Of a stretch of 64,000 nucleotides of DNA, positions 1 through 64,000 are shown one piece after another. Numbering within the stretch: position 1 is the stretch's first letter; every line of letters starts with the position of its first letter. The stretch is from Methanothrix sp. (GTDB lineage: Archaea; Halobacteriota; Methanosarcinia; Methanotrichales; Methanotrichaceae). The notes beneath the pieces were generated by a model. That model was not told the origin of the DNA. It did no database searches and worked only from the letters and a program-made list of their open reading frames with translations. The stretch spans positions 1 to 64,000 of the forward strand of contig NZ_JANIHG010000002.1 in assembly GCF_024518575.1 (NCBI RefSeq). The letters run 5' to 3'. Position numbers and translations under genes: made by a program.

Positions 1-170
1 CTAATGCGGAATCATGCGCATCTTTTACGCCCTCTCAGGAATCTTATCGTCCGTGGATGCGAAGACCGCATCTATCGCTGAGCAAATCGCCAGTACGACA
101 AGAATCCGATACGGTGCGCTGGAAGCGTGCCTGATAAAGTAGCTATTTTCTCACAGTGAAGTTGCCAGAC
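1..170. other. left-edge non-coding segment
   Basis: This stretch lies downstream of the PAN stop codon. The only open frame is a 42-codon plus-strand ORF at 14-142, with no clear ribosome binding site and no family resemblance I recognise. I do not call it a gene. A 12-base string at 35-46 (TCTCAGGAATCT) also occurs in the repeats near 57.6 kb, which may be chance. Confidence 0.5.
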
Positions 171-1385
171 TCACGCATAGTTCGGGAGATCCGGCTCCTC
201 GCACGCGCCATGCGTATCTGCCTGAAGCACCCTGGCGATCGCGCGCTCGAAGTCCCTCTGGAGCACCTGCGTCCGCTCCTCGCGGATCGCAGACATTCCT
301 GCCTCGGTGACGATCGCCCTCAGGTCTGCACCGCTCGCGTTCTCTGTGAGATCCGCTATGCTTCTCAGATCAACATCTGGGCCGAGGTTCATTCCCCTTG
401 TGTGGATGAGCAGAATCGAGTGCCTGCCATCGCGATTCGGCAGAGGGACGTATATCGCCCTGTCGAACCTTCCGGGCCGCAGGAGGGCTGGATCAAGCAT
501 ATCAGGCCTGTTGGTGGCGCCTATGATCTTCACCTCTCCCCGCGGATCGAAGCCGTCCATCTCAGCGAGCAGCTGCATCAGGGTCCTCTGAACCTCGCGG
601 TCACCGCTGGTGGCTCCATCAATACGCCTCGCGCCGATGGCGTCGAGCTCATCTATGAATATGATCGCAGGGGCCTTGTTCTTTGCAAGGTCGAAGAGCT
701 CCCGTACAAGCCTGGCCCCCTCGCCTATGTACTTCTGGACGAACTCGCTCCCGACCACCCTCAGGAACGTCGCCTCTGTGCTGTTTGCCACAGCTTTCGC
801 GAGAAGGGTCTTGCCGGTGCCCGGAGGCCCATAGAGAAGAACGCCCTTCGGCGGCTCTATCCCGACCGCCTGGAAGAGGTCAGGCCTCTTCAGAGGAAGC
901 TCCACGATCTCCCTGAGCTCTGCGATCTGGCTGTCGAGACCGCCGATGCTCTCGAATGTGACATCAGGCACCTCCTCGACCTCCATGCCGAAGACCATCG
1001 GATCGCGCGGCGATGGAAGGACGCACATCACCGCGAACGTCTGCTGGTTCAGGCCGACCTGCACGCCGGGCCTGAGCTCCTCCTCGATGAACTGTGAGAC
1101 GCTCACGACAAGTCTCGGACCGGTGCTCGATTTCACTATCACCCTGCTCTCGTCGAGAACCTCCACAACCGTGCCGACGATCATGGGCCCGACGCGCAGG
1201 CGCTCAAGCTCGCTGCGGAGCTTCCGGGCCTCGCGCTCGTACTTGAGCTTCTGGTTCTCTATGAGCCGCTTCTCGCCCTCAGCGCGGTCCTTCTGCTCCC
1301 TCAGCGCGAGGTTTCGCTCCTCAAGCTGCTTCATCCTGTCCAGGATGTACTTCGAGAAGTCGGGTCCACTTTGAGGCTCGTTCAT
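171..1385 (-). CDS. pan: proteasome-activating nucleotidase (PAN)
   Basis: AAA+ ATPase ring that unfolds substrates and feeds them into the 20S proteasome. An N-terminal coiled coil (about residues 10-55) is followed by an OB-like domain. The AAA+ module has Walker A GPPGTGKT, Walker B FIDELDAIG and the sensor/arginine region IGATNRPDMLDPALLRPGRFD. The length of 404 aa is normal. The ATG at 1385 was chosen because GGAGATGGG precedes it and the coiled coil starts there; a longer upstream frame would run through the divergent promoter. The C-terminus is Pro-Asn-Tyr-Ala, so the penultimate Tyr of the gate-opening HbYX motif is kept but the hydrophobic residue before it is replaced by Asn. It is divergent from the MBF1 gene. 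Confidence 0.96.
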   Translation of the reverse strand: MNEPQSGPDFSKYILDRMKQLEERNLALREQKDRAEGEKRLIENQKLKYEREARKLRSELERLRVGPMIVGTVVEVLDESRVIVKSSTGPRLVVSVSQFIEEELRPGVQVGLNQQTFAVMCVLPSPRDPMVFGMEVEEVPDVTFESIGGLDSQIAELREIVELPLKRPDLFQAVGIEPPKGVLLYGPPGTGKTLLAKAVANSTEATFLRVVGSEFVQKYIGEGARLVRELFDLAKNKAPAIIFIDELDAIGARRIDGATSGDREVQRTLMQLLAEMDGFDPRGEVKIIGATNRPDMLDPALLRPGRFDRAIYVPLPNRDGRHSILLIHTRGMNLGPDVDLRSIADLTENASGADLRAIVTEAGMSAIREERTQVLQRDFERAIARVLQADTHGACEEPDLPNYA

Positions 1386-1443
1386 CCCATCTCCAAAGCT
1401 TATTAAACTCCGAGGGCTATAAAAGATTTCCGAGATGAGAGAG
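1386..1443. promoter_or_regulatory. compact divergent promoter pan / mbf1
   Basis: Only 58 bp separate the two start codons. CTTTTATAG on the minus strand (about 1417-1425) fits a TATA box for pan, and CTTATTAAAC on the plus strand (about 1399-1408) fits one for mbf1. The two boxes lie within about 10 bp of each other, so pre-initiation complexes on the two genes may compete. Positions are by eye. Confidence 0.5.
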
Positions 1444-1932
1444 ATGAGCGATAGGCAATGTGAGATCTGCGGCGCGGACATCTCTGGCTCTCCCGAGAGG
1501 ATAGTGATCGAAGGCTCTGTCCTGGAGGTGTGCAAGAGCTGCGCTCGCTTCGGCAAGCCTGAGGATAAATGGTCTCCTGTCCCTAGAAAGATCGTGCCTG
1601 TTGAGAGGAGCTTTCGCGTGCAGAAGCCAAAGCCACGCGACCACTTCAGGGATCTGGTGGAGGTAGTGCCGGATTATGGAAATATTATAAAAAATGCCAG
1701 GGAGAGCATGAATCTCTCTCTCGAGGACCTGGCCCTCAGGATTAAGGAGAGGGCATCTCTTCTGAGAAAGATCGAGCGCGAGGAGCTCGTCCCCGAGGAT
1801 GATGTTAGGAAGAAGCTCGAGAAGGAGCTCAAGATAAAGCTCACCGAGGAGACGACCGAGGAGAGGCTCAAATCCCGGGGAGGTTCGAAGGTTCTGACGC
1901 TAGGGGATATCGCAAACATCAGAAAGAGATGA
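1444..1932 (+). CDS. archaeal multiprotein bridging factor type 1 (MBF1)
   Basis: Archaeal MBF1-family DNA/ribosome-associated regulator. The N-terminal zinc ribbon shows CEICGADI and CKSCA. A basic linker and then a helix-turn-helix of the Xre/Cro type follow (about residues 75-130, NLSLEDLALRIKERASLLRKIE). I chose the ATG at 1444 because GAGATGA lies just upstream; an in-frame ATG at 1435 would add three residues. It heads a tight plus-strand run with Sua5 (7 bp later), a nucleotidyltransferase and AMP phosphorylase. MBF1 homologues bridge TBP in eukaryotes; archaeal ones have been tied to translation. Confidence 0.9.
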   Translation: MSDRQCEICGADISGSPERIVIEGSVLEVCKSCARFGKPEDKWSPVPRKIVPVERSFRVQKPKPRDHFRDLVEVVPDYGNIIKNARESMNLSLEDLALRIKERASLLRKIEREELVPEDDVRKKLEKELKIKLTEETTEERLKSRGGSKVLTLGDIANIRKR

Positions 1933-1939
1933 TCTCTCA

Positions 1940-2530
1940 ATGGCTGTCGTTGGAGGCGCAGAAGAGGCTGCAAGATGCATACTCTCAGGCGGCATTGTGG
2001 TATATCCCACAGAGACCGTCTATGGCATAGGCGCAAACGCTCTTGATGAAAGCTGCATCGCAAGGGTCTACGCGATCAAGAGGCGCCCCCTCGACAAACC
2101 GATATCCATAGCCGTATCAAGCTTCGAGATGCTCTGCGAGGTGGCATACCTCCGGCCCGAAGATCTGGACATGATGAGAGAACTTCTGCCAGGGCCTGTG
2201 ACATTTCTTGTGCGGAAGAGGCCAATCGTCCCAGATATGCTCACAGCCGGATCTCCACTTGTCGGAGTCAGGTACCCTGATCATGAGATAGCGCTCAGGC
2301 TCATCGAAATGACCGGGCCGATCACGTCCACAAGCGCAAACATCACCGGCGGCACGCCACCATCAGATCCACGAGATATCGATCCGGAGATTTTATCTCG
2401 GGTGGATATGCTCATCGATGGAGGGAGATGCAGATACGCCATACCCTCCACCCTCGTGGACCTCTCCACCATGAGGATCCTGAGGATGGGCGCGATGGCA
2501 GACAGGGTTCTAGAGGTAATCGGGCGATGA
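1940..2530 (+). CDS. L-threonylcarbamoyladenylate synthase (Sua5/YrdC)
   Basis: Makes threonylcarbamoyl-AMP from Thr, bicarbonate and ATP, the first step of t6A formation at position 37 of ANN-decoding tRNAs. The YrdC domain fills the 196 aa protein: VVYPTETVYGIGANA near the N-terminus, KRRPLDKPIS, and TSTSANITGG near residue 135 are the family's substrate-binding segments. It lacks the extra C-terminal Sua5 domain, so it is the short YrdC form. It begins 7 bp after mbf1 and its TGA overlaps the ATG of the next gene (ATGA), indicating translational coupling. Confidence 0.93.
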   Translation: MAVVGGAEEAARCILSGGIVVYPTETVYGIGANALDESCIARVYAIKRRPLDKPISIAVSSFEMLCEVAYLRPEDLDMMRELLPGPVTFLVRKRPIVPDMLTAGSPLVGVRYPDHEIALRLIEMTGPITSTSANITGGTPPSDPRDIDPEILSRVDMLIDGGRCRYAIPSTLVDLSTMRILRMGAMADRVLEVIGR

Positions 2531-3462
2531 GAGCCAGAATCAGGGACTTTCTTGAGAGCAGGGACGGCTGGATATTCTCGGTCGTGGATTACATCCACAC
2601 CGATGGCGTGAGATCCCTGCTCAGATACATCCCGGATGAATCCGGGGACAGGATCGCACGTGGCACAAGATACAGAAAGCTGGATTTCGAGGAAGCATTT
2701 GATTTTCTCAGGATGCAGCATCCTGATTATGTCAGGGATGTCCATGTAGTTCCTTTTGATGATGTGAAGAGATTCTTCAGGCCGGCTGATGAGCTTCCGA
2801 GGGTGAGAGCTGAGGATGAGAGGGTCAGGAGGATCGTTGACATACTGGAGGATCACGGCGTCCCTGAGAGATGCATCGGGATCACTGGATCGATGCTCCT
2901 GGGCCTCCACAGCAGATCATCAGACATAGATCTGGTTGTTTATGGGAACGCCTGGTGGAGGGCGAGGGATGCAATAGCTGATGCAAAGCGCAGCGGCTCG
3001 ATCCAGGAGCTAGACAGCGCAACATGGATGAAGATCTACATGAAGAGGAAGCCCTCGATCCCCTTCGATGAGTTCGTGGCGCATGAGATGCGCAAGGGCA
3101 ACCGCGGAATGATAGATGGCACGTACTTTGATCTCCTCTTTACAAGAGAATGGGATGAGATCGTTCCTGTACCCGAAGGAAGGCCAGTGTGCAGAAGCAG
3201 AATAGTCGCAGAGGTTGTCGACGCCAGATACTCCTTCGACAGCCCCGGTATTTTCAGGCTTGATCATGAGATCGGGGAGATACTCTGCTACTCTCACACA
3301 TATGCAGGCCAGGCATTCGAGGGAGAGATGATCGAGGCATCTGGAGTGATCGAGGAGACTTCAAACGGCCTGAGAATGGTTGTCGGCACGACGAGAGAGG
3401 CGAAGGGTGAGTGGATACGCTCGCTGACGCTCATGTCGAGCCTATCCAGAGGGTGCGGATGA
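2527..3462 (+). CDS. predicted nucleotidyltransferase (COG2413-like)
   Basis: A 311 aa protein with a minimal nucleotidyltransferase signature near residues 120-140 (GSMLLGLHSRSSDIDLVVYG): Gly-Ser, then Asp-x-Asp that would bind metal. The remainder has no motif I can assign. The family is conserved in methanogens without a known substrate. The ATG at 2527 overlaps the Sua5 stop by 4 bp, which fixes the start. Its position between a tRNA-modification gene and AMP phosphorylase hints at nucleotide or RNA metabolism, but that is inference. Confidence 0.8.
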   Translation: MRARIRDFLESRDGWIFSVVDYIHTDGVRSLLRYIPDESGDRIARGTRYRKLDFEEAFDFLRMQHPDYVRDVHVVPFDDVKRFFRPADELPRVRAEDERVRRIVDILEDHGVPERCIGITGSMLLGLHSRSSDIDLVVYGNAWWRARDAIADAKRSGSIQELDSATWMKIYMKRKPSIPFDEFVAHEMRKGNRGMIDGTYFDLLFTREWDEIVPVPEGRPVCRSRIVAEVVDARYSFDSPGIFRLDHEIGEILCYSHTYAGQAFEGEMIEASGVIEETSNGLRMVVGTTREAKGEWIRSLTLMSSLSRGCG

Positions 3463-3524
3463 TGGGGGTGATCTGAACGTTCGAGGTTGTTCCTTTCGAT
3501 ATAGCGATCGGGCAGTACAAAGTC

Positions 3525-5015
3525 ATGCTCAACATCGCAGATGCCAGAGCGATGGGTCTCAATCCGGGAGACAGGGTTCGTGTTAGAACGAGGGGCGCAT
3601 CTCTGACAGCGATTCTTGACGTGACCGGGCAGATGATCAAGCAGGGGCAGGTCGGCATATTCACAGAGGCTTTCATGCATCTGAAGGAAGCTAAGAGCGT
3701 GGAGATATCGCCTGCGCCAAGGCCTGCCTCGATATCATACATAAAGATGCTGATGGACAGGCAGAAGCTGAGCGAGGACCAGATCAGGAGCATAGTGAGG
3801 GATATCGTCGATAACAACCTCAGCGAGATTGAGCTATCAGCGTACATCACAGCATCCTACATCCATAACCTGGATCCACAGGAGACGGAATGGCTCACCA
3901 GGGCGATGATAGAGACAGGCGAGAGGATATACTTCGATAAGCATCCTGTCGTGGACAAGCACAGCATAGGTGGGGTTCCCGGGAACAAGGTCTCGATGCT
4001 CGTGGTTCCGATTGTCGCAGCCTCAGGTCTGCTCATACCGAAGACAAGCTCTAGAGCGATAACAGGCGCAGGCGGGACCGCGGATCTGATGGAGGTTCTC
4101 GCGCCCGTGGAGTTCACAGCGGATGAGATCAAGGAGATCACAGAGACCGTTGGAGGGGTTATCGCATGGGGCGGCGCCACGAACATAGCGCCAGCTGACG
4201 ACAGGCTGATAAAAGCGGAGTATGCCCTCGCCATCGATCCCTACAGCCAGATGCTCGCCTCGATAATGGCGAAGAAGGGGGCCGTCGGCGCTGACGCTGT
4301 CGTGGTCGATATGCCCACCGGCCCTGGAACGAAGCTGGAGACGCCGGAGAAGGCGAGGACGCTCGCGAAAGACCTCACAGACCTTGGAGAGAGGCTGGGG
4401 ATCAGGGTGGAGTGCGCGATGACCTTTGGCGGCTCTCCGGTTGGCCGCACAGTGGGGCCTGCTCTCGAGGTCAGAGAGGCTTTAAAGATGCTGGAGACAG
4501 GCGAGGGGCCGAACAGTCTCAGGGAGAAGAGCCTCGCCCTCGCAGGCATACTCCTGGAGATGGGAGGGGTCGCGGCCAGGGGAGAGGGGTACAGAGCCGC
4601 GGAGGAGATACTGACTAGCGGAAAGGCCCACAGGAAGCTCATGGAGATCATCGAGGCGCAGGGCGGGGATCCGAATATAAAGAGTGAGGAGATCCAGATC
4701 GGAGAGCATCAGAAGCAGATACTCTCCCCGACGAACGGATACGTGGTCGCATTCTACAATAAGAGAATCATAGAGATCGCAAGGGCTGCAGGCGCGCCCG
4801 CTGACAAGAAGGCGGGAGTGATAATACACAAGAAGATGGGGGAGATCGTGAAGAAGGGCGAGCCGCTGCTCACGATATGCTCAAGCACAGACTGGGAGCT
4901 GGAGTGCGCGGTGAAGATGTGCTCGATGAGGGACGCCCTGGAGCAGCCGCCGATAGTCGTGGAGGGCATGCTGCTCGAGAGGTACCCGACCGAGAGGTAT
5001 CCGAGAACGATATGA
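3525..5015 (+). CDS. deoA: AMP phosphorylase (archaeal DeoA family)
   Basis: Phosphorolyses AMP to adenine and ribose 1,5-bisphosphate, the entry to the archaeal AMP/Rubisco III route. The core is clear: KHSIGGVPGNK, PKTSSRAITGAGGTADLME, FGGSPVGRTVGPALE, and the C-terminal EAQGGDPNIK domain. The first canonical start (ATG 3525) gives 496 aa but omits the conserved N-terminal strand; in-frame codons back to 3477 read TFEVVPFDIAIGQYKV, which matches the family. No ATG, GTG or TTG exists there. The Shine-Dalgarno GGGGGTGATC (about 3464-3473) sits just before ACG 3477, directly after a TGA. Translation may therefore begin at 3477 (512 aa). It is the last gene of the MBF1 operon. Confidence 0.92.
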   Translation: MLNIADARAMGLNPGDRVRVRTRGASLTAILDVTGQMIKQGQVGIFTEAFMHLKEAKSVEISPAPRPASISYIKMLMDRQKLSEDQIRSIVRDIVDNNLSEIELSAYITASYIHNLDPQETEWLTRAMIETGERIYFDKHPVVDKHSIGGVPGNKVSMLVVPIVAASGLLIPKTSSRAITGAGGTADLMEVLAPVEFTADEIKEITETVGGVIAWGGATNIAPADDRLIKAEYALAIDPYSQMLASIMAKKGAVGADAVVVDMPTGPGTKLETPEKARTLAKDLTDLGERLGIRVECAMTFGGSPVGRTVGPALEVREALKMLETGEGPNSLREKSLALAGILLEMGGVAARGEGYRAAEEILTSGKAHRKLMEIIEAQGGDPNIKSEEIQIGEHQKQILSPTNGYVVAFYNKRIIEIARAAGAPADKKAGVIIHKKMGEIVKKGEPLLTICSSTDWELECAVKMCSMRDALEQPPIVVEGMLLERYPTERYPRTI

Positions 5016-5047
5016 TTGATTCGCTCTTGTGTGTTTAGCGAGTTGAA

Positions 5048-5095
5048 GGTCATGCAGTCTGGTGGCACCAATTTGCCAAAGCGCTTAGCATGACC
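5048..5095. promoter_or_regulatory. nested inverted repeat between deoA and the HDAC-like gene
   Basis: Outer arms GGTCATGC (5048-5055) and GCATGACC (5088-5095) are perfect complements. An inner stem TGGCA (5063-5067) / TGCCA (5074-5078) lies between them. It could be a deoA terminator/processing hairpin or a 5'-leader structure of the next gene, which starts 29 bp later. There is no T-tract, which argues against a simple terminator. Confidence 0.45.
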
Positions 5096-5124
5096 CGATT
5101 ATCAGATGTAAGAGAGGGATTCAC

Positions 5125-5979
5125 ATGGAGAAGATGAAGGTAGCTGTTGTGTACCACGAGGACTTTCCGGTACATGGATACTCTGTGCTGAAGGACAGGA
5201 TCAAACCATCTTTCGACGCCCTCATGAGCTCCGGGCTAGTAGATGGCGTTGAAGTGCAGGTGTTCAGGCCTCAGCCAGCGCCTGTAGAACTTGTGGCCGA
5301 GGCGCATACAGAGAACCACATGCACAACATGAGGCACGACCCGCACTGGAACGTCGCTTTGCTCTCTGCAGGAAGCGTGCTGATGGCAGCTGATCTGGTG
5401 GTCTCCGGAAAGGCGGAGTCGGCATTCGCGTACACCGGAACAGCAGGACATCACGCATCCAGGGGAAGCTGCTGGGGGTTCTGCTACTTCAACGATGTCG
5501 CGATAACGATACTCAAGCTCCGCAAGATGGGACTCAAGCGCTTTCTTATCATAGATGTCGATCCGCATTTCGGAGACGGAACCAGAGACTTCTTCGGGAA
5601 CGATCCGGATGTCTTCCACATCAACTTCCACTCGGGATCGCAGAAGGAGTTCGATCGAGAGAGGAACAACTACGACTTTGGAATAGGGTGGAACGCGAAC
5701 GACGAGACGTTTTTGAGGGAGCTGGAGAACGCGCTGAAGCTCACGGAAGGCTTCGACTACCAGCTATGCTTCGTTATATTCGGGCATGATTCGCATACCG
5801 ATGACTATGGCGGGTTCGACCTCACGCTGAATGCGTACCCGAAGATGGCGAGCATGATCAAAAAAGCGGTCGATGGCAAACCTCTCATATTCGTCCTAAG
5901 CGGCGGCTCGAATCCTGATGTGGCTCGCCGTGCGATTCCGGATGTGATCGCTGTGCTCGCGGGACGGTGGCCGTATTGA
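5125..5979 (+). CDS. histone deacetylase-fold protein (paralog 1)
   Basis: A 284 aa arginase/deacetylase-fold protein. The zinc and proton-relay motifs are present: GTAGHHASRGSCWGFCYFND (His-His pair), IIDVDPHFGDGT (Asp-x-His) and FGHDSHTDDYGG (second Asp). The loop that normally carries the catalytic Tyr (GGGY) reads LSGGSNPDVARR, with no Tyr. Activity may thus differ from classical lysine deacetylases or polyamine deacetylases. AGGGATT precedes the ATG. DUF89 starts 2 bp after its stop, so the two are probably co-translated. Two further paralogs lie in this window (33.2 and 48.1 kb). Confidence 0.85.
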   Translation: MEKMKVAVVYHEDFPVHGYSVLKDRIKPSFDALMSSGLVDGVEVQVFRPQPAPVELVAEAHTENHMHNMRHDPHWNVALLSAGSVLMAADLVVSGKAESAFAYTGTAGHHASRGSCWGFCYFNDVAITILKLRKMGLKRFLIIDVDPHFGDGTRDFFGNDPDVFHINFHSGSQKEFDRERNNYDFGIGWNANDETFLRELENALKLTEGFDYQLCFVIFGHDSHTDDYGGFDLTLNAYPKMASMIKKAVDGKPLIFVLSGGSNPDVARRAIPDVIAVLAGRWPY

Positions 5980-5981
5980 GG

Positions 5982-6836
5982 ATGGCGTCGAGCTGCTACA
6001 TATGCATACTGGAGAGAGCTGGATTCGAGTGCGAGCTCCTCTCACTGCCTGAGGGGCAGCGGCTCGATCTGGTAGAGGGTCTTCTGAAGTTCATGGCATC
6101 GCACATGAGAGATGTGCCTGCCACCGTTGGAACCGAGCGTGAGCTCATGCTCAAGCGGATAAGCGGCGTCGCGGATCCGTACAGGAGACTCAAGGAGGAG
6201 AGCAATTCCGTCGCCCGTGATCTTCTTCATGTGGCTGAGAGGTTCTACGATCTCAGCGAAGATCGTATGGAGGCTCTTGTCAGGATAGCTGCTGCAGCGA
6301 ACTCGATGGAGTTCGGGGTGAGGGGTCACGAGTTCGATAACAGGTCGTTCTCATCTGTCTTCGAGGAGACGCTCAAAGAGGATCTGGTCGGAGATCTGGA
6401 TGCTCTGAAGAAACTCCTGGCCAGCTCTTCGAATATATTCTACCTCACAGACAATGCTGGAGAGGTCGTGTTCGATCTCTTTGTGATAGAGAAACTCAGA
6501 GAGGCGGGAAAGAGGGTGGTCATAGGTCCGAAGGCAGAGCCGATACTGAATGATGTTACAGCTGATGAGCTGAGAGGGATGACCGATGCGGAGATCGTGC
6601 CCACAGGGGGCGTGGTCGGGATCTCCCTGGAGAGAATAAACCCTGATGCGAGGAGGCTGCTTTTCGATACTGAGTGGCTGGTGATCGCGAAGGGTATGGG
6701 CAACTTCGAGACGATCAGCGAGTTTGAGGAATCTCTCAGAGGGAGACTGATCTACATCCTCAGGGCGAAGTGCGAGCCTGTCGCGCGCGCGAACTGCGTC
6801 CGCCGGGGATCTCTGGTCGCGAGGGCCTACCTGTAG
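5982..6836 (+). CDS. DUF89 (ARMT1-like) damage-control phosphatase
   Basis: Metal-dependent phosphatase family COG1578/DUF89, whose members hydrolyse damaged or surplus sugar phosphates. The N-terminal CYIC pair, the DNAGEVVFD motif at about residue 155 and KGMGNFE near 245 are the diagnostic sites. I chose ATG 5982, 2 bp after the previous stop; an upstream in-frame start at 5967 would overlap the HDAC-like gene by 13 bp. Its 3' end overlaps the convergent PAC2 gene by 10 bp. The physiological substrate is unknown. Confidence 0.85.
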   Translation: MASSCYICILERAGFECELLSLPEGQRLDLVEGLLKFMASHMRDVPATVGTERELMLKRISGVADPYRRLKEESNSVARDLLHVAERFYDLSEDRMEALVRIAAAANSMEFGVRGHEFDNRSFSSVFEETLKEDLVGDLDALKKLLASSSNIFYLTDNAGEVVFDLFVIEKLREAGKRVVIGPKAEPILNDVTADELRGMTDAEIVPTGGVVGISLERINPDARRLLFDTEWLVIAKGMGNFETISEFEESLRGRLIYILRAKCEPVARANCVRRGSLVARAYL

Positions 6837-7507
6837 AGCATATCATCCTCATATTCCTCGACCTCTGGCGCCTCGATCTCCTCCGCCTCCTCTTCCTCCT
6901 CGATCTCGAGCTGCGAGACGTCTATCTCCATCTTGAGAAGATTTTTGAGGGATAGCAGGAGGCTCCTGGCAGCGTTCAGATCCACAAGTCTGTCCCCTGA
7001 TGTTGTCCCGAGGATGCAGAATCCTCTGAGGCCGTAGAGTGGGGCCATGCCAGCTATGATTCCATTCATCCCGCCTATTATGCTGCTGGGCATCACAGAT
7101 ATGCCCGCGTTCTTCAGCAGCTCCACACCAGCAGCTTCTGTGGATGTTCCCACAACATTCTCATGAACAGCTCCCACGTAGGCGGCGAGAGTCACGACAT
7201 CCCTCACTCCCATCGCCCTCATCTCGCTCAGGATCTCGCCTGCGAGCCTGTTCATGCCCAGGACCTCAAGCGGCTGGGCATCTGACGTGAGCAAAATGAT
7301 ATCATCTCTTCCCTCAGGAGAGAAGACGTCGAGCGTGAAGAGCCTGGCTATGCCCTCCTGGATCAGAACCTGTGGGGGGAAGCCGCTGAAGGGCAGCGTC
7401 ATGATCATTCTTGAATTCATATAGCTGATCAGGTAATCGACCGCGACCTTCCCAACGCTGCCTATCCCCGGGAAGCTCACAACCGCCACCTTTCTCTCGA
7501 AGAGCAT
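6827..7507 (-). CDS. PAC2-family proteasome assembly chaperone / activator (PbaA-like)
   Basis: A 226 aa PAC2-fold protein. FPGIGSVGKVAVDYLI opens the domain and GGMNGIIAG lies near the middle. A strongly acidic tail (EEEEEAEEIEAPEVEEYEDD) ends in Met-Leu-Tyr-Arg. The terminal Leu-Tyr-Arg is a textbook HbYX motif, the signal by which PAN and archaeal PbaA dock on the 20S alpha ring. ATG 7507 was chosen because GTTATAG sits about 25 bp upstream and the PAC2 fold begins directly; a 25-residue longer reading has no support. Its 3' end overlaps DUF89 by 10 bp. Confidence 0.87.
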   Translation of the reverse strand: MLFERKVAVVSFPGIGSVGKVAVDYLISYMNSRMIMTLPFSGFPPQVLIQEGIARLFTLDVFSPEGRDDIILLTSDAQPLEVLGMNRLAGEILSEMRAMGVRDVVTLAAYVGAVHENVVGTSTEAAGVELLKNAGISVMPSSIIGGMNGIIAGMAPLYGLRGFCILGTTSGDRLVDLNAARSLLLSLKNLLKMEIDVSQLEIEEEEEAEEIEAPEVEEYEDDMLYR

Positions 7508-7602
7508 CGCCTCAGGGTTGGAAGTGCGGCTATAACATGGTTTCGATAGAGACCCCCGCATGCGAGAGAAGAGGCGTGCCAAAAGGATGAAAAGAGGGCC
7601 TG

Positions 7603-7619
7603 CCCGGAAGACTTCCGGG
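7603..7619 (-). terminator. hairpin terminator after the secreted-protein gene
   Basis: CCCGGAAG / CTTCCGGG form an 8-bp inverted repeat with a one-base centre, so in RNA the loop would open to about 7 nt. On the minus strand it is followed by T-rich CTCTTTTCATCCTTTT. It lies about 65 bp downstream of the gene ending at 7684, consistent with transcription termination. Confidence 0.5.
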
Positions 7620-7683
7620 AGCCATCTGCAGATGATTCGACTTTATATGCCCCATCCGGACAGATCTGAAAATATTGGAGAGA

Positions 7684-8259
7684 TCACTCCCCAACAGCCC
7701 AGATGACCCAGTTCACCGGAATTGTTCTGTTATCTCTGACCGGAAGCACGGCGGGAGAGAGGTTGCCTGTGGATCTGTCGAATACGAACGATTGATTCTT
7801 CGCGTTATCCAGCTCTGCAAGTGTCCCCACAGCTCCACGCTCGTATAAGACTACGTAGAAATCACCGTTGACTGCCACAGAGGGCACCTCAATTCTCGCA
7901 ACCCCAAAACCTGCTGGGAACGTGAAGTACTCAAGCTGGATATCAGACCAGTGATACAGGAGCTTGAGGTCGCTGTCTCTTATCTCAAGTGCTATGGTCC
8001 TTGCTGGTGGCAGCTCTGTCTGTGTCTTGTTCCAGCCGTCGGTTCCCGGAACGAGCACTTCCTGAATCTTCCAGTTCTGGCTCGGCGCGGTCAGCTTCAC
8101 CGCCTTTCCAAGGAAGTAGTTGGTGGTAAGGGTGGCGTTCATCTCAGTCACGTTCTTTCCGCTATCAGCCCTCAGAAGCACCGGCTCAGCAGCGACAATC
8201 CCTGTGAAGAGCAGGACTGTGACGCAGAACAAAGCCGCAAACACGATCTGTTTACTCAT
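7684..8259 (-). CDS. secreted or membrane-anchored protein of unknown function
   Basis: A 191 aa protein with an N-terminal signal peptide (about residues 1-25, hydrophobic FAALFCVTVLLFTGIVAAE). The rest is an extracytoplasmic domain with several Asn-x-Thr/Ser sequons and no Cys pairs or known motif. ATG 8259 was chosen because GGGTGACC sits 3-5 nt upstream; an upstream GTG at 8268 lies within that ribosome binding site. A TATA-like CTATATAAGT (about 8292-8301) gives it its own promoter. It directly follows a peptide-modifying-type radical SAM gene on the same strand. Confidence 0.72.
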   Translation of the reverse strand: MSKQIVFAALFCVTVLLFTGIVAAEPVLLRADSGKNVTEMNATLTTNYFLGKAVKLTAPSQNWKIQEVLVPGTDGWNKTQTELPPARTIALEIRDSDLKLLYHWSDIQLEYFTFPAGFGVARIEVPSVAVNGDFYVVLYERGAVGTLAELDNAKNQSFVFDRSTGNLSPAVLPVRDNRTIPVNWVIWAVGE

Positions 8260-8334
8260 ATTGGTCACCCATGGTAATTTTACAGCGTACTTATATAGAT
8301 ACTGCTCTGCTGCAGGTATTCGACGAATAAAATA

Positions 8335-9486
8335 TCAAAGCCCTTTCGGCTCCTCCTTTGATGCGATCTTGCGGATGAGCGCGATTATGCCAGGCTTGCT
8401 GCTCTGCAACCCCATGGAGCTGAGAAGCTCTCTGTTGAACCTCTCGGCGATCTCGTCGAAGATCCTCCGGTAGGCGACGCAGTATGGATCCACGCCTCTT
8501 ATCATTCCATCTGTATGTGATATCGCATTGTAAGGGCATCCGCCCCTGCAGTATTTGATGTGTCTGCATTTCTTGCAGTGCACCTCCACGCACTCCCTGA
8601 AGCGGTTCATCCGCCTCCAGGCGTCTGAGCTTTTGATTTCTTCCATCGAGGGGCGATCGTAGACGCTGCCCATGACGTAATCGGGCATCCCGACAAACCT
8701 GTAGCAAGGGTATATGCTTCCATCCGGCCCCACAGCAAAAGTGTTGTCTATGCAGTCCACGAATGTGCACACAGTCCCGCGACCGCTGAAGACGCACCTG
8801 CAGAGATCGTTGATGTTCCTCACCTCGATCCTCTCCATGTTCTCGAGGTATCTGTCGAGGAGATACACCAGAAGCTCCCCATACTCAGCCGGATCGAGAG
8901 CCCAACGCTCCGGCTCGTCGCTGCGAAGCGATGGTAGCGCGGGATGGAGCTTCAGTGTCAATCCATTGCTCATGAAGAAATCGAAGATCTCCTCTTTGTA
9001 CTTTATGGAGTGTGAGGTGAATGTACATATGAACTGCACGCTCAGGCCGTGATCGCGGGCGATGCCGTAACCGCGCATGGTCCGGTCGTAGTAACCCTCT
9101 GACCTCTGAAAATCGTTTATCTCCTTCGGGCCGTCCAGGCTGGAGCCGATCGGCACATCGTACTCCTTGAGGACTTCAGCCAGCTCAGGCGTGAGCCTCC
9201 AGAGGTTCGTCTGCAATGCGAATGATGGAGTGAGGTGTGAAAGGCCATCTGCAAGCAACGGCAGCGCCTCCCTGTAAAACTCCACGCCCGCCAGCAGCGG
9301 CTCACCGCCGTGGAAGGTGAAGGTCACAGGATCATCACGAAAGACCTTCAGCCACTCGACGATCTCCTTTACAGTATCGATGCTCATCACCGGAGAGCCC
9401 TCCTCAGAGCTCCAGCAGTAGCTGCACTTAGAAGGACACCCCAGTGTGGGAATGATCATAACATGAAAAGGCCTTTTCCTCTGCAT
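8335..9486 (-). CDS. radical SAM/SPASM putative peptide-modifying enzyme (Mhun_1560-like)
   Basis: A 383 aa enzyme with the radical SAM cluster motif GCPSKCSYCW near residue 18 and the SAM-binding FHGGEPLL near 60. The C-terminal SPASM-type Cys set includes CRCVF, CTFVDC, YPCYRF, CKKCRHIKYCRGGCPYN and YCVAYRR for auxiliary 4Fe-4S clusters. SPASM enzymes modify peptides or mature sulfatases; this form resembles a methanogen family named as putative peptide modifiers. A TATA box ATTTTTATATC (about 9573-9583) lies upstream. I found no short Cys-rich precursor peptide in the 144 bp leader. The neighbour downstream encodes a secreted protein that could be a partner (inference). Confidence 0.82.
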   Translation of the reverse strand: MQRKRPFHVMIIPTLGCPSKCSYCWSSEEGSPVMSIDTVKEIVEWLKVFRDDPVTFTFHGGEPLLAGVEFYREALPLLADGLSHLTPSFALQTNLWRLTPELAEVLKEYDVPIGSSLDGPKEINDFQRSEGYYDRTMRGYGIARDHGLSVQFICTFTSHSIKYKEEIFDFFMSNGLTLKLHPALPSLRSDEPERWALDPAEYGELLVYLLDRYLENMERIEVRNINDLCRCVFSGRGTVCTFVDCIDNTFAVGPDGSIYPCYRFVGMPDYVMGSVYDRPSMEEIKSSDAWRRMNRFRECVEVHCKKCRHIKYCRGGCPYNAISHTDGMIRGVDPYCVAYRRIFDEIAERFNRELLSSMGLQSSKPGIIALIRKIASKEEPKGL

Positions 9487-9630
9487 TCAGGATCTGAGAG
9501 CATCTCACCGTATTAATAGATTTCCAGTGGAGACATCACAGTGTTAACATACGGAAATACAATGTCAAGATATAAAAATCCCGATGCGAAAAAAGCCATA
9601 GTTGAGTAAAGAAAATAATAAAATAAAAAT

Positions 9631-11217
9631 TTATTTGATGCCCTTGAAGCATCTATCAATATGCGCGTTATCCGGCGGTCTCGTGAGGATGCTCACGGCA
9701 ATCGTGACGAGAAACGCGAGTGGAAGTGCGACAACTATCGGATCCACCACAGGCCAGGGCATCTGGGTTATCAGCACATCCCTGCCGAAGATGAATCTGG
9801 ATATGCCGAGTGCCTCGGCCTCCTTCTTGTGGACGAAGACCATCCAGAGCACGCTTGAGAGCGTGCCGGTCACGAGCCCTGCGATCGCACCAGCTCTTGT
9901 GGCGCGCTTCCAGAAGAGAGCGCATGTGTACATCGGGAGAAACGCAGCCGCGCAGAGGCCGAAGAATATGGATGTGCCCCTGGCGATGATGTTCTCCGGA
10001 AGTATGTATCCGAGGACGACCGCAATAACCACAGCCGCTATGATCCCTGCTCTCGTCACCAGTATGGATCCTGTTCCCTTTCTTCCTGTGAGCGTCTCAT
10101 AGATATCCCTGCCGATCGCAGTGCCCTGGGCATGGAACTGGGAGCTCGATGTGGACATCGCTGCTGCGAGGAGTGTGAGCATGAAGAGATACACAAACCA
10201 CTCAGGCATCGCTGCATTGATGTAAACAGGTATTATGCTGTCCGCGTTCCCCTTTGCCGCCTCTATCGCTATCTTCCCCTGGGTGGTGTAGAAGAAGACG
10301 TTTGAGAGAGCCCCGACATCGAATGCAACGCCGGTCATTGCAAGTATGAAAATGCCGCCGATCAGGACCCCGCGGTTCAGCTCCCTGCTGGACCTCACCG
10401 TCATGAAGCGCACCGCGAGCTGCGGCATCGCCAGAACGCCTATCCCGACACCTAGAACCACGGTCGATACCAGGGTCCACCACCATGCGCTTCCGAGCGC
10501 TGGCATGCTCGTCCAGCCCCTGTGCCCCTGAGCCGCAAGGTTCTGCGGGACCAGGCTTGCCATGTCTGTGAGCGCCTGATGTGCAGCGGTCACACCTCCA
10601 AGGTGAAGATAGGTCATTATGAGGAGAAATATCATGCCCAGGAACATTATCGTGCCCTGCATAGCGTCTGTGTACATGACCCCCTTCAGTCCGCCCCAGA
10701 CTACATAAGCTGCGATTATGATGGAGTACAGGAGCAGCGCGAGGTTGAAGTCTATGGAGAGCGTCGTCTCCATGAACCTGGCAGCTCCGATCAAGACAAC
10801 AGATGCGTAGAGGGGCATACCGAGAAATATCACAAGCCCGCTGAACCACTGAATGAACTGGCTGTCGAACCTCCTGCCCATCAGCTCTGGAAGCGTCATG
10901 GCCCCCAGGTTGTAACCCATCCGCCTGGTGCGCTTTCCGTAAATTATGAACGCTATGAATATCCCCACAAAGATGTTAAGAAATGTCAGCCAGAGGAGAC
11001 CCATGCCGAAGAGCCCCGCCATGCCGCCGAATCCCACGATCGCGGAGGTGCTGATGAAGGTCGCCCCGTAGCTCATCGCCATTATGTAAGGATGGATCTT
11101 TCTGCCCGCCACCATGTATCCTTCAGTGTCCCTGGTTGTCGCCCAGCCCCTGTAGCCCAGGTAGAGCGTGACAAGCAGGTAGACCAGAACTATCACATTG
11201 AGCAGTAACAGATTCAT
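9631..11217 (-). CDS. sodium/solute symporter (SSS family)
   Basis: About 528 aa and roughly 13 hydrophobic segments, with the SSS features GGLKGVMYTDAMQG (near residue 180) and AAAMSTSSSQFHAQG (Na+-site helix 8, near residue 360). Members import acetate, proline or pantothenate with Na+. Acetate is attractive if this is an acetoclastic methanogen, but substrate cannot be read from sequence. ATG 11217 has a GTGAT motif 4 nt upstream; a GTG at 11226 would overlap the TGA of the small partner gene. Both support coupling to the preceding gene. Confidence 0.88.
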   Translation of the reverse strand: MNLLLLNVIVLVYLLVTLYLGYRGWATTRDTEGYMVAGRKIHPYIMAMSYGATFISTSAIVGFGGMAGLFGMGLLWLTFLNIFVGIFIAFIIYGKRTRRMGYNLGAMTLPELMGRRFDSQFIQWFSGLVIFLGMPLYASVVLIGAARFMETTLSIDFNLALLLYSIIIAAYVVWGGLKGVMYTDAMQGTIMFLGMIFLLIMTYLHLGGVTAAHQALTDMASLVPQNLAAQGHRGWTSMPALGSAWWWTLVSTVVLGVGIGVLAMPQLAVRFMTVRSSRELNRGVLIGGIFILAMTGVAFDVGALSNVFFYTTQGKIAIEAAKGNADSIIPVYINAAMPEWFVYLFMLTLLAAAMSTSSSQFHAQGTAIGRDIYETLTGRKGTGSILVTRAGIIAAVVIAVVLGYILPENIIARGTSIFFGLCAAAFLPMYTCALFWKRATRAGAIAGLVTGTLSSVLWMVFVHKKEAEALGISRFIFGRDVLITQMPWPVVDPIVVALPLAFLVTIAVSILTRPPDNAHIDRCFKGIK

Positions 11218-11222
11218 AAAAA

Positions 11223-11411
11223 TCACATTCCAAGCTCTTTCTCCTGCATCTCCAGCTCCTGGGCCTCCCAGGCAGCCTCCTCCATCAGCTCCTGTTTCTC
11301 CATCTCCTCGCCTTTATTCCAGTTGGCGATGCCGTATGAGACGCACAGAACTGTGCTCAAAATGCATAAAATGTAAACACCCCATATCCAAGGATCATCT
11401 ATTCCAAGCAC
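11223..11411 (-). CDS. symporter small accessory protein
   Basis: A 62 aa protein with one transmembrane helix (about residues 8-28, WIWGVYILCILSTVLCVSYG) and a charged helical tail rich in Glu. It starts with GTG behind a strong GGAGGGTG, and its stop overlaps the candidate GTG start of the SSS symporter. Small single-span proteins of this type are repeatedly found beside prokaryotic SSS transporters. A TATA-like CTTATATCA lies near 11478. Confidence 0.75.
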   Translation of the reverse strand: MLGIDDPWIWGVYILCILSTVLCVSYGIANWNKGEEMEKQELMEEAAWEAQELEMQEKELGM

Positions 11412-11604
11412 ATCGGCACCCTCCTGCAGCCCTCCCAGAGCGTGTACAGTGACAGCGTGTTACATATTATCATGATATAAGGGTGTCGGTCAGGAATATA
11501 TGTTAAAGATCTGTGATATCTCCATTATAGCAGGCAGAAGACCCCTCCCCGCAGGGAAATGGAGGATGTAACTGCGTTTATCTCCTGTCTCTCATTTTTT
11601 AGTC

Positions 11605-12930
11605 TTACATCCTTTTGTAGGCCATGCAGCTCTCCATGAAATGCTCCACGGGGAATGAGGCGAAGTGCGCGTGGAGGTATCCGCCGAGGGTCATGTGCTC
11701 GACCAGGCCATCCATGCCGTCTGCAATCCCCTGGCCGCGCCTGAGCCTGTATGCGAGCTTTGCGTCTCTGTCGCACTCCATTCTCGAATAATGGAACTCA
11801 TGCCCTCGTACCACGCTGCCATTTGGAGCCACCGGATTTTCTCTGATGACATCCGCCTCAACATAGCCCAGGGCTTGAAGACGTCCGGTCATCACCGTCG
11901 AGGCCGGCAGGACCCCGGCCATTTTGTAGCTCTTCTCATCCAGAACCAGATGCTCTCCGAGATACATGAGACCCCCACACTCACCATAGATCGGCATGCC
12001 ATCAGATGCAGCCGCTCTGATCTGCTGAATACACCTCCCGGACTCGAGTGAGGCAGCATGTAGCTCAGGATACCCTCCGCCTATGTAGATGCCATCGACA
12101 TCAGGAAGTGCGTCCCGGATTGGGCTGAAAGGTACTATCTCCGCCCCCGCAGCCCTCAGGCGATCGATGTTATCCTGGTAGTAGAAGCAGAAGGCCTCGT
12201 CATGGGCGATCGCGATGCGCACCCTGCCCTCTCCGCTCTCTCCGATCTCCGTCTCCGGCACAGCGATCTGGAGCGTGCATGCATCGAGCAGCTCATCCAG
12301 CAGGACGTTCTCCTCCATTAGATCTGCAAGCGCATTCACATCATGATCGATCTCGAAGCCCATCGCCAGGCCGAGGTGCCTGCTCGGAAGCGAGATGCTC
12401 TTCCTCCTCGGAAGCGCTCCGAATATCCTGAAGTTTATGGATTCTCTCAGCGCTTTCAGATGACGCTCGCTCCCGACCTGGTTCAGTATGACCCCGGCGA
12501 TATTGACAGCAGGATCGAAGGAACGGAAGCCGTGTATCAGGGCTGCTGCGGATCTGGACATGCCATGCACGTTCACCACGAGCACGACAGGTATGCCGAG
12601 AACCTTTGCCACATCTGCGGTGCTGGCCTCATCGGTACCGCCGATCCCATCGTAGAGCCCCATTACGCCCTCTACCACCGCTACGTCTGCCCCCTTTATC
12701 GCAGAGAGGAACGATCTTCTCACGCCATCTGAGCCCATCATGAACGTATCCAGGTTGCGGGAGGGCCGGCCGCATATCGCCGTGTGATGCGTCGGGTCTA
12801 TGAAATCAGGCCCGACCTTGAATGGCTGCACGATCATCCCTCTTCTCAGCAGAGCGGCCATCAGGCCCAGCGTGACAGTGGTTTTGCCAACCCCACTGTG
12901 GGTTCCTGCGATTATAAGTGCGGGCATCAT
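11605..12930 (-). CDS. cfbB: Ni-sirohydrochlorin a,c-diamide synthase (CfbB/CbiA family)
   Basis: ATP-dependent amidotransferase, 441 aa. The N-terminal P-loop is GTHSGVGKTT, followed by KVGPDFIDPTHH and EGVMGLYDG. The C-terminal class-I-like glutaminase domain has the nucleophile in YGECGGLMYL and a late His region (RGHEFHYSRM). In methanogens this enzyme amidates Ni-sirohydrochlorin in F430 synthesis; the same family makes cobyrinate a,c-diamide, so a dual role is possible. Its divergent neighbour is the nickel regulator NikR, which favours the F430 reading. Start is ATG 12930 or the adjacent ATG 12927. Confidence 0.88.
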   Translation of the reverse strand: MMPALIIAGTHSGVGKTTVTLGLMAALLRRGMIVQPFKVGPDFIDPTHHTAICGRPSRNLDTFMMGSDGVRRSFLSAIKGADVAVVEGVMGLYDGIGGTDEASTADVAKVLGIPVVLVVNVHGMSRSAAALIHGFRSFDPAVNIAGVILNQVGSERHLKALRESINFRIFGALPRRKSISLPSRHLGLAMGFEIDHDVNALADLMEENVLLDELLDACTLQIAVPETEIGESGEGRVRIAIAHDEAFCFYYQDNIDRLRAAGAEIVPFSPIRDALPDVDGIYIGGGYPELHAASLESGRCIQQIRAAASDGMPIYGECGGLMYLGEHLVLDEKSYKMAGVLPASTVMTGRLQALGYVEADVIRENPVAPNGSVVRGHEFHYSRMECDRDAKLAYRLRRGQGIADGMDGLVEHMTLGGYLHAHFASFPVEHFMESCMAYKRM

Positions 12931-13257
12931 GATCTCAGCTATGCATTAATATGATGAAAAACCTCTTGCCCCTCCTGAGCTATGGGCATGAACAGCTGAA
13001 AGATAGAGCTGCAATCGAGAGCATCTGACGAGAGGTTTCCCGAAGCAGCATGTATGCAATGAGGATCTCGATGATTCGCGTACACAGCCAGATGATGTGG
13101 GTTGAGAGCAGCAAGGTCTGTTTCCACCTGAATGGTTTTCGATCCGCGTTCCCCTATCTGAGTGGCACTTACCGAAAAAAGCGCAAATCAAAAATAGTAA
13201 GATTTTATTCCAATAACTTTATTACTATATCTGACCAAAATAAATGGTGGTGGTTTA
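12931..13257. promoter_or_regulatory. cfbB-nikR intergenic region with candidate operator
   Basis: 327 bp without a supported gene. Near nikR, ATAGTAA (13194-13200) and TTACTAT (13222-13228) form an inverted repeat with 21 bp between arms. The right arm overlaps TTACTATATC, a good TATA box about 28 bp before the nikR ATG. A dimeric regulator bound here would block nikR transcription, so autoregulation by NikR is plausible. The arms do not match the E. coli NikR site. Confidence 0.5.
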
Positions 13258-13680
13258 ATGGAACAGGAGCTCATGAGAATTGGTGTATCTCTTCCGGAGA
13301 AGCTGCTTAGCCGCTTCGATGAGATAATCACCCAGAGGGGGTACTCCTCGAGGTCAGAGGGAATCAGGGACGCGATAAGGAACTACATCATTCACTATGA
13401 GTGGATGAGCGATGTAGAGGGCGAGAGGGTGGGCGTGATAACCATAGTCTATTCCCACCATCAGCGCGGCTTGGTGGACAACCTGACGGACATACAGCAT
13501 GAGTTTGGGAATATCATAACCTCGAGCCTCCACGTCCACCTGGACAAGGACAACTGCCTCGAGGTGGTGATCCTCCGCGGCGAGGGGAAGGATGTGAGGA
13601 GGGCGGCGGAGAGGATGATGGCGCTGAAGGGCGTCAAGCATGTGAAGCTCACCACAACCTCTGTGGGCGCGGAGCTATGA
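13258..13680 (+). CDS. nikR: nickel-responsive regulator NikR
   Basis: A 140 aa ribbon-helix-helix repressor. The N-terminal RHH domain ([18 protein letters not shown]) precedes an ACT-like metal domain. The square-planar nickel ligands are visible: His in TDIQHEFGN, the HVH pair, and Cys in KDNCLEVV, in the spacing known for NikR. GGTGGTGG lies just before the ATG. It is divergent from cfbB and overlaps the fibrillarin start by 4 bp, an odd partner that probably reflects simple read-through. Confidence 0.95.
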
Positions 13681-14315
13681 GGGAGATACTCCCCGGGCTT
13701 TACATTCTCAGAAAGGATCGACTCGCGACCCGCTCGCCCTCACAGGAGCCACTCTACGGCGAGCAGATAGTTGACGGCCTTAGAGTATGGGATCCGAGAA
13801 GATCGAAGCTCGCCTCCCTTCTTTTGAGGCATCACTGCCTGGAAGGGGTGGTGCCATCCGGAAAGGTGCTGTATCTCGGCGCTGCGAACGGCGCCACGGT
13901 CAGCTACCTCAGCGATATTCTCACAGATGGGCTGATCTACGCGGTCGAGATCTCTCCGAGGGCGATGAGAGATCTACTGCATCTGGCAGAGAGGAGGGAG
14001 AACGTAATACCGGTGCTCGGGGATGCGGCGCGACCTGAGACGTACCGCAGGATCGTCGAGCCAGTGGATCTGATATACCAGGATGTGGCGCAGCGGAACC
14101 AGGCTGAGATCGCATCGAGAAACGCAGCGATATACCTGAAGCCAAACAGTCTGATGGTGGTGATGATAAAGGCGATGTCCATCGACTCAACGGCTCGGGC
14201 CGCTGATATCTTCGATGAGGAGATAAAGCGCCTCAGGGGCGTGGAGGTCCTGAGAAGGGTGGACCTGCCACACCACAGGGATCACATCGCAGTCATCGCG
14301 AGAAAGGTCAGATGA
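13677..14315 (+). CDS. flpA: fibrillarin-like rRNA/tRNA 2'-O-methyltransferase
   Basis: Catalytic subunit of box C/D sRNPs, 212 aa. The SAM-binding segment [17 protein letters not shown] lies near residue 66, with [11 protein letters not shown] and the catalytic-region DLIYQDVAQ following; KAMSIDST is the conserved Lys segment. ATGA overlap with nikR fixes the start. In many archaea the gene is next to nop5; here nikR precedes it and a convergent signal peptidase gene overlaps its end by 8 bp. Confidence 0.95.
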
Positions 14316-15063
14316 TATCGCGAATCCGGTCCACGATCATCTCAGGTATGAGTCTGAGATAGCCCACATACGGTATCCTATATCTCGCGACGCCTATGAC
14401 CCACTCCTTTCTCACAGGTGTCAGATAGCTTATCCCATCTGTCACATACGATGTGTTGCCCTGGCTGTAAATGACAAGGCCAGTCTCCCTGTCGACCAAG
14501 ATGCCATCTGCCGTCTCCCTGAACCGCTCCGGATGCTCTCTGATGTATGCGTAGTTGGGCATCCCCAGTATCCTTCCAGCCATCTGGTCGATGACCTCGT
14601 TGTGATCCCCCTTGGTTATGTATCCCGCGAATGGCGCTGGCGGTCCGCCCTCCCACATCGGCTCGCCCTTCTCCACCCACCTCATCGCCCTGTGTATTAT
14701 GGGAGTGGCCTTATCCCCACCGCTCCCGATACCCAGGATGCCGGGGATGATATCGAGCACACCCAGCTTCTCCTTGCCATACGGGCGGTAGAGTATGACA
14801 TCCCCGGGGTTGTTGAAAGATCTGTATCCCCTCGCCTCGCCCTCCTCCCACGTGACCACATCTGTTCTTGATATGCCCTGCACGATTATGATATCTCCGA
14901 TGTTCATGTTCGGGACCATGCTTCCTGACTCAACCGCGACAATCGGGGTCCAGAGGCCGAGGAGCGCCTGGGAGACAAGGGAGACGCCGCCGACCACCAC
15001 GACTACGAATATGATGTCCTTGACAAAGGACGGAAGACCTGACAGAGTATCCGATAGCTTCAT
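14308..15063 (-). CDS. signal peptidase I (archaeal/ER type)
   Basis: A 251 aa membrane protease that removes signal peptides. One N-terminal transmembrane helix (DIIFVVVVVGGVSLVSQALL) is followed by the catalytic Ser in ESGSMVPNM, His in PIIHRAMRW (the archaeal/eukaryotic His in place of the bacterial Lys) and Asp in TKGDHNEVID. ATG 15063 begins at the natural N-terminus; a longer frame would run into the divergent PolD gene. No good ribosome binding site is seen, and GTATAA lies about 35 bp upstream, so the mRNA is probably nearly leaderless. Confidence 0.93.
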   Translation of the reverse strand: MKLSDTLSGLPSFVKDIIFVVVVVGGVSLVSQALLGLWTPIVAVESGSMVPNMNIGDIIIVQGISRTDVVTWEEGEARGYRSFNNPGDVILYRPYGKEKLGVLDIIPGILGIGSGGDKATPIIHRAMRWVEKGEPMWEGGPPAPFAGYITKGDHNEVIDQMAGRILGMPNYAYIREHPERFRETADGILVDRETGLVIYSQGNTSYVTDGISYLTPVRKEWVIGVARYRIPYVGYLRLIPEMIVDRIRDII

Positions 15064-15078
15064 CGGGAGGTTTATCTG

Positions 15079-16563
15079 GTGGAGGGTGTTATACGGCTTT
15101 CGATGCTCGAGATCGTTCAGATGTTCGCTGAGAGGGGATACCAGCTCACACCTGAGGCCCTCGAGATACTCTCTAAAAAAGACACGGGATCGATCGACCA
15201 TCTGATAAGCAGTCTCGACGCCAGCACTGTCGTGGTCAGCGCTGAGCATGTGCTCTCACTTCTGGATGGTGAGGGCGGAAAGGCAGCTAAGAATGTGAGA
15301 ACAGAATATCAAATGGTGAAGGAAATCTCAGCGACGAGCTGCGCGCCCGAGCAGACGGGCTCCGGCGTCGAGGTCGAGGTGCTGAGGGAGATCACAGGAA
15401 GATCGACCTGTCTGGGGAACTACTCCGACTTCGTGAAGTACTTCCGGGATAGATACGCGAAGATCCACGATCTTCTGAGCAGGCGGATGAGCTCCCGTCC
15501 AATCGAAAGCCTGGGCGCACAGACCGCAGGGCGCGAGGTCTCTGTTATCGGCATGATAATGGATATACGAAACACATCCAGAGCCAGAGTCGTGGAGCTC
15601 GAGGATCCCACAGGGATGGTGACCGTGCTCTTCGCCAGGGAATCACCAGCTTATGAGGACTCGATGCTTCTCGTCACAGACGAGGTCGTGGGCATCACCG
15701 GAACATCAGATGGAAAGGGTCGCATATTCGCGAAGTCAATCGTCTGGCCGGATCTTGAGGCTCAGCCACAGCCCCTGACAGCTGCATCCGGCGGAGCTCT
15801 CTTTCTATCAGACCTCCACGTGGGGAGCAGGAAGTTTATGAGGGAGACCTGGAACCGCTTCGTCTCCTGGATATCCGGAGAGGATCCGACAGGGCTCAGC
15901 TCGAATGTTGGCTGTATCGTGATCGCTGGAGACATCGTCGACGGGATCGGAGTCTACCCGGGGCAGGAGGACGAGCTCGAGATAAAGGACATCTACGAGC
16001 AGTACCAGCTGGCCGCGGATCTGATCTCAGAGATCCCCTCCGGGATAAAGATCGTGATATCCCCGGGGAACCACGATATAGTGAGGCAGGCAGAGCCGCA
16101 GCCAGCGCTGCCGAAGGAGATACAATCGCTTTTCTCCAGCAACGTGATATTCGTCGGGAACCCCTCCTGGATAACGATCTCCTCCCGGCCGGTGCTGATC
16201 TACCATGGGAGATCGATTGACGACTTCGTGCTCAAGGTTCCGGGTCTCTCATACAGAGAGCCGGAGCTCGCGATGGTTGAGATGCTCCGGCGGAGGCATC
16301 TCTGCCCGATATACGGAAACAGGGTCTCTGTCGCTCCAGAGGTCGAGGATCATTACGTGATAGACAGGCCGCCTGCGATACTCCACTGCGGGCACGTGCA
16401 TGTCGTGGGTATAACGAGATACAAGGGCGTGACGCTGATCAACAGCGGCACGTGGCAGGGACAGACCGAGTTCCAGAAGAAGATGAACATACAGCCCACG
16501 CCCGGAATCGTGCCGCACGTCGATCTATCGACGATGAAGGTCAGGAAGCTGAGGTTCACCTGA
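15079..16563 (+). CDS. polB: DNA polymerase D small subunit (DP1)
   Basis: A 494 aa proofreading subunit of archaeal replicative polymerase D. An N-terminal region and OB fold precede the calcineurin-like 3'-5' exonuclease: FLSDLHVGSRKF, IAGDIVDGIG, SPGNHDIVRQ, YHGRSIDD and CGHVHVVGI, the last followed by INSGTWQGQTEFQ. The start is GTG 15079, 7 nt after GGGAGGT; an internal ATG at 15103 is less well placed. The start lies 15 bp from the divergent signal peptidase start. The large subunit is not in this window. Confidence 0.95.
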   Translation: MEGVIRLSMLEIVQMFAERGYQLTPEALEILSKKDTGSIDHLISSLDASTVVVSAEHVLSLLDGEGGKAAKNVRTEYQMVKEISATSCAPEQTGSGVEVEVLREITGRSTCLGNYSDFVKYFRDRYAKIHDLLSRRMSSRPIESLGAQTAGREVSVIGMIMDIRNTSRARVVELEDPTGMVTVLFARESPAYEDSMLLVTDEVVGITGTSDGKGRIFAKSIVWPDLEAQPQPLTAASGGALFLSDLHVGSRKFMRETWNRFVSWISGEDPTGLSSNVGCIVIAGDIVDGIGVYPGQEDELEIKDIYEQYQLAADLISEIPSGIKIVISPGNHDIVRQAEPQPALPKEIQSLFSSNVIFVGNPSWITISSRPVLIYHGRSIDDFVLKVPGLSYREPELAMVEMLRRRHLCPIYGNRVSVAPEVEDHYVIDRPPAILHCGHVHVVGITRYKGVTLINSGTWQGQTEFQKKMNIQPTPGIVPHVDLSTMKVRKLRFT

Positions 16564-16565
16564 TA

Positions 16566-16592
16566 GAGCTCCGGCATGAGCTCATGTTTTTA
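16566..16592 (+). terminator. terminator after polD small subunit
   Basis: Two GAGCTC hexamers (16566-16571 and 16578-16583) can pair across a 6-nt loop and are followed by a T-run (GTTTTTA). It begins 2 bp after the stop codon. The rest of the gap to 16720 holds further short inverted repeats (TGTCAG / CTGACA) but no gene. Confidence 0.6.
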
Positions 16593-16720
16593 TGAAATTG
16601 TGGTATTGTGAGTGGATCTGTGTGTCAGAAAACCGCCCGCATGCACCCAGCTGACACGCGAGTGGGAAGAATGGACCGGCGTGGGAGATGGTTGAGGCCT
16701 AATGGCACCGCGTCCCAACC

Positions 16721-17416
16721 CTACCGAGCATCTCCCAGCCGTATAACTTCGATGGGTATCGCCCCAGAGTGCACGGCGGTCGCAACGAGCACTCCCTGAA
16801 CACCGATCTCGTTAAGGGCATGAATATCGCTCAGGCCTCGGATGCCACCGCCGACAAGAACAGGGTGATCGCTTGCGGCCACGGCGCGGCTCAGGAACTC
16901 GATGTCTGTGCCCGCTGACGTCCCGACCCTGTCCAGCTCCAGAAGTATGATGCCAAGAAGATCGAGATCGTTCACCTCCTTTATGAGCTCCAGCGGATCC
17001 AGATCATCCCTCTCCGATATTACCCTCCTGTGTTTCATGTCTATGCTCACAACTGTATCGCGAAGATATGATGCATTTGAGATAAGATCCAGCGATGCCG
17101 TCTCAGTCCCCAGGACAGGTGCTGCAGGTTCTGGAAGCATATCAAGGTCGGAGATGCTGGAGATGCCGATGTCTGCCATGGTGGCTGATCTCGAAGATAT
17201 GCTCTCGATTATCTTGAGATTATCTCCGCTGCCGGAGAGCCTGTTCAGATCCGCGATGTAAACCTCTTTCGGGGCAAGGGTATCCACGATCTCAATTGGA
17301 TCCGAGGTCGATACCACCCTGCTGAATGTACTTATGGGGCGGTAGCGGGATCTCTCCCCCCTTACCGCATGGACCACCTCACCGTTAAATATGTCCATCA
17401 CGAAGATGCAACGCAT
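16721..17416 (-). CDS. HisA-related TIM-barrel protein (COG1411-like)
   Basis: A 231 aa protein related to ProFAR isomerase. VMDIFNGEVVHAVRGER at the N-terminus resembles the HisA phosphate/substrate loop, and VLVGGGIRGLSDI plus GVLVATAVHSG give the C-terminal phosphate-binding pair. It is not a normal HisA: the central catalytic segment differs and no his genes are near. It is divergent from mfnB with only 17 bp between start codons, suggesting a role in C1-carrier cofactor synthesis (inference). GAGAGGAT precedes the ATG. Confidence 0.78.
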   Translation of the reverse strand: MRCIFVMDIFNGEVVHAVRGERSRYRPISTFSRVVSTSDPIEIVDTLAPKEVYIADLNRLSGSGDNLKIIESISSRSATMADIGISSISDLDMLPEPAAPVLGTETASLDLISNASYLRDTVVSIDMKHRRVISERDDLDPLELIKEVNDLDLLGIILLELDRVGTSAGTDIEFLSRAVAASDHPVLVGGGIRGLSDIHALNEIGVQGVLVATAVHSGAIPIEVIRLGDAR

Positions 17417-17433
17417 CCCTATCCTCTCGGGAA

Positions 17434-18174
17434 ATGATGAATATGAGGCTGTTGGTAAGTCCGATGAATCTGGAAGAGGCGATAGCTGCCCTGGAAGGCG
17501 GTGCAGACATAATCGATGTCAAGAACCCAAGGGAGGGCTCACTCGGGGCGAACTTTCCGTGGGCGATCAGGTCTGTGGTGGAGCTGGTCGCGGGAAGGGC
17601 GCCAGTCAGCGCCACAATAGGAGATCTTCCGTTCAAGCCCGGAACTGCGAGCCTCGCCGCCCTGGGCGCGGCAGTATCAGGCGCCGATTACATCAAGGCA
17701 GGCCTGCTGGGCGTGAGTGAGCCTGGGGAGGCGATCGAGCTTCTGAGGCCGATCGTGAGGTCTGTGAGGGATTTCGATTCGCGAAGGAAGATAGTGGCAG
17801 CAGCATACTCCGATTTCAGGAGGGCGGGCTCTCTCCCGCCATTGTCGCTTCCGGAGATAGCTGCCGAATGCGGAGCTGATGTTGTCATGGTTGATACCGC
17901 CGTAAAGGATGGAAGATCCACGCTGGAGTTCATGGCTGTGGATGAGCTGAAGATGTTTGTCGATTCAGCCCATGATCTTGGGCTCGAGGCCGCTCTGGCA
18001 GGAAACCTCGGGATTAAAGACCTTGATGCCATCAGAGCGGTATCTCCTGACATACTCGGGGTGAGGGGCGCGGTCTGTGGTGGCGACAGGAACAGCAGGA
18101 TCCGCGCGGAGCTCGTGAGGGCGCTGAAGAACTCGCTCGCAGGTGCATCTGAGGGCATGCCTGAACTGCTTTGA
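17434..18174 (+). CDS. mfnB: (5-formylfuran-3-yl)methyl phosphate synthase (MfnB)
   Basis: Condenses two glyceraldehyde 3-phosphates to the furan precursor of methanofuran. The 246 aa TIM-barrel protein shows LLVSPMNLEEAIAALEGGADIIDVKNPREGSLGA with the family's catalytic Lys (DVKNP), IKAGL near residue 90, and the late Lys-containing VDTAVKDGRST. Three ATGs in frame (17434, 17437, 17443) could start it; the third best fits the family N-terminus MxLLVSP. The TATA candidate TTAAATATG lies inside the divergent HisA-like gene. Confidence 0.93.
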   Translation: MMNMRLLVSPMNLEEAIAALEGGADIIDVKNPREGSLGANFPWAIRSVVELVAGRAPVSATIGDLPFKPGTASLAALGAAVSGADYIKAGLLGVSEPGEAIELLRPIVRSVRDFDSRRKIVAAAYSDFRRAGSLPPLSLPEIAAECGADVVMVDTAVKDGRSTLEFMAVDELKMFVDSAHDLGLEAALAGNLGIKDLDAIRAVSPDILGVRGAVCGGDRNSRIRAELVRALKNSLAGASEGMPELL

Positions 18175-18342
18175 TCGAGGATGCAGTTCCAGGCGTGCAC
18201 GACTGCTTGTGGTCTGCCTGTGATATTGGGTAATCGCAAAACTTCAGGCGATTCATAGCCATCAATCAAGATGTGGGGTGTCGGAGAGATTAGCTGATCT
18301 CTGCATATCGATCACGACACCACTACAGTTCCGACGAAGAGC

Positions 18343-18370
18343 ATCTTGCTCGAGCAAGATTGGTATATAC
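18343..18370 (+). promoter_or_regulatory. perfect 18-bp palindrome abutting the nadE TATA box
   Basis: ATCTTGCTCGAGCAAGAT (18343-18360) is self-complementary over all 18 bases. It is followed at once by TGGTATATAC, a TATA box about 30 bp before the nadE ATG, so the mRNA is nearly leaderless. A dimeric regulator bound to the palindrome would cover the BRE. The upstream gap from 18175 contains no gene I can support. Confidence 0.6.
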
Positions 18371-18394
18371 AAGAGATGCGCATATGCCGATCCG

Positions 18395-20014
18395 ATGAGA
18401 GCAGCTCTTCTCCAGATCAACACAACCGTTGGAGACCTCGAGGGCAACGCGTCTCTTATAAGAGAGGCGGTGGCGTCTCTAGATGTGGATCTGGCGATAA
18501 CCCCCGAGATGTCTCTGATGGGATATCCGCCGCGCGATCTCCTCCTGATGCCCGGCTTTGTGAATAAAGCATGGGATGTGCTGAGGAGGCTCGCGCTCGA
18601 TCTCAGGGGATCTCCGCCGGTGCTTGTCGGCATAGCGGAGCCGAACAGATCTGATACGGGGAGACCGCTCTTCAACTCCGCAGCTCTTCTCGCTGATGGG
18701 TCTGTGAGGCAGATCTTCCGCAAGACGCTGCTTCCAACATACGATGTATTCGATGAGGACAGATACTTTGAGCCTGCATCAGGGCCTCAGATGCTGAAAA
18801 TAAACGGGAGAACATTTGGAATCTCCATATGCGAGGACATCTGGAACGACCGGGACGTCTTCAGGCGCAGAAGGTACCACAGAGATCCTCTGGATGATCT
18901 GCGCGGAGCTGACTGTTTTATAAACATGTCAGCATCGCCTTTCACAGCAGGGAAGCATCTCAGAAGAGAGGCGATGCTCAGCAGCATCGCCCGCAAGTAT
19001 GGAGTCCCTGTTATCTATGTGAACCAGGTGGGAGGCAATGACGACCTGGTCTTCGACGGCAGAAGCTGCGCCTTTGCTCCTTCCGGAGAGCTGATGGCCA
19101 GAGCAGCGGCGTTTGCGGAGGATGTGCTCGTAGTGGACATCGATTCCGCCAGCGGTTATGTCTCCCAGGACGACTTCTCTCCCGAGTCAGAGATATGGAG
19201 GGCGCTGGTGCTAGGCACCAGGGATTACGTTCGAAAGTGTGGATTCAGATCCGCTGTGATCGGGCTATCCGGCGGCATAGACTCGTCTCTCACAGCAGCG
19301 ATCGCTGCTGAGGCGCTTGGCCCTGAGAATGTGACAGGAGTTCTCATGCCATCTCCTTACACGAGCAGAGAGAGCATCGAGGATGCAGTCGAGCTTGCAG
19401 GAAATCTCGGGATAAAGACGATCACGTTACCGATAGCTGAGATAATGGCAGCATATGAGCGCACACTTGAGCCGGTTTTCACGGGCCTTGAGCGGGATGT
19501 GACCGAGGAGAACATACAGGCGAGGATTCGCGGGAATATACTCATGGCGCTCTCGAACAAGTTCGGACACATCGTTCTCTCGACCGGGAACAAATCAGAG
19601 CTAGCGGTCGGTTACTGCACGATCTACGGGGATATGTCGGGTGGATTCGCGGTGCTCTCAGATGTCCCAAAGACGATGGTGTACAGGATAGCCAGATGGA
19701 TTAACAGAAGAAAAGCTGTGATCCCTGAGAGGGTCCTCGAGAAGGCGCCCTCTGCAGAGCTCAGGCCTGGCCAGAGGGATCAGGACACGCTGCCCCCCTA
19801 CGAGACCCTGGATGAGATCCTGCATAGGCACATAGAGCAGAGAGAGTCAGAGGAGGAGATCGTGAGCGCGGGTTTCGATCCTGAGCTGGTGAGATACGTG
19901 CTCAGGATGGTGAAAACCGCTGAGTTCAAGCGGAAGCAGGCGCCGCCCGGGATCAAGGTAACAGACCGCGCCTTCGGAAGCGGCTGGAGGATGCCGATAG
20001 CCTGCAGGATGTAA
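18395..20014 (+). CDS. nadE: glutamine-dependent NAD+ synthetase
   Basis: Amidates nicotinic acid adenine dinucleotide to NAD+ using Gln and ATP. The 539 aa protein has an N-terminal nitrilase-type glutaminase domain (Glu in TPEMSLMGYPPRD, Lys in FRKTLLPTYDVFDE, Cys in SICEDIWND). The C-terminal synthetase domain has PP-loop SGGIDSSLTAAIA near residue 290 and STGNKSELAVGY. ATG 18395 was chosen because the promoter TATA box lies 25-30 bp upstream and the glutaminase domain begins immediately; the longer frame from 18278 would cross the palindrome and TATA box. Confidence 0.95.
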   Translation: MRAALLQINTTVGDLEGNASLIREAVASLDVDLAITPEMSLMGYPPRDLLLMPGFVNKAWDVLRRLALDLRGSPPVLVGIAEPNRSDTGRPLFNSAALLADGSVRQIFRKTLLPTYDVFDEDRYFEPASGPQMLKINGRTFGISICEDIWNDRDVFRRRRYHRDPLDDLRGADCFINMSASPFTAGKHLRREAMLSSIARKYGVPVIYVNQVGGNDDLVFDGRSCAFAPSGELMARAAAFAEDVLVVDIDSASGYVSQDDFSPESEIWRALVLGTRDYVRKCGFRSAVIGLSGGIDSSLTAAIAAEALGPENVTGVLMPSPYTSRESIEDAVELAGNLGIKTITLPIAEIMAAYERTLEPVFTGLERDVTEENIQARIRGNILMALSNKFGHIVLSTGNKSELAVGYCTIYGDMSGGFAVLSDVPKTMVYRIARWINRRKAVIPERVLEKAPSAELRPGQRDQDTLPPYETLDEILHRHIEQRESEEEIVSAGFDPELVRYVLRMVKTAEFKRKQAPPGIKVTDRAFGSGWRMPIACRM

Positions 20015-20065
20015 GCACCGCCATACTCACGGGAGCGTCTTCAGGTCGAGATTTCTAACGCTCTC

Positions 20066-20587
20066 CTAAGAAATTGCCTCCCTGCAGCTCCTGCGGAAGG
20101 AGCACCTCACGCACCTCGCCCTCTCGTTGTGGTCTCTCTGAGCGCGTCTCATTCTGAGCGCGCGCCTCATACCATCCAGATTGTCAAGAACCTCGGCCCT
20201 GAGATCGTCGTCGAGCTCTATCCTGTAGCGCCTGTTCCTGTAGACGATATAGCCATAGGGAACATCTGTTCTGTAGAGATCCTCCATGATCATGCCGTAG
20301 GCTGCGAGCTGGAGCTGATGGCCCCTGTACGGCGCTTCAGCCGCGGAGCTCTTGACCTCGACAGGTATCAGATGCCTGCCCTCTTTTATTATGTAATCCG
20401 GCTTTCCTGAGAGCCGGTAGCGCTCAGAGCGCAGTATCTTTCCGGATCCGGATAGATCTGAGTAGATGGCATCTCCATCTGGAAGCCTGTACCTGAGGCG
20501 CAGAGATCTCGCGGCCGAGGATATCTTGATGGAGAGGAGCAGAGATGCTGCGCCAAGAGCGAAAAGGAGCGGCGCGATCTCATTCAT
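20066..20587 (-). CDS. Cas4/Dna2-like nuclease, C-terminal piece
   Basis: A 173 aa protein: a transmembrane helix (about residues 5-22), then the PD-(D/E)XK core with GKPDYIIKEG and IPVEVKSS, a QLAAYGMI helix, and a C-terminal CVRCSFRRSC triad typical of the Fe-S cluster of RecB/Cas4 nucleases. The first cluster Cys lies in the preceding gene (20580-20843). Its ATG (20587) is within ATGAATGA, overlapping the upstream stop, so the two halves are likely co-translated. No CRISPR adaptation genes are near, so it is a solo Cas4-like protein. Confidence 0.75.
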   Translation of the reverse strand: MNEIAPLLFALGAASLLLSIKISSAARSLRLRYRLPDGDAIYSDLSGSGKILRSERYRLSGKPDYIIKEGRHLIPVEVKSSAAEAPYRGHQLQLAAYGMIMEDLYRTDVPYGYIVYRNRRYRIELDDDLRAEVLDNLDGMRRALRMRRAQRDHNERARCVRCSFRRSCREAIS

Positions 20588-20843
20588 GAACAAACCATCC
20601 AATCGCTGACACGATCATCAGAATTGCTCCTGTGACTCTCAGGACGCCAGAGAGCCTCTCCAGATGATGGGATCTTGAGAGCGATTTGCCAGCCGCCCTG
20701 TGCATCTCCCTTCCGTCCCTCATCTCCCGGCGCATATGCCCTGACGGTCGCATCCCCATCCTGCTCTGATACCACGCCACAGGACAGTACGCATACTCGG
20801 CGATCTCAGATGCCGATATCCACTCCCTCTTCCGGCGGAACAT
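20580..20843 (-). CDS. Cas4/Dna2-like nuclease, N-terminal piece
   Basis: An 87 aa protein with WISASEIAEYAYCPVAWY near the N-terminus, the Cas4-type first Cys segment, then a basic GREMHR helix, and a C-terminal transmembrane helix (GVLRVTGAILMIVSAIGWF). A TATA box TTTATAAATA at about 20865-20875 implies leaderless translation from ATG 20843 (or GTG 20846). It complements the downstream piece, which supplies the nuclease core and the remaining Cys residues. Either one ancestral gene was split between two membrane helices, or this is a natural two-subunit form. Confidence 0.7.
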   Translation of the reverse strand: MFRRKREWISASEIAEYAYCPVAWYQSRMGMRPSGHMRREMRDGREMHRAAGKSLSRSHHLERLSGVLRVTGAILMIVSAIGWFVHE

Positions 20844-21310
20844 CACCTGTTGTGGTAGAATTGTTTATTTATAAAATTGTCGTCATGCCCAGATGCGCGG
20901 CTTGACATCTCGATATCCCCAGGATATGTGGAGCTCCAGAGCGCCGGAGGATATTGGTCCCCTCTGGAAACAACGAACTTGTCTCGAAACCATTTAAGCA
21001 GGATCTGAAGGCCGATGACTGCGATTGGAGAATGACTGCCTCTGAATCGATACACTGCCAATTTTGATGTGGCTTCAAAATGTGACCCGACTCAAGTAGC
21101 ACGAGTCACAGGCTCGAAGAACTGAGTGCGCTGCCGGGAATCAGCGTGCTCTCATGATGACGTATTGCATTCGTCTGAACTATGAGAACACCAGCGAATC
21201 ATGACTTAAATGCGGAATGTGTGTTGGGAGTTGGCACAGATCTGTTCCCGGGAGAGCGACAGAAACCGCCACGTTCTTTGTCCAATCGCATATGAGCAGC
21301 TCATAGTCAT
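20844..21310. other. 467-bp gap, no supported gene
   Basis: The left end carries the promoter of the Cas4-like pair. Around 21154-21215 there is a weak box C/D-like arrangement: ATGATGA (21154-21160), 14 nt, CTGA (21175-21178), then TATGAGA (21181-21187), but no convincing final D box. No tRNA and no coding frame with family similarity was found. Confidence 0.4.
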
Positions 21311-22471
21311 CTAACGCACAGCGCCCTTGACCTCGTCTACGATCTTCTCGAAAAGACCGGCTTTCCCATGATGCCTTTTGGTTTCCTCCTCCCCGAACTC
21401 CCTGGCGAGCTCCTCGAGGAGCTGGCGCTGTCTTGGTGTCAGTGATTTGGGTATCCTGACATTAGTTCTTACCAGAAGATCGCCCGTGCCAGATCCATGA
21501 AGCCTTGGCATGCCCTTTCCCTTTATCCTGAAGACAGAGCCGCTCTGCGTCCCGGGAGGGATCTTCAGACGAGCTCTACCATCAAGCGTCGGGACATCGA
21601 GCTCTGTGCCGAGAGCAGCCTGGGTCATGCTGATGTTCATCTCGTGGATGAGATCATCGCCATCCCTGAAGAATAGAGGATGCGGTCTGACATTGATGAA
21701 TATGTAGAGATCCCCTGGCTCTGCCTGTGTCCCCGGCGAGAACGGCGGCGCCTCTCCCTGACCCCTCAGCTTGAGGTGATGGCCTGTATCGACTCCCGGC
21801 GGGATCCTGACGTTTATCTTTCTGTACTTGCGAACTCTGCCTGATCCGCCACAGTCATCGCAGGGCGTCCCTATCACCTGACCCCTGCCGCCGCACTTCG
21901 AGCATGTCGTTGATGTCACGATCTGCCCGAACGGGGTCACCTGTGTTCTCGTTATCTGTCCTGTGCCGTGACAGCTCTGGCACCTCACCGGCGATGTCCC
22001 GGGCTTTGCGCCTGTGCCGGAGCATGTCCTGCAGACCTCTGTCCTGGGGACCTCGATCGTTGTCTCGAGACCTGATGCCGCCTGCTCAAGCGTTATCTCA
22101 AGATCATACCTGAGATCCCTTCCCCTCACAGGCCCGCGGCGGCCCCTGCCGAAGAAGAGATCGAAGATGCTGTCGGTGCCGAAGCCGAAGCCTCTGAACA
22201 GGTCCTCGAAGTCGACGGATCTGAAGAGGTCCTCCTGAGAGTACTGACCGATGCCGGCATGCCCGAACTGGTCGTACTGCCTGCGCTTCTCAGGATCCGA
22301 GAGCACAGCATACGCCTCAGAGATCTCCTTGAACCTCTCCTCTGCGTCGGGGGCGTCGGAGCGATCGGGATGGTACTTCATCGCCAGCTTCCGGTAAGCG
22401 CTCTTTATCTCCTTCTCAGTGGCGTTCCTGTCGACGCCCAGGATCTCGTAGTAATCCCTCTTCTCCGCCAC
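21311..22471 (-). CDS. dnaJ: chaperone DnaJ (Hsp40)
   Basis: A 386 aa type I J-protein. The J domain has the HPD motif ([20 protein letters not shown]), followed by a short G/F region. Four zinc-binding CxxCxGxG repeats ([36 protein letters not shown]) and the C-terminal substrate domains come next. It stimulates DnaK ATP hydrolysis. It starts 13 bp after dnaK as the last gene of the thermosome-grpE-dnaK-dnaJ run. The system is of bacterial type and is present in only part of the archaea. Confidence 0.97.
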
Positions 22472-22484
22472 CCCAACCGCCTCT

Positions 22485-24332
22485 TCAGCGCTTCTCGTCG
22501 TTCACGACCTCGTAATCCGCCTCTACGGTCTTCCCGCCAGATGCAGATCCAGCTGTGGATCCTGTCGCAGACCCGCTCTGGCTCTGTGCAGCCCTCTGAT
22601 ACATGGCAGCTGAGAGCTCGTAAACAGCATTCTGGAGCTTCTCCATCTTGCTCTTTATCTCCTGGATATCCTTTCCAGAAAGCGCATCTCTGAGCTCTGA
22701 TATCGCCTTCTCGATCCTCTCCTTTTGATCGGACGTTGCCACATCTCCGGCTTCCTTCAGCATCTTCTCAGTCGTGTATATCAGGTTGTCAGCCTGGTTC
22801 CTGGTCTCGATCTCCTCCCTGCGCTTCGCATCCTCCTGCGCGTACCTCTCCGCCTCCTTGACCTTCTGCTCTATCTCCTCCTTGGAGAGCCTGTGCGGAG
22901 CTGTGATGGTGATCCTCTGCTCCTTCTTCGTAGCAAGATCCTTCGCAGAGACGTGGAGTATGCCGTTCGCATCTATATCGAACGTGACCTCTATCTGCGG
23001 AATACCCCGCGGCGCTGGCGGTATGCCCATGAGCGTGAATCTACCCAGGGAGATGTTGTCCTTTGCCAGAGGCCTCTCGCCCTGAAGCACATGTATCTCG
23101 ACGCTCGTCTGGTTGTCCGCAGCAGTCGTGAATATCTGGCTTTTCCTGGTAGGTATCGTGGTGTTCCTCTCGATCAGTTTAGTCATTATCCCGCCGAGCG
23201 TCTCCACGCCCAGAGACAGCGGCGTGACATCCAGCAGCAGTATATCCTTGACCTCTCCCGCGAGGACTCCGGCCTGGATCGCTGCGCCCATCGCGACGCA
23301 CTCCATCGGATCCACGCCGCGCTCGATATCCTTCCCCATGAAGCGTTTGACGAACTCCTGGACCGCAGGCATCCTGGTCGGGCCGCCGACGAGTATGATC
23401 CTGTCGATCTCGCTCCTGTCCAGCTTCGCATCGCTGAGCGCCTGCTCCATCGGGCCGCGACACCTCTCCAGGACGTCCTGTATCAGCTCCTCCAGCTTCG
23501 CCCTCGTTATCGTCATGTTCAGATGCTTCGGGCCGCTCGCATCCGCTGTTATGTATGGCAGATTTATAGTGGTCTGGAGCATGGATGACAGCTCGATCTT
23601 TGCGATCTCCACAGCTTCGCGGAGACGCTGCATCGCCATCGCGTCCCTGCGCAGGTCGATCCCTGTCTCCTGGCGGAACTTCTCGATGACGTAGTTGAGA
23701 AGCCTCTCGTCCATATCACGCCCGCCGAGCTGGGTGTCCCCGCTCGTCGAGAGCACCTCAAAGACCCCCTCGCCCATCTCCATGATCGTGACATCGAGCG
23801 TTCCTCCGCCGAGATCGAAGACCATTATCTTCTGATCTCCCTTCTTGTCGAGGCCGTATGCCAAAGCAGCAGCCGTGGGCTCGTTGATGATCCTCACGAC
23901 ATCAAGCCCTGCTATGGTGCCCGCATCCTTCGTTGCCTGACGCTGGTTGTCGTTGAAGTACGCCGGGACTGTGATTACAGCTTTCTCCACTTTTTCCCCC
24001 AGGAATGTCTCAGCATCCTGTTTGATCTTTCTCAGAATATGGGCGGATATCTCCTCAGGGGTGTACTCCTTCCCGAATACTTTGACCTTGTAATCGGTCC
24101 CCATCTTCCTCTTGATCCCTGTTATGGTCCCCTCAGGGTTTGTGATGGCCTGTCTCCTTGCCGGCTCTCCTACCAGCACCTGGCCATCTTTTGTGAATGC
24201 AACATATGATGGGAACGCTTTTCCGCCGAGGCTTGTTCCTTCAGCGCTCGGTATTATTGTAGGCCTTCCGCCAATAAGCACCGCAGCAGCGGAGTTGCTG
24301 GTCCCAAGATCTATGCCTATGATCTTCGACAT
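22485..24332 (-). CDS. dnaK: chaperone DnaK (Hsp70)
   Basis: A 615 aa Hsp70. The ATPase domain opens with [15 protein letters not shown], has the [14 protein letters not shown] signature and [15 protein letters not shown]. The substrate domain begins after [13 protein letters not shown], and a charged lid ends in a Ser/Gly-rich tail and [17 protein letters not shown] precedes the ATG. It works with the adjacent GrpE exchange factor and DnaJ. Confidence 0.98.
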
Positions 24333-24374
24333 GCTACCATCCCCTAAACATAATTATGCAATTAAGATTTAACC

Positions 24375-24911
24375 TTATCCACGTTTTGCGACAGCGACCT
24401 TCGATGTTCTTATCACCTTTGAGTGGAGCATGTAGCCCTTCTGGAACTCCTGGACCACGATCCCGTCCTCGGCCTCCTGGGATTCGACCTGCATCATCGC
24501 CTCATGCACAAACGGATCGAACCGCTTCCCCACAGCCTCTATCGGCTCCAGCCCCTCAGACCTCAGTATATCCAGAAGCTGATCATAAAGCGCCCTGGAT
24601 CCATCATCATGCTTCGCTGCCTGCTCCAGGCTGTCAAGGAAGACCAGGAGCTTTTTTATGATCGTCTCAGATGCGAACCTTGCGAACTCCTCTCTCTCTC
24701 TGGTGTTTCTTTTTATGACATTGTCCAGCTCAGCCGTACATCTCAACAGCTGTTCGAGCCGCTCATCTGCAAGCCTCTTTGCCTCTTCGAGCTCCTGCCT
24801 GAGTTTAACCAGTTCATCCATAGAAATTTCTTCAGAGGCGCCCTCAGCAGAAGCTGCTCCTCGGTCCTCCTCAGAACCATCAGTGATCTCATCTGAAGGT
24901 TCATCTGCCAT
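24375..24911 (-). CDS. grpE: nucleotide exchange factor GrpE
   Basis: A 178 aa protein: an acidic N-terminal region, a long dimerising helix (about residues 30-75), and the C-terminal beta domain with GKRFDPFVHEAMMQVE and VVQEFQKGYMLHSKVIRTSKVAV. ATG 24911 was chosen because GAAGGTGAG lies just upstream; an upstream TTG at 24926 adds five residues. It lies 31 bp after the thermosome gene and 42 bp before dnaK. Confidence 0.96.
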   Translation of the reverse strand: MADEPSDEITDGSEEDRGAASAEGASEEISMDELVKLRQELEEAKRLADERLEQLLRCTAELDNVIKRNTREREEFARFASETIIKKLLVFLDSLEQAAKHDDGSRALYDQLLDILRSEGLEPIEAVGKRFDPFVHEAMMQVESQEAEDGIVVQEFQKGYMLHSKVIRTSKVAVAKRG

Positions 24912-24942
24912 GACGCTCACCTTCAAAAGAGGATGTGACTGC

Positions 24943-26559
24943 TCACATCCTCGTGTAGTCGTGTGGACTCTGCCCTGGCTTCGGCTTGAGCTCCTCTCTC
25001 TTAGCAGCTATCACATCATCCACTCTGAGGACCATTGTGGCGGCTTCTGCAGCTGACTTCACCGCCTGTAGCTTGACCTTGAGGGGCTCCACGACGCCGC
25101 CATCGAGCATGTCCGCAGTGCCTCCGTTATGCACATCAACCCCATACGCTTTGAGGCCTGCACCATGCTTCGATCTCAGCGCGACAATGGTGTCTATCGG
25201 ATCGAGACCTGCGTTCTCGGCAAGCGTCTTGGGTATGACCTCGACTGCATCTGCAAATGCCTCCACCGCGAGCTGCTCCCTGCCGCTGAGCGTCGCAGCA
25301 TACTCCCTCATCCTCTCAGCGACCTCAACCTCAGGAGCGCCGCCGCCTGGGACGATCTTCCTGTAGGATAGCACATCACCGACGACCATCAGGGCATCGT
25401 TTAGGGCCCTCTCCATCTCATCCAGGAATACCTCAGATCCACCGTGGACGACGATGGTCACCGCCTTCGGATCCCTGCATCCCTCGATGAAGATCATATG
25501 CTTGTCCTTCTTGACCTTCCTGTCCTCCACGACCTTTGCGTGGCCGAGATCCTGTGGGGATGCCTGCATCGGATCGCCTATGACCCTCGCGCCTGTCGCA
25601 AGGGCGAGCATCTTCATATCCTCGTCCTTGACTCTGCGTGCAGCAAGTATGTTGTGCTTTGCCAGGAAATGCGATGCAGCAACGCCGATCCCCTTCTGGC
25701 ACAGCACCACATTTGCTCCGGCCTTTGCTAGAGCCTCCACCTGTGCCTCCAGGACCTTCTTCTCACCCTCCTTGAAGCTCCTGAGACCCTCGACCTCTGA
25801 GATCGTTATCTTCGCATCCGTTCCAAGCTTCTTCAGCTCTAAAGTCGCATCCAGCAGGGCGATCCTCGCATCCTCGACCTTTCTGGGCATCTCGGGGTTC
25901 AGGCGCTCAAGCTCCAGGACGATGCCGTGCACGAGCTCTGTGTCAGCCAGACTTCCGCCGGTGATCTTCACTATCTTCACCCTGTGCTCAACATCCACCT
26001 TCCCGTTGTCCTCTATGGCGAGAGCTGCATCAACCACAATATCCGCCAGCTTCTCCTTCATCGTCTCGATGCCCTTGCCCGTCATCGCGGTCATCGCTAT
26101 CTTTCTCAGCACGTCCCTGTTCTCCCTGGTCACCTCGAGCGACATGCTCTCGAGTATCTCGCTGGCCTTCGCCTCAGCTGTCTTGTATCCCTGAACTATC
26201 GTGGTGGGGTGGATGCCTTTGTCAAGAAGCGCCTCTGCCTTCTTCAGAAGCTCTCCCGCAAGGACGACGGCTGTTGTGGTCCCATCTCCCACCTCATCAT
26301 CCTGCGCCCTTGCGACCTCCACGATCATCTTGGCGACTGGATGCTCTATATCCAGCTCCCAGAGTATCGTGGCGCCATCGTTCGTGACCACCACATCTCC
26401 ATTGTTGTCCACCAGCATCTTGTCCATGCCCTTCGGGCCGAGGGTTGTTCTCACAGCCTCTGCCACCGCCCTCGCAGCTGTTATGTTTTTATGCTGGGCC
26501 TCGCGTCCCACATCACGCTTGGCTCCTTCCTTTAAAATGATGATCGGATAGCCGCTCAT
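24943..26559 (-). CDS. thermosome subunit (group II chaperonin)
   Basis: A 538 aa CCT/TCP-1 type chaperonin. Signatures include [52 protein letters not shown] and the C-terminal [15 protein letters not shown]. Two starts are possible: ATG 26559 or TTG 26568; I use the ATG. A consensus BRE/TATA lies upstream at 26615-26628. It leads the operon with grpE, dnaK and dnaJ, putting group II chaperonin and bacterial-type Hsp70 under one promoter. A miniature transposable element sits directly behind that promoter. Confidence 0.97.
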
Positions 26560-26614
26560 TCCAGCCAAATCAACTCCTCCAAAGCCTGGCTGGGCTTAAA
26601 GCTGTTTGAGGTTC

Positions 26615-26636
26615 TATATAAATATTCCGAAAGCGG
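26615..26636 (-). promoter_or_regulatory. thermosome operon promoter
   Basis: On the minus strand the sequence reads CGGAATATTTATATA, a BRE followed by a near-perfect archaeal TATA box (TTTATATA, 26615-26622). Transcription would start near 26593, giving a leader of about 35 nt. The same CG-A-ATATTTATAT string occurs at about 57303-57317. The miniature element's 8-bp target duplication (26629-26636) begins 6 bp behind the TATA box. Confidence 0.75.
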
Positions 26637-26752
26637 TGCTGTGTTGAATAATTAAGAGCTCTAAGGCCGAGAGCTATCGATTTTTACTAGGATTGAAATT
26701 CGTATGAATCAGGCCTCTGCTATCGGATTCTCAAACATTATTCAACACAGCA
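26637..26752. mobile_element. 116-bp miniature inverted-repeat element (MITE), copy 1
   Basis: Terminal inverted repeats TGCTGTGTTGAATAAT (26637-26652) and its exact complement (26737-26752) are perfect over 16 bp. The 8-bp direct repeats GAAAGCGG flank it (26629-26636 and 26753-26760), a target-site duplication. There is no coding capacity. A second copy (57325-57440) has the same length, about 95% identity and a different 8-bp duplication. Mobilisation must come from a transposase elsewhere; 8-bp duplications occur in several IS families, so I do not assign one. Confidence 0.9.
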
Positions 26753-27098
26753 GAAAGCGGGGGGAATCACGATGTTATCAGTGACGCAAGTTCTGGCCGT
26801 GATGTGGGAGGCTGCGACCTCAAGGGCGCGGTAGTTAACGCAGAGAATCATCGCATGCGATAGTGGGATGTGCCAAAAAGACTGAAAGCATCTCCTGACG
26901 GGGCTCGAACTGCTGAACTGCTGCCAGGAATCGATGCCCAGTGGCAAGATGATTCGTGAAACCTGCGAGCATTCTGATGATATCCGTGACGCTGGGCATA
27001 CAACCAATGTACATGGACTGTGGTGATCTCGATGATCCGAGCGCCCCATTGGCCCGTAACGTTTAAAACCTAAAAGGACATGAGCAGTCTGTGCCGGT
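26753..27098. other. gap between MITE copy 1 and tRNA-Gly
   Basis: No supported gene. A frame around 26850-26960 is interrupted by stops and has no family resemblance I can defend. GTTTAAAACCTAAAAG at about 27060-27075 is a plausible TATA region for the tRNA that starts at 27099. Confidence 0.45.
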
Positions 27099-27170
27099 GC
27101 GCCGATAGTGTAGCGGTTATCACTAGGCGTTGCCAACGCCTAAACTCGGGTTCGAATCCCGATCGGCGCA
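27099..27170 (+). tRNA. tRNA-Gly (GCC anticodon)
   Basis: A 72-nt cloverleaf. The acceptor stem GCGCCGA pairs with TCGGCGC, followed by discriminator A. The anticodon arm is AGGCG-TTGCCAA-CGCCT, giving anticodon GCC, and the T arm carries GGTTCGAATCC. No intron, and CCA is not encoded. An AT-rich promoter lies about 25-38 bp upstream. Confidence 0.95.
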
Positions 27171-27323
27171 TCTCCTCCAACAGATCGCTCTCGGAGGCCG
27201 AAGTGCTGAATGCGTTTTTGTCCATTTGGGCTTTGATCTTCAATTAAAAATGATGGGAGCCAAATAGATTGAAGGCAGACTAACTGATCGCTCGTTGGAA
27301 TAAAAAGAACAGTCCGGGGAGGA

Positions 27324-27869
27324 TCAGCTCAGCGTTCTGGGCACGTCCTTCTCGCCCCTGATCGTCCCCTGCAGGGATTCACCTGATGGTGAGTAAGCGT
27401 CGAAGTGTCCTGCGGCAGATGTGCCGCCACCTCCGATCTTGTCTATTCTTGCTTGGTAGTATACCACATTGGGATACGTCACGATGTTCAGCGTTAGCAT
27501 GTTATCAACGATCGCGCCGTTTGCTGTGGCGATCGCATTGTAACCCCTGACAGTGCCGGCACCGAAGACAACTGTGCCGATCTGGGCCAGGTTCAGGTTG
27601 ACGGTGCCGACCATCTTCTCGTCAAGAGTCCTGAGCTCGAACGACCAGTTTCCCCTGAGATCGATGTTTGTGGGAGCGGTTGCGCTGCCAGTGGCGCCCC
27701 CGGTCTTCGCCAGGTACTCAGCGGTATGCTCCGGGCTCACTATGTTCATCCAACCCAGACCCTCGCCCAGTGAATCGTTATACTGCGTTGGTGTCGAAGT
27801 GTATTTCTGAGCACTTGCACCCATCGCCATGATGGCGATGACCAGAATTACAGTAAAGCCAGACCTCAT
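27324..27869 (-). CDS. secreted protein of unknown function, radical SAM-linked
   Basis: A 181 aa protein with a clear signal peptide (MRSGFTVILVIAIMAMGASAQ) and a predicted all-beta mature domain: LRGNWSFELRTLDEKMVGTVNLNLAQIG and later LQGTIRGEK. There is no Cys, no membrane anchor and no recognised family. Its ATG overlaps the stop of the upstream radical SAM gene by 4 bp (ATGA), a strong sign of functional coupling. It may be a substrate or a partner of that enzyme, but nothing in the sequence proves modification. Confidence 0.72.
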   Translation of the reverse strand: MRSGFTVILVIAIMAMGASAQKYTSTPTQYNDSLGEGLGWMNIVSPEHTAEYLAKTGGATGSATAPTNIDLRGNWSFELRTLDEKMVGTVNLNLAQIGTVVFGAGTVRGYNAIATANGAIVDNMLTLNIVTYPNVVYYQARIDKIGGGGTSAAGHFDAYSPSGESLQGTIRGEKDVPRTLS

Positions 27870-29005
27870 TTCAGATCCTCCTTTTCAAAATGCAGATGCC
27901 TGAAAAGATCATCCTTCATCTGGCATGAGCAGCGATGCCGGAACCAGCTGTATCTGCTCATCCTCCGCCAGATGTCCTTAAGGGAGCTCTTTCTGACGTT
28001 GCCGAAGCTGATCGGCATGTATGCGCATGGCATGACATCGCCGGACGGGTCAACATGCATCCATCGCCTTCCCGCGAAGCAGCCGAACATCTCCGGGGAG
28101 AGAAGGTATGGCAGGGCTGTCACCCTCGGCCCGTCTGGCAGCCTGTTCTTCATCATGTGAAACTCAGCAAGATGCTCGATATCGCTGTGGGAGAGGACCT
28201 CATCCGCATGATCCTTCCATCGCCCCACTGCCACGATCTCGTAGAGCGAGAGCTCGTGCGCTCCGAGATCACATGCCAGGGAGTATGCATCCTCAAGCTG
28301 GTCTATGTTGTATGGCGAGACCACCATGAACAGATCCACCAGAAGTCCGGCGCTCAGAGCGTTCCGGACTCCAGAGATCGCATCTCTGAAGGCGCCTTTT
28401 CTTCCCCGGAAATGATCGTGCTGCTCTTCAACAGGGCTGTCTATGCTCACCCTCACAGCGTATAGGCCGCTTTTCTTTAGCTCCAGCGCGAGATTCTCAC
28501 TCAAAGCGTATCCGCTGGTGAAGCAGGTCGCGATCGCCCTCTCGTCGACGGCCGCGACCAGCTCCGGCAGGTCCTGCCTCAGCATCGGCTCTCCGCCGTC
28601 GAATGTGACAAGATATGTTCCGAGATCCAGGGACTCGGAGATGACCCTTTTAACAAGATCTCTCTCCAGTAGATCCCCGCTTCTTGAGGGAGCTGAGCAG
28701 TGGATGCAGCTGTTCGGGCAGCCACGGAAGACCGAGATCGAGAGCTGATCCGGAACCCTCCTGCGCGTGAGAGATCTCAGCTGAGCGGATATCATCCTGT
28801 CGAATGCTCTGCTGGGCGCTGGCGGGATCCAGGTTGAGAAGATCAGCCTCTCACCGGAGCTGATCGGCTTCTCGGTCTCGAATATCCCGTTGATCTTTTT
28901 AACGATCGGCTTCGCAAATGGGGCCAGTGGGCCAGTCGCATTGAGCCTGATGCCACCATCCATATCAACGGTTAAACTCAGAAGAGGGGATTCGGCAAGC
29001 TGCAT
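27866..29005 (-). CDS. radical SAM enzyme with C-terminal Cys cluster region
   Basis: A 379 aa protein. An N-terminal extension of about 95 residues precedes the radical SAM core with FRGCPNSCIHCS, TFDGGEPMLRQDL and SIDSPVEEQHDHFRG. The SPASM-like tail includes FGCFAGRRWMHVDPSGDVMPCAYMP and HRCSCQM. Such enzymes modify peptides or small molecules. GGTGAAGAG lies before ATG 29005. It overlaps the prenyl synthase gene by 28 bp upstream and the secreted-protein gene by 4 bp downstream, making a tight three-gene unit. Confidence 0.82.
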   Translation of the reverse strand: MQLAESPLLSLTVDMDGGIRLNATGPLAPFAKPIVKKINGIFETEKPISSGERLIFSTWIPPAPSRAFDRMISAQLRSLTRRRVPDQLSISVFRGCPNSCIHCSAPSRSGDLLERDLVKRVISESLDLGTYLVTFDGGEPMLRQDLPELVAAVDERAIATCFTSGYALSENLALELKKSGLYAVRVSIDSPVEEQHDHFRGRKGAFRDAISGVRNALSAGLLVDLFMVVSPYNIDQLEDAYSLACDLGAHELSLYEIVAVGRWKDHADEVLSHSDIEHLAEFHMMKNRLPDGPRVTALPYLLSPEMFGCFAGRRWMHVDPSGDVMPCAYMPISFGNVRKSSLKDIWRRMSRYSWFRHRCSCQMKDDLFRHLHFEKEDLK

Positions 29006-29847
29006 CTCTTCACCATGCTCTCTGTCATGCTCTCAAGTATCGTGAGAAGGCGCTCCTTCATCTCAGGATCGCCACCTGCGCTGAGCAGTGAGGCTCTAGC
29101 GTTGCCTGTATGCTCTCTCACCGCATCAACACACATCCGCAGGGTCTCCTCAGGCCCAGACCGCAGACTGTGGATCCTCGGCAGGGTCATCGATTTCTTG
29201 GCAGATCTCTTTCCCTGGTCGATACCGATGAGCTCCTCGAGATCATCCACGATCTGGTAGGCAAGCCCAAGCTCTAGCCCGTACCTCTCGTACAGCATCT
29301 GATCCTCACGATCAGCGCCTGATATCATGCACCCGAGCCTGGCAGATGCCGCGAAAAGGGATGCTGTCTTCTTTGTTATGCACTGGTAGTACTCATGCGG
29401 AGATGCTATCCTCGATAGATCTATGATCTCCCCCTCTGCCATATCCATGCACGCCTTTGAGAAGAGCCTGATTGCTGGCTCGCCGTACGAGGAGATCAGC
29501 CCTATCGACATCGATATCATGTAGTCGCCACAAAGCAATGAGGCTTCCATGCCGAACCTCCTGAGCGCGCTCGGAGCTCCACGCCTCTCCACCCCGCAGT
29601 CTAGGATGTCATCATGGATCAGGGATGCTGCGTGTGCGAGCTCCACCGCCAGCGCTGCATTGAGCGCATCTCGTGGGTCGAATCCGAAGGCCTCTGATGA
29701 GAAGAGGAGTATAAGGGGGCGAACCCTCTTGCCAGGAGAGAGGAGCACGTACTCGATCACCTCGCCGACGTGCAGCCCGCGGGACTCATGCACCAGCGCT
29801 CGCAGCCCATCCTCGATGAGCCCGTGCTCTTCCCAATTCGCAAACAT
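28978..29847 (-). CDS. polyprenyl diphosphate synthase family protein
   Basis: A 289 aa trans-prenyltransferase that extends allylic diphosphates with IPP. The first Asp-rich motif is HDDILD in SLIHDDILDCGVERRG; the chain-length region before it contains LLSPGKRVRPLILL. The second motif reads VDDLEELIG, where the usual final Asp is Glu. ATG 29847 follows GAGAGTG; the longer frame begins with TTG in the leader. A TATA box TTTTTATATAG lies at about 29919-29930. Coupling to a radical SAM gene suggests a specialised isoprenoid rather than bulk lipid synthesis (inference). Confidence 0.85.
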   Translation of the reverse strand: MFANWEEHGLIEDGLRALVHESRGLHVGEVIEYVLLSPGKRVRPLILLFSSEAFGFDPRDALNAALAVELAHAASLIHDDILDCGVERRGAPSALRRFGMEASLLCGDYMISMSIGLISSYGEPAIRLFSKACMDMAEGEIIDLSRIASPHEYYQCITKKTASLFAASARLGCMISGADREDQMLYERYGLELGLAYQIVDDLEELIGIDQGKRSAKKSMTLPRIHSLRSGPEETLRMCVDAVREHTGNARASLLSAGGDPEMKERLLTILESMTESMVKRCSLPNPLF

Positions 29848-30053
29848 CCAGGCACTCTCTGCAGGGACGATATTTAGCTTTTGCGTGAATCGTCCTCTGC
29901 ACAATCAGGCCGCCGCATCTATATAAAAATCAGAGAAATGTTTGCTGAAGGGCAAGCCTTTCTGCCTACATATCATGATGCTGGGGTGTTGTGATTTGGG
30001 TTCTCCAAAAGGACGTTCAAAACAGCGTGCAGGATTATACGCTCAGTTTACGC

Positions 30054-30527
30054 TCAGTTCAGCCTCCAGATTGTGTAGTTGAGGAATGCTGCAAAGCTCA
30101 CCCAGAGGATATATGGTATTAGAAGAACGCCAGCCCTTCGGGATATCTCGAAGAATCTTTTCATGGTTACTATTATCGATAACCAGAGTGCAGCAATGAT
30201 TACAAGCGCATATAATGGTGACCGCAGGCCGAAGAATGCACCTGACCATGCGATGTTAAGGAGAAGCTGAATGCTGAATGGCATAAGAGCATTCTTCAGG
30301 GGTCCTGGCTGGGGCTTCGAGTCGAGCACCAGGAACAGCGATATGCCCATAAGAGTGTAGAGCACCACCCAGACCAAGCCTATAAACCATCCTGGCGGGG
30401 TGTAGGACGGCTTGATCAGTGCCGGATACCATGTGGTGACTGATAGATCCGTGAGGTAAGATCCGACGACACCTGCCAGCTGACAGATTGTTATGCACAG
30501 AACGAGCAAGACAATTCTTTCTCTCAT
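30054..30527 (-). CDS. tspO: TspO/MBR family membrane protein
   Basis: A 157 aa Trp-rich sensory/translocator-type protein with five transmembrane helices. Family marks are TWYPALIKPSYTPPGWFIGLVW, the YTLMGISLFL helix, LLNIAWSGAFFGLRSP and the late LIPYILWVSFAAFLN. TspO proteins bind tetrapyrroles and cholesterol-like ligands. GGGGGT lies before ATG 30527. Just after the stop there is a tandem 11-bp repeat (TACGCTCAGTT twice on the plus strand). Confidence 0.92.
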   Translation of the reverse strand: MRERIVLLVLCITICQLAGVVGSYLTDLSVTTWYPALIKPSYTPPGWFIGLVWVVLYTLMGISLFLVLDSKPQPGPLKNALMPFSIQLLLNIAWSGAFFGLRSPLYALVIIAALWLSIIVTMKRFFEISRRAGVLLIPYILWVSFAAFLNYTIWRLN

Positions 30528-30679
30528 GAAAACCCCCATTTTATCTGAAATTCTCGCCTTTGGTCTGGAATGGCTGATGTCTATCGCCATTAGTGAAGTG
30601 CGTACTTTGTTACACGATCCGAATGACGCACATGATACACATCAGCACACCAGCGCTCAGTCAGACGAATGGCCTGGAT

Positions 30680-31045
30680 TCAATCCTCCTCAAGCCTGCA
30701 CAGCTGACAGCTGTGATGCCACTTGGGCTCAACCTGTACTTTAACGGGGTTGCTCATGCTGTGCACACCTGCTTTCATCTCTCTAATGATCCTGCGCACT
30801 TCGTCCTTGTTGTGGGATGTGATCCTTCCGACCTCTGTGCCCACAATGCCATGATGCCCCTCGGTCCTCTCGATTCTCACCACCGAATACTCCTGAGCGT
30901 CCTCACTGTCACCGTCCCCGAGATACAGGAGATCTCCGTGGTAGAATCCGTAGCAGAGAGGCCATGTGTGCTCTGTCATCGCCTTCACGAGCTCATCCTC
31001 GCTATCCAGCTCCATGTAGGAGAATATACGCTCCGGGTGTTTCAT
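30680..31045 (-). CDS. conserved hypothetical protein
   Basis: A 121 aa soluble protein I do not recognise. It has FSYMELDSEDELVKAMTEHTW near the N-terminus, a middle HGDLLYLGDGDSEDAQEYSVV strand, and a C-terminal HHSCQLCRLEED with a CxxC pair and nearby His that might bind metal. ATG 31045 overlaps the stop of the upstream gene by 4 bp and has an excellent GGAGGTTAATC ribosome binding site, which fixes the start. The two genes are clearly co-translated. Confidence 0.72.
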   Translation of the reverse strand: MKHPERIFSYMELDSEDELVKAMTEHTWPLCYGFYHGDLLYLGDGDSEDAQEYSVVRIERTEGHHGIVGTEVGRITSHNKDEVRRIIREMKAGVHSMSNPVKVQVEPKWHHSCQLCRLEED

Positions 31046-31809
31046 CTGATTAACCTCCATCTCGATCTGACCATAGATGCAAGCTTCGGGTTCTTGAAAC
31101 TTGTGTATATTTCCGGATCTGTCGTGAACCCTATGAAGGGATCGACAGAGCCCTCCTCCATATTTGCCACCCATATCTGCACACCCTTCTCATCGAGAAG
31201 GCCCGCATGCTCCTGATAGAATCTCATGAAAGGCTCCAGGCTCTCCTCATGCGGCACAATTGCGGCCATTCCCTCGTAAAGCTCGGAAGCGAGGATGCAC
31301 TCCTCCACATCGAGCATGCCGATCCTGGGGTAGACGAGAACCTCCAGTCTATCCCCGCCCTTCACGAAAGACAGCCTGCCGGAACCTCTGTGGGATAGCG
31401 AGTACCCTGCCCGGTTGAGGAAATCTGCTGTCAGGTCCTCGAGGTTGGAGCGAACGAGCTCGAGCAGCTCATCCCTTGATCTTTTAAATGTCTCGTACGC
31501 CCTCTCGAAGTCCGGACGGTCGTACTTCCCGGAAAGCGGGAAGTGGAATATCCTTCCGTGGATCACTATGAAGCTGTCAAGCTTCGGTGTATCATGAAAT
31601 ACCGGATGTCCGCTCATTATGCTCGAGAATATCCCGGGCGCCGGTCTCTCCCCAACCATTCTCCTCAGAAGATCCATCTCAGCGTCGCTCAGGCGCGCCT
31701 CGCGAACCGCCTGGTAGATCCTGTGAAGGAGCTCGCATCTCGCGATGATTCCTCTCTCTTTCAGGAGGCTGTTTATCCTCTCCCCTATAAGCCCTATCTT
31801 GTCTGTCAT
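31042..31809 (-). CDS. conserved hypothetical protein
   Basis: A 255 aa soluble protein of unknown function. A helical N-terminus (about residues 1-60) is followed by a central region with FIVIHGRIFHFPLSGKYDRP and an alpha/beta C-terminal half including LEVLVYPRIGMLDVEECILA and PFIGFTTDPEIYTSFKNP. No catalytic motif, signal peptide or membrane span. It is coupled to the next gene by an ATGA overlap. Confidence 0.72.
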   Translation of the reverse strand: MTDKIGLIGERINSLLKERGIIARCELLHRIYQAVREARLSDAEMDLLRRMVGERPAPGIFSSIMSGHPVFHDTPKLDSFIVIHGRIFHFPLSGKYDRPDFERAYETFKRSRDELLELVRSNLEDLTADFLNRAGYSLSHRGSGRLSFVKGGDRLEVLVYPRIGMLDVEECILASELYEGMAAIVPHEESLEPFMRFYQEHAGLLDEKGVQIWVANMEEGSVDPFIGFTTDPEIYTSFKNPKLASMVRSRWRLIR

Positions 31810-31891
31810 GATCTCATGAAGGCTCCTTTTTCTATTTTGCCCGTAAGCTGCGCATATGGCCTGCTGATGCCATCTCAGTAGGCGATCTCCT

Positions 31892-32860
31892 CTAAATCTG
31901 AGAGGCGCTGCTCGGCTGGATTTCCTGGACCGCGGCGAGCTCCGCCCTCAGCTCCCCCATCTTCGCCACCCTCTCGGCGAACGCATTGTGCCTGTGTATG
32001 CTCTCCTCATTTATCTGCTTCAGCGTGACGATCGCGTCATCTGGAAGATCGGTGAATGCTGCGACGACCCTCTGTGCCATCTCCCTGACGCAGTCCTCAA
32101 CAAACATCGGGTTCATGTGCGCCCTTGATACTACAAGAGCCTCATCAGGGCGCTTCAGGAGCCCGTAAACCTTCGAGGACATCGACTCCTCTATGATCCT
32201 TATTATGCGGTCTATGGAGACGCATTTTCTGTCGCTGACCTCTATCGATATGCTCCCGCGTCCCCGCTGGTTATGCGTGGCCACCGGCACCCTCTCAAGG
32301 AAGCTCTCGACCGCATCCTCGCTGAGCCCGAGGTTGAGGAGATCTCTGCGCATCTTCTCCCTGACTATCTCCTGGGCACAGGGGCATGCTGTTGTTCCGA
32401 TGACTTCAGCGCCGACGAGCTTTTTGATGTGTGGATTCGGGCCGATCGTGGCCCTCGCCTCCGCGAAGATGTCAACCACCTCCTGGCAGTTCACCTTCGT
32501 GGCGGGGGTCTGCCTCTTCACTATATACTCGCTCTTCATCTTCACCTCGGCCCTGGTCGCATACTCATGCCGCTCGAGGAGACGGAGAGCGATCTTGCCG
32601 CAGAGCTCCTCTATCTCGTAAACCGGCCTCGAGATCTCCTCCTCGAGAACCTCGTCTATGGCCTCGGTGTTCCTCGAGAGGTTCGCACCCTTCCTGCTCG
32701 ATGGCAGATCCACAAATACCTCGAAGTTCGATATGAGAACGATTGGCCTCTCGCCACTCCTTTCGACCTTCACGAGCTTCTTCACTCCCGTCACCCCAAC
32801 CCTTGTGAGGTTGATAGGGTAAGCAGGGTGACAGGCCTGAACATCCGGCAATCTCTCCAA
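31892..32860 (-). CDS. mptA: GTP cyclohydrolase MptA
   Basis: Fe(II)-dependent GTP cyclohydrolase (COG1469) making 7,8-dihydroneopterin 2',3'-cyclic phosphate, the first step of tetrahydromethanopterin synthesis. The 322 aa protein begins MERLPDVQ and shows [11 protein letters not shown], a Cys-rich [24 protein letters not shown] and a late ESIHRHNAF. No ATG fits; TTG 32860 is preceded by GGTGGAGTGA and matches the family N-terminus. An 11-bp gap links it to the small gene upstream. Confidence 0.93.
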
Positions 32861-32871
32861 TTCACTCCACC

Positions 32872-33075
32872 CTACTCCTCATCCAGGCCGAGCTCGTCCA
32901 TCAGCAGCAGGAGCCTGTCGACCTCCTCAAGAAGCTCATCGAGCATCTCCGAGATCCGGCAGTCCCTTTCGTTCATGCCATCAAGAATGGACTCAAGCTC
33001 GGCCCGAACACTCTCATCATAGCCTGTGAGCATCAGCTCACGAAGCTGCCTCTCGATATAGTCTGGATCGTGCAT
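32872..33075 (-). CDS. small acidic coiled-coil protein upstream of mptA
   Basis: A 67 aa, very acidic, fully helical protein: two Leu-rich amphipathic segments ([19 protein letters not shown] and [22 protein letters not shown]). GAGGACAATC precedes the ATG, and the stop is 11 bp before the mptA start, so it is probably a real gene in that transcript. Function unknown; a helical hairpin mediating protein contacts is the simplest reading. Confidence 0.65.
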
Positions 33076-33168
33076 GTGATTGTCCTCACAGTAAAACCTG
33101 AGCCAAAGATATTTGAGCCTTTTCTGATGGATTGAACGAGTGCTGCAAGATCGCAGCTCTGCAATCGA

Positions 33169-33927
33169 TCATTCAAATCCCGAAACGAAGCTCCTGATGC
33201 AGTATCTCAGATCCCTATGATACCCGCCCTCGAGAACAGCGAACCTGCGCCCGTCACATTCCTCCTCAGATGCGTCTCTTATCAGGGAACCGATCTTCCT
33301 GTAGTCATCTATATCGAGCATGCCGCCCCAGTCAAGTCGGTAAGTGTCAAATCCAGCTGATACGCATATGATATCGTACTCGTGGGATTCGAGCGCCCTC
33401 TCCACCTGCTCGATGTATCCGCTGCTCTCGAGCTTTATGTAATCGAAGTTGACGTCAATGGCGCCGATGTTGACGACGCTCACATCCGGATCCCATCGAA
33501 ATATGCTCACAGTGCCGTCGCCGAAATGAAGGTCGATGTCAAGGATCAGTGCTTTTCGGAAATGAGGCCTGATGGCCTTCACAGCTATGGCGATGTTGTT
33601 GAAGAAGCACATTCCCCATGAATGATCAGCGGATGCATGATGTCCTGGTGGGCGGATCAGCCCGAAGGCTGGCTCTCTCAGGGATATCCTCGCGGCTGCA
33701 ACGGCACCACCTGCTGCAAGAGCCGCAGCCTCGTAGAGCCCTCGCATCCCAACACGCTCAATATGCCCCGCCGTATGGACCGCCGCGATCTCCTCGTGGC
33801 TCGCTGGGGCTGGCTCGAAAAACTCGTACCCTGAGAGCTCCTGAGCTGCAAGCCTGACCCTTTCAGGGTTCTCAACCGGATTTGTGGGATACCTCTCCTC
33901 GAAGCCCCTGCTGTATACAACGATCAT
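33169..33927 (-). CDS. histone deacetylase-fold protein (paralog 2)
   Basis: A 252 aa deacetylase-fold protein with a full set of active-site residues: RPPGHHASADHSWGMCFFNN (His pair), LILDIDLHFGDGT (Asp-x-His), SAGFDTYRLDWGG (Asp) and LEGGYHRDL (catalytic Tyr). It lacks the long insertions of eukaryotic HDACs and resembles short archaeal/bacterial acetylpolyamine or acetoin-utilisation types. The acyl substrate is unknown. It stands alone between mptA and a secreted-protein gene. Confidence 0.87.
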   Translation of the reverse strand: MIVVYSRGFEERYPTNPVENPERVRLAAQELSGYEFFEPAPASHEEIAAVHTAGHIERVGMRGLYEAAALAAGGAVAAARISLREPAFGLIRPPGHHASADHSWGMCFFNNIAIAVKAIRPHFRKALILDIDLHFGDGTVSIFRWDPDVSVVNIGAIDVNFDYIKLESSGYIEQVERALESHEYDIICVSAGFDTYRLDWGGMLDIDDYRKIGSLIRDASEEECDGRRFAVLEGGYHRDLRYCIRSFVSGFE

Positions 33928-34071
33928 CTCTCTTCATCCGCTGGGTGCTCACTGTGCTCAACAGCATATGACCTTGCAGTAGAGGCATGCCAGTGAACGC
34001 CGGTTCTCAGGAGGCTGCACAGCTAATCCAGGCGGCAATCTCTCTGCTCTGGAGCACAAAAACATCTGGAC

Positions 34072-34692
34072 TCAGGCGCAGGGGAGCGTCAGCGGCGGAT
34101 TCTCACCGACCTCAATCTCCTCACGTATGTTGACCTCGCCTATGTAGAGGCCGCCCATGAGCATGTTTGTCGTCCTGTCTGTTTTGTTGACGAACCTCGC
34201 CCCTATCCTGGCAGTGCCGTGGAGATATGAGTTGATCTGGTAGAGCGAGACGTTCTCGCTCTGGTATATGGTGGTGTCCTTGACGAGATCCCTTATCGAT
34301 GAGTAGCTCTCTGAGACCACGCTGCCGATATCGTAGTTCTTTGCGCAGAGCGCGTTCTTCAGATCGCTCTCAGATGGCCCCTCAGAGTAAGGATGGTACT
34401 CGAAGTAACCCCACTCGTTGAAGTACATCTCGCTCTCGTCAGATGTGTTGCTGCTCCAGAGGTCGATCGTCTGCCTCCTTGAGACGGTGCCGCTGCCCCG
34501 CGTCCCGACGACGAGCTTCTGTCCCTTGAACCCGTAGTCAGTCTCGTATATCTTTGTCTCGTCCATATAGCCGTTTACAAAGAGATACGAGTGCTGGGTC
34601 AGGGTGCGGTTGCCTCCGCCAGATGCAGGGCCCACACTGAGACATATCAGGACCAGCATAAACACTGAAATCACGGCAGTGAGACGCTTCAT
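34072..34692 (-). CDS. secreted protein of unknown function
   Basis: A 206 aa protein with a signal peptide (MKRLTAVISVFMLVLICLSVGPASG) and a beta-rich mature domain with several Asn-x-Ser/Thr sequons and a single internal Cys (ALCAKNYD), plus one at the C-terminus. The ATG at 34692 follows AGAGGATT. It is divergent from the thioredoxin-CcdA pair, about 170 bp away, so the exported thiol system might act on exported proteins of this kind, though that is only context. Confidence 0.7.
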   Translation of the reverse strand: MKRLTAVISVFMLVLICLSVGPASGGGNRTLTQHSYLFVNGYMDETKIYETDYGFKGQKLVVGTRGSGTVSRRQTIDLWSSNTSDESEMYFNEWGYFEYHPYSEGPSESDLKNALCAKNYDIGSVVSESYSSIRDLVKDTTIYQSENVSLYQINSYLHGTARIGARFVNKTDRTTNMLMGGLYIGEVNIREEIEVGENPPLTLPCA

Positions 34693-34865
34693 GACAGAAT
34701 CCTCTTTCAGATCTCGTTGGAGTGACATGCGACCCACAGCATCTCCTCGATCTGAAGGAATAGATACTTTGCGGTCCGCTTCATATCCATATATGTTGAA
34801 CCGAAATTGATTTATGTAGCTCCACTAAAGCAGTGCTGGTGCGGAGAGACCGCACTGGGGGTCGT

Positions 34866-35381
34866 ATGTTGAAGCCATACAGCTTGATTGCGGTTCTGCT
34901 GATGCTCTCGCTATCAGCGATGGGGGCAGAGCATTCTGTCGGCGCTGGAAAGGACGACTGGTGGATATCGTATCCTGAGGACAATACAAATGCAGGCGGC
35001 TCTGTGAACCATCCAGCGTGGGTTCTGAATGCACTGAAGGAGAGGCCAGTTCTGATTTTCGTTCATCTGAACTGCGATTACTGTGCTCCACAGAAGGAGG
35101 CGGTTGATAAGGTGATGAAGGATTACTCAGGAGACGTGACGCTATTCGATCTCTCCGGAGATTCTGATGCGCGGGCTGCTGATGCCAGAGTCTATGATCC
35201 GGACGGCGGAAAGGCCCTCGTGCCGCTCACAGTGGTTGTCACACTCGTGAAAGATAATGGCGATGTGAAGATCGGATGGCACAGCTCTGAGGATATCACC
35301 GGAGAGGACTGGATCAGGTCGTATCTCGACGACGCGATCGCTCTGTACAATGAAAACAGAGATGGCTGGGCTGGAGCTTGA
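34866..35381 (+). CDS. exported thioredoxin-like protein
   Basis: A 171 aa protein with a signal peptide (LIAVLLMLSLSAMGAEH) and a thioredoxin fold: FVHLNCDYCAPQKEAVDKVM gives a CxxC active site (Cys-Asp-Tyr-Cys), and VPLTVVVTLVKDNGDVKIGW gives the cis-Pro region. GGGGGTC lies before ATG 34866. Its TGA overlaps the start of the CcdA-type gene, so both are co-translated. Together they would carry electrons across the membrane and reduce or exchange disulfides outside the cell. Confidence 0.8.
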   Translation: MLKPYSLIAVLLMLSLSAMGAEHSVGAGKDDWWISYPEDNTNAGGSVNHPAWVLNALKERPVLIFVHLNCDYCAPQKEAVDKVMKDYSGDVTLFDLSGDSDARAADARVYDPDGGKALVPLTVVVTLVKDNGDVKIGWHSSEDITGEDWIRSYLDDAIALYNENRDGWAGA

Positions 35382-36634
35382 TGCGTTCGATCATACATTT
35401 TTTGGCGATCCTGCTGATCTGCTCTTCCTTCGCTGTGCAGGCGGCACCGGAGAGCAGACAGGGGCCTTCTATTCTGTACATCACGAACATAGAGAGCCCG
35501 ATATGCAGGGAGTGTGAGGAGGTCCTATCCGCGCAGACCGCCGAGATCGCAAGGCTCGCCGCAGAGCACCCTGATGCGGATATAACCACGATAAACATAC
35601 GGAAGAATCCATACTCGGCGAACGGCAGCTCCCTCGCCCTTTCATGGTGGGGGGTGAATGTGACATGGCCCTGGGCAGAGGACTTTCAGCCGTATCCTGC
35701 CGCTGGACGGTACATGGACTACTGGTCATCGGGCACGGGCTTCTCGAACCCGACGATAATAATATTGAATTCCGATGGGGATGTGGTCAAGGTCTATCGC
35801 GTGTATCAAATAGGCAGGGGGCTGATCGACGGCATCCAGAGCTCTGATAAGCTCTATGCTGATCTGATGAGCGCTGATGGATACAGCCCGGGCTGGCTTT
35901 CAGCCTCAAGCTCTGGGAAATCTGCCCTCGGGATGTTCGCGCTCGGGATAATGACATCGCTCTCTCCATGCTCTGTGGCTCTTCTTGCGGCCCTCTTCTC
36001 ATACATAATATCGAGAAAGAGGCGTGATGGGAGCGGAGACGATTACAGAGAGGGCCTGGCAATCGGGCTCTCATTCACAATAGGCATGGCAGCAGTGTTT
36101 TTTGTGATCGGTCTCTTCGTATCCCAGCTCGGCATCTTCATGCGCAGCTCCAGGTTCTTCGATCTCGCTGCTGGCATGCTGCTGATCGTCCTGGGAATAA
36201 ACAGCATCACCCCTCTGGGCGAGTTCGTGGGCCCGATCTTCAGCTTCAGGAGATCCGGAAAGAGCTACCTTGAGCGTTTTATCAACATATCCTTAAAGAT
36301 ATTCGAGCGGTCTTCGACCCTTGGCGCGTTCTTCCTCGGAGCTTTCTTCTCTCTGGGATGGGCTCCATGCGCGATATCGCTTGTGTTTCCAGTGATAATC
36401 TGGCTCATCTCACAGGACGTCTCGCCCCTGGGAGGGGGTGTAATGCTCTTCATCTTCGGCCTTGGACACGGGGTGCCTGTGATCCCGATGGCAGCGCTCT
36501 CGAGGTCTGCTGCGGCCAGGATAGCAGACAGATACATATCAGCAGGCAGCTACATCACAAAGATCTTCGGGATTCTTGTTGTAGTCCTCGGAGTGCTGTT
36601 CGCAGCAAGATACTTCGGATATGCGCTGTGGTGA
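35381..36634 (+). CDS. CcdA/DsbD-type thiol transporter with N-terminal exported domain
   Basis: A 417 aa protein. A signal peptide (about 1-20) precedes a thioredoxin-like domain with SPICRECEEVL (Cys-Arg-Glu-Cys) up to about residue 170. Six or more membrane helices follow with the two CcdA half-motifs LSPCSVALLAALFSY and GWAPCAISLVFPVI, whose Cys residues shuttle electrons across the membrane. Fusion of an exported CxxC domain to CcdA resembles DsbD in miniature. ATG 35381 overlaps the stop of the upstream gene (TGATG). Confidence 0.85.
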   Translation: MRSIIHFLAILLICSSFAVQAAPESRQGPSILYITNIESPICRECEEVLSAQTAEIARLAAEHPDADITTINIRKNPYSANGSSLALSWWGVNVTWPWAEDFQPYPAAGRYMDYWSSGTGFSNPTIIILNSDGDVVKVYRVYQIGRGLIDGIQSSDKLYADLMSADGYSPGWLSASSSGKSALGMFALGIMTSLSPCSVALLAALFSYIISRKRRDGSGDDYREGLAIGLSFTIGMAAVFFVIGLFVSQLGIFMRSSRFFDLAAGMLLIVLGINSITPLGEFVGPIFSFRRSGKSYLERFINISLKIFERSSTLGAFFLGAFFSLGWAPCAISLVFPVIIWLISQDVSPLGGGVMLFIFGLGHGVPVIPMAALSRSAAARIADRYISAGSYITKIFGILVVVLGVLFAARYFGYALW

Positions 36635-36755
36635 TTCCATCTCGCTGCATCTGAAGATCCCGAGAGCTATTTTTTAAGGTTATGCGAATGTGAATGCACG
36701 CTCTTTTCTATCCCAGCGGGCGATCAGGTAACGCGCTCAGCGCAGAGATCCTGGA

Positions 36756-37508
36756 TCATCGCGGCGAGTTCCTCGACTGATGCTCCGAGACCGCCCTGGC
36801 GATCCGGACGAACTCATCGACACCCAGATCCTCAGGTCTCGCATCGAGGATCGCGGGATCGAGATCCAGCATCACATCCTCTGCGATGCCTATTGACGCC
36901 AGCGCGTTCTTGACCTTCTTTCTCCTCTTGGTGAATAGATCCCTGCTTATCGAGGAGAACATCGCATCGTCGACCTGCTCCCTGTCAGCCCTCGGCCTGA
37001 GCCTGACAACAGCCGAGCTGACATGCGGCATGGGCCGGAACGCGGACCTGGGCACTGTCTCAAGGATCTCGACATTTGAGTAGTATGAGACATTCACGCT
37101 CAGCCTGCCGTAATCCTTGGTGCCGGGAGAGGCGAGCATTCTGTCCACAAACTCTCTCTGGTACATTAGCACCATGAGATCGAAGGGCCTCCCGAGCAGC
37201 CTCAGCGTTATCTTTGTCGAGATGTGGTAGGGAAGGTTCGATACGACCTTGTTGTACTCGGGGAGATCCACGCGGAGCGCATCGCCCTGGATCACCTCAA
37301 CGTTGGGGAACCTCTCCTCCACATAGTGGGCGAGATCAGGATCCGCCTCTATCGCATAAACCCTGCCCGCCCTCGAGGCCAGGAACTCCGTCAGGCTTCC
37401 CCTGCCGGGGCCTATCTCCAGTACCCTGTCGGATGACGAGATCTCAGCGTAACCGGCTATCCTCTCCGCGATCCCTCTGTCCACCAGAAAATGCTGTCCG
37501 GCCTTCAT
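36756..37508 (-). CDS. ksgA: 16S rRNA (adenine-N6,N6) dimethyltransferase
   Basis: Dimethylates the two adjacent adenines near the 3' end of 16S rRNA. The 250 aa protein shows GQHFLVDRGIAERI, the SAM motif LEIGPGRGSLTEFLA, the EADPDL acidic loop and the catalytic NLPYHISTKITLRLL. It is the last gene of the pus10-L21e-rpoF-DUF655-ksgA run, an arrangement kept in many euryarchaea. Confidence 0.96.
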   Translation of the reverse strand: MKAGQHFLVDRGIAERIAGYAEISSSDRVLEIGPGRGSLTEFLASRAGRVYAIEADPDLAHYVEERFPNVEVIQGDALRVDLPEYNKVVSNLPYHISTKITLRLLGRPFDLMVLMYQREFVDRMLASPGTKDYGRLSVNVSYYSNVEILETVPRSAFRPMPHVSSAVVRLRPRADREQVDDAMFSSISRDLFTKRRKKVKNALASIGIAEDVMLDLDPAILDARPEDLGVDEFVRIARAVSEHQSRNSPR

Positions 37509-37547
37509 CCCGCCTTCCTCATGAGCAGCATCTGCTGAGCCTGTATT

Positions 37548-38153
37548 TCACGGCCTTCTGCGGGCCTCGACAGGCTTCGGCTCCTTCGGCTCTGCTGTGA
37601 AGACCCTGTACTTGATCCGGTCGTCCATGAGCTCCTCCTCAATGCGCTTCGCGATGAGCTTCTCAGGGTTGTGCAGACCCTTTACCCTCTCAGACAGGTC
37701 CTTGAAGCTCTTGAAAGGGCCCTTCTTGCGCTCGTTGAGTATCGCCCACATCAGCTTCTTTCCTATGCCTGGGAGCAGCTCGAGACCGTGCATCCTTGTT
37801 GTGATCGGTCCAGCCTCGTTGAAGTACCTGATGAACCTCTCCTCGTTATCGAGCACTATCTTCTGTATCTCATATCCGAGCTCGAGCTTGGCGCTGTTTG
37901 TGAGCTCGTTGTAGCTGATCCTCCTGTTCACGCGCTCGATCACATCGCGTGCTGTCAGGTTCACGCGCTGCCCGACCGTTGGGACGACCCCTTCCTTTGG
38001 GGTCATCTCCATCAGAACGAAGCTTCCTTCACCCACTGCCTGAACAAGCGGACGCTTCTGGTAGCTTGTTATGGCCTCCGAGACGTGCCCGTAGGGAAGA
38101 TAGTCGAGTATCCGGGCTACTGTTTCCCTCTTTGGAGGCCTGGCATCGGGCAA
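37548..38153 (-). CDS. DUF655 family RNA/DNA-binding protein
   Basis: A 201 aa protein of the COG1491/DUF655 family. An OB-like N-terminal part (ARILDYLPYGHV..FVLMEMTPKEG..VGQRVNL) is followed by a helix-hairpin-helix module LELLPGIGKKLMWAILNERKKGPF. The only start that fits is TTG 38153, preceded by GGGGGTAAGT. It lies 7 bp after rpoF and its function is unproven; the context is ribosome and transcription genes. Confidence 0.88.
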   Translation of the reverse strand: MPDARPPKRETVARILDYLPYGHVSEAITSYQKRPLVQAVGEGSFVLMEMTPKEGVVPTVGQRVNLTARDVIERVNRRISYNELTNSAKLELGYEIQKIVLDNEERFIRYFNEAGPITTRMHGLELLPGIGKKLMWAILNERKKGPFKSFKDLSERVKGLHNPEKLIAKRIEEELMDDRIKYRVFTAEPKEPKPVEARRRP

Positions 38154-38160
38154 GAGAGAC

Positions 38161-38508
38161 TTACCCCCTGCGCACTATATCGAGAATCGCGTCCAGCTCT
38201 TCCTCTGTCAGCGAGAACTTCTCCTTCGCGTAGATCGCCCTGAGCTCGTCCCTGGTCACAGGCCTGAGGTCCGCTATCTTCACAGCTATCTCGGGGGTAA
38301 CCTTCTCAAGAGCCAGGAGAGCTTCCACGAGCCGCCTGCTCTCCTCAGGCGTGCCGTGGGAGAACAGCTCCGCATGGCGCATGGCCCGCCTGAGCTCGTA
38401 TCCGAGCTCCTCTGGCTCGCCCGCCCTCTTCTCCCTGATCCCACTGAGGAGTGCGTTCACCTCTGCTATCGTGAGCAGTTCCTCTTTCAGAACGTCCTTG
38501 ACTATCAT
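38161..38508 (-). CDS. rpoF: RNA polymerase subunit F (Rpo4)
   Basis: A 115 aa Rpb4 homologue that pairs with subunit E' (Rpo7) to form the polymerase stalk. ELLTIAEVNALLSGI at the N-terminus and the C-terminal HRDC-like part with PVTRDELRAIYAKEKFSL match the archaeal form. It starts 3 bp after the L21e stop. Confidence 0.94.
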   Translation of the reverse strand: MIVKDVLKEELLTIAEVNALLSGIREKRAGEPEELGYELRRAMRHAELFSHGTPEESRRLVEALLALEKVTPEIAVKIADLRPVTRDELRAIYAKEKFSLTEEELDAILDIVRRG

Positions 38509-38511
38509 CTT

Positions 38512-38802
38512 CTACTTCTGAGCAGCAAGGTGCTCGGGTAAGGCTATAACGAGCTTCTTTGCGTTCTGATCCGGGACCTCCAGCACGTAAGCTCTCCCTC
38601 TCCTGCCCACCACAGTTCCGGTCCTGCCATGAAACTTCGGGTGCGGCACTCCTTTGTGTATGCTGGGATCTATTATTATGTGAACCTTCTCACCAACGGC
38701 GAAATCCTGTATCGCCCTGACCACAGGAGAGATTCCCCTCTCCCTGACGCTCTTCTTGAGCTTGTCCCTGGTGTTCTTACGAAATCCGTGTGACTTGGGC
38801 AT
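38512..38802 (-). CDS. ribosomal protein L21e
   Basis: A 96 aa large-subunit protein beginning [15 protein letters not shown], with [22 protein letters not shown] and [11 protein letters not shown]. The ATG 38802 has GGTGGAGTG upstream. It overlaps the 3' end of pus10 by 26 bp. Confidence 0.96.
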
Positions 38803-40135
38803 CGGACACTCCACCTACATCTATTACATCCAGCTCCACGACCCTGGCGTCTGACCCTAGAAGCTCCGCAAGGCTGGGCCTCGTCCTGCCACCGTCCCCT
38901 GATATCAGCTCCTTAACGTAGAGGCCGCTGTCGCAGCGGACGGTTATTTTTGCCATTCGGCCGTTCAGCTCATCCAGACCGGCGCTGTGCACCGCCCTCC
39001 TGCGGACCTTATCCGCCCTTCTGTGAGAGACGCGAGTTGGCGTACGCTGTTCTACAAAACCTACCAATTTGGACAGGGCGGATTTAAGCTTTTCTTTCTC
39101 GACCGGCGCTGAGAGCTCCACAACGGCCTCGTAGGTCTTCTCGAACCTCTCGTTCTTGACGGTCTCGACCATCGACTTATCGACAAAAATGAGATCGCTG
39201 ACCTCGACCTTGCCGCTGCACTCTTTGTTTATCCTGTCCCTGAGCGCATTCAGGTCCAGATCTCTTCTGCGTGGGCGAACGACCTCGACGACAAAGGGCC
39301 GGCCGCTGCCTAGCATCCTGGCATCTATGTCCTCTCTTCCAGCGCCATGAAATACAGTGTCCTCAGCATCTGCAGCCTCTACAATGGGCCCTCTTATGAG
39401 CTCATCAACAGACTCCTGGTACATTCGCCCTGTATTGCCGCACCTCTCGCAGCCCCTCCCGCCGCAGACCCTGCACGGCCATCTCGTCTGCGGAAATCCG
39501 CGCTGGAGTTTCCTGTAACGCCCGTAGATGTAAAGCGGCTGGATCTGGATCTCTATGTGTCCGTCTGAAAGATGAAGATGAACGACAACCTCAGGGTTGT
39601 TGAGATCAGGCTGCTTCCCGCTCTTCAATGCTATTAGCTTCCCAACCTCGCGGTTGATCTCCGACTTCATGGGCTCTGCGTATCTAGAACAACCATCAGC
39701 GAGCAGAAGCTCCTCGTTCTCAGCAAGAAGGCCGCTCATGAATGTGCCAACCAGAAACCTGCTGCATTCTATTCCGCTGAGGGCCTCCACAGCCCTGTCT
39801 GCAAGCTCCTCCAGGCGCTCGGGATACATCTGCCCCAGGCAGACCCAGCAGGGCTCAGCCAAATCCTCCAGGCCGAGCCTGAGCCTCGCCTGCCTGCAGG
39901 ACGGCGCGAGCGCGCGCAGCATCTCTCCGGACTCTTCGGGATCGCGGAGGTCCGCGCTCATGACCATGAACGTCTTTATCGAGCGCCCACGCTCGCTGTT
40001 TGTCATGCCCGTCCCCAGCATGGCGAACTGCCTGCCGAAGCAGCTGTCGCATATCGGGCCTAGCCGGAGGATCCTCAGGGCAGTCTGGATGATCTCAGAT
40101 GCAATGCAGTTATCATTTTGATTTTCAGAGGGCAT
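38777..40135 (-). CDS. pus10: tRNA pseudouridine synthase Pus10
   Basis: Makes pseudouridine 54 and 55 in the T loop of archaeal tRNAs. The 452 aa protein has an N-terminal zinc/THUMP-containing half with ICDSCFGRQ and PCWVCLGQ as the metal-binding Cys pairs. A Cys-rich [16 protein letters not shown] insertion precedes the catalytic domain, where [22 protein letters not shown] contains the catalytic Asp. ATG 40135 follows GATGATG. A tRNA-Ser gene on the same strand ends 33 bp upstream. Confidence 0.94.
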
Positions 40136-40167
40136 ATCATCATCTTTTGTTCGGAGAAGTTTGTACA

Positions 40168-40271
40168 CGCTGAGGGTGAGATTCGAACTCACGCGGTGCA
40201 ATGCACCACTGGTTAGCCTGTTCCTTACGGAACCTCAAGACCAGCGCCGTAGGCCACTTGGCTACCTCAGC
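40168..40271 (-). tRNA. tRNA-Ser (TGA anticodon) with 19-nt intron
   Basis: A class II tRNA. Acceptor GCTGAGG pairs with CCTCAGC, discriminator G as for tRNA-Ser. Anticodon stem CTGGT/ACCAG encloses C-T-TGA-G, then an intron at 40215-40233 (GTTCCGTAAGGAACAGGCT, minus strand), then A38. The pre-tRNA forms a canonical bulge-helix-bulge: bulge AGG, 4-bp helix CTTG/CAGG, bulge CTA, with both cuts predicted between the second and third bulge bases. The variable arm GGTGC-ATT-GCACC and T arm GTGAG-TTCGAAT-CTCAC are clear. Spliced length is 85 nt. Confidence 0.93.
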
Positions 40272-40326
40272 CCATCACATTTTCCGGGCAAGAGGGTATT
40301 AATATCTACCGCTTATACATCCGTCC

Positions 40327-41568
40327 ATGCTAATCCGCAGCGCATTCCTCATTCAAAACGGGTCTCTCCTGAAGGATATCGACATTCTCATCGAGGGGAA
40401 CCGCATCTCCGAGGTCGGAAGGGATTTGAGGCCAAATGATGATGAAGTCATAGATGCCAGAAACATGCTCGCAGTTCCGGGCCTGGTGAACAGCCACACG
40501 CATCTGGCCATGACGCTTCTGAGGGGTTATGCCGATGACATGGAGCTCATCCCCTGGCTCCGTGATAAGATCTGGCCGCTGGAGGCGAGGCTCAGGCCAT
40601 CTGATATCCGCGCAGGGGTCAGGCTGGGCTGCCTGGAGCTGATAAGGTTCGGAGTGACGTGCTATAACGATATGTACTACTTCATGGATGAGACAGCTGC
40701 AGTCACCAGGGAGATGGGGATAAGGGGCGTGCTCTCAGGTGTGCTCTTCGATATGCGGCCTGAGCTTCTCGATGACGTCGAGCCGTTCATAAAAAAATGG
40801 AGAGATGACGATCTCATAAAGCCGGCTGTGGGCCCGCATGCTGTCTACACATGTTCAGAGGAGACGCTTCTCAGGGCGAGGGAGATCTCGGAGAGGTATG
40901 ATGTAAAGATCCACATACACCTCTCAGAGACCAGGGATGAGGTCGATACATTTGTAAACCAGCGGCGTATGACACCTGTGGAGTTCCTGGAAAGCCTTGG
41001 GTTTCTGAGCGAGAGGGTGGTGGCGGCACACTGCGTATGGTTGACGCCTAGAGACATGAGGATTCTTGCGGAGAGGCATGTGAACGTCGCCCACTGCCCT
41101 ATAAGCAACCTCAAGCTCGCATCAGGCATCGCTCCGGTCGCGACACTCATCGAACAGGGGGTGAATGTCTGCCTGGGAACGGATGGGGCTTCGAGCAACA
41201 ACAACCTGGACATCTTCGAGGAGATGAAGGTCGCAGCCGTGGTCCAGAAGTGCGCTGCAGGACGTCCAGCGATACTTCCCGCTGATGCTGTCTGGCGGAT
41301 GGCCACAGAGAATGCATACAGGGCATTCTCCCTGGATATAGGTATCAGGCCCGGAGCCCTCGCGGATCTCGCCCTGATCAATATCAAGAGGCCATGGTTC
41401 ACGCCTGAGACCTCGATGCTCTCACATCTGGTCTACAGCATGGCTGGCGGGGTCTGCTGGACGATATGCAACGGAAGGGTGCTCATGAGGGATGGCGTGA
41501 TCGAGGGAGAGGAGAAGATACTGGAGGAGGCGCAGCGAAGCTACGAGAGGCTGATCTCAGAGGAGTAG
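40327..41568 (+). CDS. dadD: 5'-deoxyadenosine deaminase (amidohydrolase family)
   Basis: Deaminates 5'-deoxyadenosine, and often S-adenosylhomocysteine and methylthioadenosine, to the inosine derivatives, so recycling radical SAM by-products. The 413 aa protein shows the metal motif NSHTHLAMTLLRG, PHAVYTC, HIHLSETRDE, AAHCVWLT and LGTDGASSNNNLD. CTTATACAT is a TATA candidate about 20 bp upstream. It is relevant that three radical SAM genes lie in this window. Confidence 0.9.
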   Translation: MLIRSAFLIQNGSLLKDIDILIEGNRISEVGRDLRPNDDEVIDARNMLAVPGLVNSHTHLAMTLLRGYADDMELIPWLRDKIWPLEARLRPSDIRAGVRLGCLELIRFGVTCYNDMYYFMDETAAVTREMGIRGVLSGVLFDMRPELLDDVEPFIKKWRDDDLIKPAVGPHAVYTCSEETLLRAREISERYDVKIHIHLSETRDEVDTFVNQRRMTPVEFLESLGFLSERVVAAHCVWLTPRDMRILAERHVNVAHCPISNLKLASGIAPVATLIEQGVNVCLGTDGASSNNNLDIFEEMKVAAVVQKCAAGRPAILPADAVWRMATENAYRAFSLDIGIRPGALADLALINIKRPWFTPETSMLSHLVYSMAGGVCWTICNGRVLMRDGVIEGEEKILEEAQRSYERLISEE

Positions 41569-41912
41569 ATGCGTTTCACACCGTTAATGGTGACGCGAGA
41601 CGGGCTGATCTGCGGCTTGAAACCAGGCCAGGATGTTATGCCAGACCGCAAGGCAGAGCATCATCAACTGCTTTTTTAGCATACCATCAGTGTGCCTCAC
41701 CCAAGCTCCTGGAAATGCGCGCTCTTCCTGTGATTAAGTTAAAATAAATGAATGTCCAAGCATCCACTGCCGGATTCTCCGGCCTGTGGTGGGATCAGAT
41801 GATGTGATGCAAGGACCACAGCGGACGCGACATAATAAAAAGGATGCTTCACGCGTTCGCGCCATGACCTTGCTGATCGATCCCTGCCCAGCGGGCACGT
41901 CTCTATGACACC
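41569..41912. other. 344-bp gap between dadD and peroxiredoxin
   Basis: No supported gene. CACC-GTTAAT-GGTG follows the dadD stop closely and could end its mRNA. On the minus strand GCCGG-AGAAT-CCGGC (about 41769-41783) followed by T-rich DNA fits a terminator for the peroxiredoxin gene. Confidence 0.4.
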
Positions 41913-42575
41913 TCATCTTGATATCTTCTTGTGGCAGAACCACCAGTCGTAGCAGTCGTACATCTTGAGCCTTTCCTTTGCGCTCTTCTCGTCTGTTGGC
42001 GGCGGTATGATGACCTCATCGCCTATGAGATCGTTGTTCGGCCAGTTGGCCGGCGTTGCCACCTTGTTCTTGTCCACAACCTGCAGAGCCTCCACCACCC
42101 TGAGAACCTCGTCTATGTTCCTCCCAACCTCCTGAGGGTAGTAGAGCATCAGCCTTATTATTCCGCTCGGGTCCACTATGAATACAGCTCTCACAGTGTT
42201 CGATCCCTTGCCGGGATGGATCATGCCGAGCAGATCGGCGACCTCTCCAGTGTCCGCTATGATCGGGAACTTTATCTCAACCCCCATCTTCTCCCTGATC
42301 CACTCGGTCCACTTCATGTGGGAGAAGACCTGATCTACTGAGAGGCCTATGAGCTCGCAGTTGAGCTTCTTGAAGTCCTCCCTCCTCTTCTGGAACGCTA
42401 TGAACTCCGTGGTGCATACGGGCGTGAAGTCTGCAGGATGGCTGAAGAGAACAAACCATTTGCCTGCGAGATCATCCGGCAGAGTCATCGGACCATGTGT
42501 GGTCCTCACCTCCATTCTCGGAAGCCTGTCCCCGAGGAGAGGCATCCCAAAATCAATCTCAGTTGTGCAGCTCAT
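41913..42575 (-). CDS. peroxiredoxin (archaeal Prx6-like with C-terminal Cys pair)
   Basis: Reduces H2O2 and organic peroxides. The 220 aa protein has the peroxidatic Cys in [16 protein letters not shown] near residue 54, and [12 protein letters not shown] near the C-terminus supplies the two further Cys known from archaeal decameric peroxiredoxins. [15 protein letters not shown] is the family's C-terminal domain. No reductase gene is adjacent. Confidence 0.95.
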
Positions 42576-42879
42576 ACGAGATCCCCCAATTTCTGGACTG
42601 CTGCTCGCGCTGCCAGGGCCATGCGGCTTCAGGCAGTACGACGTGCGCTGCGGTCCCGACCTCAGGATATCGATCGGCAGTTTCGTTGCGCAGAATACTT
42701 ACCGAACGTCAAAATGCCCGGCGGCTTTATAGATACGCTTTGGCACAGAGGAACTGCATCATCGCAGTCGATAGTTTGGTGCGGTTTTGAGTCCGCCCAC
42801 CAAGCTCACCAACGACTCCCCAGAGATGGCAGCTGTCTATGTGACCGACCGCAGATAGCAGCAGTCTATTTTTATTAAG

Positions 42880-43110
42880 CGATCGGATGCGAACGCTCCC
42901 CGCCCTGAAGGGCGTAGCTTCTAGGCTCACCGCCAGAGACTGCGCTCCCAGTCTCATATGTGATAGATCCCCAGGCGGCACTTCCTGCCTTCCTAGATCA
43001 TCTCTTGAAGTAAAATTAGTCGTCGTCATTTAATATAGATATCGCCCCGAAGGGGGGCTTCGCTCTCATCCTAAGGGCGGGGTCCTCTCGCTTCGCTCTC
43101 CCAAAGATAA
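42880..43110 (-). mobile_element. IS605/TnpB-type 3'-end remnant with omega-RNA-like hairpins
   Basis: On the minus strand about 42890-43000 reads RQEVPPGD...MRLGAQSLAVSLEATPFRAG, a typical C-terminal tail of TnpB transposon proteins. It runs into GAAGCTACGCCCTTCAGGGCGGGGAGCG (hairpin at 42901-42914), the form of a TnpB guide-RNA 3' end. A second such end, GAAGCCCCCC-TTC-GGGGCG, lies at about 43042-43061 next to another GCCCTTA-type segment. No intact TnpB or TnpA is present, so this is a relic. The larger gap 42576-43212 holds nothing else I can support. Confidence 0.6.
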
Positions 43111-43212
43111 ACCTTGTGAACCTTTCCAGGTTCATGTGCATTTCAAGACTGGAGCTGCGCCCTGATGACCGGCCAGGAATGTCAGACCTTGCTATTATTT
43201 GCAAATATGGCT

Positions 43213-43521
43213 CTACCTCGGTCTCAGTTTCCCCTCCTCCTCGAGCTGTTTCTTCACCTTCGCCCAGATGTGCTCCCGCTTGTATATCTCCCTGACAAGC
43301 TTTATATCCGGGAATGATATCGCCTCGCCCATGCAGAGATTGGCGCAGGTAGTGCAGCCAACAACGCATTGATTTGGCCTTGCAACCACAGGCCCATCCT
43401 CTGTCCAGTCATACACATCCCTCATACAATTCATGCACATCCCGCACTTCACACACTTTTCGCGATCTATTGTGGGATGCCAGGTTATCTTCTCCCTCGG
43501 GTAGCCAACAAGCCATGCCAT
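43213..43521 (-). CDS. 4Fe-4S ferredoxin
   Basis: A 102 aa protein with two cluster motifs: CVKCGMCMNCMRDVYDW and CVVGCTTCANLCMGEAISFP. The second has the spacing of a dicluster ferredoxin with an altered first group. GGTGA precedes the ATG, and CTTTAAATCG (about 43551-43560) is the TATA candidate. It is divergent from the TauE-type exporter; whether the two work together is unknown. Confidence 0.9.
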   Translation of the reverse strand: MAWLVGYPREKITWHPTIDREKCVKCGMCMNCMRDVYDWTEDGPVVARPNQCVVGCTTCANLCMGEAISFPDIKLVREIYKREHIWAKVKKQLEEEGKLRPR

Positions 43522-43676
43522 GCTTTCACCAAATTCAAATCAACACTTTTCGATTTAAAGTTTTCGAGATGCAAAGTCTATTAGTTTTTACAGATAATTT
43601 TTATTTTCTCAGATGTGTCCTCTAAAAAACTGCTTATCCGTTTGTCTGTATAGCTGATCACAATAGCGTTTAGGTA

Positions 43677-43698
43677 ACACTGTTAATGATAACAGTGT
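43677..43698. promoter_or_regulatory. 22-bp inverted repeat between ferredoxin and exporter genes
   Basis: ACACTGTTA (43677-43685) and TAACAGTGT (43690-43698) are perfect complements separated by ATGA. The site lies about 120 bp before the exporter start and 155 bp from the ferredoxin start, away from both TATA candidates. It looks like an operator for a dimeric regulator. A related half (CACAGTGTTA) occurs upstream of the radical SAM gene near 9540. Confidence 0.55.
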
Positions 43699-43818
43699 GA
43701 ATTTGCGCGTTACAATATCCCAGGATAGCAAAGATTTAAATCGAGAAAAATCGATTCATAAATTGTGGCTGCACGCCACACATGGCAGCATCTCTGGTGC
43801 TGTCTGGAGGGATGCGAT

Positions 43819-44721
43819 ATGAATGGAAGATTTTGGCAGGTATACAGGCCAGTAATCGTACTTCTGGTTGTTATAACGGCTCTTGCGATATGGTCGTACC
43901 TTTCCGGAGGGGACAGGCTGAGCGGCGTGCCGCTGCTGACTCCTCTGAGAGGCGTATTGCTGATTGTGGTTGGCCTTGCAGCTGGTTTCCTCGGCGGATT
44001 GATTGGAACCGGCGGATGCAGCATCATGCTCCCGGTGATACATTTCTGGATGGGCTACCCAGCGCCCATCGCGATTGGCACGACGATCTTTGCGGTCATC
44101 TTCACCGCCACCTCAGGGGGCTACGGCCACCTCATCCGGAAAAATCTGGACAGAAGAGCAACTCTCTGGCTCGCCGGCGGCGGTATTCTTGGCGTGATCT
44201 TCGGCTCCTGGCTCTTCACGATTCTGGTCGGGCACATAGATCTCCTTCAGCTTATTCTGGGTCTGGCATTTCTGCTGCCAGCGATCAGGATGATCTACGA
44301 GGGCATCGGCCGCAGCAAGCCCAAGCAGGAGGGAAATGCTATCCCAGGTGGGAGCAGCGGCTTTGCGGTCTTCGGCTTTGCGATCGGCGTTCTGACTGGA
44401 ATAGTGGGGCTGGGCGGAGGATATGCGCTCGTCCCGGGACTGATATACCTCTTCGGCGCACCAGTCTACATCACCATGGGAACATCCCTGGCAGTCATGA
44501 TTCCGATGGCTGTTGTTGCAGGAGGAATAAAGCTCGCACAGGGGTTCGTCGCGCTCACGACCGCGTTAATCCTCGCAGCCGGAACGATCGTGGGAGCGCA
44601 GGTCGGAGCTGCTGTGATAAAGAGGTTCAGGCCGAATACGCTCAAGCTCATCTTCGGGCTCTACTTCCTGTACGTCTCGGTGAAGTTCATAGCAGCGTAC
44701 TTCGGCATAGCGATATGGTGA
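43819..44721 (+). CDS. TauE/SafE-type sulfite (anion) exporter
   Basis: A 300 aa membrane protein with about eight helices and the two internal repeats of the family: GFLGGLIGTGGCSIMLPVI and GVLTGIVGLGGGYALVPGL. Members export sulfite, sulfoacetate or other organic anions. ATG 43819 is preceded by GGAGGGATG; the upstream extension has no such support. A perfect inverted repeat upstream suggests regulation. Confidence 0.88.
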   Translation: MNGRFWQVYRPVIVLLVVITALAIWSYLSGGDRLSGVPLLTPLRGVLLIVVGLAAGFLGGLIGTGGCSIMLPVIHFWMGYPAPIAIGTTIFAVIFTATSGGYGHLIRKNLDRRATLWLAGGGILGVIFGSWLFTILVGHIDLLQLILGLAFLLPAIRMIYEGIGRSKPKQEGNAIPGGSSGFAVFGFAIGVLTGIVGLGGGYALVPGLIYLFGAPVYITMGTSLAVMIPMAVVAGGIKLAQGFVALTTALILAAGTIVGAQVGAAVIKRFRPNTLKLIFGLYFLYVSVKFIAAYFGIAIW

Positions 44722-44755
44722 TTCGAGAGAGATGCTAAAAACTGAAAAAGAGCAG

Positions 44756-44775
44756 TCCGCCCTGTTGGGGGCGGA
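44756..44775 (-). terminator. terminator after ribosomal protein P1
   Basis: TCCGCCC (44756-44762) pairs with GGGCGGA (44769-44775). On the minus strand it starts directly after the P1 stop and is followed by T-rich CTCTTTTTCAGTTTTTAG. It also separates the convergent exporter gene. Confidence 0.65.
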
Positions 44776-45093
44776 TTAACCGAAGAGCGCTCCGAGGCCC
44801 TCGATTCCGCTCTCCTCGGCCTCTTCCTTTTTCTCCTCTTCCTCTGCCTTGGCTGCAGGCTTCTTTGCTTCGGTCCCTGCGGCAGATGCAGCTGGCGCGG
44901 CAGCTGCTACCGGCATGGCGGTCGCCTGGGAGAGGACCTTGTCGATATCAACGCCCTCAAGCGCCGAGACCAGGGCCTTGATCCTGACCTCATCGGGCGT
45001 CACACCCGCTGCCTCTAGGACCTTCTTTATGCCATCATCGCTTACTTCCTTGCCTGAGCTATGTAGTAACAGTGCTGCATATATGTATTCCAT
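44776..45093 (-). CDS. ribosomal protein P1 (L12e)
   Basis: A 105 aa stalk protein: a helical dimerisation domain ([24 protein letters not shown]), an Ala-rich hinge, a Lys/Glu tail, and the conserved C-terminus [10 protein letters not shown] that recruits elongation factors. GGTGAG sits 5 nt before ATG 45093. It is the last gene of the Spt5-L11-L1-P0-P1 run. Confidence 0.97.
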
Positions 45094-45108
45094 TAAACTC
45101 ACCTTTCT

Positions 45109-46071
45109 CTAACCAAACAGAGAACCCAGCCCCGCGGCTGCGTCCTCCTCTTCCTTCTTCTCCTCTACCTCTTCAACCTCTTCGACCTGCTTCTGCTCCG
45201 GCGCCACTTCAGTGGCAGACATCAAGCCTGCAATCGCCTGAGCATTGGCATGTGCCTTCATTATGACAAGATCTATCATGCCGGGGACGGGTATACCGCG
45301 CTCGGCCACCAGATACCTCGCCCTGGATGCTGCACGCTGAACGATCGGGATCACAGTCTGAGGCGTCACATAGGCCACCTCGACCGCGAAGGCAAGCGCC
45401 TTTCCAGCAGCCTCGGATATATCCCTCAGAACTGCATCCGTGTCCAGTGTGAGATCCTCTGCGGCGAAAACCAGCCTGTCGCTGTAAGCGGCCCGGAGCT
45501 CCAGTCCCACGAGCTTCGGATATATCTCCATTAGCTGGAGGACTTCCGCCACCTTGGGAGATATCACATCGCCCTTCTTCGCGAGCACAACCCTCTGGTT
45601 TATCACGACCTTGCCGCCTTTTATGGCGGCAGGTATTCCAGCGCTCTGGAGCTTTCCGACCATCGGTCCTGGCGAGAAAGAGGTCTCGCCGCTCTCGACC
45701 ACTATATCCATGGGGGCGACGGCGCCTGCCTTTATGGGCATCGGGCGCTTCTCCGCGTCCAGCATCCTCTTGAGCGCAAACGGATTCGCATCGGAGAATA
45801 TCAGCGCTGTCTGGTCCTCGATGTAATCTGCGAGCGGCCTGAGCGATTCATCGGATTTCAGTATAGCCCTCCGGGCAATGTTGTTGTTGACAACCCTTAC
45901 CTCAGAGAGGGGTCTCAGGATGCCGCGAATCCTCTGAAACTCACTTGCCGGAAGCTCGCGTATACACGCAACGCCTACAACGCGACTGCTCCTTATCCGC
46001 TCCACGAGCTCGTCAACCTCTCTCAGCTTCCATTCAGGCACGCGAGCAACGTGGCGAACATCTGCTGACAT
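45109..46071 (-). CDS. ribosomal protein P0 (L10)
   Basis: A 320 aa stalk base. The N-terminal rRNA-binding domain is followed by helices that hold P1 dimers (GMIDLVIMKAHANAQAIAGLMS), then an acidic tail ending in GLGSLFG, like P1. It starts next to the L1 stop and ends 15 bp before P1. Confidence 0.97.
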   Translation of the reverse strand: MSADVRHVARVPEWKLREVDELVERIRSSRVVGVACIRELPASEFQRIRGILRPLSEVRVVNNNIARRAILKSDESLRPLADYIEDQTALIFSDANPFALKRMLDAEKRPMPIKAGAVAPMDIVVESGETSFSPGPMVGKLQSAGIPAAIKGGKVVINQRVVLAKKGDVISPKVAEVLQLMEIYPKLVGLELRAAYSDRLVFAAEDLTLDTDAVLRDISEAAGKALAFAVEVAYVTPQTVIPIVQRAASRARYLVAERGIPVPGMIDLVIMKAHANAQAIAGLMSATEVAPEQKQVEEVEEVEEKKEEEDAAAGLGSLFG

Positions 46072-46710
46072 CTAGATCACCCTTACCGCCGGCCCCATCG
46101 TCGTCTTGACATACACTGACTTCAGGTTGTGACGACCGTCCTTCAGGGTCTGCTCCAGCTTTGTGATTACGGACTCTATGTTCTCTGCAAGCTGCCTGGC
46201 GTCCATGTCTCTCCTGCCCACAGCGATGTGGAATGTCGGCCTGTCTCTGGATCTTATCCTGACGATGTTCTTGAGCCTCGTGACCATCTGGGTGACATCC
46301 GCATTGGGCGGAAGTGGCGTGGGCATCTTTCCACGTTTGCCGAGAATGGGTCCGAGGGTCTTACCGATGACTGGCATGAACTGCGTCTCGGCTATGAAGA
46401 AATCGTATTCATCCGCCAGCTTTCTCGCGTTCTTCCTGTTCTCCCCCAGAAGCTTCAGCTCCTCTGGAGGTATCACGTAGTCAGCGCCAGCGCCCTTCGC
46501 CTTGAGCGCAGTATCTCCAGCTGCGAAAACCGCGATTCTATTTGGCCTTCCACGCCCGTGTGGCAGTATAACTTCAGTATCGATCCTGTTGCCGGGCTGT
46601 GTCAGATCTATGTTATGGAGATTTATGGCAAGATCGACGCTCTCCTTGAAGCCCCTGGGCGGGGCCTCAGAGATCGCCTTTTTGACTGCCTCTTCGATAT
46701 TCTCTTTCAT
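46072..46710 (-). CDS. rpl1: ribosomal protein L1
   Basis: A 212 aa L1 protein binding the 23S rRNA stalk; in methanogens it also represses its own operon by binding mRNA. GKTLGPILGKRGKMPTPLP and IRSRDRPTFHIAVGRRDM are signature segments. Stop and P0 start are adjacent, indicating coupling. Confidence 0.97.
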   Translation of the reverse strand: MKENIEEAVKKAISEAPPRGFKESVDLAINLHNIDLTQPGNRIDTEVILPHGRGRPNRIAVFAAGDTALKAKGAGADYVIPPEELKLLGENRKNARKLADEYDFFIAETQFMPVIGKTLGPILGKRGKMPTPLPPNADVTQMVTRLKNIVRIRSRDRPTFHIAVGRRDMDARQLAENIESVITKLEQTLKDGRHNLKSVYVKTTMGPAVRVI

Positions 46711-46765
46711 TCAGATCATCCGTAGTCCACGACTTTTGGTCTTCTACGGCTCCAAAGATCGCAAT

Positions 46766-47245
46766 TTAGGACTTCGCCTCAAAGAGGTGGTCGTAGCTGC
46801 CAGACGCGAGCGCCTGCTGCACCTCTTTTGAGGTCATACCATCTATCTTTATCCCCAAGGAGCCACAGGTTCCCACGATCTCTCTGACCGCGCTCTTCAG
46901 GTTCTTCGAGAGAAGGTTCCTTCTCTTTATCTCTGCGATCTTTATCACCTGATCCATCGATATGTTACCAGCAAAGCTCTTCTTGTCACCGCTGCCCTTC
47001 TCAACCCCGGCCTCCTTCAGTATGAGCGCCGAGGTTGGAGGTGTGCCGACCTCTATCTCGAACTCGGTCCTGCTCTTCACCTTTATCTTCACAGGAACCT
47101 GCATGCCGTTCAGATCTTTGGTCAGCTCGTTTATCTTGGCGACAACAGCTGCTACATTGACACCGAGAGGTCCAAGCGCCGGGCCAAGGGGCGGTCCAGC
47201 AGTTGCCTTGCCACCTGATACCAGCGCCTCGACGACATTAGCCAA
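46766..47245 (-). CDS. rpl11: ribosomal protein L11
   Basis: A 159 aa protein of the GTPase centre: GGKATAGPPGPALGPLG-type N-terminal loop (here GGKATAGPPLGPALGPLGVN) and a C-terminal rRNA-binding domain with EIVGTCGSLGIKIDG. No ATG fits the family start; TTG 47245 follows GAGGTGA and begins MANVVEAL, so I take it as the start. Confidence 0.96.
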   Translation of the reverse strand: MANVVEALVSGGKATAGPPLGPALGPLGVNVAAVVAKINELTKDLNGMQVPVKIKVKSRTEFEIEVGTPPTSALILKEAGVEKGSGDKKSFAGNISMDQVIKIAEIKRRNLLSKNLKSAVREIVGTCGSLGIKIDGMTSKEVQQALASGSYDHLFEAKS

Positions 47246-47251
47246 TATTGT

Positions 47252-47713
47252 TCACCTCTGAGCCTCTTCTTTGCTAAGGACTCTTACATGATCTCCTCTG
47301 ACCGTTATGGGTATGGGCACCATGGCCTCGAAGAGCTCCACGGTTATCTCCTCTTTGGCCGAGTCGACCCGCTTCACCCTGGCCATCTCGCCCTTGAACG
47401 GCCCGGAGATCAGCTCCACAATGGCGCCCTCGCTTATGCCAACGACTGCAGGCTTTGGCGTCAGGAAGTGCTCAATCTCTGCGAAGCTGGATGCGCCTTT
47501 TATCACAGAGCGCGCATGTGGAACCCCCTGGATAGCCTGCTCCACTATCTCTGGGGCCGAAGCCTCCACCAATACGTAGCCCTTCAGCACATCAGGAACG
47601 AGTATTGCCCGTATGTCCAGCTTCTCCTTTCTCGCTATCTGGGCGACCAGATTCGCGACCGCTCGCTCCTGATTTGCGGTTGTCTTGACTACATATATGC
47701 TGGTCTCGGACAT
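47252..47713 (-). CDS. spt5: transcription elongation factor Spt5 (NusG-like)
   Basis: A 153 aa NGN-KOW protein that clamps RNA polymerase with Spt4. The NGN domain starts [22 protein letters not shown] follows with [31 protein letters not shown] (about 47731-47743) is a strong TATA box, so the mRNA is practically leaderless from ATG 47713. In many archaea secE precedes this gene; none is seen here. Confidence 0.95.
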
Positions 47714-47907
47714 CCTCAGTCTAGAGGATAAACCATATATAAAAAGGTTTGTGACTGCTTTTAGCATTCCAGAGGGGCCGGATTCAGCAGATCCGGGGCT
47801 TCAGAAGTCCTGATCACATCCCACAGTATGCGCATAGCTTATATCCAATCGGATCTTCGCATACCACAAAACCTGTTCGGATCCCAGGCGAGAAGGAGGT
47901 CGCAGAG

Positions 47908-48102
47908 TTGGAGGAAGACCAGAGCGTGCTCGACCAGTTCGTCCCGTTCTGCCCGAAATGCGGGAACGAGTGCATGCCCAAGGAGCTGCGGAGGGCTCTC
48001 GATTCCAAGAGCTGGAAGAAGATAATCGTTGAAACTATATACTATTGCCCCAGATGTGATAACTACTGGAGCGAAGGTCTGGTGGAAAAGGGCTATAAAT
48101 GA
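47908..48102 (+). CDS. small zinc-ribbon protein
   Basis: A 64 aa protein with two Cys pairs, FCPKCGNEC and YYCPRCDNYW, forming a rubredoxin-like zinc ribbon. The start is TTG 47908, 7 nt after GGAGGTC. GCTTATATCC near 47834 is a TATA box. The TGA overlaps the ATG of the HDAC-like gene (ATGA), so the two are co-translated; the ribbon could be an accessory or nucleic-acid-binding partner. Confidence 0.78.
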   Translation: MEEDQSVLDQFVPFCPKCGNECMPKELRRALDSKSWKKIIVETIYYCPRCDNYWSEGLVEKGYK

Positions 48103-49211
48103 TCTATCTATACTATACAGATATGTTCATGGGCTACAGCTTCGGCCCTGAACACCCGCTGCAGCCAGCGCGGATCATGCTCACCTACAGGATGATCGAG
48201 GAGTATGGGTTCTTCCTCGGATACGACACAGAGGTTCTGGAGCCGTACTATGCGAGCGAGAGCGACCTCCTCATGGTCCACGATCCTGGGTATATACAGG
48301 CGGTGAGGGATGAGCGACCAGATCCAGCGCTCGGCCTGGATGAGCCTGATACTCCCATATTCCCTGGGATCTATGACGCGAGCGCGCTGATCGCCGGAGC
48401 CAGCATCGAGGCCGCGAAGCGTGTTGCATCAGAGCCCTGTGTGGCGTTCAACCTGGCCGGCGGGCTTCATCACGCGTTTCCGGCCAGAGCGGCAGGATTC
48501 TGCGTCTTCAACGATTGCGCCCTCGGAATCCGCACATTGAGGAAACGATTCGACAGAGTCCTCTACATAGATATCGATGCACATCACGGCGATGGCGTGC
48601 AGTACATCTTCTACGAGGATCCATCAGTCCTGACCATATCCATACATGAATCTGGAAAGTACCTCTTTCCAGGAACCGGCTTCGTGGACGAGATCGGCAG
48701 CGGAGACGGGTATGGCTACTCCGCGAACATACCGATGCCGCTGAATGCGGATGATGAATGCTACAGATATGCCTTTGAGTCCGTAATCCCCGCGCTCTTC
48801 AGGTGGTTCAAACCTGATGCGGTCGTCGCGCAGCTCGGCGCCGATACTCACTATGCAGATCCTCTCGCGAGCCTCGATCTCACGCTTGAGGGCTACGGCT
48901 ATCTCGTCAGGAGGATAAAAGAGCTCACAGATGAGTACGCGAATGGGAGGATGCTCGCTCTGGGCGGTGGCGGCTACAACCTGGAGGTTGTGCCGCTCGC
49001 ATGGACTCTGGCATTCCAGACCCTGAGAGGAAAGGAGATGCCGGAGGAGCTCCCGAAGTGGTGGGTCGATGCTATAATGAAGATGATCGGGAGACCCCCA
49101 CTCTCTCTTCCAGACCGGCCCAAGGAGAAGAGAGATGTCCCAAGGGAGCTGATCGAGACCGTGGCAAACCTGAAGAGAAGGCTGACGATCATACACGGCG
49201 ACATATTCTGA
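48099..49211 (+). CDS. histone deacetylase-fold protein (paralog 3, AcuC-like)
   Basis: A 370 aa protein, the longest of the three paralogs and closest to AcuC and eukaryotic class I HDACs. HPLQPARIMLTYRM near the N-terminus, GGLHHAFPARAAGFCVFND (His pair), YIDIDAHHGDGVQ, LGADTHYADPLASLDLT and LGGGGYNLEVV (catalytic Tyr) give a full active site. It is coupled to an upstream zinc-ribbon gene and followed 15 bp later by trm1. Possible targets include acetylated Alba-type chromatin proteins, acetyl-CoA synthetase or small amides; the sequence does not decide. Confidence 0.9.
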   Translation: MIYLYYTDMFMGYSFGPEHPLQPARIMLTYRMIEEYGFFLGYDTEVLEPYYASESDLLMVHDPGYIQAVRDERPDPALGLDEPDTPIFPGIYDASALIAGASIEAAKRVASEPCVAFNLAGGLHHAFPARAAGFCVFNDCALGIRTLRKRFDRVLYIDIDAHHGDGVQYIFYEDPSVLTISIHESGKYLFPGTGFVDEIGSGDGYGYSANIPMPLNADDECYRYAFESVIPALFRWFKPDAVVAQLGADTHYADPLASLDLTLEGYGYLVRRIKELTDEYANGRMLALGGGGYNLEVVPLAWTLAFQTLRGKEMPEELPKWWVDAIMKMIGRPPLSLPDRPKEKRDVPRELIETVANLKRRLTIIHGDIF

Positions 49212-49226
49212 GCGTGAGGCCTGTCG

Positions 49227-50282
49227 ATGATCGCGGTGGAGGGCTCGGTCAGGGTTAACACAGACGGGGTCTTCTACAATCCCAGGATGAGAACGAACAG
49301 GGATATCTGCGTCGCGATGGCCTCAGAGCTCGGAATAAAGGAGTACCTGGATGCGTTCTCTGCCAGCGGCATACGTGGCATCAGGGTGAGAAAGGAGGCA
49401 GGCGTCGAGCGTGTCGTGATGAACGATATCAGCCCTTCAGCATGCCAGCGCATCAGGGAGAACCTCGCCCTGAATGATGTATCAGACTGTGAGGTGACCT
49501 GCGAGAGCGCCAGTGTCATCATGAGCAGGAGACGGTTCGAGACGATAGATCTCGATCCGTTCGGCTCCCCCGCGCAGTTCCTCGCTCCTGCAGCATCCTC
49601 CGCAAGATCGTATCTCTTCATAACGGCAACGGATACCGCCCCACTCTGCGGGGCACATCTCCGGAGCGGCATGAGAAAATATCTTGCAGTCCCTCTGAAT
49701 ACCGAGTACCACAGGGAGATGGGCGTGCGGATCCTGATTGGAGCTGTAATACGGGAGATGGCGAGGGCCGACAGGCGGGGAATACCCCTGCTCTCGTATG
49801 CCACAGAGCACTATGTTCGCCTGCATCTGCGAATAAAAAAAGGTGCGCGTGAGGCCGATGAGGCCCTCGAGTCCATGGGATATGTCGAGCACTGCTTCAG
49901 TTGTGGAGGCTGGAGTTTGAGGATGGGCATGGGCTGCACATCCTCAGGCACGTGCGGCTTCTGTGGAGGAAGGACCTGCACTGCAGGGCCTCTCTGGCTC
50001 GGCCAGCTTCACGATAAAGATATCCTCAGAGCAGCTCTCAAAAGACTTGATCCTGAGAGCAGGGCCCACAGATTAGTATTACTATGCTCTGAGGAGGTTG
50101 ACGTCCCGTTCTACTACGATCATCATAAGATCTGCAGGAGGCTGAGAATCACACCGTCGAAGGTCGAGTCCGTCATATCCGATCTGCTTGAGCATGGCTA
50201 CAGGGCTTCCAGGACGCACTTCACTGGAGTCGGTATAAAGACCGATGCTCCTTTGAGGGATCTGGTTTCTCTGCTGGCCTGA
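49227..50282 (+). CDS. trm1: tRNA (guanine26-N2) dimethyltransferase
   Basis: Methylates G26 of tRNAs. The 351 aa protein shows GVFYNPRMRTNRDI, the SAM motif YLDAFSASGIRGIRV, the catalytic DLDPFGSPAQFL and TATDTAPLCG. A C-terminal zinc-binding region follows with FSCGGW and CGFCGGRTC. It lies directly downstream of the HDAC-like gene. Confidence 0.95.
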   Translation: MIAVEGSVRVNTDGVFYNPRMRTNRDICVAMASELGIKEYLDAFSASGIRGIRVRKEAGVERVVMNDISPSACQRIRENLALNDVSDCEVTCESASVIMSRRRFETIDLDPFGSPAQFLAPAASSARSYLFITATDTAPLCGAHLRSGMRKYLAVPLNTEYHREMGVRILIGAVIREMARADRRGIPLLSYATEHYVRLHLRIKKGAREADEALESMGYVEHCFSCGGWSLRMGMGCTSSGTCGFCGGRTCTAGPLWLGQLHDKDILRAALKRLDPESRAHRLVLLCSEEVDVPFYYDHHKICRRLRITPSKVESVISDLLEHGYRASRTHFTGVGIKTDAPLRDLVSLLA

Positions 50283-50547
50283 TGGGATGTTTGGGAATAC
50301 AGCACCAGATCTTTCCTGGCAATCGACCGGATCCAATCCGTAAACCATGAAATCTGGCAGGAAGATCTTCAGCCCAGAATTGAGAACCTAAAAGTTAATA
50401 AGGAAGAAGGTATATGATAATGATAACTGTAATGCTTCGAGAGCATTGCAGGCAGATGTACATGTGGCACGAGGTCGCGTTTAATTACCCCCTTCATTGC
50501 TACTCCCTTTCGCATCTCGTGCCATCCCTTCTTCTTACAGAGGTTGC
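50283..50547. other. gap with short inverted repeats
   Basis: No supported gene. AGATCTTTCCTGGC (about 50308) and GGCAGGAAGATCT (about 50355) form an imperfect inverted repeat, and AATGC-TTCGAGA-GCATT (about 50430-50446) is a small hairpin. They may be transcript ends of trm1 or leader structures of the next gene. Confidence 0.35.
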
Positions 50548-50877
50548 ATGCGTCTGCTGATCTACTTCGTGCTTGGTGGGGCCATCACAGCGCTCGTTGT
50601 TCATCTCGGCAGCTCAGGCCGCGGGACGCTATCAGCGTTCATCGCCACTTTTCCCGTGCTCACAGCCCTCACATTCATACTGATATCCATGGAGGGGAGC
50701 AGCGCTGATCTGTGTGAGTATGCGAGAGGCCTTCTGCTTTTCACGCCCGCATGGATCGCCTATGTGCTGACGGTGATGATCACCTTCGAACGCATCGGCG
50801 TCTGGCTATCAATAGCCCTGGGCATGGCAGTATACGCGCTTTCATCCTGGATTCTGAGAGCCGTCTTTCTGCACTAA
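50548..50877 (+). CDS. small integral membrane protein (DUF3147/GlpM-like)
   Basis: A 109 aa protein with four hydrophobic helices: LLIYFVLGGAITALVVHL, LSAFIATFPVLTALTFIL, LLLFTPAWIAYVLTVMI and LSIALGMAVYALSSWIL. Layout and length resemble the DUF3147/GlpM-type small membrane proteins, function unknown. AGAGGT precedes ATG 50548; a longer frame has no ribosome binding site. The following 120 bp is pyrimidine-rich with T-runs, fitting transcription termination. Confidence 0.65.
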   Translation: MRLLIYFVLGGAITALVVHLGSSGRGTLSAFIATFPVLTALTFILISMEGSSADLCEYARGLLLFTPAWIAYVLTVMITFERIGVWLSIALGMAVYALSSWILRAVFLH

Positions 50878-50997
50878 TATCTATACTACTATTGTATTTT
50901 GTTACTATTATCTTTTGCTCGTCTCGCTACTATCATCATTAATACCAACTTTCTTTTTCAGAAAAGAATAAATATCAGTATATGCAGCCTCTAGCCC

Positions 50998-51660
50998 ATG
51001 AGGGTTGCTCTTGTCGGTGGTACCGGGGATATCGGTAATGGATTTGCGGTCCGCTGGGCCCCCCATTATGAGGTTGTCATCGGGTCCAGAAAGGCGGAGC
51101 GGGCCCAGGAGAGCGCATCTGAGCTCAGCAGATACATGAGATCTCTGGGCATTGATGCAGTGATGTATGGAAGAGATAACGCAAACGCCATCATGGATTC
51201 GGACGTCGTCGTCCTCTGTGTTCCTCCAGAGAGCCTGAGCATGGTGACATCTGATCTGAGAGATTGCTACTCAGACCAGATCGTGATATCGCCTGTGGTC
51301 CCCATGGCCCGGACGGACCACTTCGAGTACAGGCCACCTCCGGAGGGATGTGCAGCGTTTCTTGTAAAGAACTCCCTGCCGGAGAGCGTGAGGGTTGTCT
51401 CTGCGTTTCACACGATACCTGCGAAGTCGCTCATGGATGCAGAGAAGATCCTCAGGTTCGATGTGCCCATATGCGGCGATGATAAAGCTGCTAAGGATCT
51501 CGTGGCAGAGATGTGCAGAAAGATCCGCGATCTCAGGCCACTCGATGCCGGCCCGCTGAGCGTATCGCATCAGGTCGAGGGGCTCACGCCGCTTCTGCTC
51601 AACATCGCGCGCCTGAACAAAATGCGCCGTGTCGGCGTGCATTTCGTCCAGGAGGAGTAA
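50998..51660 (+). CDS. npdG: F420-dependent NADP reductase (NpdG family)
   Basis: Transfers hydride between reduced F420 and NADP+. The 220 aa protein begins with RVALVGGTGDIGNGFAVRWA (NADP-binding Gly-rich loop), then VVIGSRKAERA (the Ser-Arg-Lys that selects NADP) and VVLCVPPESL. AATAAATATC about 30 bp upstream and no ribosome binding site indicate a leaderless mRNA. It ends 9 bp before a convergent sugar kinase gene. Confidence 0.92.
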   Translation: MRVALVGGTGDIGNGFAVRWAPHYEVVIGSRKAERAQESASELSRYMRSLGIDAVMYGRDNANAIMDSDVVVLCVPPESLSMVTSDLRDCYSDQIVISPVVPMARTDHFEYRPPPEGCAAFLVKNSLPESVRVVSAFHTIPAKSLMDAEKILRFDVPICGDDKAAKDLVAEMCRKIRDLRPLDAGPLSVSHQVEGLTPLLLNIARLNKMRRVGVHFVQEE

Positions 51661-51669
51661 TCTCCCCTC

Positions 51670-52962
51670 TCAGGACGCGGAAGACTTCACGAGCATGTAG
51701 AATGTGGCCGCGGTCAGCGCGTCCCCGAGGCCGACGGTGGTCACAGGCTCAGGCGCCAGGAAGGATGGATGGACGCAGACGCTCGATCCATCTTTTTCCT
51801 TGAATGCGCCGAGACCGGCCCTCCTCCCGCCGGCGCGCACGAGATCCTCCACCGCCATTCTCCCCTCATCGCTCACGCTCAGCTTTACCGATCTTTCAAT
51901 GCACCCTGTGGCAGCGAGCCTGCCTGCGATCTCCGCGCCCAGCCCCAGCGCCGCGATCTCTTTTACCGGCTCAGGCGAGATGCTCACCGTGAACTCCCGG
52001 GTGTGAACGCACACCCTTGGAATATCAAACTCATCATGGACCTGCTCCGCAGCCCCTGCGATCTCCTCCCAGTCCTCTCCCGAATGCGCCAGCATCGAGA
52101 GCTCATCCTCGTTCATGCCTATGCTCTCGACATCCAGGATCTCCAGGAGGGCTCTCATGACCTCCGGCCGCTCGAAGCTGCCCATCTCAGCGTGGCTGTA
52201 TCTTGTGTAGATCCACTGACTCATAGATCCCAGCCGCTCCTCGAAGATCTCCCTGTGAAGCTCGTAGGGGACGAGATGAAACCCCGAAAGCACCACACCC
52301 CTCACATCAGGAGCGGGCTTTTCAAGAAACGCGCGGAATGAGGGATTTATGTGCATCACTCGATTCAGCGGGTCGAACGTCGCGATTATCCTGTTATCCC
52401 TCGGAGCTGTGAATCTTCCCGAAGGAATATCGAGATCCTCACCGCTCCTGTACTGTATCACGAAGTGCCTGAGCTCCTGCCCCTCCTCTGATGCGTTCAC
52501 GGGATCTGAGAGTGAGACGCCTCTTCCCATGACCGGAACCCTGACCGCTGGATGAAAGAGAGATGCCTGGAGCGGAGTCAGGGATGGGACGTTGACTACA
52601 GGCTCTGCTCCGAGCGCGGCGAGAACGTTTGCGATGTTCCCTGCATTCCCTCCCATCCTTCTCTCCCAGGGGAAGAGCGATGCGATCTCATCAGCGACCT
52701 TCTCACTCTTAATGATTAGCTCGCCGCCTGTTCCACGGCGCATGTGATACAGGATAGATATGATGAGATCCTCCAGAGAACCGATCTTTGATGGAACCCC
52801 GGATCTTTCGGCCGGGAGATCGATGCGGTGTGATAGCATCTCGATCTCCTTCCCTGTGATGGTGTGAACACAGTCGATATTCACGTTGAACGCACAGAGA
52901 ACCCTGGGATCAGATCCTGATGAGTCTGTACCTGCTGGTCCCAAGGCCGATCTTCTCCCCAT
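51670..52962 (-). CDS. ADP-dependent sugar kinase (glucokinase/phosphofructokinase family)
   Basis: A 430 aa member of the ADP-dependent kinase family of modified glycolysis, acting on glucose and/or fructose 6-phosphate with ADP. RRMGGNAGNIANVLAALGA, the SGFHLVPYE region, GMNEDELSML and the catalytic GLGDALTAATF near the C-terminus are visible. The start ATG 52962 (MGRRSALGP) overlaps the upstream DUF362 gene by 53 bp; no other canonical start exists before the fold begins at VLCAFNVNID. Glucose versus fructose 6-phosphate preference cannot be settled here. Confidence 0.9.
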   Translation of the reverse strand: MGRRSALGPAGTDSSGSDPRVLCAFNVNIDCVHTITGKEIEMLSHRIDLPAERSGVPSKIGSLEDLIISILYHMRRGTGGELIIKSEKVADEIASLFPWERRMGGNAGNIANVLAALGAEPVVNVPSLTPLQASLFHPAVRVPVMGRGVSLSDPVNASEEGQELRHFVIQYRSGEDLDIPSGRFTAPRDNRIIATFDPLNRVMHINPSFRAFLEKPAPDVRGVVLSGFHLVPYELHREIFEERLGSMSQWIYTRYSHAEMGSFERPEVMRALLEILDVESIGMNEDELSMLAHSGEDWEEIAGAAEQVHDEFDIPRVCVHTREFTVSISPEPVKEIAALGLGAEIAGRLAATGCIERSVKLSVSDEGRMAVEDLVRAGGRRAGLGAFKEKDGSSVCVHPSFLAPEPVTTVGLGDALTAATFYMLVKSSAS

Positions 52963-54016
52963 AAACAACCTGGTGCAGAGCGTTTGTCGACTCCCAGCAC
53001 CCCCTGAACTTGTCCTCTCCAGGCCTCCTGTTGCTCTTCAGGTAGCTGTTCTCGAGGCCCATCTGAGCGTTGACGAGGTCGTAGCTGGCCATGTCGATGG
53101 CAACCGGATCCCTGGATGCGAGAATTCCTATGTCTGGGACCACCGGAGCATCGGACCACGGCACGCAGTCGCAGTCCGGCGTTATATCCATCAGAAAGTT
53201 GAAGAAACCGACGCGTCCGGATTTACCGAGAAGAGCTCCGTATGCGTACTCGACCATTCTCTCCACGAATGGCGGTATCGCAATGGCCCAGTCGAAGTCA
53301 ATTGCCCTCTCGGGGCATGCCCTGACGCACTCACCGCAGCCGACACAGATACTGAGATCGATGGAGGCTTTCCCTTCAAGCAGAGATATCGCAGATCTCG
53401 GGCATGCCTTCACGCACCTGCCGCACCCCTTGCATCTCTCTTTATGCACCATGGGTTTTGCGGTGTGCTGCTCTGCCTTTCCGATCGGAGGCGCGCATCC
53501 CATGCCGAGGTTCTTTATCGCCCCGCCGAAGCCGGCGAGGATGTGCGCCTTGAAGTGCGAGAGGACGATCATGCTGTCGGCGCTGGCGATATCTCCGGCT
53601 ATCCTCACAGACCTGAAGTGATTGAGGTTAACATCAACGCTGATGTGGTTCCCCCCGCGCAGGCCGTCTGCGATTATAACGGGCGCATCGACAACAGCAT
53701 AAGCGAAGCCATGCTCTATCGCCGTCCTGGTGTGGTCAACCGAGTTCCCACGGCCGCCGCTGTAGAGCGTGTTCGTGTCCGTCAGGAACGGCCGCGCGCC
53801 TCTCTCCTTCACAAGCTTCACGACCTCACGCACAAAGACGGGGCTGATGTAAGTATCGTTACCCACCTCGCCGAAGTGGAGCTTTATGGCAGTGAGATCA
53901 CCTTTATCGAGAATTTTATCGAAACCGGCAGCGCTGAAAAGTCTCCTGATCTTCTCGAGCTTGTTCTCACTATCGCTCCTGGCTCTGATATCCGCAAAGT
54001 AAACATCACTGGTCAT
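52910..54016 (-). CDS. DUF362 domain protein with two 4Fe-4S clusters
   Basis: A 368 aa protein. The DUF362 domain (KLHFGEVGNDTYISP, FLTDTNTLYSGGRGNS, HFKAHILAGFGGAIKNLGMG) is split by a dicluster ferredoxin insertion (CKGCGRCVKACPRSAI and CVGCGECVRACPERAI) at about residues 190-250, and ends with ASRDPVAIDMASYDLVN. The family is widespread in anaerobes, function unknown, presumably redox. GGGAGGATC directly precedes ATG 54016. Confidence 0.88.
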   Translation of the reverse strand: MTSDVYFADIRARSDSENKLEKIRRLFSAAGFDKILDKGDLTAIKLHFGEVGNDTYISPVFVREVVKLVKERGARPFLTDTNTLYSGGRGNSVDHTRTAIEHGFAYAVVDAPVIIADGLRGGNHISVDVNLNHFRSVRIAGDIASADSMIVLSHFKAHILAGFGGAIKNLGMGCAPPIGKAEQHTAKPMVHKERCKGCGRCVKACPRSAISLLEGKASIDLSICVGCGECVRACPERAIDFDWAIAIPPFVERMVEYAYGALLGKSGRVGFFNFLMDITPDCDCVPWSDAPVVPDIGILASRDPVAIDMASYDLVNAQMGLENSYLKSNRRPGEDKFRGCWESTNALHQVVYGEKIGLGTSRYRLIRI

Positions 54017-54349
54017 GATCCTCCCCACTGTGCAGATGTGCAGCACAGCTAATCAGCCTTTCCTTCCCTCATATGCATATGGTTTCTCAAATCGCAGAAG
54101 CAATCCGATCTCTCATCTCGAGATTGGAGATGCGTGAGATCCAGTTATCCGCTTGCTGATCCAAGAGCTTTGATCTGCTCGATATGGAAGCTGATGCCAG
54201 ATCAATGACACGCATCTCAATCAGATCCACAGAGCTTGTCGTTTCTCCTCTATGTGTCCCAGGATCAGATCTGCTGCCTTCACATGACTCTCCTCTATGG
54301 ATATGATGCTGCCTGTGATTATTGCTTCAGAATCACAGCCCCACAACGC
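54017..54349. other. gap with open extension beyond the Acg-type gene
   Basis: 333 bp without a clear gene. On the minus strand, the reading frame of the Acg-type gene stays open for about 40 codons beyond its TGA at 54350-54352 (including GSIISIEESHVKAADLIL) and then closes near 54232. It may be chance, a decayed C-terminal part, or a tiny separate gene from a TTG; I do not call it. Confidence 0.3.
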
Positions 54350-55369
54350 TCATTCCACGAGCACCATCTCCACCGGCCGTCTCGGAGTATGTCTTGTCGG
54401 CGGAGCGTATCCCATGCGTATGAGCAGCTGTGGATATCTTACGCCAAGAAACTTCGCCATCTCTTCTCTGAGCTCATCTATTGCTATAGGCTGGCTGAAG
54501 AGATCGAAGCGCACGTCCATCTCTGTGGCCAGGAGGAACAGCTTCTCGAAGGTGACGCCCAGCCTGACCCACGTGAGCCTGTCCTCTGAGTTCGATGATA
54601 GAACTCCAACCGCAGGAGATTCTCTCATTAGAGCTGACTCCTTTCTGGCCCTCGACCAGGATGTGTCAAATGTTCCGAATATAAACTTTCCAAGATACGA
54701 CTCGAAATCAGAATAGCCAAATGCATAGCCAGGCAGCCCGTCGTACGCATCCGAGGTGTTGGGTCTTATCCAGGATGCCAGCTCCCTCCTGAACTCCTTA
54801 TTCCCGAGCTGTATTTTGTGTGCGCGCGCGAGTATATCTGCCATCCGGCTCTTGCCCTCCGGATCTGTCATTATGTCAAGCCTGAAGCCATCTTTCTCCA
54901 CGAGCTCTTTCATCCTCTGAAGCTTCTCAGGCTCGATCTCCCTATCCTCAAACCTGCTTCGATTCGTGTGCCTCTCTGTTATCTGTCTGAACAGGTCGGG
55001 GAACCTTCTCTCAGTGAGACCCTCTGAAAAGCTGATCAGAGCGATGCGATCCGCGTCCATGCCGTCGGGGAAGCATTCAATCCTGTAACCCAGATTGAAG
55101 TGCTCCGCAGCGATTAGGATATTTGCCACCGCACAGCCCAAACTTATGTATGCGGTCCTGTGCGTCGGATCGACTGCGGGGAGTGTTCTGGACCTGTCAA
55201 ATATCACAGATATGCTGCTGTCTCTGATTGAGAACTTCCATGGCTGTGTGTTTGGGCCTGATGGGGCGAGAACCGCATACCTCAGGACAAATTTCAGCTT
55301 ATCATACATGCTTCCCTGTGACGGAAAATCCTCCTCACGTACATCCCATGCGGCCAGGTTTCTACTCAT
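54350..55369 (-). CDS. Acg-type nitroreductase-fold flavoprotein
   Basis: A 339 aa FMN-fold protein of the Acg family of paired nitroreductase domains. VLRYAVLAPSGPNTQPWKFSI is the FMN-binding entry, DRSRTLPAVDPTHRTAYISLG the first-domain core, RHTNRSRFEDREI the second Arg-rich segment, and GVTFEKLFLLATEMDVRF the C-terminal half. Known members bind FMN but often lack clear nitroreductase activity and have been linked to dormancy and stress. It stands alone with gaps on both sides. Confidence 0.85.
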   Translation of the reverse strand: MSRNLAAWDVREEDFPSQGSMYDKLKFVLRYAVLAPSGPNTQPWKFSIRDSSISVIFDRSRTLPAVDPTHRTAYISLGCAVANILIAAEHFNLGYRIECFPDGMDADRIALISFSEGLTERRFPDLFRQITERHTNRSRFEDREIEPEKLQRMKELVEKDGFRLDIMTDPEGKSRMADILARAHKIQLGNKEFRRELASWIRPNTSDAYDGLPGYAFGYSDFESYLGKFIFGTFDTSWSRARKESALMRESPAVGVLSSNSEDRLTWVRLGVTFEKLFLLATEMDVRFDLFSQPIAIDELREEMAKFLGVRYPQLLIRMGYAPPTRHTPRRPVEMVLVE

Positions 55370-55743
55370 GAGTGTGGTCCTCCATAGCTTGCAATGGCTC
55401 GATGCGCCACATGCTGCACAGCAGGGAGCGCAACCGACAAATATATTGTGAGCTGATGAAATATAAAAGTTGGCTCATTCTGGGTGGATCCTGAGATCCA
55501 AACTGCCTGTGATCAGTGAGAAGAAAATGAGGCGATCGATATCGTCATCTAAGAAAAGACCAGTGCTCAGTAATCAGTTGCTTCAGCTCCATGCGCCTTA
55601 ACTTTGGGAGATGTCTGGATGGTGCACCTCTGAGCTCACAGGATCATCTGCGCGCAACTGAGACTCCCGTCTTCAGGCCGGCGTGTTTGACAATCACCAG
55701 ATTCCGTAAACTCCTTTAACATAGCACATTCACCTGCAGAAGC
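55370..55743. other. gap with weak TnpB-end-like segment
   Basis: No intact gene. On the plus strand about 55645-55685 reads QDHLRATETPVFRPA, followed by CCCGTC-TTCA-GGCCGG, which resembles the TnpB C-terminal tail plus guide-RNA hairpin seen at 42.9 and 61.9 kb. The likeness is short, so this is tentative. The promoter of purB must lie at the right end. Confidence 0.35.
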
Positions 55744-57084
55744 ATGCCGATACATCCAATAGATTACAGGTACGGGACGCCGGAGATGAAGGCGATCTGG
55801 GAGGAGGATTACAGGATCAGGATGCTCTTCAGGGTGGAGGCAGCCCTTGCCAGGGCAGAGGAGGAGGTCGGCCTCATCCCGAGGGGAGCCGCAGATGCGA
55901 TATCGAGGGCAGCGGAGATCGCATCGCCCCAGCGGGCAAAGGAGATCGAGGCCGAGATAGGGCATGACATGATGGCAGTGGTCCTGGCGATGGCTGAGGC
56001 CTGCGATTACGGGGAGTGGATACATCTCGGCGCGACATCGAATGATATTCTGGATACAGCAACAGGCCTGCAGCTCAAAGCATCCCTGGAGATCATCGAG
56101 TCGAAGCTCAGGGAGCTGCTCAGAGTCCTCCTGGAGATGGCCCTGGAAAACAAGGATCTCGTATGCGCCGGTAGGACACATGGACAGATGGCTGTACCAA
56201 CGACCTATGGGCTGAGGTTTGCGATATGGGCCTCAGAGGTCTCCCGCCACATCGAGAGGCTCAGGGAGATACGGCCCAGGGCTGCGGTCGGGAAGATCAG
56301 CGGTGCCGTTGGGACACAGGCAGCATTCGGCCCCCACGGCATGACCATACAGCGCAGGGTCATGGAGATCCTCGGGCTCAATGAGGTCGATGTCTCCAAC
56401 CAGGTCGTGCAGAGGGATCGCCACGCAGAGGTCATATGTCTCCTGGCCCTCATCGCCTCCACGCTCGACAAGATCTGCGTGGAGATCAGGACTCTACAGA
56501 GGACAGAGATCGGGGAGGTGGAGGAGAGCTTCGGCAAGAAGCAGGTAGGTTCCAGCACAATGCCGCACAAGAGAAATCCGATAAGATCTGAGCAGGTCTG
56601 TGGCCTTGCGAGGGTTGTCAGAGCACAGGTTGAGCCAGCGTTTGCGAACATACCGCTCTGGGATGAGAGGGATCTCACAAACTCCAGCTGCGAGCGCGTC
56701 ATATTCCCTGAGGCCTTCGTGCTCACAGATCACATACTCAATCTCACCATCAGGATTCTGAAAGGGCTCAGGATACGAAAGGAGAACGTCGAGAGAAACC
56801 TCACCCTGCTCAAGGGTCTGAACATGGCTGAGGCTGTCATGGTTGAGCTGGCGAAGAGGGGCGCTGGCAGGCAGACATCTCATGAGATACTGAGGAAGGC
56901 ATCGATGAGGGCGTTTGAGGAGAGGCGTGAGCTGCTCGATGTCCTCCTAGAGGATGGAACTGTCACGAAATACATCGGCGAGGATGAGCTCAGAGAGCTG
57001 CTCGATCCACACAGATACACAGGCACAGCTGTCGAGCAGGTGGAGCGGCTTGAGAGGAAGCTCAGGGCATACTGCGAGGATTGA
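55744..57084 (+). CDS. purB: adenylosuccinate lyase
   Basis: Cleaves SAICAR and adenylosuccinate in purine synthesis. The 446 aa protein starts IHPIDYRYGTPEMKAIW and shows HDMMAVVLAMAE, GRTHGQMAVPTTYG and the fumarase-family signature GSSTMPHKRNPIRSE near residue 275. It has its own transcript; 240 bp of non-coding DNA and the accessory patch follow. Confidence 0.97.
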   Translation: MPIHPIDYRYGTPEMKAIWEEDYRIRMLFRVEAALARAEEEVGLIPRGAADAISRAAEIASPQRAKEIEAEIGHDMMAVVLAMAEACDYGEWIHLGATSNDILDTATGLQLKASLEIIESKLRELLRVLLEMALENKDLVCAGRTHGQMAVPTTYGLRFAIWASEVSRHIERLREIRPRAAVGKISGAVGTQAAFGPHGMTIQRRVMEILGLNEVDVSNQVVQRDRHAEVICLLALIASTLDKICVEIRTLQRTEIGEVEESFGKKQVGSSTMPHKRNPIRSEQVCGLARVVRAQVEPAFANIPLWDERDLTNSSCERVIFPEAFVLTDHILNLTIRILKGLRIRKENVERNLTLLKGLNMAEAVMVELAKRGAGRQTSHEILRKASMRAFEERRELLDVLLEDGTVTKYIGEDELRELLDPHRYTGTAVEQVERLERKLRAYCED

Positions 57085-57234
57085 AGATAGTGCGATATCT
57101 GAGAGAACGCTCTATTTATTGCAACCTCGCCGTATGCCGGTTGCTGAATGCACTCACTCGCTCGACAGGAGCGCATAGCGTGACTGCTCGAGCAAGTTAT
57201 CGCTAAGAGCGTTGAGAGAATTGGGAAGATAGGA

Positions 57235-57281
57235 GGCAAAAGGCGGGTGTCGGAGGTGGGAACGCGTCCGGCTTTTGCCCA
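57235..57281 (-). ncRNA. candidate stem-loop RNA with anti-Shine-Dalgarno-like loop
   Basis: GGCAAAAG (57235-57242) pairs with CTTTTGCC (57272-57279), and after one mismatch CGGG (57244-57247) pairs with TCCG (57267-57270), giving a 12-bp stem. The minus-strand loop contains CCCACCTCCGAC. A consensus BRE/TATA (CGAAATATTTATATT, minus, TATA at 57303-57310) predicts a start near 57281, at the foot of the stem. That geometry argues for a transcribed small RNA. Its 3' end is not defined. It could alternatively be a structured end of the purB mRNA. Confidence 0.45.
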
Positions 57282-57324
57282 AACAAATTAAGGCAATTGT
57301 CGAATATAAATATTTCGGTCGTAT

Positions 57325-57440
57325 TGCTGTGTTGAATAATTAAGAGCTCTAAGGTCGAGAGCTATTGATTTTTACTAGGATTGCAATTCGTATGAATCCA
57401 GCCTCTGCTATCGGATTCTCAAACATTATTCAACACAACA
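57325..57440. mobile_element. 116-bp miniature inverted-repeat element (MITE), copy 2
   Basis: Same length and orientation as the copy at 26637-26752, with 6 mismatches in 116 bp by eye. The left terminal repeat TGCTGTGTTGAATAAT is intact; the right end has one change (ACAACA instead of ACAGCA). The 8-bp duplications GGTCGTAT flank it (57317-57324 and 57441-57448), different from those of copy 1, which proves independent insertion. As in copy 1, the duplication begins 6 bp behind a consensus TATA box. Confidence 0.9.
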
Positions 57441-57448
57441 GGTCGTAT

Positions 57449-57587
57449 CAGGGGACCTGTCCGAATAACACCGGTACCTTCTCGCGTGGTCGAAGATAAT
57501 AAACATTTAAAATAAGTTTTAAATAGGTTGCCCCAACCCTGTATGCATCTCAGGTTTCATGCTTTGGTCGTGGGCTCGATTCACCGG
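57449..57587. other. AT-rich segment preceding the CRISPR-like repeats
   Basis: Contains a run of A/T (57495-57527, including TTTAAAATAAGTTTTAAATAGG) that could be a promoter or a leader. A loose partial likeness to the following repeat (GCATCTCAGG at about 57545) is present. No gene. Confidence 0.4.
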
Positions 57588-57697
57588 CTATCATCTCAGG
57601 AATCTGCATACAATAGCACAGCACGACATACTCGTTCTGGATTTCAAATCACTGTATCCAACTATCATCTCAGGAATCTGCATACACTAGCACAGCA
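57588..57697. CRISPR. two-unit CRISPR-like repeat (36-nt repeats, 38-nt spacer)
   Basis: Two 36-nt repeats, 57588-57623 and 57662-57697, begin CTATCATCTCAGGAATCTGC and end AGCACAGCA; they differ at one base (A/C at repeat position 26). A 38-nt unique segment separates them. Lengths are typical of CRISPR, and an AT-rich stretch lies upstream. Against it: only two units, no palindrome in the repeat, and no cas genes in the window apart from the distant Cas4-like pair. It may instead be a decayed array end or a duplicated regulatory segment upstream of polB. Confidence 0.4.
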
Positions 57698-57807
57698 TCC
57701 CACGTATCCTGCAAAGACGCATGCTCTTTGTTCGATTCTGCACCGGACTTATCAGAATGGGGATCCGCACTTCGAATACTTTATAACCGATCCGGTTTAT
57801 CTTCTGC

Positions 57808-60420
57808 ATGATGCGCTTCCAGATCCTGGATGCAAACTACGTCTACGACAGAAGTGGATATCCTGTCGTGCAGCTGTTTGGCGTCAGCGATGGTGGGGAT
57901 AGCGTTATCTGCCGTGTGTCAGGATTCCGGCCTTATTTTTATGCAAGCGCTCATGACCTCGCCAGTGCAGCGGATGCTGTCAGATCCCTGGGTCTCGATG
58001 TGGAGATCGTCGAGCGATACGAGCCCATAGGGTACCAGTCGAGGCCATCAGAGATGCTCAGGATAATCGCGAGGGATCCTAAGTCTGTCAGGGAGATAAG
58101 GGACAGGGTGAAGGAGATCCCCTCCGTTAAGGCGGTCTACGAGACCGACATTCTCTTCAAGAACAGATTTCTCATAGATACAGGCCTCGGCGGCATGGCG
58201 TGGGTTAAAGTCCCGGACGGGGAGAGAGGCGAGATGCGCGACAGGCGCCGGTTGATCGTTGATGTGCCTGTGGATAAGCTGGCGCAGGAGGATCTTGAGA
58301 GCACGGCGCCTCTGAGGTTCATGGCCTTCGATATCGAATGCCTACCGAAGAACGGGGAGATGCCCAGGCCTGAGAGCTCACCTGTGATACTGATAAGCAT
58401 GGCATTCAATCCCCCCTATCGAGGGCTGAGCGACCTCGTTCTGGTGGGGAGGGAGCTCAAATGCGAGAGGCAGGATGTTGAGGGCTGTGCTGATGAGAGA
58501 GACCTCATCTCCAGGTTTGTCTCTGTAATCGACGAATACGATCCTGATATCATGGCTGGCTACAACTCGAACGAGTTCGACATCCCGTATCTCAGGGAGC
58601 GGGCATCCAGGCTGGGAATAGAGATGGATGTGGGTCGCGATGGAAGCACATGGCTCATCAAAAGCATAGGCGGTAACAAAAATGTCGCTGTGACCGGCCG
58701 GGTCGTTGTGGACCTGCTTCCGATCATCAGATCCTCATTCAGCCTGAAGCAGTACACTCTCAGAAACGCTGCCATGGAGCTGATCGGAGAGGAGAAGCGA
58801 GACGTGAACCCTGCCAGGATGGAATCGATCTGGCTTGAAGGCGATGGGCTCTCAGATCTCATAAGCTACTCGAGGCAGGATGCGGTGCTTGTCATGCAGC
58901 TCCTCCTACGCCTGAGGCTGATGGATAAATACATAGCCCTGGCGAGGGCGAGCGGTTCGCTGCTCCAGGACATAGTCAATGGCGGCCAGAGCGGCATGGT
59001 TGAGAACCTGCTGCTCAGGAGGTTCAGATCGCATGGGAGAGTTCTCCCGCCGAAGCCGGACTCGGAGGAGTCGGACGAGCGGTTCATGGATGCAGATGAG
59101 CTGAAGGGCGGGGCGGTTCTCACTCCCGTGAAGGGACTTGTGGAGAACGTCGTCATATTGGACTACAAATCGCTCTATCCCACGATAATGATGGCCCACA
59201 ACCTCTGCTACTCGACAGTGGTCACAAAGGAGAGGCCGTTAGAAGTTATAAAATCGCCATCTGGTGGAGATTTCGCAGCCCCCTCTGTTTGCAAAGGGAT
59301 TGTGCCGGAGATACTGAGGGAGCTGCTGGAGAAAAGGACAGAGACGAAGAGGCTCATGAAGAGCGCGGGCGAAGAGGAGCGTGCGTTTCTCGATGCAAAG
59401 CAGTACGCGCTCAAGATCCTGCTGAACAGCTTCTATGGATACTCTGGATACGCCAGGGCGAGGCTTTACAGTCTGACTCTGGCGAACGCTGTTACAAGCT
59501 TCGGAAGGCATAACATAATAAGGACAAAGGAGATGATCGAGGAGATCGGCTCCGTTTACATTGTTGATGGGAGGGCTGTGCTCCCCAGAGAGAATCCCGT
59601 TGGAGGCAGGCGCTACGATCTCTCTGTCGTCTACGGGGACACGGACAGCGTATTTGTCAGGATATCCTCTGATCAGAGCATCTCCCCTGAGGATGCGGAG
59701 CTTATAGGACGAAAGATCGCGGAGACGATAACATCGAAGCTCCCGGAGCCGATGGAGCTCGTATTCGAGGCGTTCGCCAGGCGTGCGATCTTCCTGGCGA
59801 AGAAAAGGTATGCCCTCTGGCTATTCGAGAGGGCTTCCGAGAGCGGATGGAGGGACAGGATAAAGGTCAGAGGCATGGAGACTGTGCGAAGGGACTGGTG
59901 CGATCTCACCTCCAAGACTCTCCGGAGATGCCTTGAGCTGATTCTGAAGGAGGGCCGGGTGGATGATGCAGTTGAGCACGTTAGGGATGTGATCCAGAGG
60001 CTCAGGGATATGGATATCACGCGGGACAGGGAGCTTCTCGACGATCTTGTGCTCACAAGACGTTTCACAAAGGATGCATCCACATACAGGAACAAGCAGC
60101 CCCACATCCAGCTGGTCGAGAAGATGCGGAGGCGCGGAGGGAGGGTGCCGGGTGTGGGCGACAGGGTCGCGTTCATAATAGTCAAGGGAGGCAAAAAGAC
60201 GCTCTTTGTCGACAGGGCTGAGGATCCGGAGTATGCTGTGGAGAACAACCTTCCGGTGGATACAGAATATTACATTGAGAAGCAGCTTCTCCCGCCTGTT
60301 CTCAGGCTCTTCACGCCATTTGATGTGGGCAGGGAGAGCCTGCTCCAGTGCAGATCTCAGAAAAGCCTCCTCCATTTTGATCAGCGGGCCCAGAAGCAGC
60401 GATCCCTGCTGGACTTTTAG
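57808..60420 (+). CDS. polB: family B DNA polymerase
   Basis: An 870 aa replicative/repair polymerase. Exonuclease motifs: AFDIECLPKNGE, YNSNEFDIPYL and YSRQDAVLVM; polymerase motifs: LDYKSLYPTIMMAHNL (A), KILLNSFYGYSG (B) and VYGDTDSVFV (C). The C-terminus has two successive Q-x-x-L-x-x-F segments, QKSLLHF and QRSLLDF, the last at the very end; these look like PCNA-binding boxes. CTTTATAACC about 25 bp upstream predicts a leaderless mRNA from ATG 57808 (or 57811). Confidence 0.96.
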   Translation: MMRFQILDANYVYDRSGYPVVQLFGVSDGGDSVICRVSGFRPYFYASAHDLASAADAVRSLGLDVEIVERYEPIGYQSRPSEMLRIIARDPKSVREIRDRVKEIPSVKAVYETDILFKNRFLIDTGLGGMAWVKVPDGERGEMRDRRRLIVDVPVDKLAQEDLESTAPLRFMAFDIECLPKNGEMPRPESSPVILISMAFNPPYRGLSDLVLVGRELKCERQDVEGCADERDLISRFVSVIDEYDPDIMAGYNSNEFDIPYLRERASRLGIEMDVGRDGSTWLIKSIGGNKNVAVTGRVVVDLLPIIRSSFSLKQYTLRNAAMELIGEEKRDVNPARMESIWLEGDGLSDLISYSRQDAVLVMQLLLRLRLMDKYIALARASGSLLQDIVNGGQSGMVENLLLRRFRSHGRVLPPKPDSEESDERFMDADELKGGAVLTPVKGLVENVVILDYKSLYPTIMMAHNLCYSTVVTKERPLEVIKSPSGGDFAAPSVCKGIVPEILRELLEKRTETKRLMKSAGEEERAFLDAKQYALKILLNSFYGYSGYARARLYSLTLANAVTSFGRHNIIRTKEMIEEIGSVYIVDGRAVLPRENPVGGRRYDLSVVYGDTDSVFVRISSDQSISPEDAELIGRKIAETITSKLPEPMELVFEAFARRAIFLAKKRYALWLFERASESGWRDRIKVRGMETVRRDWCDLTSKTLRRCLELILKEGRVDDAVEHVRDVIQRLRDMDITRDRELLDDLVLTRRFTKDASTYRNKQPHIQLVEKMRRRGGRVPGVGDRVAFIIVKGGKKTLFVDRAEDPEYAVENNLPVDTEYYIEKQLLPPVLRLFTPFDVGRESLLQCRSQKSLLHFDQRAQKQRSLLDF

Positions 60421-60430
60421 GACGATAGCA

Positions 60431-60468
60431 GGGCTAATCCCCGCCTTTTCAAAGGCGGGATACAGCCC
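60431..60468 (+). terminator. compound hairpin after polB
   Basis: CCCGCCTTT (60440-60448) pairs with AAAGGCGGG (60451-60459), and outer GGGCT / AGCCC (60431-60435, 60464-60468) encloses it. It begins about 10 bp after the stop and probably ends the mRNA. The GC-rich hairpin also resembles those of IS605-type ends elsewhere in the window. The rest of the gap to 60647 holds nothing supported. Confidence 0.5.
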
Positions 60469-60647
60469 GTACACATTGTAGACTCCCGAAATCATTCCGC
60501 ATCTCATCCAGCTCCGGCGTCATAGCCCGGAATATGAATTGAAACATGGAGTTCGAATACATTCATCTGCAGATCCATCGCTGCTGCGCTGAAGCCGCCG
60601 CAATGACCCCGGAAGCACGGCGGATCTCGGTGTAGCTCATCGCATAG

Positions 60648-61610
60648 CTACATCCACTCGTAGTGCATCATGACCTCAGGAACCATGCTGTAGAGCAGGC
60701 TGTTCTCGACGTAGCCGAAGAACAGGCACCCACTGCAGCCTTCAGATATATTTTTACGCATCTCGCGAGACTCGCGCCAGACATTTGATATGCCCCTGGA
60801 TACATGGCCCAGAGGCTCGTCGTGGACGCGGCAGACGTAAATGCTCCCGTCCACCGATACGTGGAGTATCAGATCCGCTGCATGGCACCTGAACTCCGGC
60901 CTCCCCTCCTGTATCATCCTGAGGTATGTGATGGAGTTGATGATCGGAGCGCCTCTTGATTTGAGATCGATCAGCTCCCCGATCGCTGATCTGTAGCGTC
61001 CCCGATCTCTGATCTTAAGATCGTCGCACTCTGCTTCATCAAACTCGTGGAGCGGCTCGAACGAGATCCATGCATCGATCCTTTTCGCAAGCTTCACCAG
61101 AGCCGTAAGTTCTCCGAGATTTTTATTGCTGATCACGCAGTTCATCAGGACCTCGATGCCCCTCCTCCTGGCCTCCACGATGCCATCCACGATCTCATCG
61201 AGATCTATGCCTCTTATCTCCCTGAGACTCTCGATCCCGTCCACAGAGACCGTGAGGTAGTTGAGGCTCTCGAGATCATTTATCCTCTCGCTTAGCAGAA
61301 TGCCGTTCGTCACCAGCGATGTCAACATCCCCAGAGATCTCGCGTGCCGCAGGATCTCCGGAAGTTCGTGCCGCAGCAGAGGCTCGGTGGCCCATGCATT
61401 GTATGCGCCTATACCGAATCGCGCTGCGTCATCGAGCATCCCTTTAATCTCCCTGTAGCCCATCTCATTACCGCGCCTGCGCCAGTGAGGGCAGAAGCTG
61501 CATCTGAGGTTGCAGCCAGTGTTCACCGTATGGGAGAGAACAAAGGGCCTGCGTCTCACACGCAGCTGCCAAACTGCTCTCATCATCAGCTTCGGATCGA
61601 TTTTCCTCAT
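60648..61610 (-). CDS. radical SAM protein of unknown specificity
   Basis: A 320 aa enzyme. HTVNTGCNLRCSFCPHW carries the CxxxCxxC cluster motif near residue 33; WATEPLLRHELPEIL takes the place of the usual GGEP, and SVDGIESLREIRGID is the SAM-fold strand. The C-terminus has RCHAADL, VCRVHDEP and CSGCLFFG, so an auxiliary cluster is possible though the full SPASM spacing is absent. No substrate can be named. Its start lies about 40 bp from a degenerate TnpB segment on the other strand. Confidence 0.78.
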   Translation of the reverse strand: MRKIDPKLMMRAVWQLRVRRRPFVLSHTVNTGCNLRCSFCPHWRRRGNEMGYREIKGMLDDAARFGIGAYNAWATEPLLRHELPEILRHARSLGMLTSLVTNGILLSERINDLESLNYLTVSVDGIESLREIRGIDLDEIVDGIVEARRRGIEVLMNCVISNKNLGELTALVKLAKRIDAWISFEPLHEFDEAECDDLKIRDRGRYRSAIGELIDLKSRGAPIINSITYLRMIQEGRPEFRCHAADLILHVSVDGSIYVCRVHDEPLGHVSRGISNVWRESREMRKNISEGCSGCLFFGYVENSLLYSMVPEVMMHYEWM

Positions 61611-61652
61611 GCGATCTCCACTTCAGCTGGGAATGCATCAAGAGTCCGGGCT

Positions 61653-61921
61653 GAATCTCGTCTCATTGAGTACAACGCCCGAAAGCCTGGAGTGTCGGCT
61701 GTGCTCTTGGATTCGAGGAAGACTTCCAGAACATGTCCGGAATATGGGCATGTCTCTTAGAGCAAACGGCCTAACCGCGATGAGCTCAGATGTGAGTCTT
61801 GCGCATTTGCTGAGCTTGCAGATCATATTGCTGCAGTAAACATCACAGCCAGGACAGCTGTCGACCAGCCTATTGTAGCGGTGCATATGGAGTTACAGGC
61901 TCCGGTCTTCAGACTGGAGTA
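61653..61921 (+). pseudogene. degenerate TnpB C-terminal fragment
   Basis: The plus strand reads LIEYNARKPGVSAVLLDSRK, TSRTCPEYGHVS, a TAG stop (61758-61760), SKRPNRDELRCESCAFAELA, DHIAAVNITAR and finally LQAPVFRLE. This is the zinc-ribbon end of TnpB: the second Cys of the first pair is now Tyr, and the Gly after the second pair is Ala. The N-terminal two thirds and the RuvC Asp are missing. The final CTCCGGTCT-TC-AGACTGGAG is the remnant 3' hairpin. It overlaps the 3' end of the convergent pps gene. Confidence 0.75.
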
Positions 61922-62675
61922 GCTGACCCATTCTTGAAGTTAGATACTCCTGCATCTCGATCAGAGCATCCCTCAATGTGTTCCTGTTGCTGTAATCCCT
62001 CAGTACAGTCTGGAGATACTCTGTGGGGGATCCTGAGAGCGATCTTATCTTTCCCACCAGATTTGGCACAGCTCTTGTTATGTTATCCACGATCGTGATG
62101 CTGGCCATCATGGCCGTCCTTGAGAGGGGATTGAGATCCACGGCTATCACAGTCTTACCCATCCCCACAAGCGCCTCGCACCTGTCACCATCCTCCAGGG
62201 GTATCAGCACAGCATCTGCATCGTATATGCCGCCCCTGGTAGCCAGAGCGCGGCTGTGCTCCAGTCCCGGTATCCTGCAGTCGGGATTCTCTCCCAGAAC
62301 CAGGCGCGCACCGTGAGATCTGAGGAGATCCGCGATCTTTCTCACCCGATCCTCGCTTCTGTGGAACAGGTTCACCTCCAGGGGCGCATTCAGGAGAGAG
62401 GCAAGCTCCACCATCTCTCCGGGAACAAGAGCAGCAACGTTCCCATTCACGCTGATCGCCGGCCTCTTCGCGAGAAGAAGGGCTGCCGCGGCTGCAAGTG
62501 TTGCCCGATCCGCTGAGCGCATGGTCCTCTCGCCGAGGATGTAATCGAACGCCTCGCCCCGCCCCTGTGCGATCAGCCCCTGGACGCTTGTTATCCCATT
62601 CCTCACGCCATCCGCGATCCTCTCGCGCGTCATGAGTGAGGCATATCTTGGATGCGATCTTGGTATCTCAGTCAA
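61893..62675 (-). CDS. 4-phosphopantoate--beta-alanine ligase
   Basis: Archaeal phosphopantothenate synthetase (COG1701), joining 4-phosphopantoate and beta-alanine with ATP for CoA. The 260 aa protein shows SHPRYASLMTRERIADGVRNG, SVNGNVAALVPGEM, EVNLFHRSEDRV and VDLNPLSRTAMMASI. It overlaps the pantoate kinase gene by 8 bp. Its last 10 codons lie within the TnpB remnant on the opposite strand, so its C-terminus may have been reshaped by that insertion. Confidence 0.94.
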   Translation of the reverse strand: MTEIPRSHPRYASLMTRERIADGVRNGITSVQGLIAQGRGEAFDYILGERTMRSADRATLAAAAALLLAKRPAISVNGNVAALVPGEMVELASLLNAPLEVNLFHRSEDRVRKIADLLRSHGARLVLGENPDCRIPGLEHSRALATRGGIYDADAVLIPLEDGDRCEALVGMGKTVIAVDLNPLSRTAMMASITIVDNITRAVPNLVGKIRSLSGSPTEYLQTVLRDYSNRNTLRDALIEMQEYLTSRMGQLLQSEDRSL

Positions 62676-63558
62676 GCAGAGGCCCCCTCTGAACGATCTC
62701 GGTCTCGATCACATCTCCGAAATGCTGAAGCGCCTCCCTGCATTCATCTCCTCCCACCGCGAAAACAGAGTCGCCAAGCATTATCATGCTCGCCATCCCA
62801 CCCGCAGATTCGACTGCCTCTATCGCATCCATCGCCCATGAGCTCGCCAGCTCGATCTCAGATGTGAACCTCCTCGAAAGACGCATGAAATCCCCCAGAG
62901 TCGGCCTCCGCAGGATCTCCTTCACAGCCCTCTCACCCGCATCATTGATTCTTTTCATCACGCTCGCATCCCTGAGCACCTCCCTGGTCGGGATGGGCCC
63001 TCTCACAACCGCGTAGATCCTCGTTCTCGAAACCGGAATCCTGTCGACAACACCCCTCCCAGGAGCGCCATGTGCTATGCGTATGACAAGTCCACCTGTG
63101 TTCTGCGCTATGACATCCCCGAGGCCTGTGCCGCTCAGGACCTCAGCGCGATGCGCGACCGAAGCGACCTGGTTTGACGTCAGCCCGAGGTCGAAGAGAT
63201 GGTTCAGCGCGTATGCGCAGCTCAGTGCCCCTGCGCCGCTCGCCCCGAATCCCGCTCCCATTACCATATCCAGCTCCGTCTCAACCCTCACAGGCGACTG
63301 CGCCAGCGAATCGATGACATGTCTGCTCACCGGCGCGTCGGATGGATGCCCGTTGATGATTATCTGGGTTGATTCTGCTGCGCTCACAGTGGTCCTCGCT
63401 AGGAGCCCCAGGGTGAATCCGCACCCTATGGAGCCAGATGCAAGAGGATCATCCTCGCGCCTTGCTGCGAAGAATCCGGTCACATGCCCTGGGACCGTGG
63501 CCCTCGCCAACCCAGCGAGCTTCCACTGAGATCGCTCAATGCTGCAGTTTGCGCGCAT
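62668..63558 (-). CDS. pantoate kinase (GHMP family)
   Basis: Phosphorylates pantoate with ATP, the archaeal replacement for the bacterial pantothenate kinase order of steps. GHMP motifs are VPGHVTGFF at the N-terminus and MGAGFGASGAGALS for ATP binding near residue 110; SGTGLGDVIAQNTGG follows. Start choice: ATG 63558 has AAGGATG upstream and overlaps coaBC by 23 bp; TTG 63510 would begin right at ARATVPGH, closest to the family; ATG 63582 is longest. The operon order coaBC-pok-pps is consistent. Confidence 0.92.
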   Translation of the reverse strand: MRANCSIERSQWKLAGLARATVPGHVTGFFAARREDDPLASGSIGCGFTLGLLARTTVSAAESTQIIINGHPSDAPVSRHVIDSLAQSPVRVETELDMVMGAGFGASGAGALSCAYALNHLFDLGLTSNQVASVAHRAEVLSGTGLGDVIAQNTGGLVIRIAHGAPGRGVVDRIPVSRTRIYAVVRGPIPTREVLRDASVMKRINDAGERAVKEILRRPTLGDFMRLSRRFTSEIELASSWAMDAIEAVESAGGMASMIMLGDSVFAVGGDECREALQHFGDVIETEIVQRGPLLD

Positions 63559-64000
63559 CCCCGCATCCTTGATCTCTATCATTCAGGATCCTCACAAGCT
63601 CATCTATCACCCTTCTCGCTATGAGGCTCTTCTTCCCTGAGACATCTGCATGAGAGCCATCCTCTCTTACAATCAAAACCCTGTTATCGTCGGTTCCCAT
63701 CCCGCCTGCACCCACATCGTTCGCGATCACGAGATTCAGGCACGATGCCTCCATGGATTCGCGGGCGCTTCTGATCAGATCCTCATCGCTCACGAAAGTC
63801 TCGGCCTTGAACCCTATAATCGCCAGATTTGGATGCATCGAGCGCACAGATCTCAGTATCTTCGGGGCCGGCTTGAGCCTCAGGACAACCTCATCCTTTG
63901 ATTTGATCTTTCTCTGCTCCGTATCCACGGTGAAGTCACCGACAGCTGCTGCGCCTATCAGGGCGTCGTACCCCGTGGAGAGCTCTCTCATAACAGCGTC
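63536..64000 (-). CDS. coaBC: phosphopantothenoylcysteine decarboxylase/synthetase CoaBC, C-terminal part
   Basis: Incomplete: the gene runs off the right edge, so only about 154 C-terminal residues are seen. These belong to the CoaB ligase domain: YDALIGAAAVGDFTVD, KSKDEVVLRLKPAPKIL, GFKAETFVSDEDLI, NLVIANDVGAGGMGTDDN and the C-terminal KKSLIARRVIDELV. CoaB couples Cys to 4-phosphopantothenate; the CoaC decarboxylase half would lie beyond the window. With pok and pps it forms a CoA operon on the minus strand. Confidence 0.94.
   Translation of the reverse strand, partial: DAVMRELSTGYDALIGAAAVGDFTVDTEQRKIKSKDEVVLRLKPAPKILRSVRSMHPNLAIIGFKAETFVSDEDLIRSARESMEASCLNLVIANDVGAGGMGTDDNRVLIVREDGSHADVSGKKSLIARRVIDELVRILNDRDQGCGDARKLQH

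Follow-up and report, generated by a model that had tools for sequence, protein, structure and literature searches.

The window analysed here, a stretch of 64,000 nucleotides, belongs to contig C21 in the draft genome of an archaeon (G000, 1.66 Mb). It harbors two copies of a short element, MITE-A, each placed beside a promoter; the promoter next to copy 1 precedes a chaperonin gene and the one next to copy 2 drives a candidate non-coding RNA gene (Table 1). The two copies were of equal length and 95 % identical, and their target duplications were perfect. The 16-bp ends (TGCTGTGTTGAATAAT) were perfect in copy 1, and copy 2 displayed a single mismatch, located in its right end (TGTTGTG...). 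A first-pass annotation of the window had proposed a 116-bp MITE family with 16-bp ends and 8-bp duplications, whose two copies were about 95 % identical and differently flanked. All of this held, the perfect ends being claimed for copy 1. What had been overlooked is that the distance to a TATA box is the same for both copies, and for copies throughout the genome.

Table 1. Coordinates of the elements, target duplications, promoter motifs and genes discussed (window positions unless a contig of G000 is named).
Feature	Position	Strand	Basis or remark
MITE-A copy 1	26637..26752	+	116 bp
Copy 1, left terminal inverted repeat	26637..26652	+	16-bp end pattern search
Copy 1, right terminal inverted repeat	26737..26752	-	16-bp end pattern search
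Copy 1, left 8-bp target duplication GAAAGCGG	26629..26636		direct reading
Copy 1, right 8-bp target duplication GAAAGCGG	26753..26760		direct reading
BRE-like hexamer GGAATA beside copy 1 duplication	26623..26628	-	outward positions 9-14
Copy 1 TATA box TTTATATA	26615..26622	-	outward positions 15-22; conserved in five MITE-free congeners
Group II chaperonin (thermosome) gene, downstream of copy 1 promoter	24943..26568	-	named by sequence reading
MITE-A copy 2	57325..57440	+	116 bp
Copy 2, left 8-bp target duplication GGTCGTAT	57317..57324		empty sites in congeners
Copy 2, right 8-bp target duplication GGTCGTAT	57441..57448		direct reading
BRE-like hexamer GAAATA beside copy 2 duplication	57311..57316	-	motif alignment
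Copy 2 TATA box TTTATATT	57303..57310	-	identical in congeners
Candidate non-coding RNA gene, driven by copy 2 promoter	57205..57300	-	about 100 bp; 98-100 % identity in five congeners
MITE-B copies, among others (L101, L238, L103)	C6:6918-7033, C72:19037-19153, C50:6669-6784

A search of the whole genome returned 42 matches to the 116-bp element, and a finer search brought the number of near-full-length MITE-A copies to 46. The 16-bp end pattern, allowing up to two mismatches, occurred 110 times, against none for a reversed control. An 8-bp duplication (cut-off of at most two mismatches) flanked 37 of the 46 copies; it was perfect in 29 and displayed one mismatch in eight. Among the 33 copies of exactly 116 bp, most were one to seven substitutions away from the consensus, and three older ones differed by 19 to 25. 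The predicted fold was a single long hairpin running through the ends. Being short, multicopy, bounded by terminal inverted repeats and devoid of a transposase gene, the elements meet the definition of MITEs; chance was far exceeded, and the 116-bp repeats are genuine mini-transposons that reside in a methane-producing archaeon and have moved recently. Each of the 45 copies whose location could be assigned was intergenic, as determined with a home-made gene caller whose gene starts are approximate.

Both window insertions were absent from all five congeneric genomes examined. The locus of copy 2 appeared there as one uninterrupted site, beyond which homology continued in several of the genomes; the empty site of G005 reads GGTCGTCTCACGGGACCTGTCCGAATAAG, to be compared with GGTCGTAT-CAGGGGACCTGTCCGAATAAC in the window after subtraction of the MITE and of one duplication. 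Copy 2 thus passed the empty-site check with clean single-copy sites. The situation at copy 1 was compatible with an empty site and no more, congener homology running through the promoter and stopping at the insertion site. The first-pass annotation had also called the family active. This remains an inference from low divergence and an intact transposase frame (see below), transposition itself being inferred.

Alignment of the flanks uncovered a common organization of the insertion sites. Read outward from one end of the element, they display the 8-bp duplication, a GAAA-rich, BRE-like stretch of 6 bp and then TTTATATA. On the minus strand, the site of copy 1 reads CCGCTTTC-GGAATA-TTTATATA and that of copy 2 ATACGACC-GAAATA-TTTATATT. 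The duplicated 8-mer itself showed little sequence preference, the motif being located outside the duplication and on one side only. It was encountered with the element in either orientation, with a mild bias for the right end to face the promoter (25 out of 37, P 0.047).

A two-sided mixture model fitted to the 37 sites reached a log-likelihood of 391, as compared to 76-118 for 15 sets of random positions. The resulting motif score covers outward positions 9-22, and a threshold of >5 bits was passed at the true position by 30 of the 37 sites and by 0.7 % of random window positions. When sites were shifted by 1-2 bp only seven to eight passed, and shifts of at least 3 bp left zero to two. The matrix was derived from the very G000 sites used in the main test, a circularity eased by leave-one-out scoring (28/37 passing on one side, 0/37 on the other) and by other species: used unchanged on MITE-A sites elsewhere, it recognized 12 out of 12 in G003, seven out of ten in G002 and two out of three in the more distant G016. 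A matrix-free check with the textbook octamer TTTATATA peaked at offset 15, where eight of the 37 sites matched at seven or more of the eight bases; every other offset gave zero to two sites. At most copies, the insertion point is consequently fixed within about 1 bp, just upstream of an archaeal BRE/TATA core promoter. This preference has exceptions, as no clear motif was found at seven of the 37 sites.

That this motif is a host core promoter was examined in genes devoid of MITEs. A de novo motif search upstream of such genes yielded ribosome-binding and start-codon motifs but no TATA box, and the matrix trained on MITE sites was applied instead, in a directed scan. Across 126 MITE-free upstream regions, sense-strand hits were most frequent 20-29 bp ahead of the start codon; this bin held 23 sense hits above 8 bits and no antisense hit. 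The peak corresponds to the spacing of leaderless archaeal genes, by which the duplicated 8-mer comes to lie between about -45 and -38. Both window promoters are conserved in MITE-free congeners, and the promoters are therefore older than the insertions. A gene start was found within 150 bp of 16 out of 28 insertion motifs, as compared to 65 out of 185 look-alikes (one-sided P 0.02), which is weak evidence since selection could also produce such an excess. A tRNA gene was expected downstream of MITE sites lacking a nearby start codon; ARAGORN found no match there.

The TATA box of copy 1 lies about 55 bp before the called thermosome start. A paralogous chaperonin promoter in G002 (C1:814500-815111; L161, L207) carries a MITE-A of its own with the spacing of window copy 1, and represents an independent insertion at the same type of promoter. 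As for copy 2, the candidate RNA and its promoter (57205-57316, minus strand) were 98-100 % identical in five congeners, neighbouring genes being about 80-93 % identical. The candidate RNA contains a GGCAAAAG/CTTTTGCC hairpin, its 5' part is matched over shorter lengths at further loci of these genomes and in other genera within the family, and the 57205-57316 segment had no match in Rfam.

The first-pass annotation had predicted that an autonomous partner exists elsewhere in the genome, and this was confirmed. A DDE_Tnp_1 search of the genome detected transposase pieces at two contig ends, each adjoining a 16-bp end identical to those of MITE-A. The two pieces (C24:1-529 and C42:16339-16939) share a 127-base overlap without any mismatch and form together a 1,003-bp element, IS-A, with a 329-aa frame; the element was broken by the assembly, so that the join is inferred from the overlap. 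The reading frame passes the right end into flanking DNA, and its stop depends on the site. The transposase belongs to family IS5 (NCBIfam NF033579, score 264 bits, cut-off 140) and also matched PF13737 and PF01609 above cut-off. The 8-bp duplication is merely suggestive of the ISH1 subgroup of this family. Further IS-A fragments and a second left end (on C18) indicate that more than one copy is present. Sequence common to MITE-A and IS-A was confined to the ends (16 bp, and up to 20 bp at one of them), and an origin of the MITE core as an internal deletion of IS-A was rejected on this ground. In G002 and G003, MITE-A copies were present and no intact A-type transposase was found, making the mobiliser uncheckable there. 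A transposase scan of the named genomes retrieved only distant Methanofastidiosum copies.

The surroundings of IS-A could be followed at a single site. Its end on C42 is flanked by CCTCTTGG, whose reverse complement CCAAGAGG opens a segment of C23 that reads CCAAGAGG-CAAACT-TTTAAGAA (motif score 7.9). The C23 sequence CCAAGAGG-CAAACTTTTAAGAA and the C42 flank lie on segments found next to each other in three congeners (G001, G003 and G005), beside an aspartate carbamoyltransferase gene named by sequence reading. From this adjacency it follows that IS-A probably inserted immediately upstream of the C23 promoter with the spacing displayed by the MITEs, although only one site supports it. The duplication CCAAGAGG on both sides of IS-A is likewise inferred, from C42, C23 and the congeners, for a split element at one site. 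No motif was seen at the visible C24 flank or on the C42 side, an absence to be expected only if the promoter lies on the opposite side. A later rearrangement has probably placed a MITE end where the other IS-A end belongs. The MITE copy concerned (L124, C23:8066-8181) and the C42 end (L085) split a sequence that is contiguous in three congeners, as an IS-A/MITE rearrangement would; a variant within the population or an assembly join is a possible alternative.

A sister family in the same genome, MITE-B, comprises elements that are about 116 bp long, have TGCTGTGTTGGATAA as ends and differ from MITE-A in their core; 8-bp duplications flank them at many sites. The complete congener G002 contains nine near-identical copies of a 988-bp IS with GGATAA ends, whose transposase displays 48 % identity to that of IS-A; an IS resembling this element is the likely partner of MITE-B. 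The same promoter targeting had been expected for B-type elements and was rejected: two of 20 B-type sites passed the promoter threshold as compared to 30 of 37 A-type sites (Fisher P 4e-7), and the B-type family became the control. The spacing is conserved in other species and absent from the sister family. B-type sites still displayed a one-sided AAAA at outward positions 11-14, with a log-likelihood of 132 as compared to 67 +/- 10 for random sites; the B-type set is small (20 sites).

A-type sites carry this A-tract as well. Positions 11 and 12 were A in 0.72 and 0.86 of them, as compared to 0.35-0.40 at host promoters chosen by their TATA box. The TATA columns agreed between A-type sites and host promoters, an agreement which is partly circular since the same matrix chose the hits. 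Since the A-tract is more pronounced where elements have inserted, being a promoter is not by itself enough to define the target. Located 2-4 bp outside the duplication and favoured by both types, the A-tract is likely read by the transposase itself. The simplest reading would be a two-part target, in which the transposases of both types read an A-tract and only type A requires a TATA box in addition.

According to the mechanism proposed here, the IS5-family transposase of IS-A would move the non-autonomous MITE-A in trans through the common 16-bp ends, pairing two such ends of either IS-A or a MITE. An 8-bp staggered cut would then be made immediately upstream of a BRE/TATA core promoter, such that the duplicated 8-mer would end where the A-rich BRE-like hexamer begins and the TATA box would start 14 bp from the element. 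As the duplication restores the promoter-adjacent sequence, the gene would keep its core promoter and the site would be open to a new insertion. This mechanism is very likely (probability about 0.87), its fixed-distance promoter targeting resting on good evidence. The elements, their ends, duplications and empty sites, the partner IS and the fixed spacing are established. The role of IS-A as mobiliser is inferred, there being no transposition assay for mobilisation in trans, and it is equally by inference that the spacing is attributed to integration and not to later selection. Against it stands the intergenic position of all 45 copies examined, by which selection against gene damage also acts.

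Several promoters appear to have received more than one element. On C54 (68096 and 68223) an old and a young MITE stand in series beside AAAAAATTTTTATAT, and G003 displays a MITE at the same site. At L089 (C18:251-390) and L197 (in G002), elements follow one another at intervals of about 8-9 bp next to a single promoter, which might reflect repeated insertion at a regenerated target.

Two alternatives dispense with targeting altogether. Insertion could be random, with purifying selection sparing only intergenic, mostly promoter, copies; the intergenic position of every examined copy, in a genome whose intergenic regions are short, speaks for it. Selection, however, cannot set a distance to 1 bp, and the signal is abolished by a shift of 3 bp or more; moreover, B-type elements of the same length in the same genome lack the TATA spacing. 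This explanation is very unlikely and was rejected on the 1-bp precision. Co-option, by which elements would be retained as upstream regulatory modules at a fixed TATA distance, finds support in the fixed spacing, the intact promoter and the mild orientation bias given above. It is nevertheless hard to reconcile with the occurrence of both orientations, with the absence of the window insertions from all congeners and the youth of most copies, and with a core promoter being the sole feature common to the sites; we hold it to be very improbable too.

Within targeting itself, the TATA requirement may arise because the transposase contacts TBP/TFB bound to the promoter, or because it reads the TATA DNA directly, and neither could be given precedence. 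Under direct reading, the A-tract and a TATA-like octamer constitute the target without any transcription factor, promoters being hit merely because they contain both. The A-tract preference of B-type elements in the absence of a TATA box favours it, indicating that some of the target is recognized without regard to promoters; so does the fact that insertion sites carry a stronger A-tract than host promoters do. On the other hand, the additional part of the A-type target matches the host TATA box in sequence and length (subject to the circularity noted above), and insertion motifs have a nearby gene start more often than look-alikes, which counts for little. Taken alone, direct reading falls slightly short of an even chance. 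The bolder reading is that the IS5 transposase docks on promoter-bound TBP/TFB, as Ty3 does on TFIIIB, TATA/TBP recognition having been acquired on top of an ancestral A-tract preference that the B-type family retains. Such tethering is a hypothesis, which we would not quite favour at present. As archaeal TBP, TFB and the IS5 transposase are small and soluble, the question of tether or readout is testable in vitro.

Fixed-distance targeting would suggest a mobile element which homes in on promoters and leaves them intact. If true, young MITEs would constitute a natural map of active core promoters, and it would be explained how a compact methanogen genome accommodates dozens of insertions with none of the 45 examined in coding sequence. 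Promoter-guided integration is known for bacteria (sigma-A) and yeast (Pol III), and no report was found for archaeal TBP/TFB. More generally, no precedent for promoter- or TATA-directed transposition in archaea was encountered in the full-text literature searched, most subscription papers being outside its scope.

Sulfolobus elements SM1-SM4 are archaeal MITEs (reviewed in PMC10969869) and, like MITE-A, are short, non-autonomous and present in tens of copies per genome; the archaeal-MITE sections of that review mention no fixed promoter-proximal target for them. IS-A and MITE-A resemble IS5-family IS and their MITEs in the NF033579 match, the DDE transposase Pfam domains and the short inverted ends, and no IS5 member is known to target core promoters, nor did the literature searched contain such a report. 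ISH6, an archaeal Mutator-like IS, has an AT-rich target with a possible promoter preference according to the authors (PMC3942029); its AT-rich motif AANATNTT lies inside the duplicated target, whereas that of MITE-A lies outside the duplication, on one side.

The closest functional parallel is provided by the prokaryotic Mutator-like elements TnGBS, ISLre2 and ISKra4, which insert upstream of sigma-A promoters, at 15-17 bp before the -35 box for TnGBS and related IS; contact with the transcription machinery was proposed for them by analogy with Ty3 and TFIIIB (PMC3942029). They share with MITE-A a fixed distance upstream of the promoter, and those with symmetric ends insert in both orientations. 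Their transposases are Mutator-like and their targets bacterial sigma-A promoters, in contrast to the IS5 transposase of IS-A and its BRE/TATA promoters. The test for a Mutator-superfamily transposase was not met, so that MITE-A/IS-A works like this group without being a member of it. For tethering by TBP/TFB, the conceptually closest model is Ty3, a yeast retrotransposon with position-specific integration beside promoters through TFIIIB (cited in PMC3942029). TFIIIB contains TBP. Ty3 differs in relying on a retrotransposon integrase, in being directed to Pol III genes and in residing in a eukaryote.
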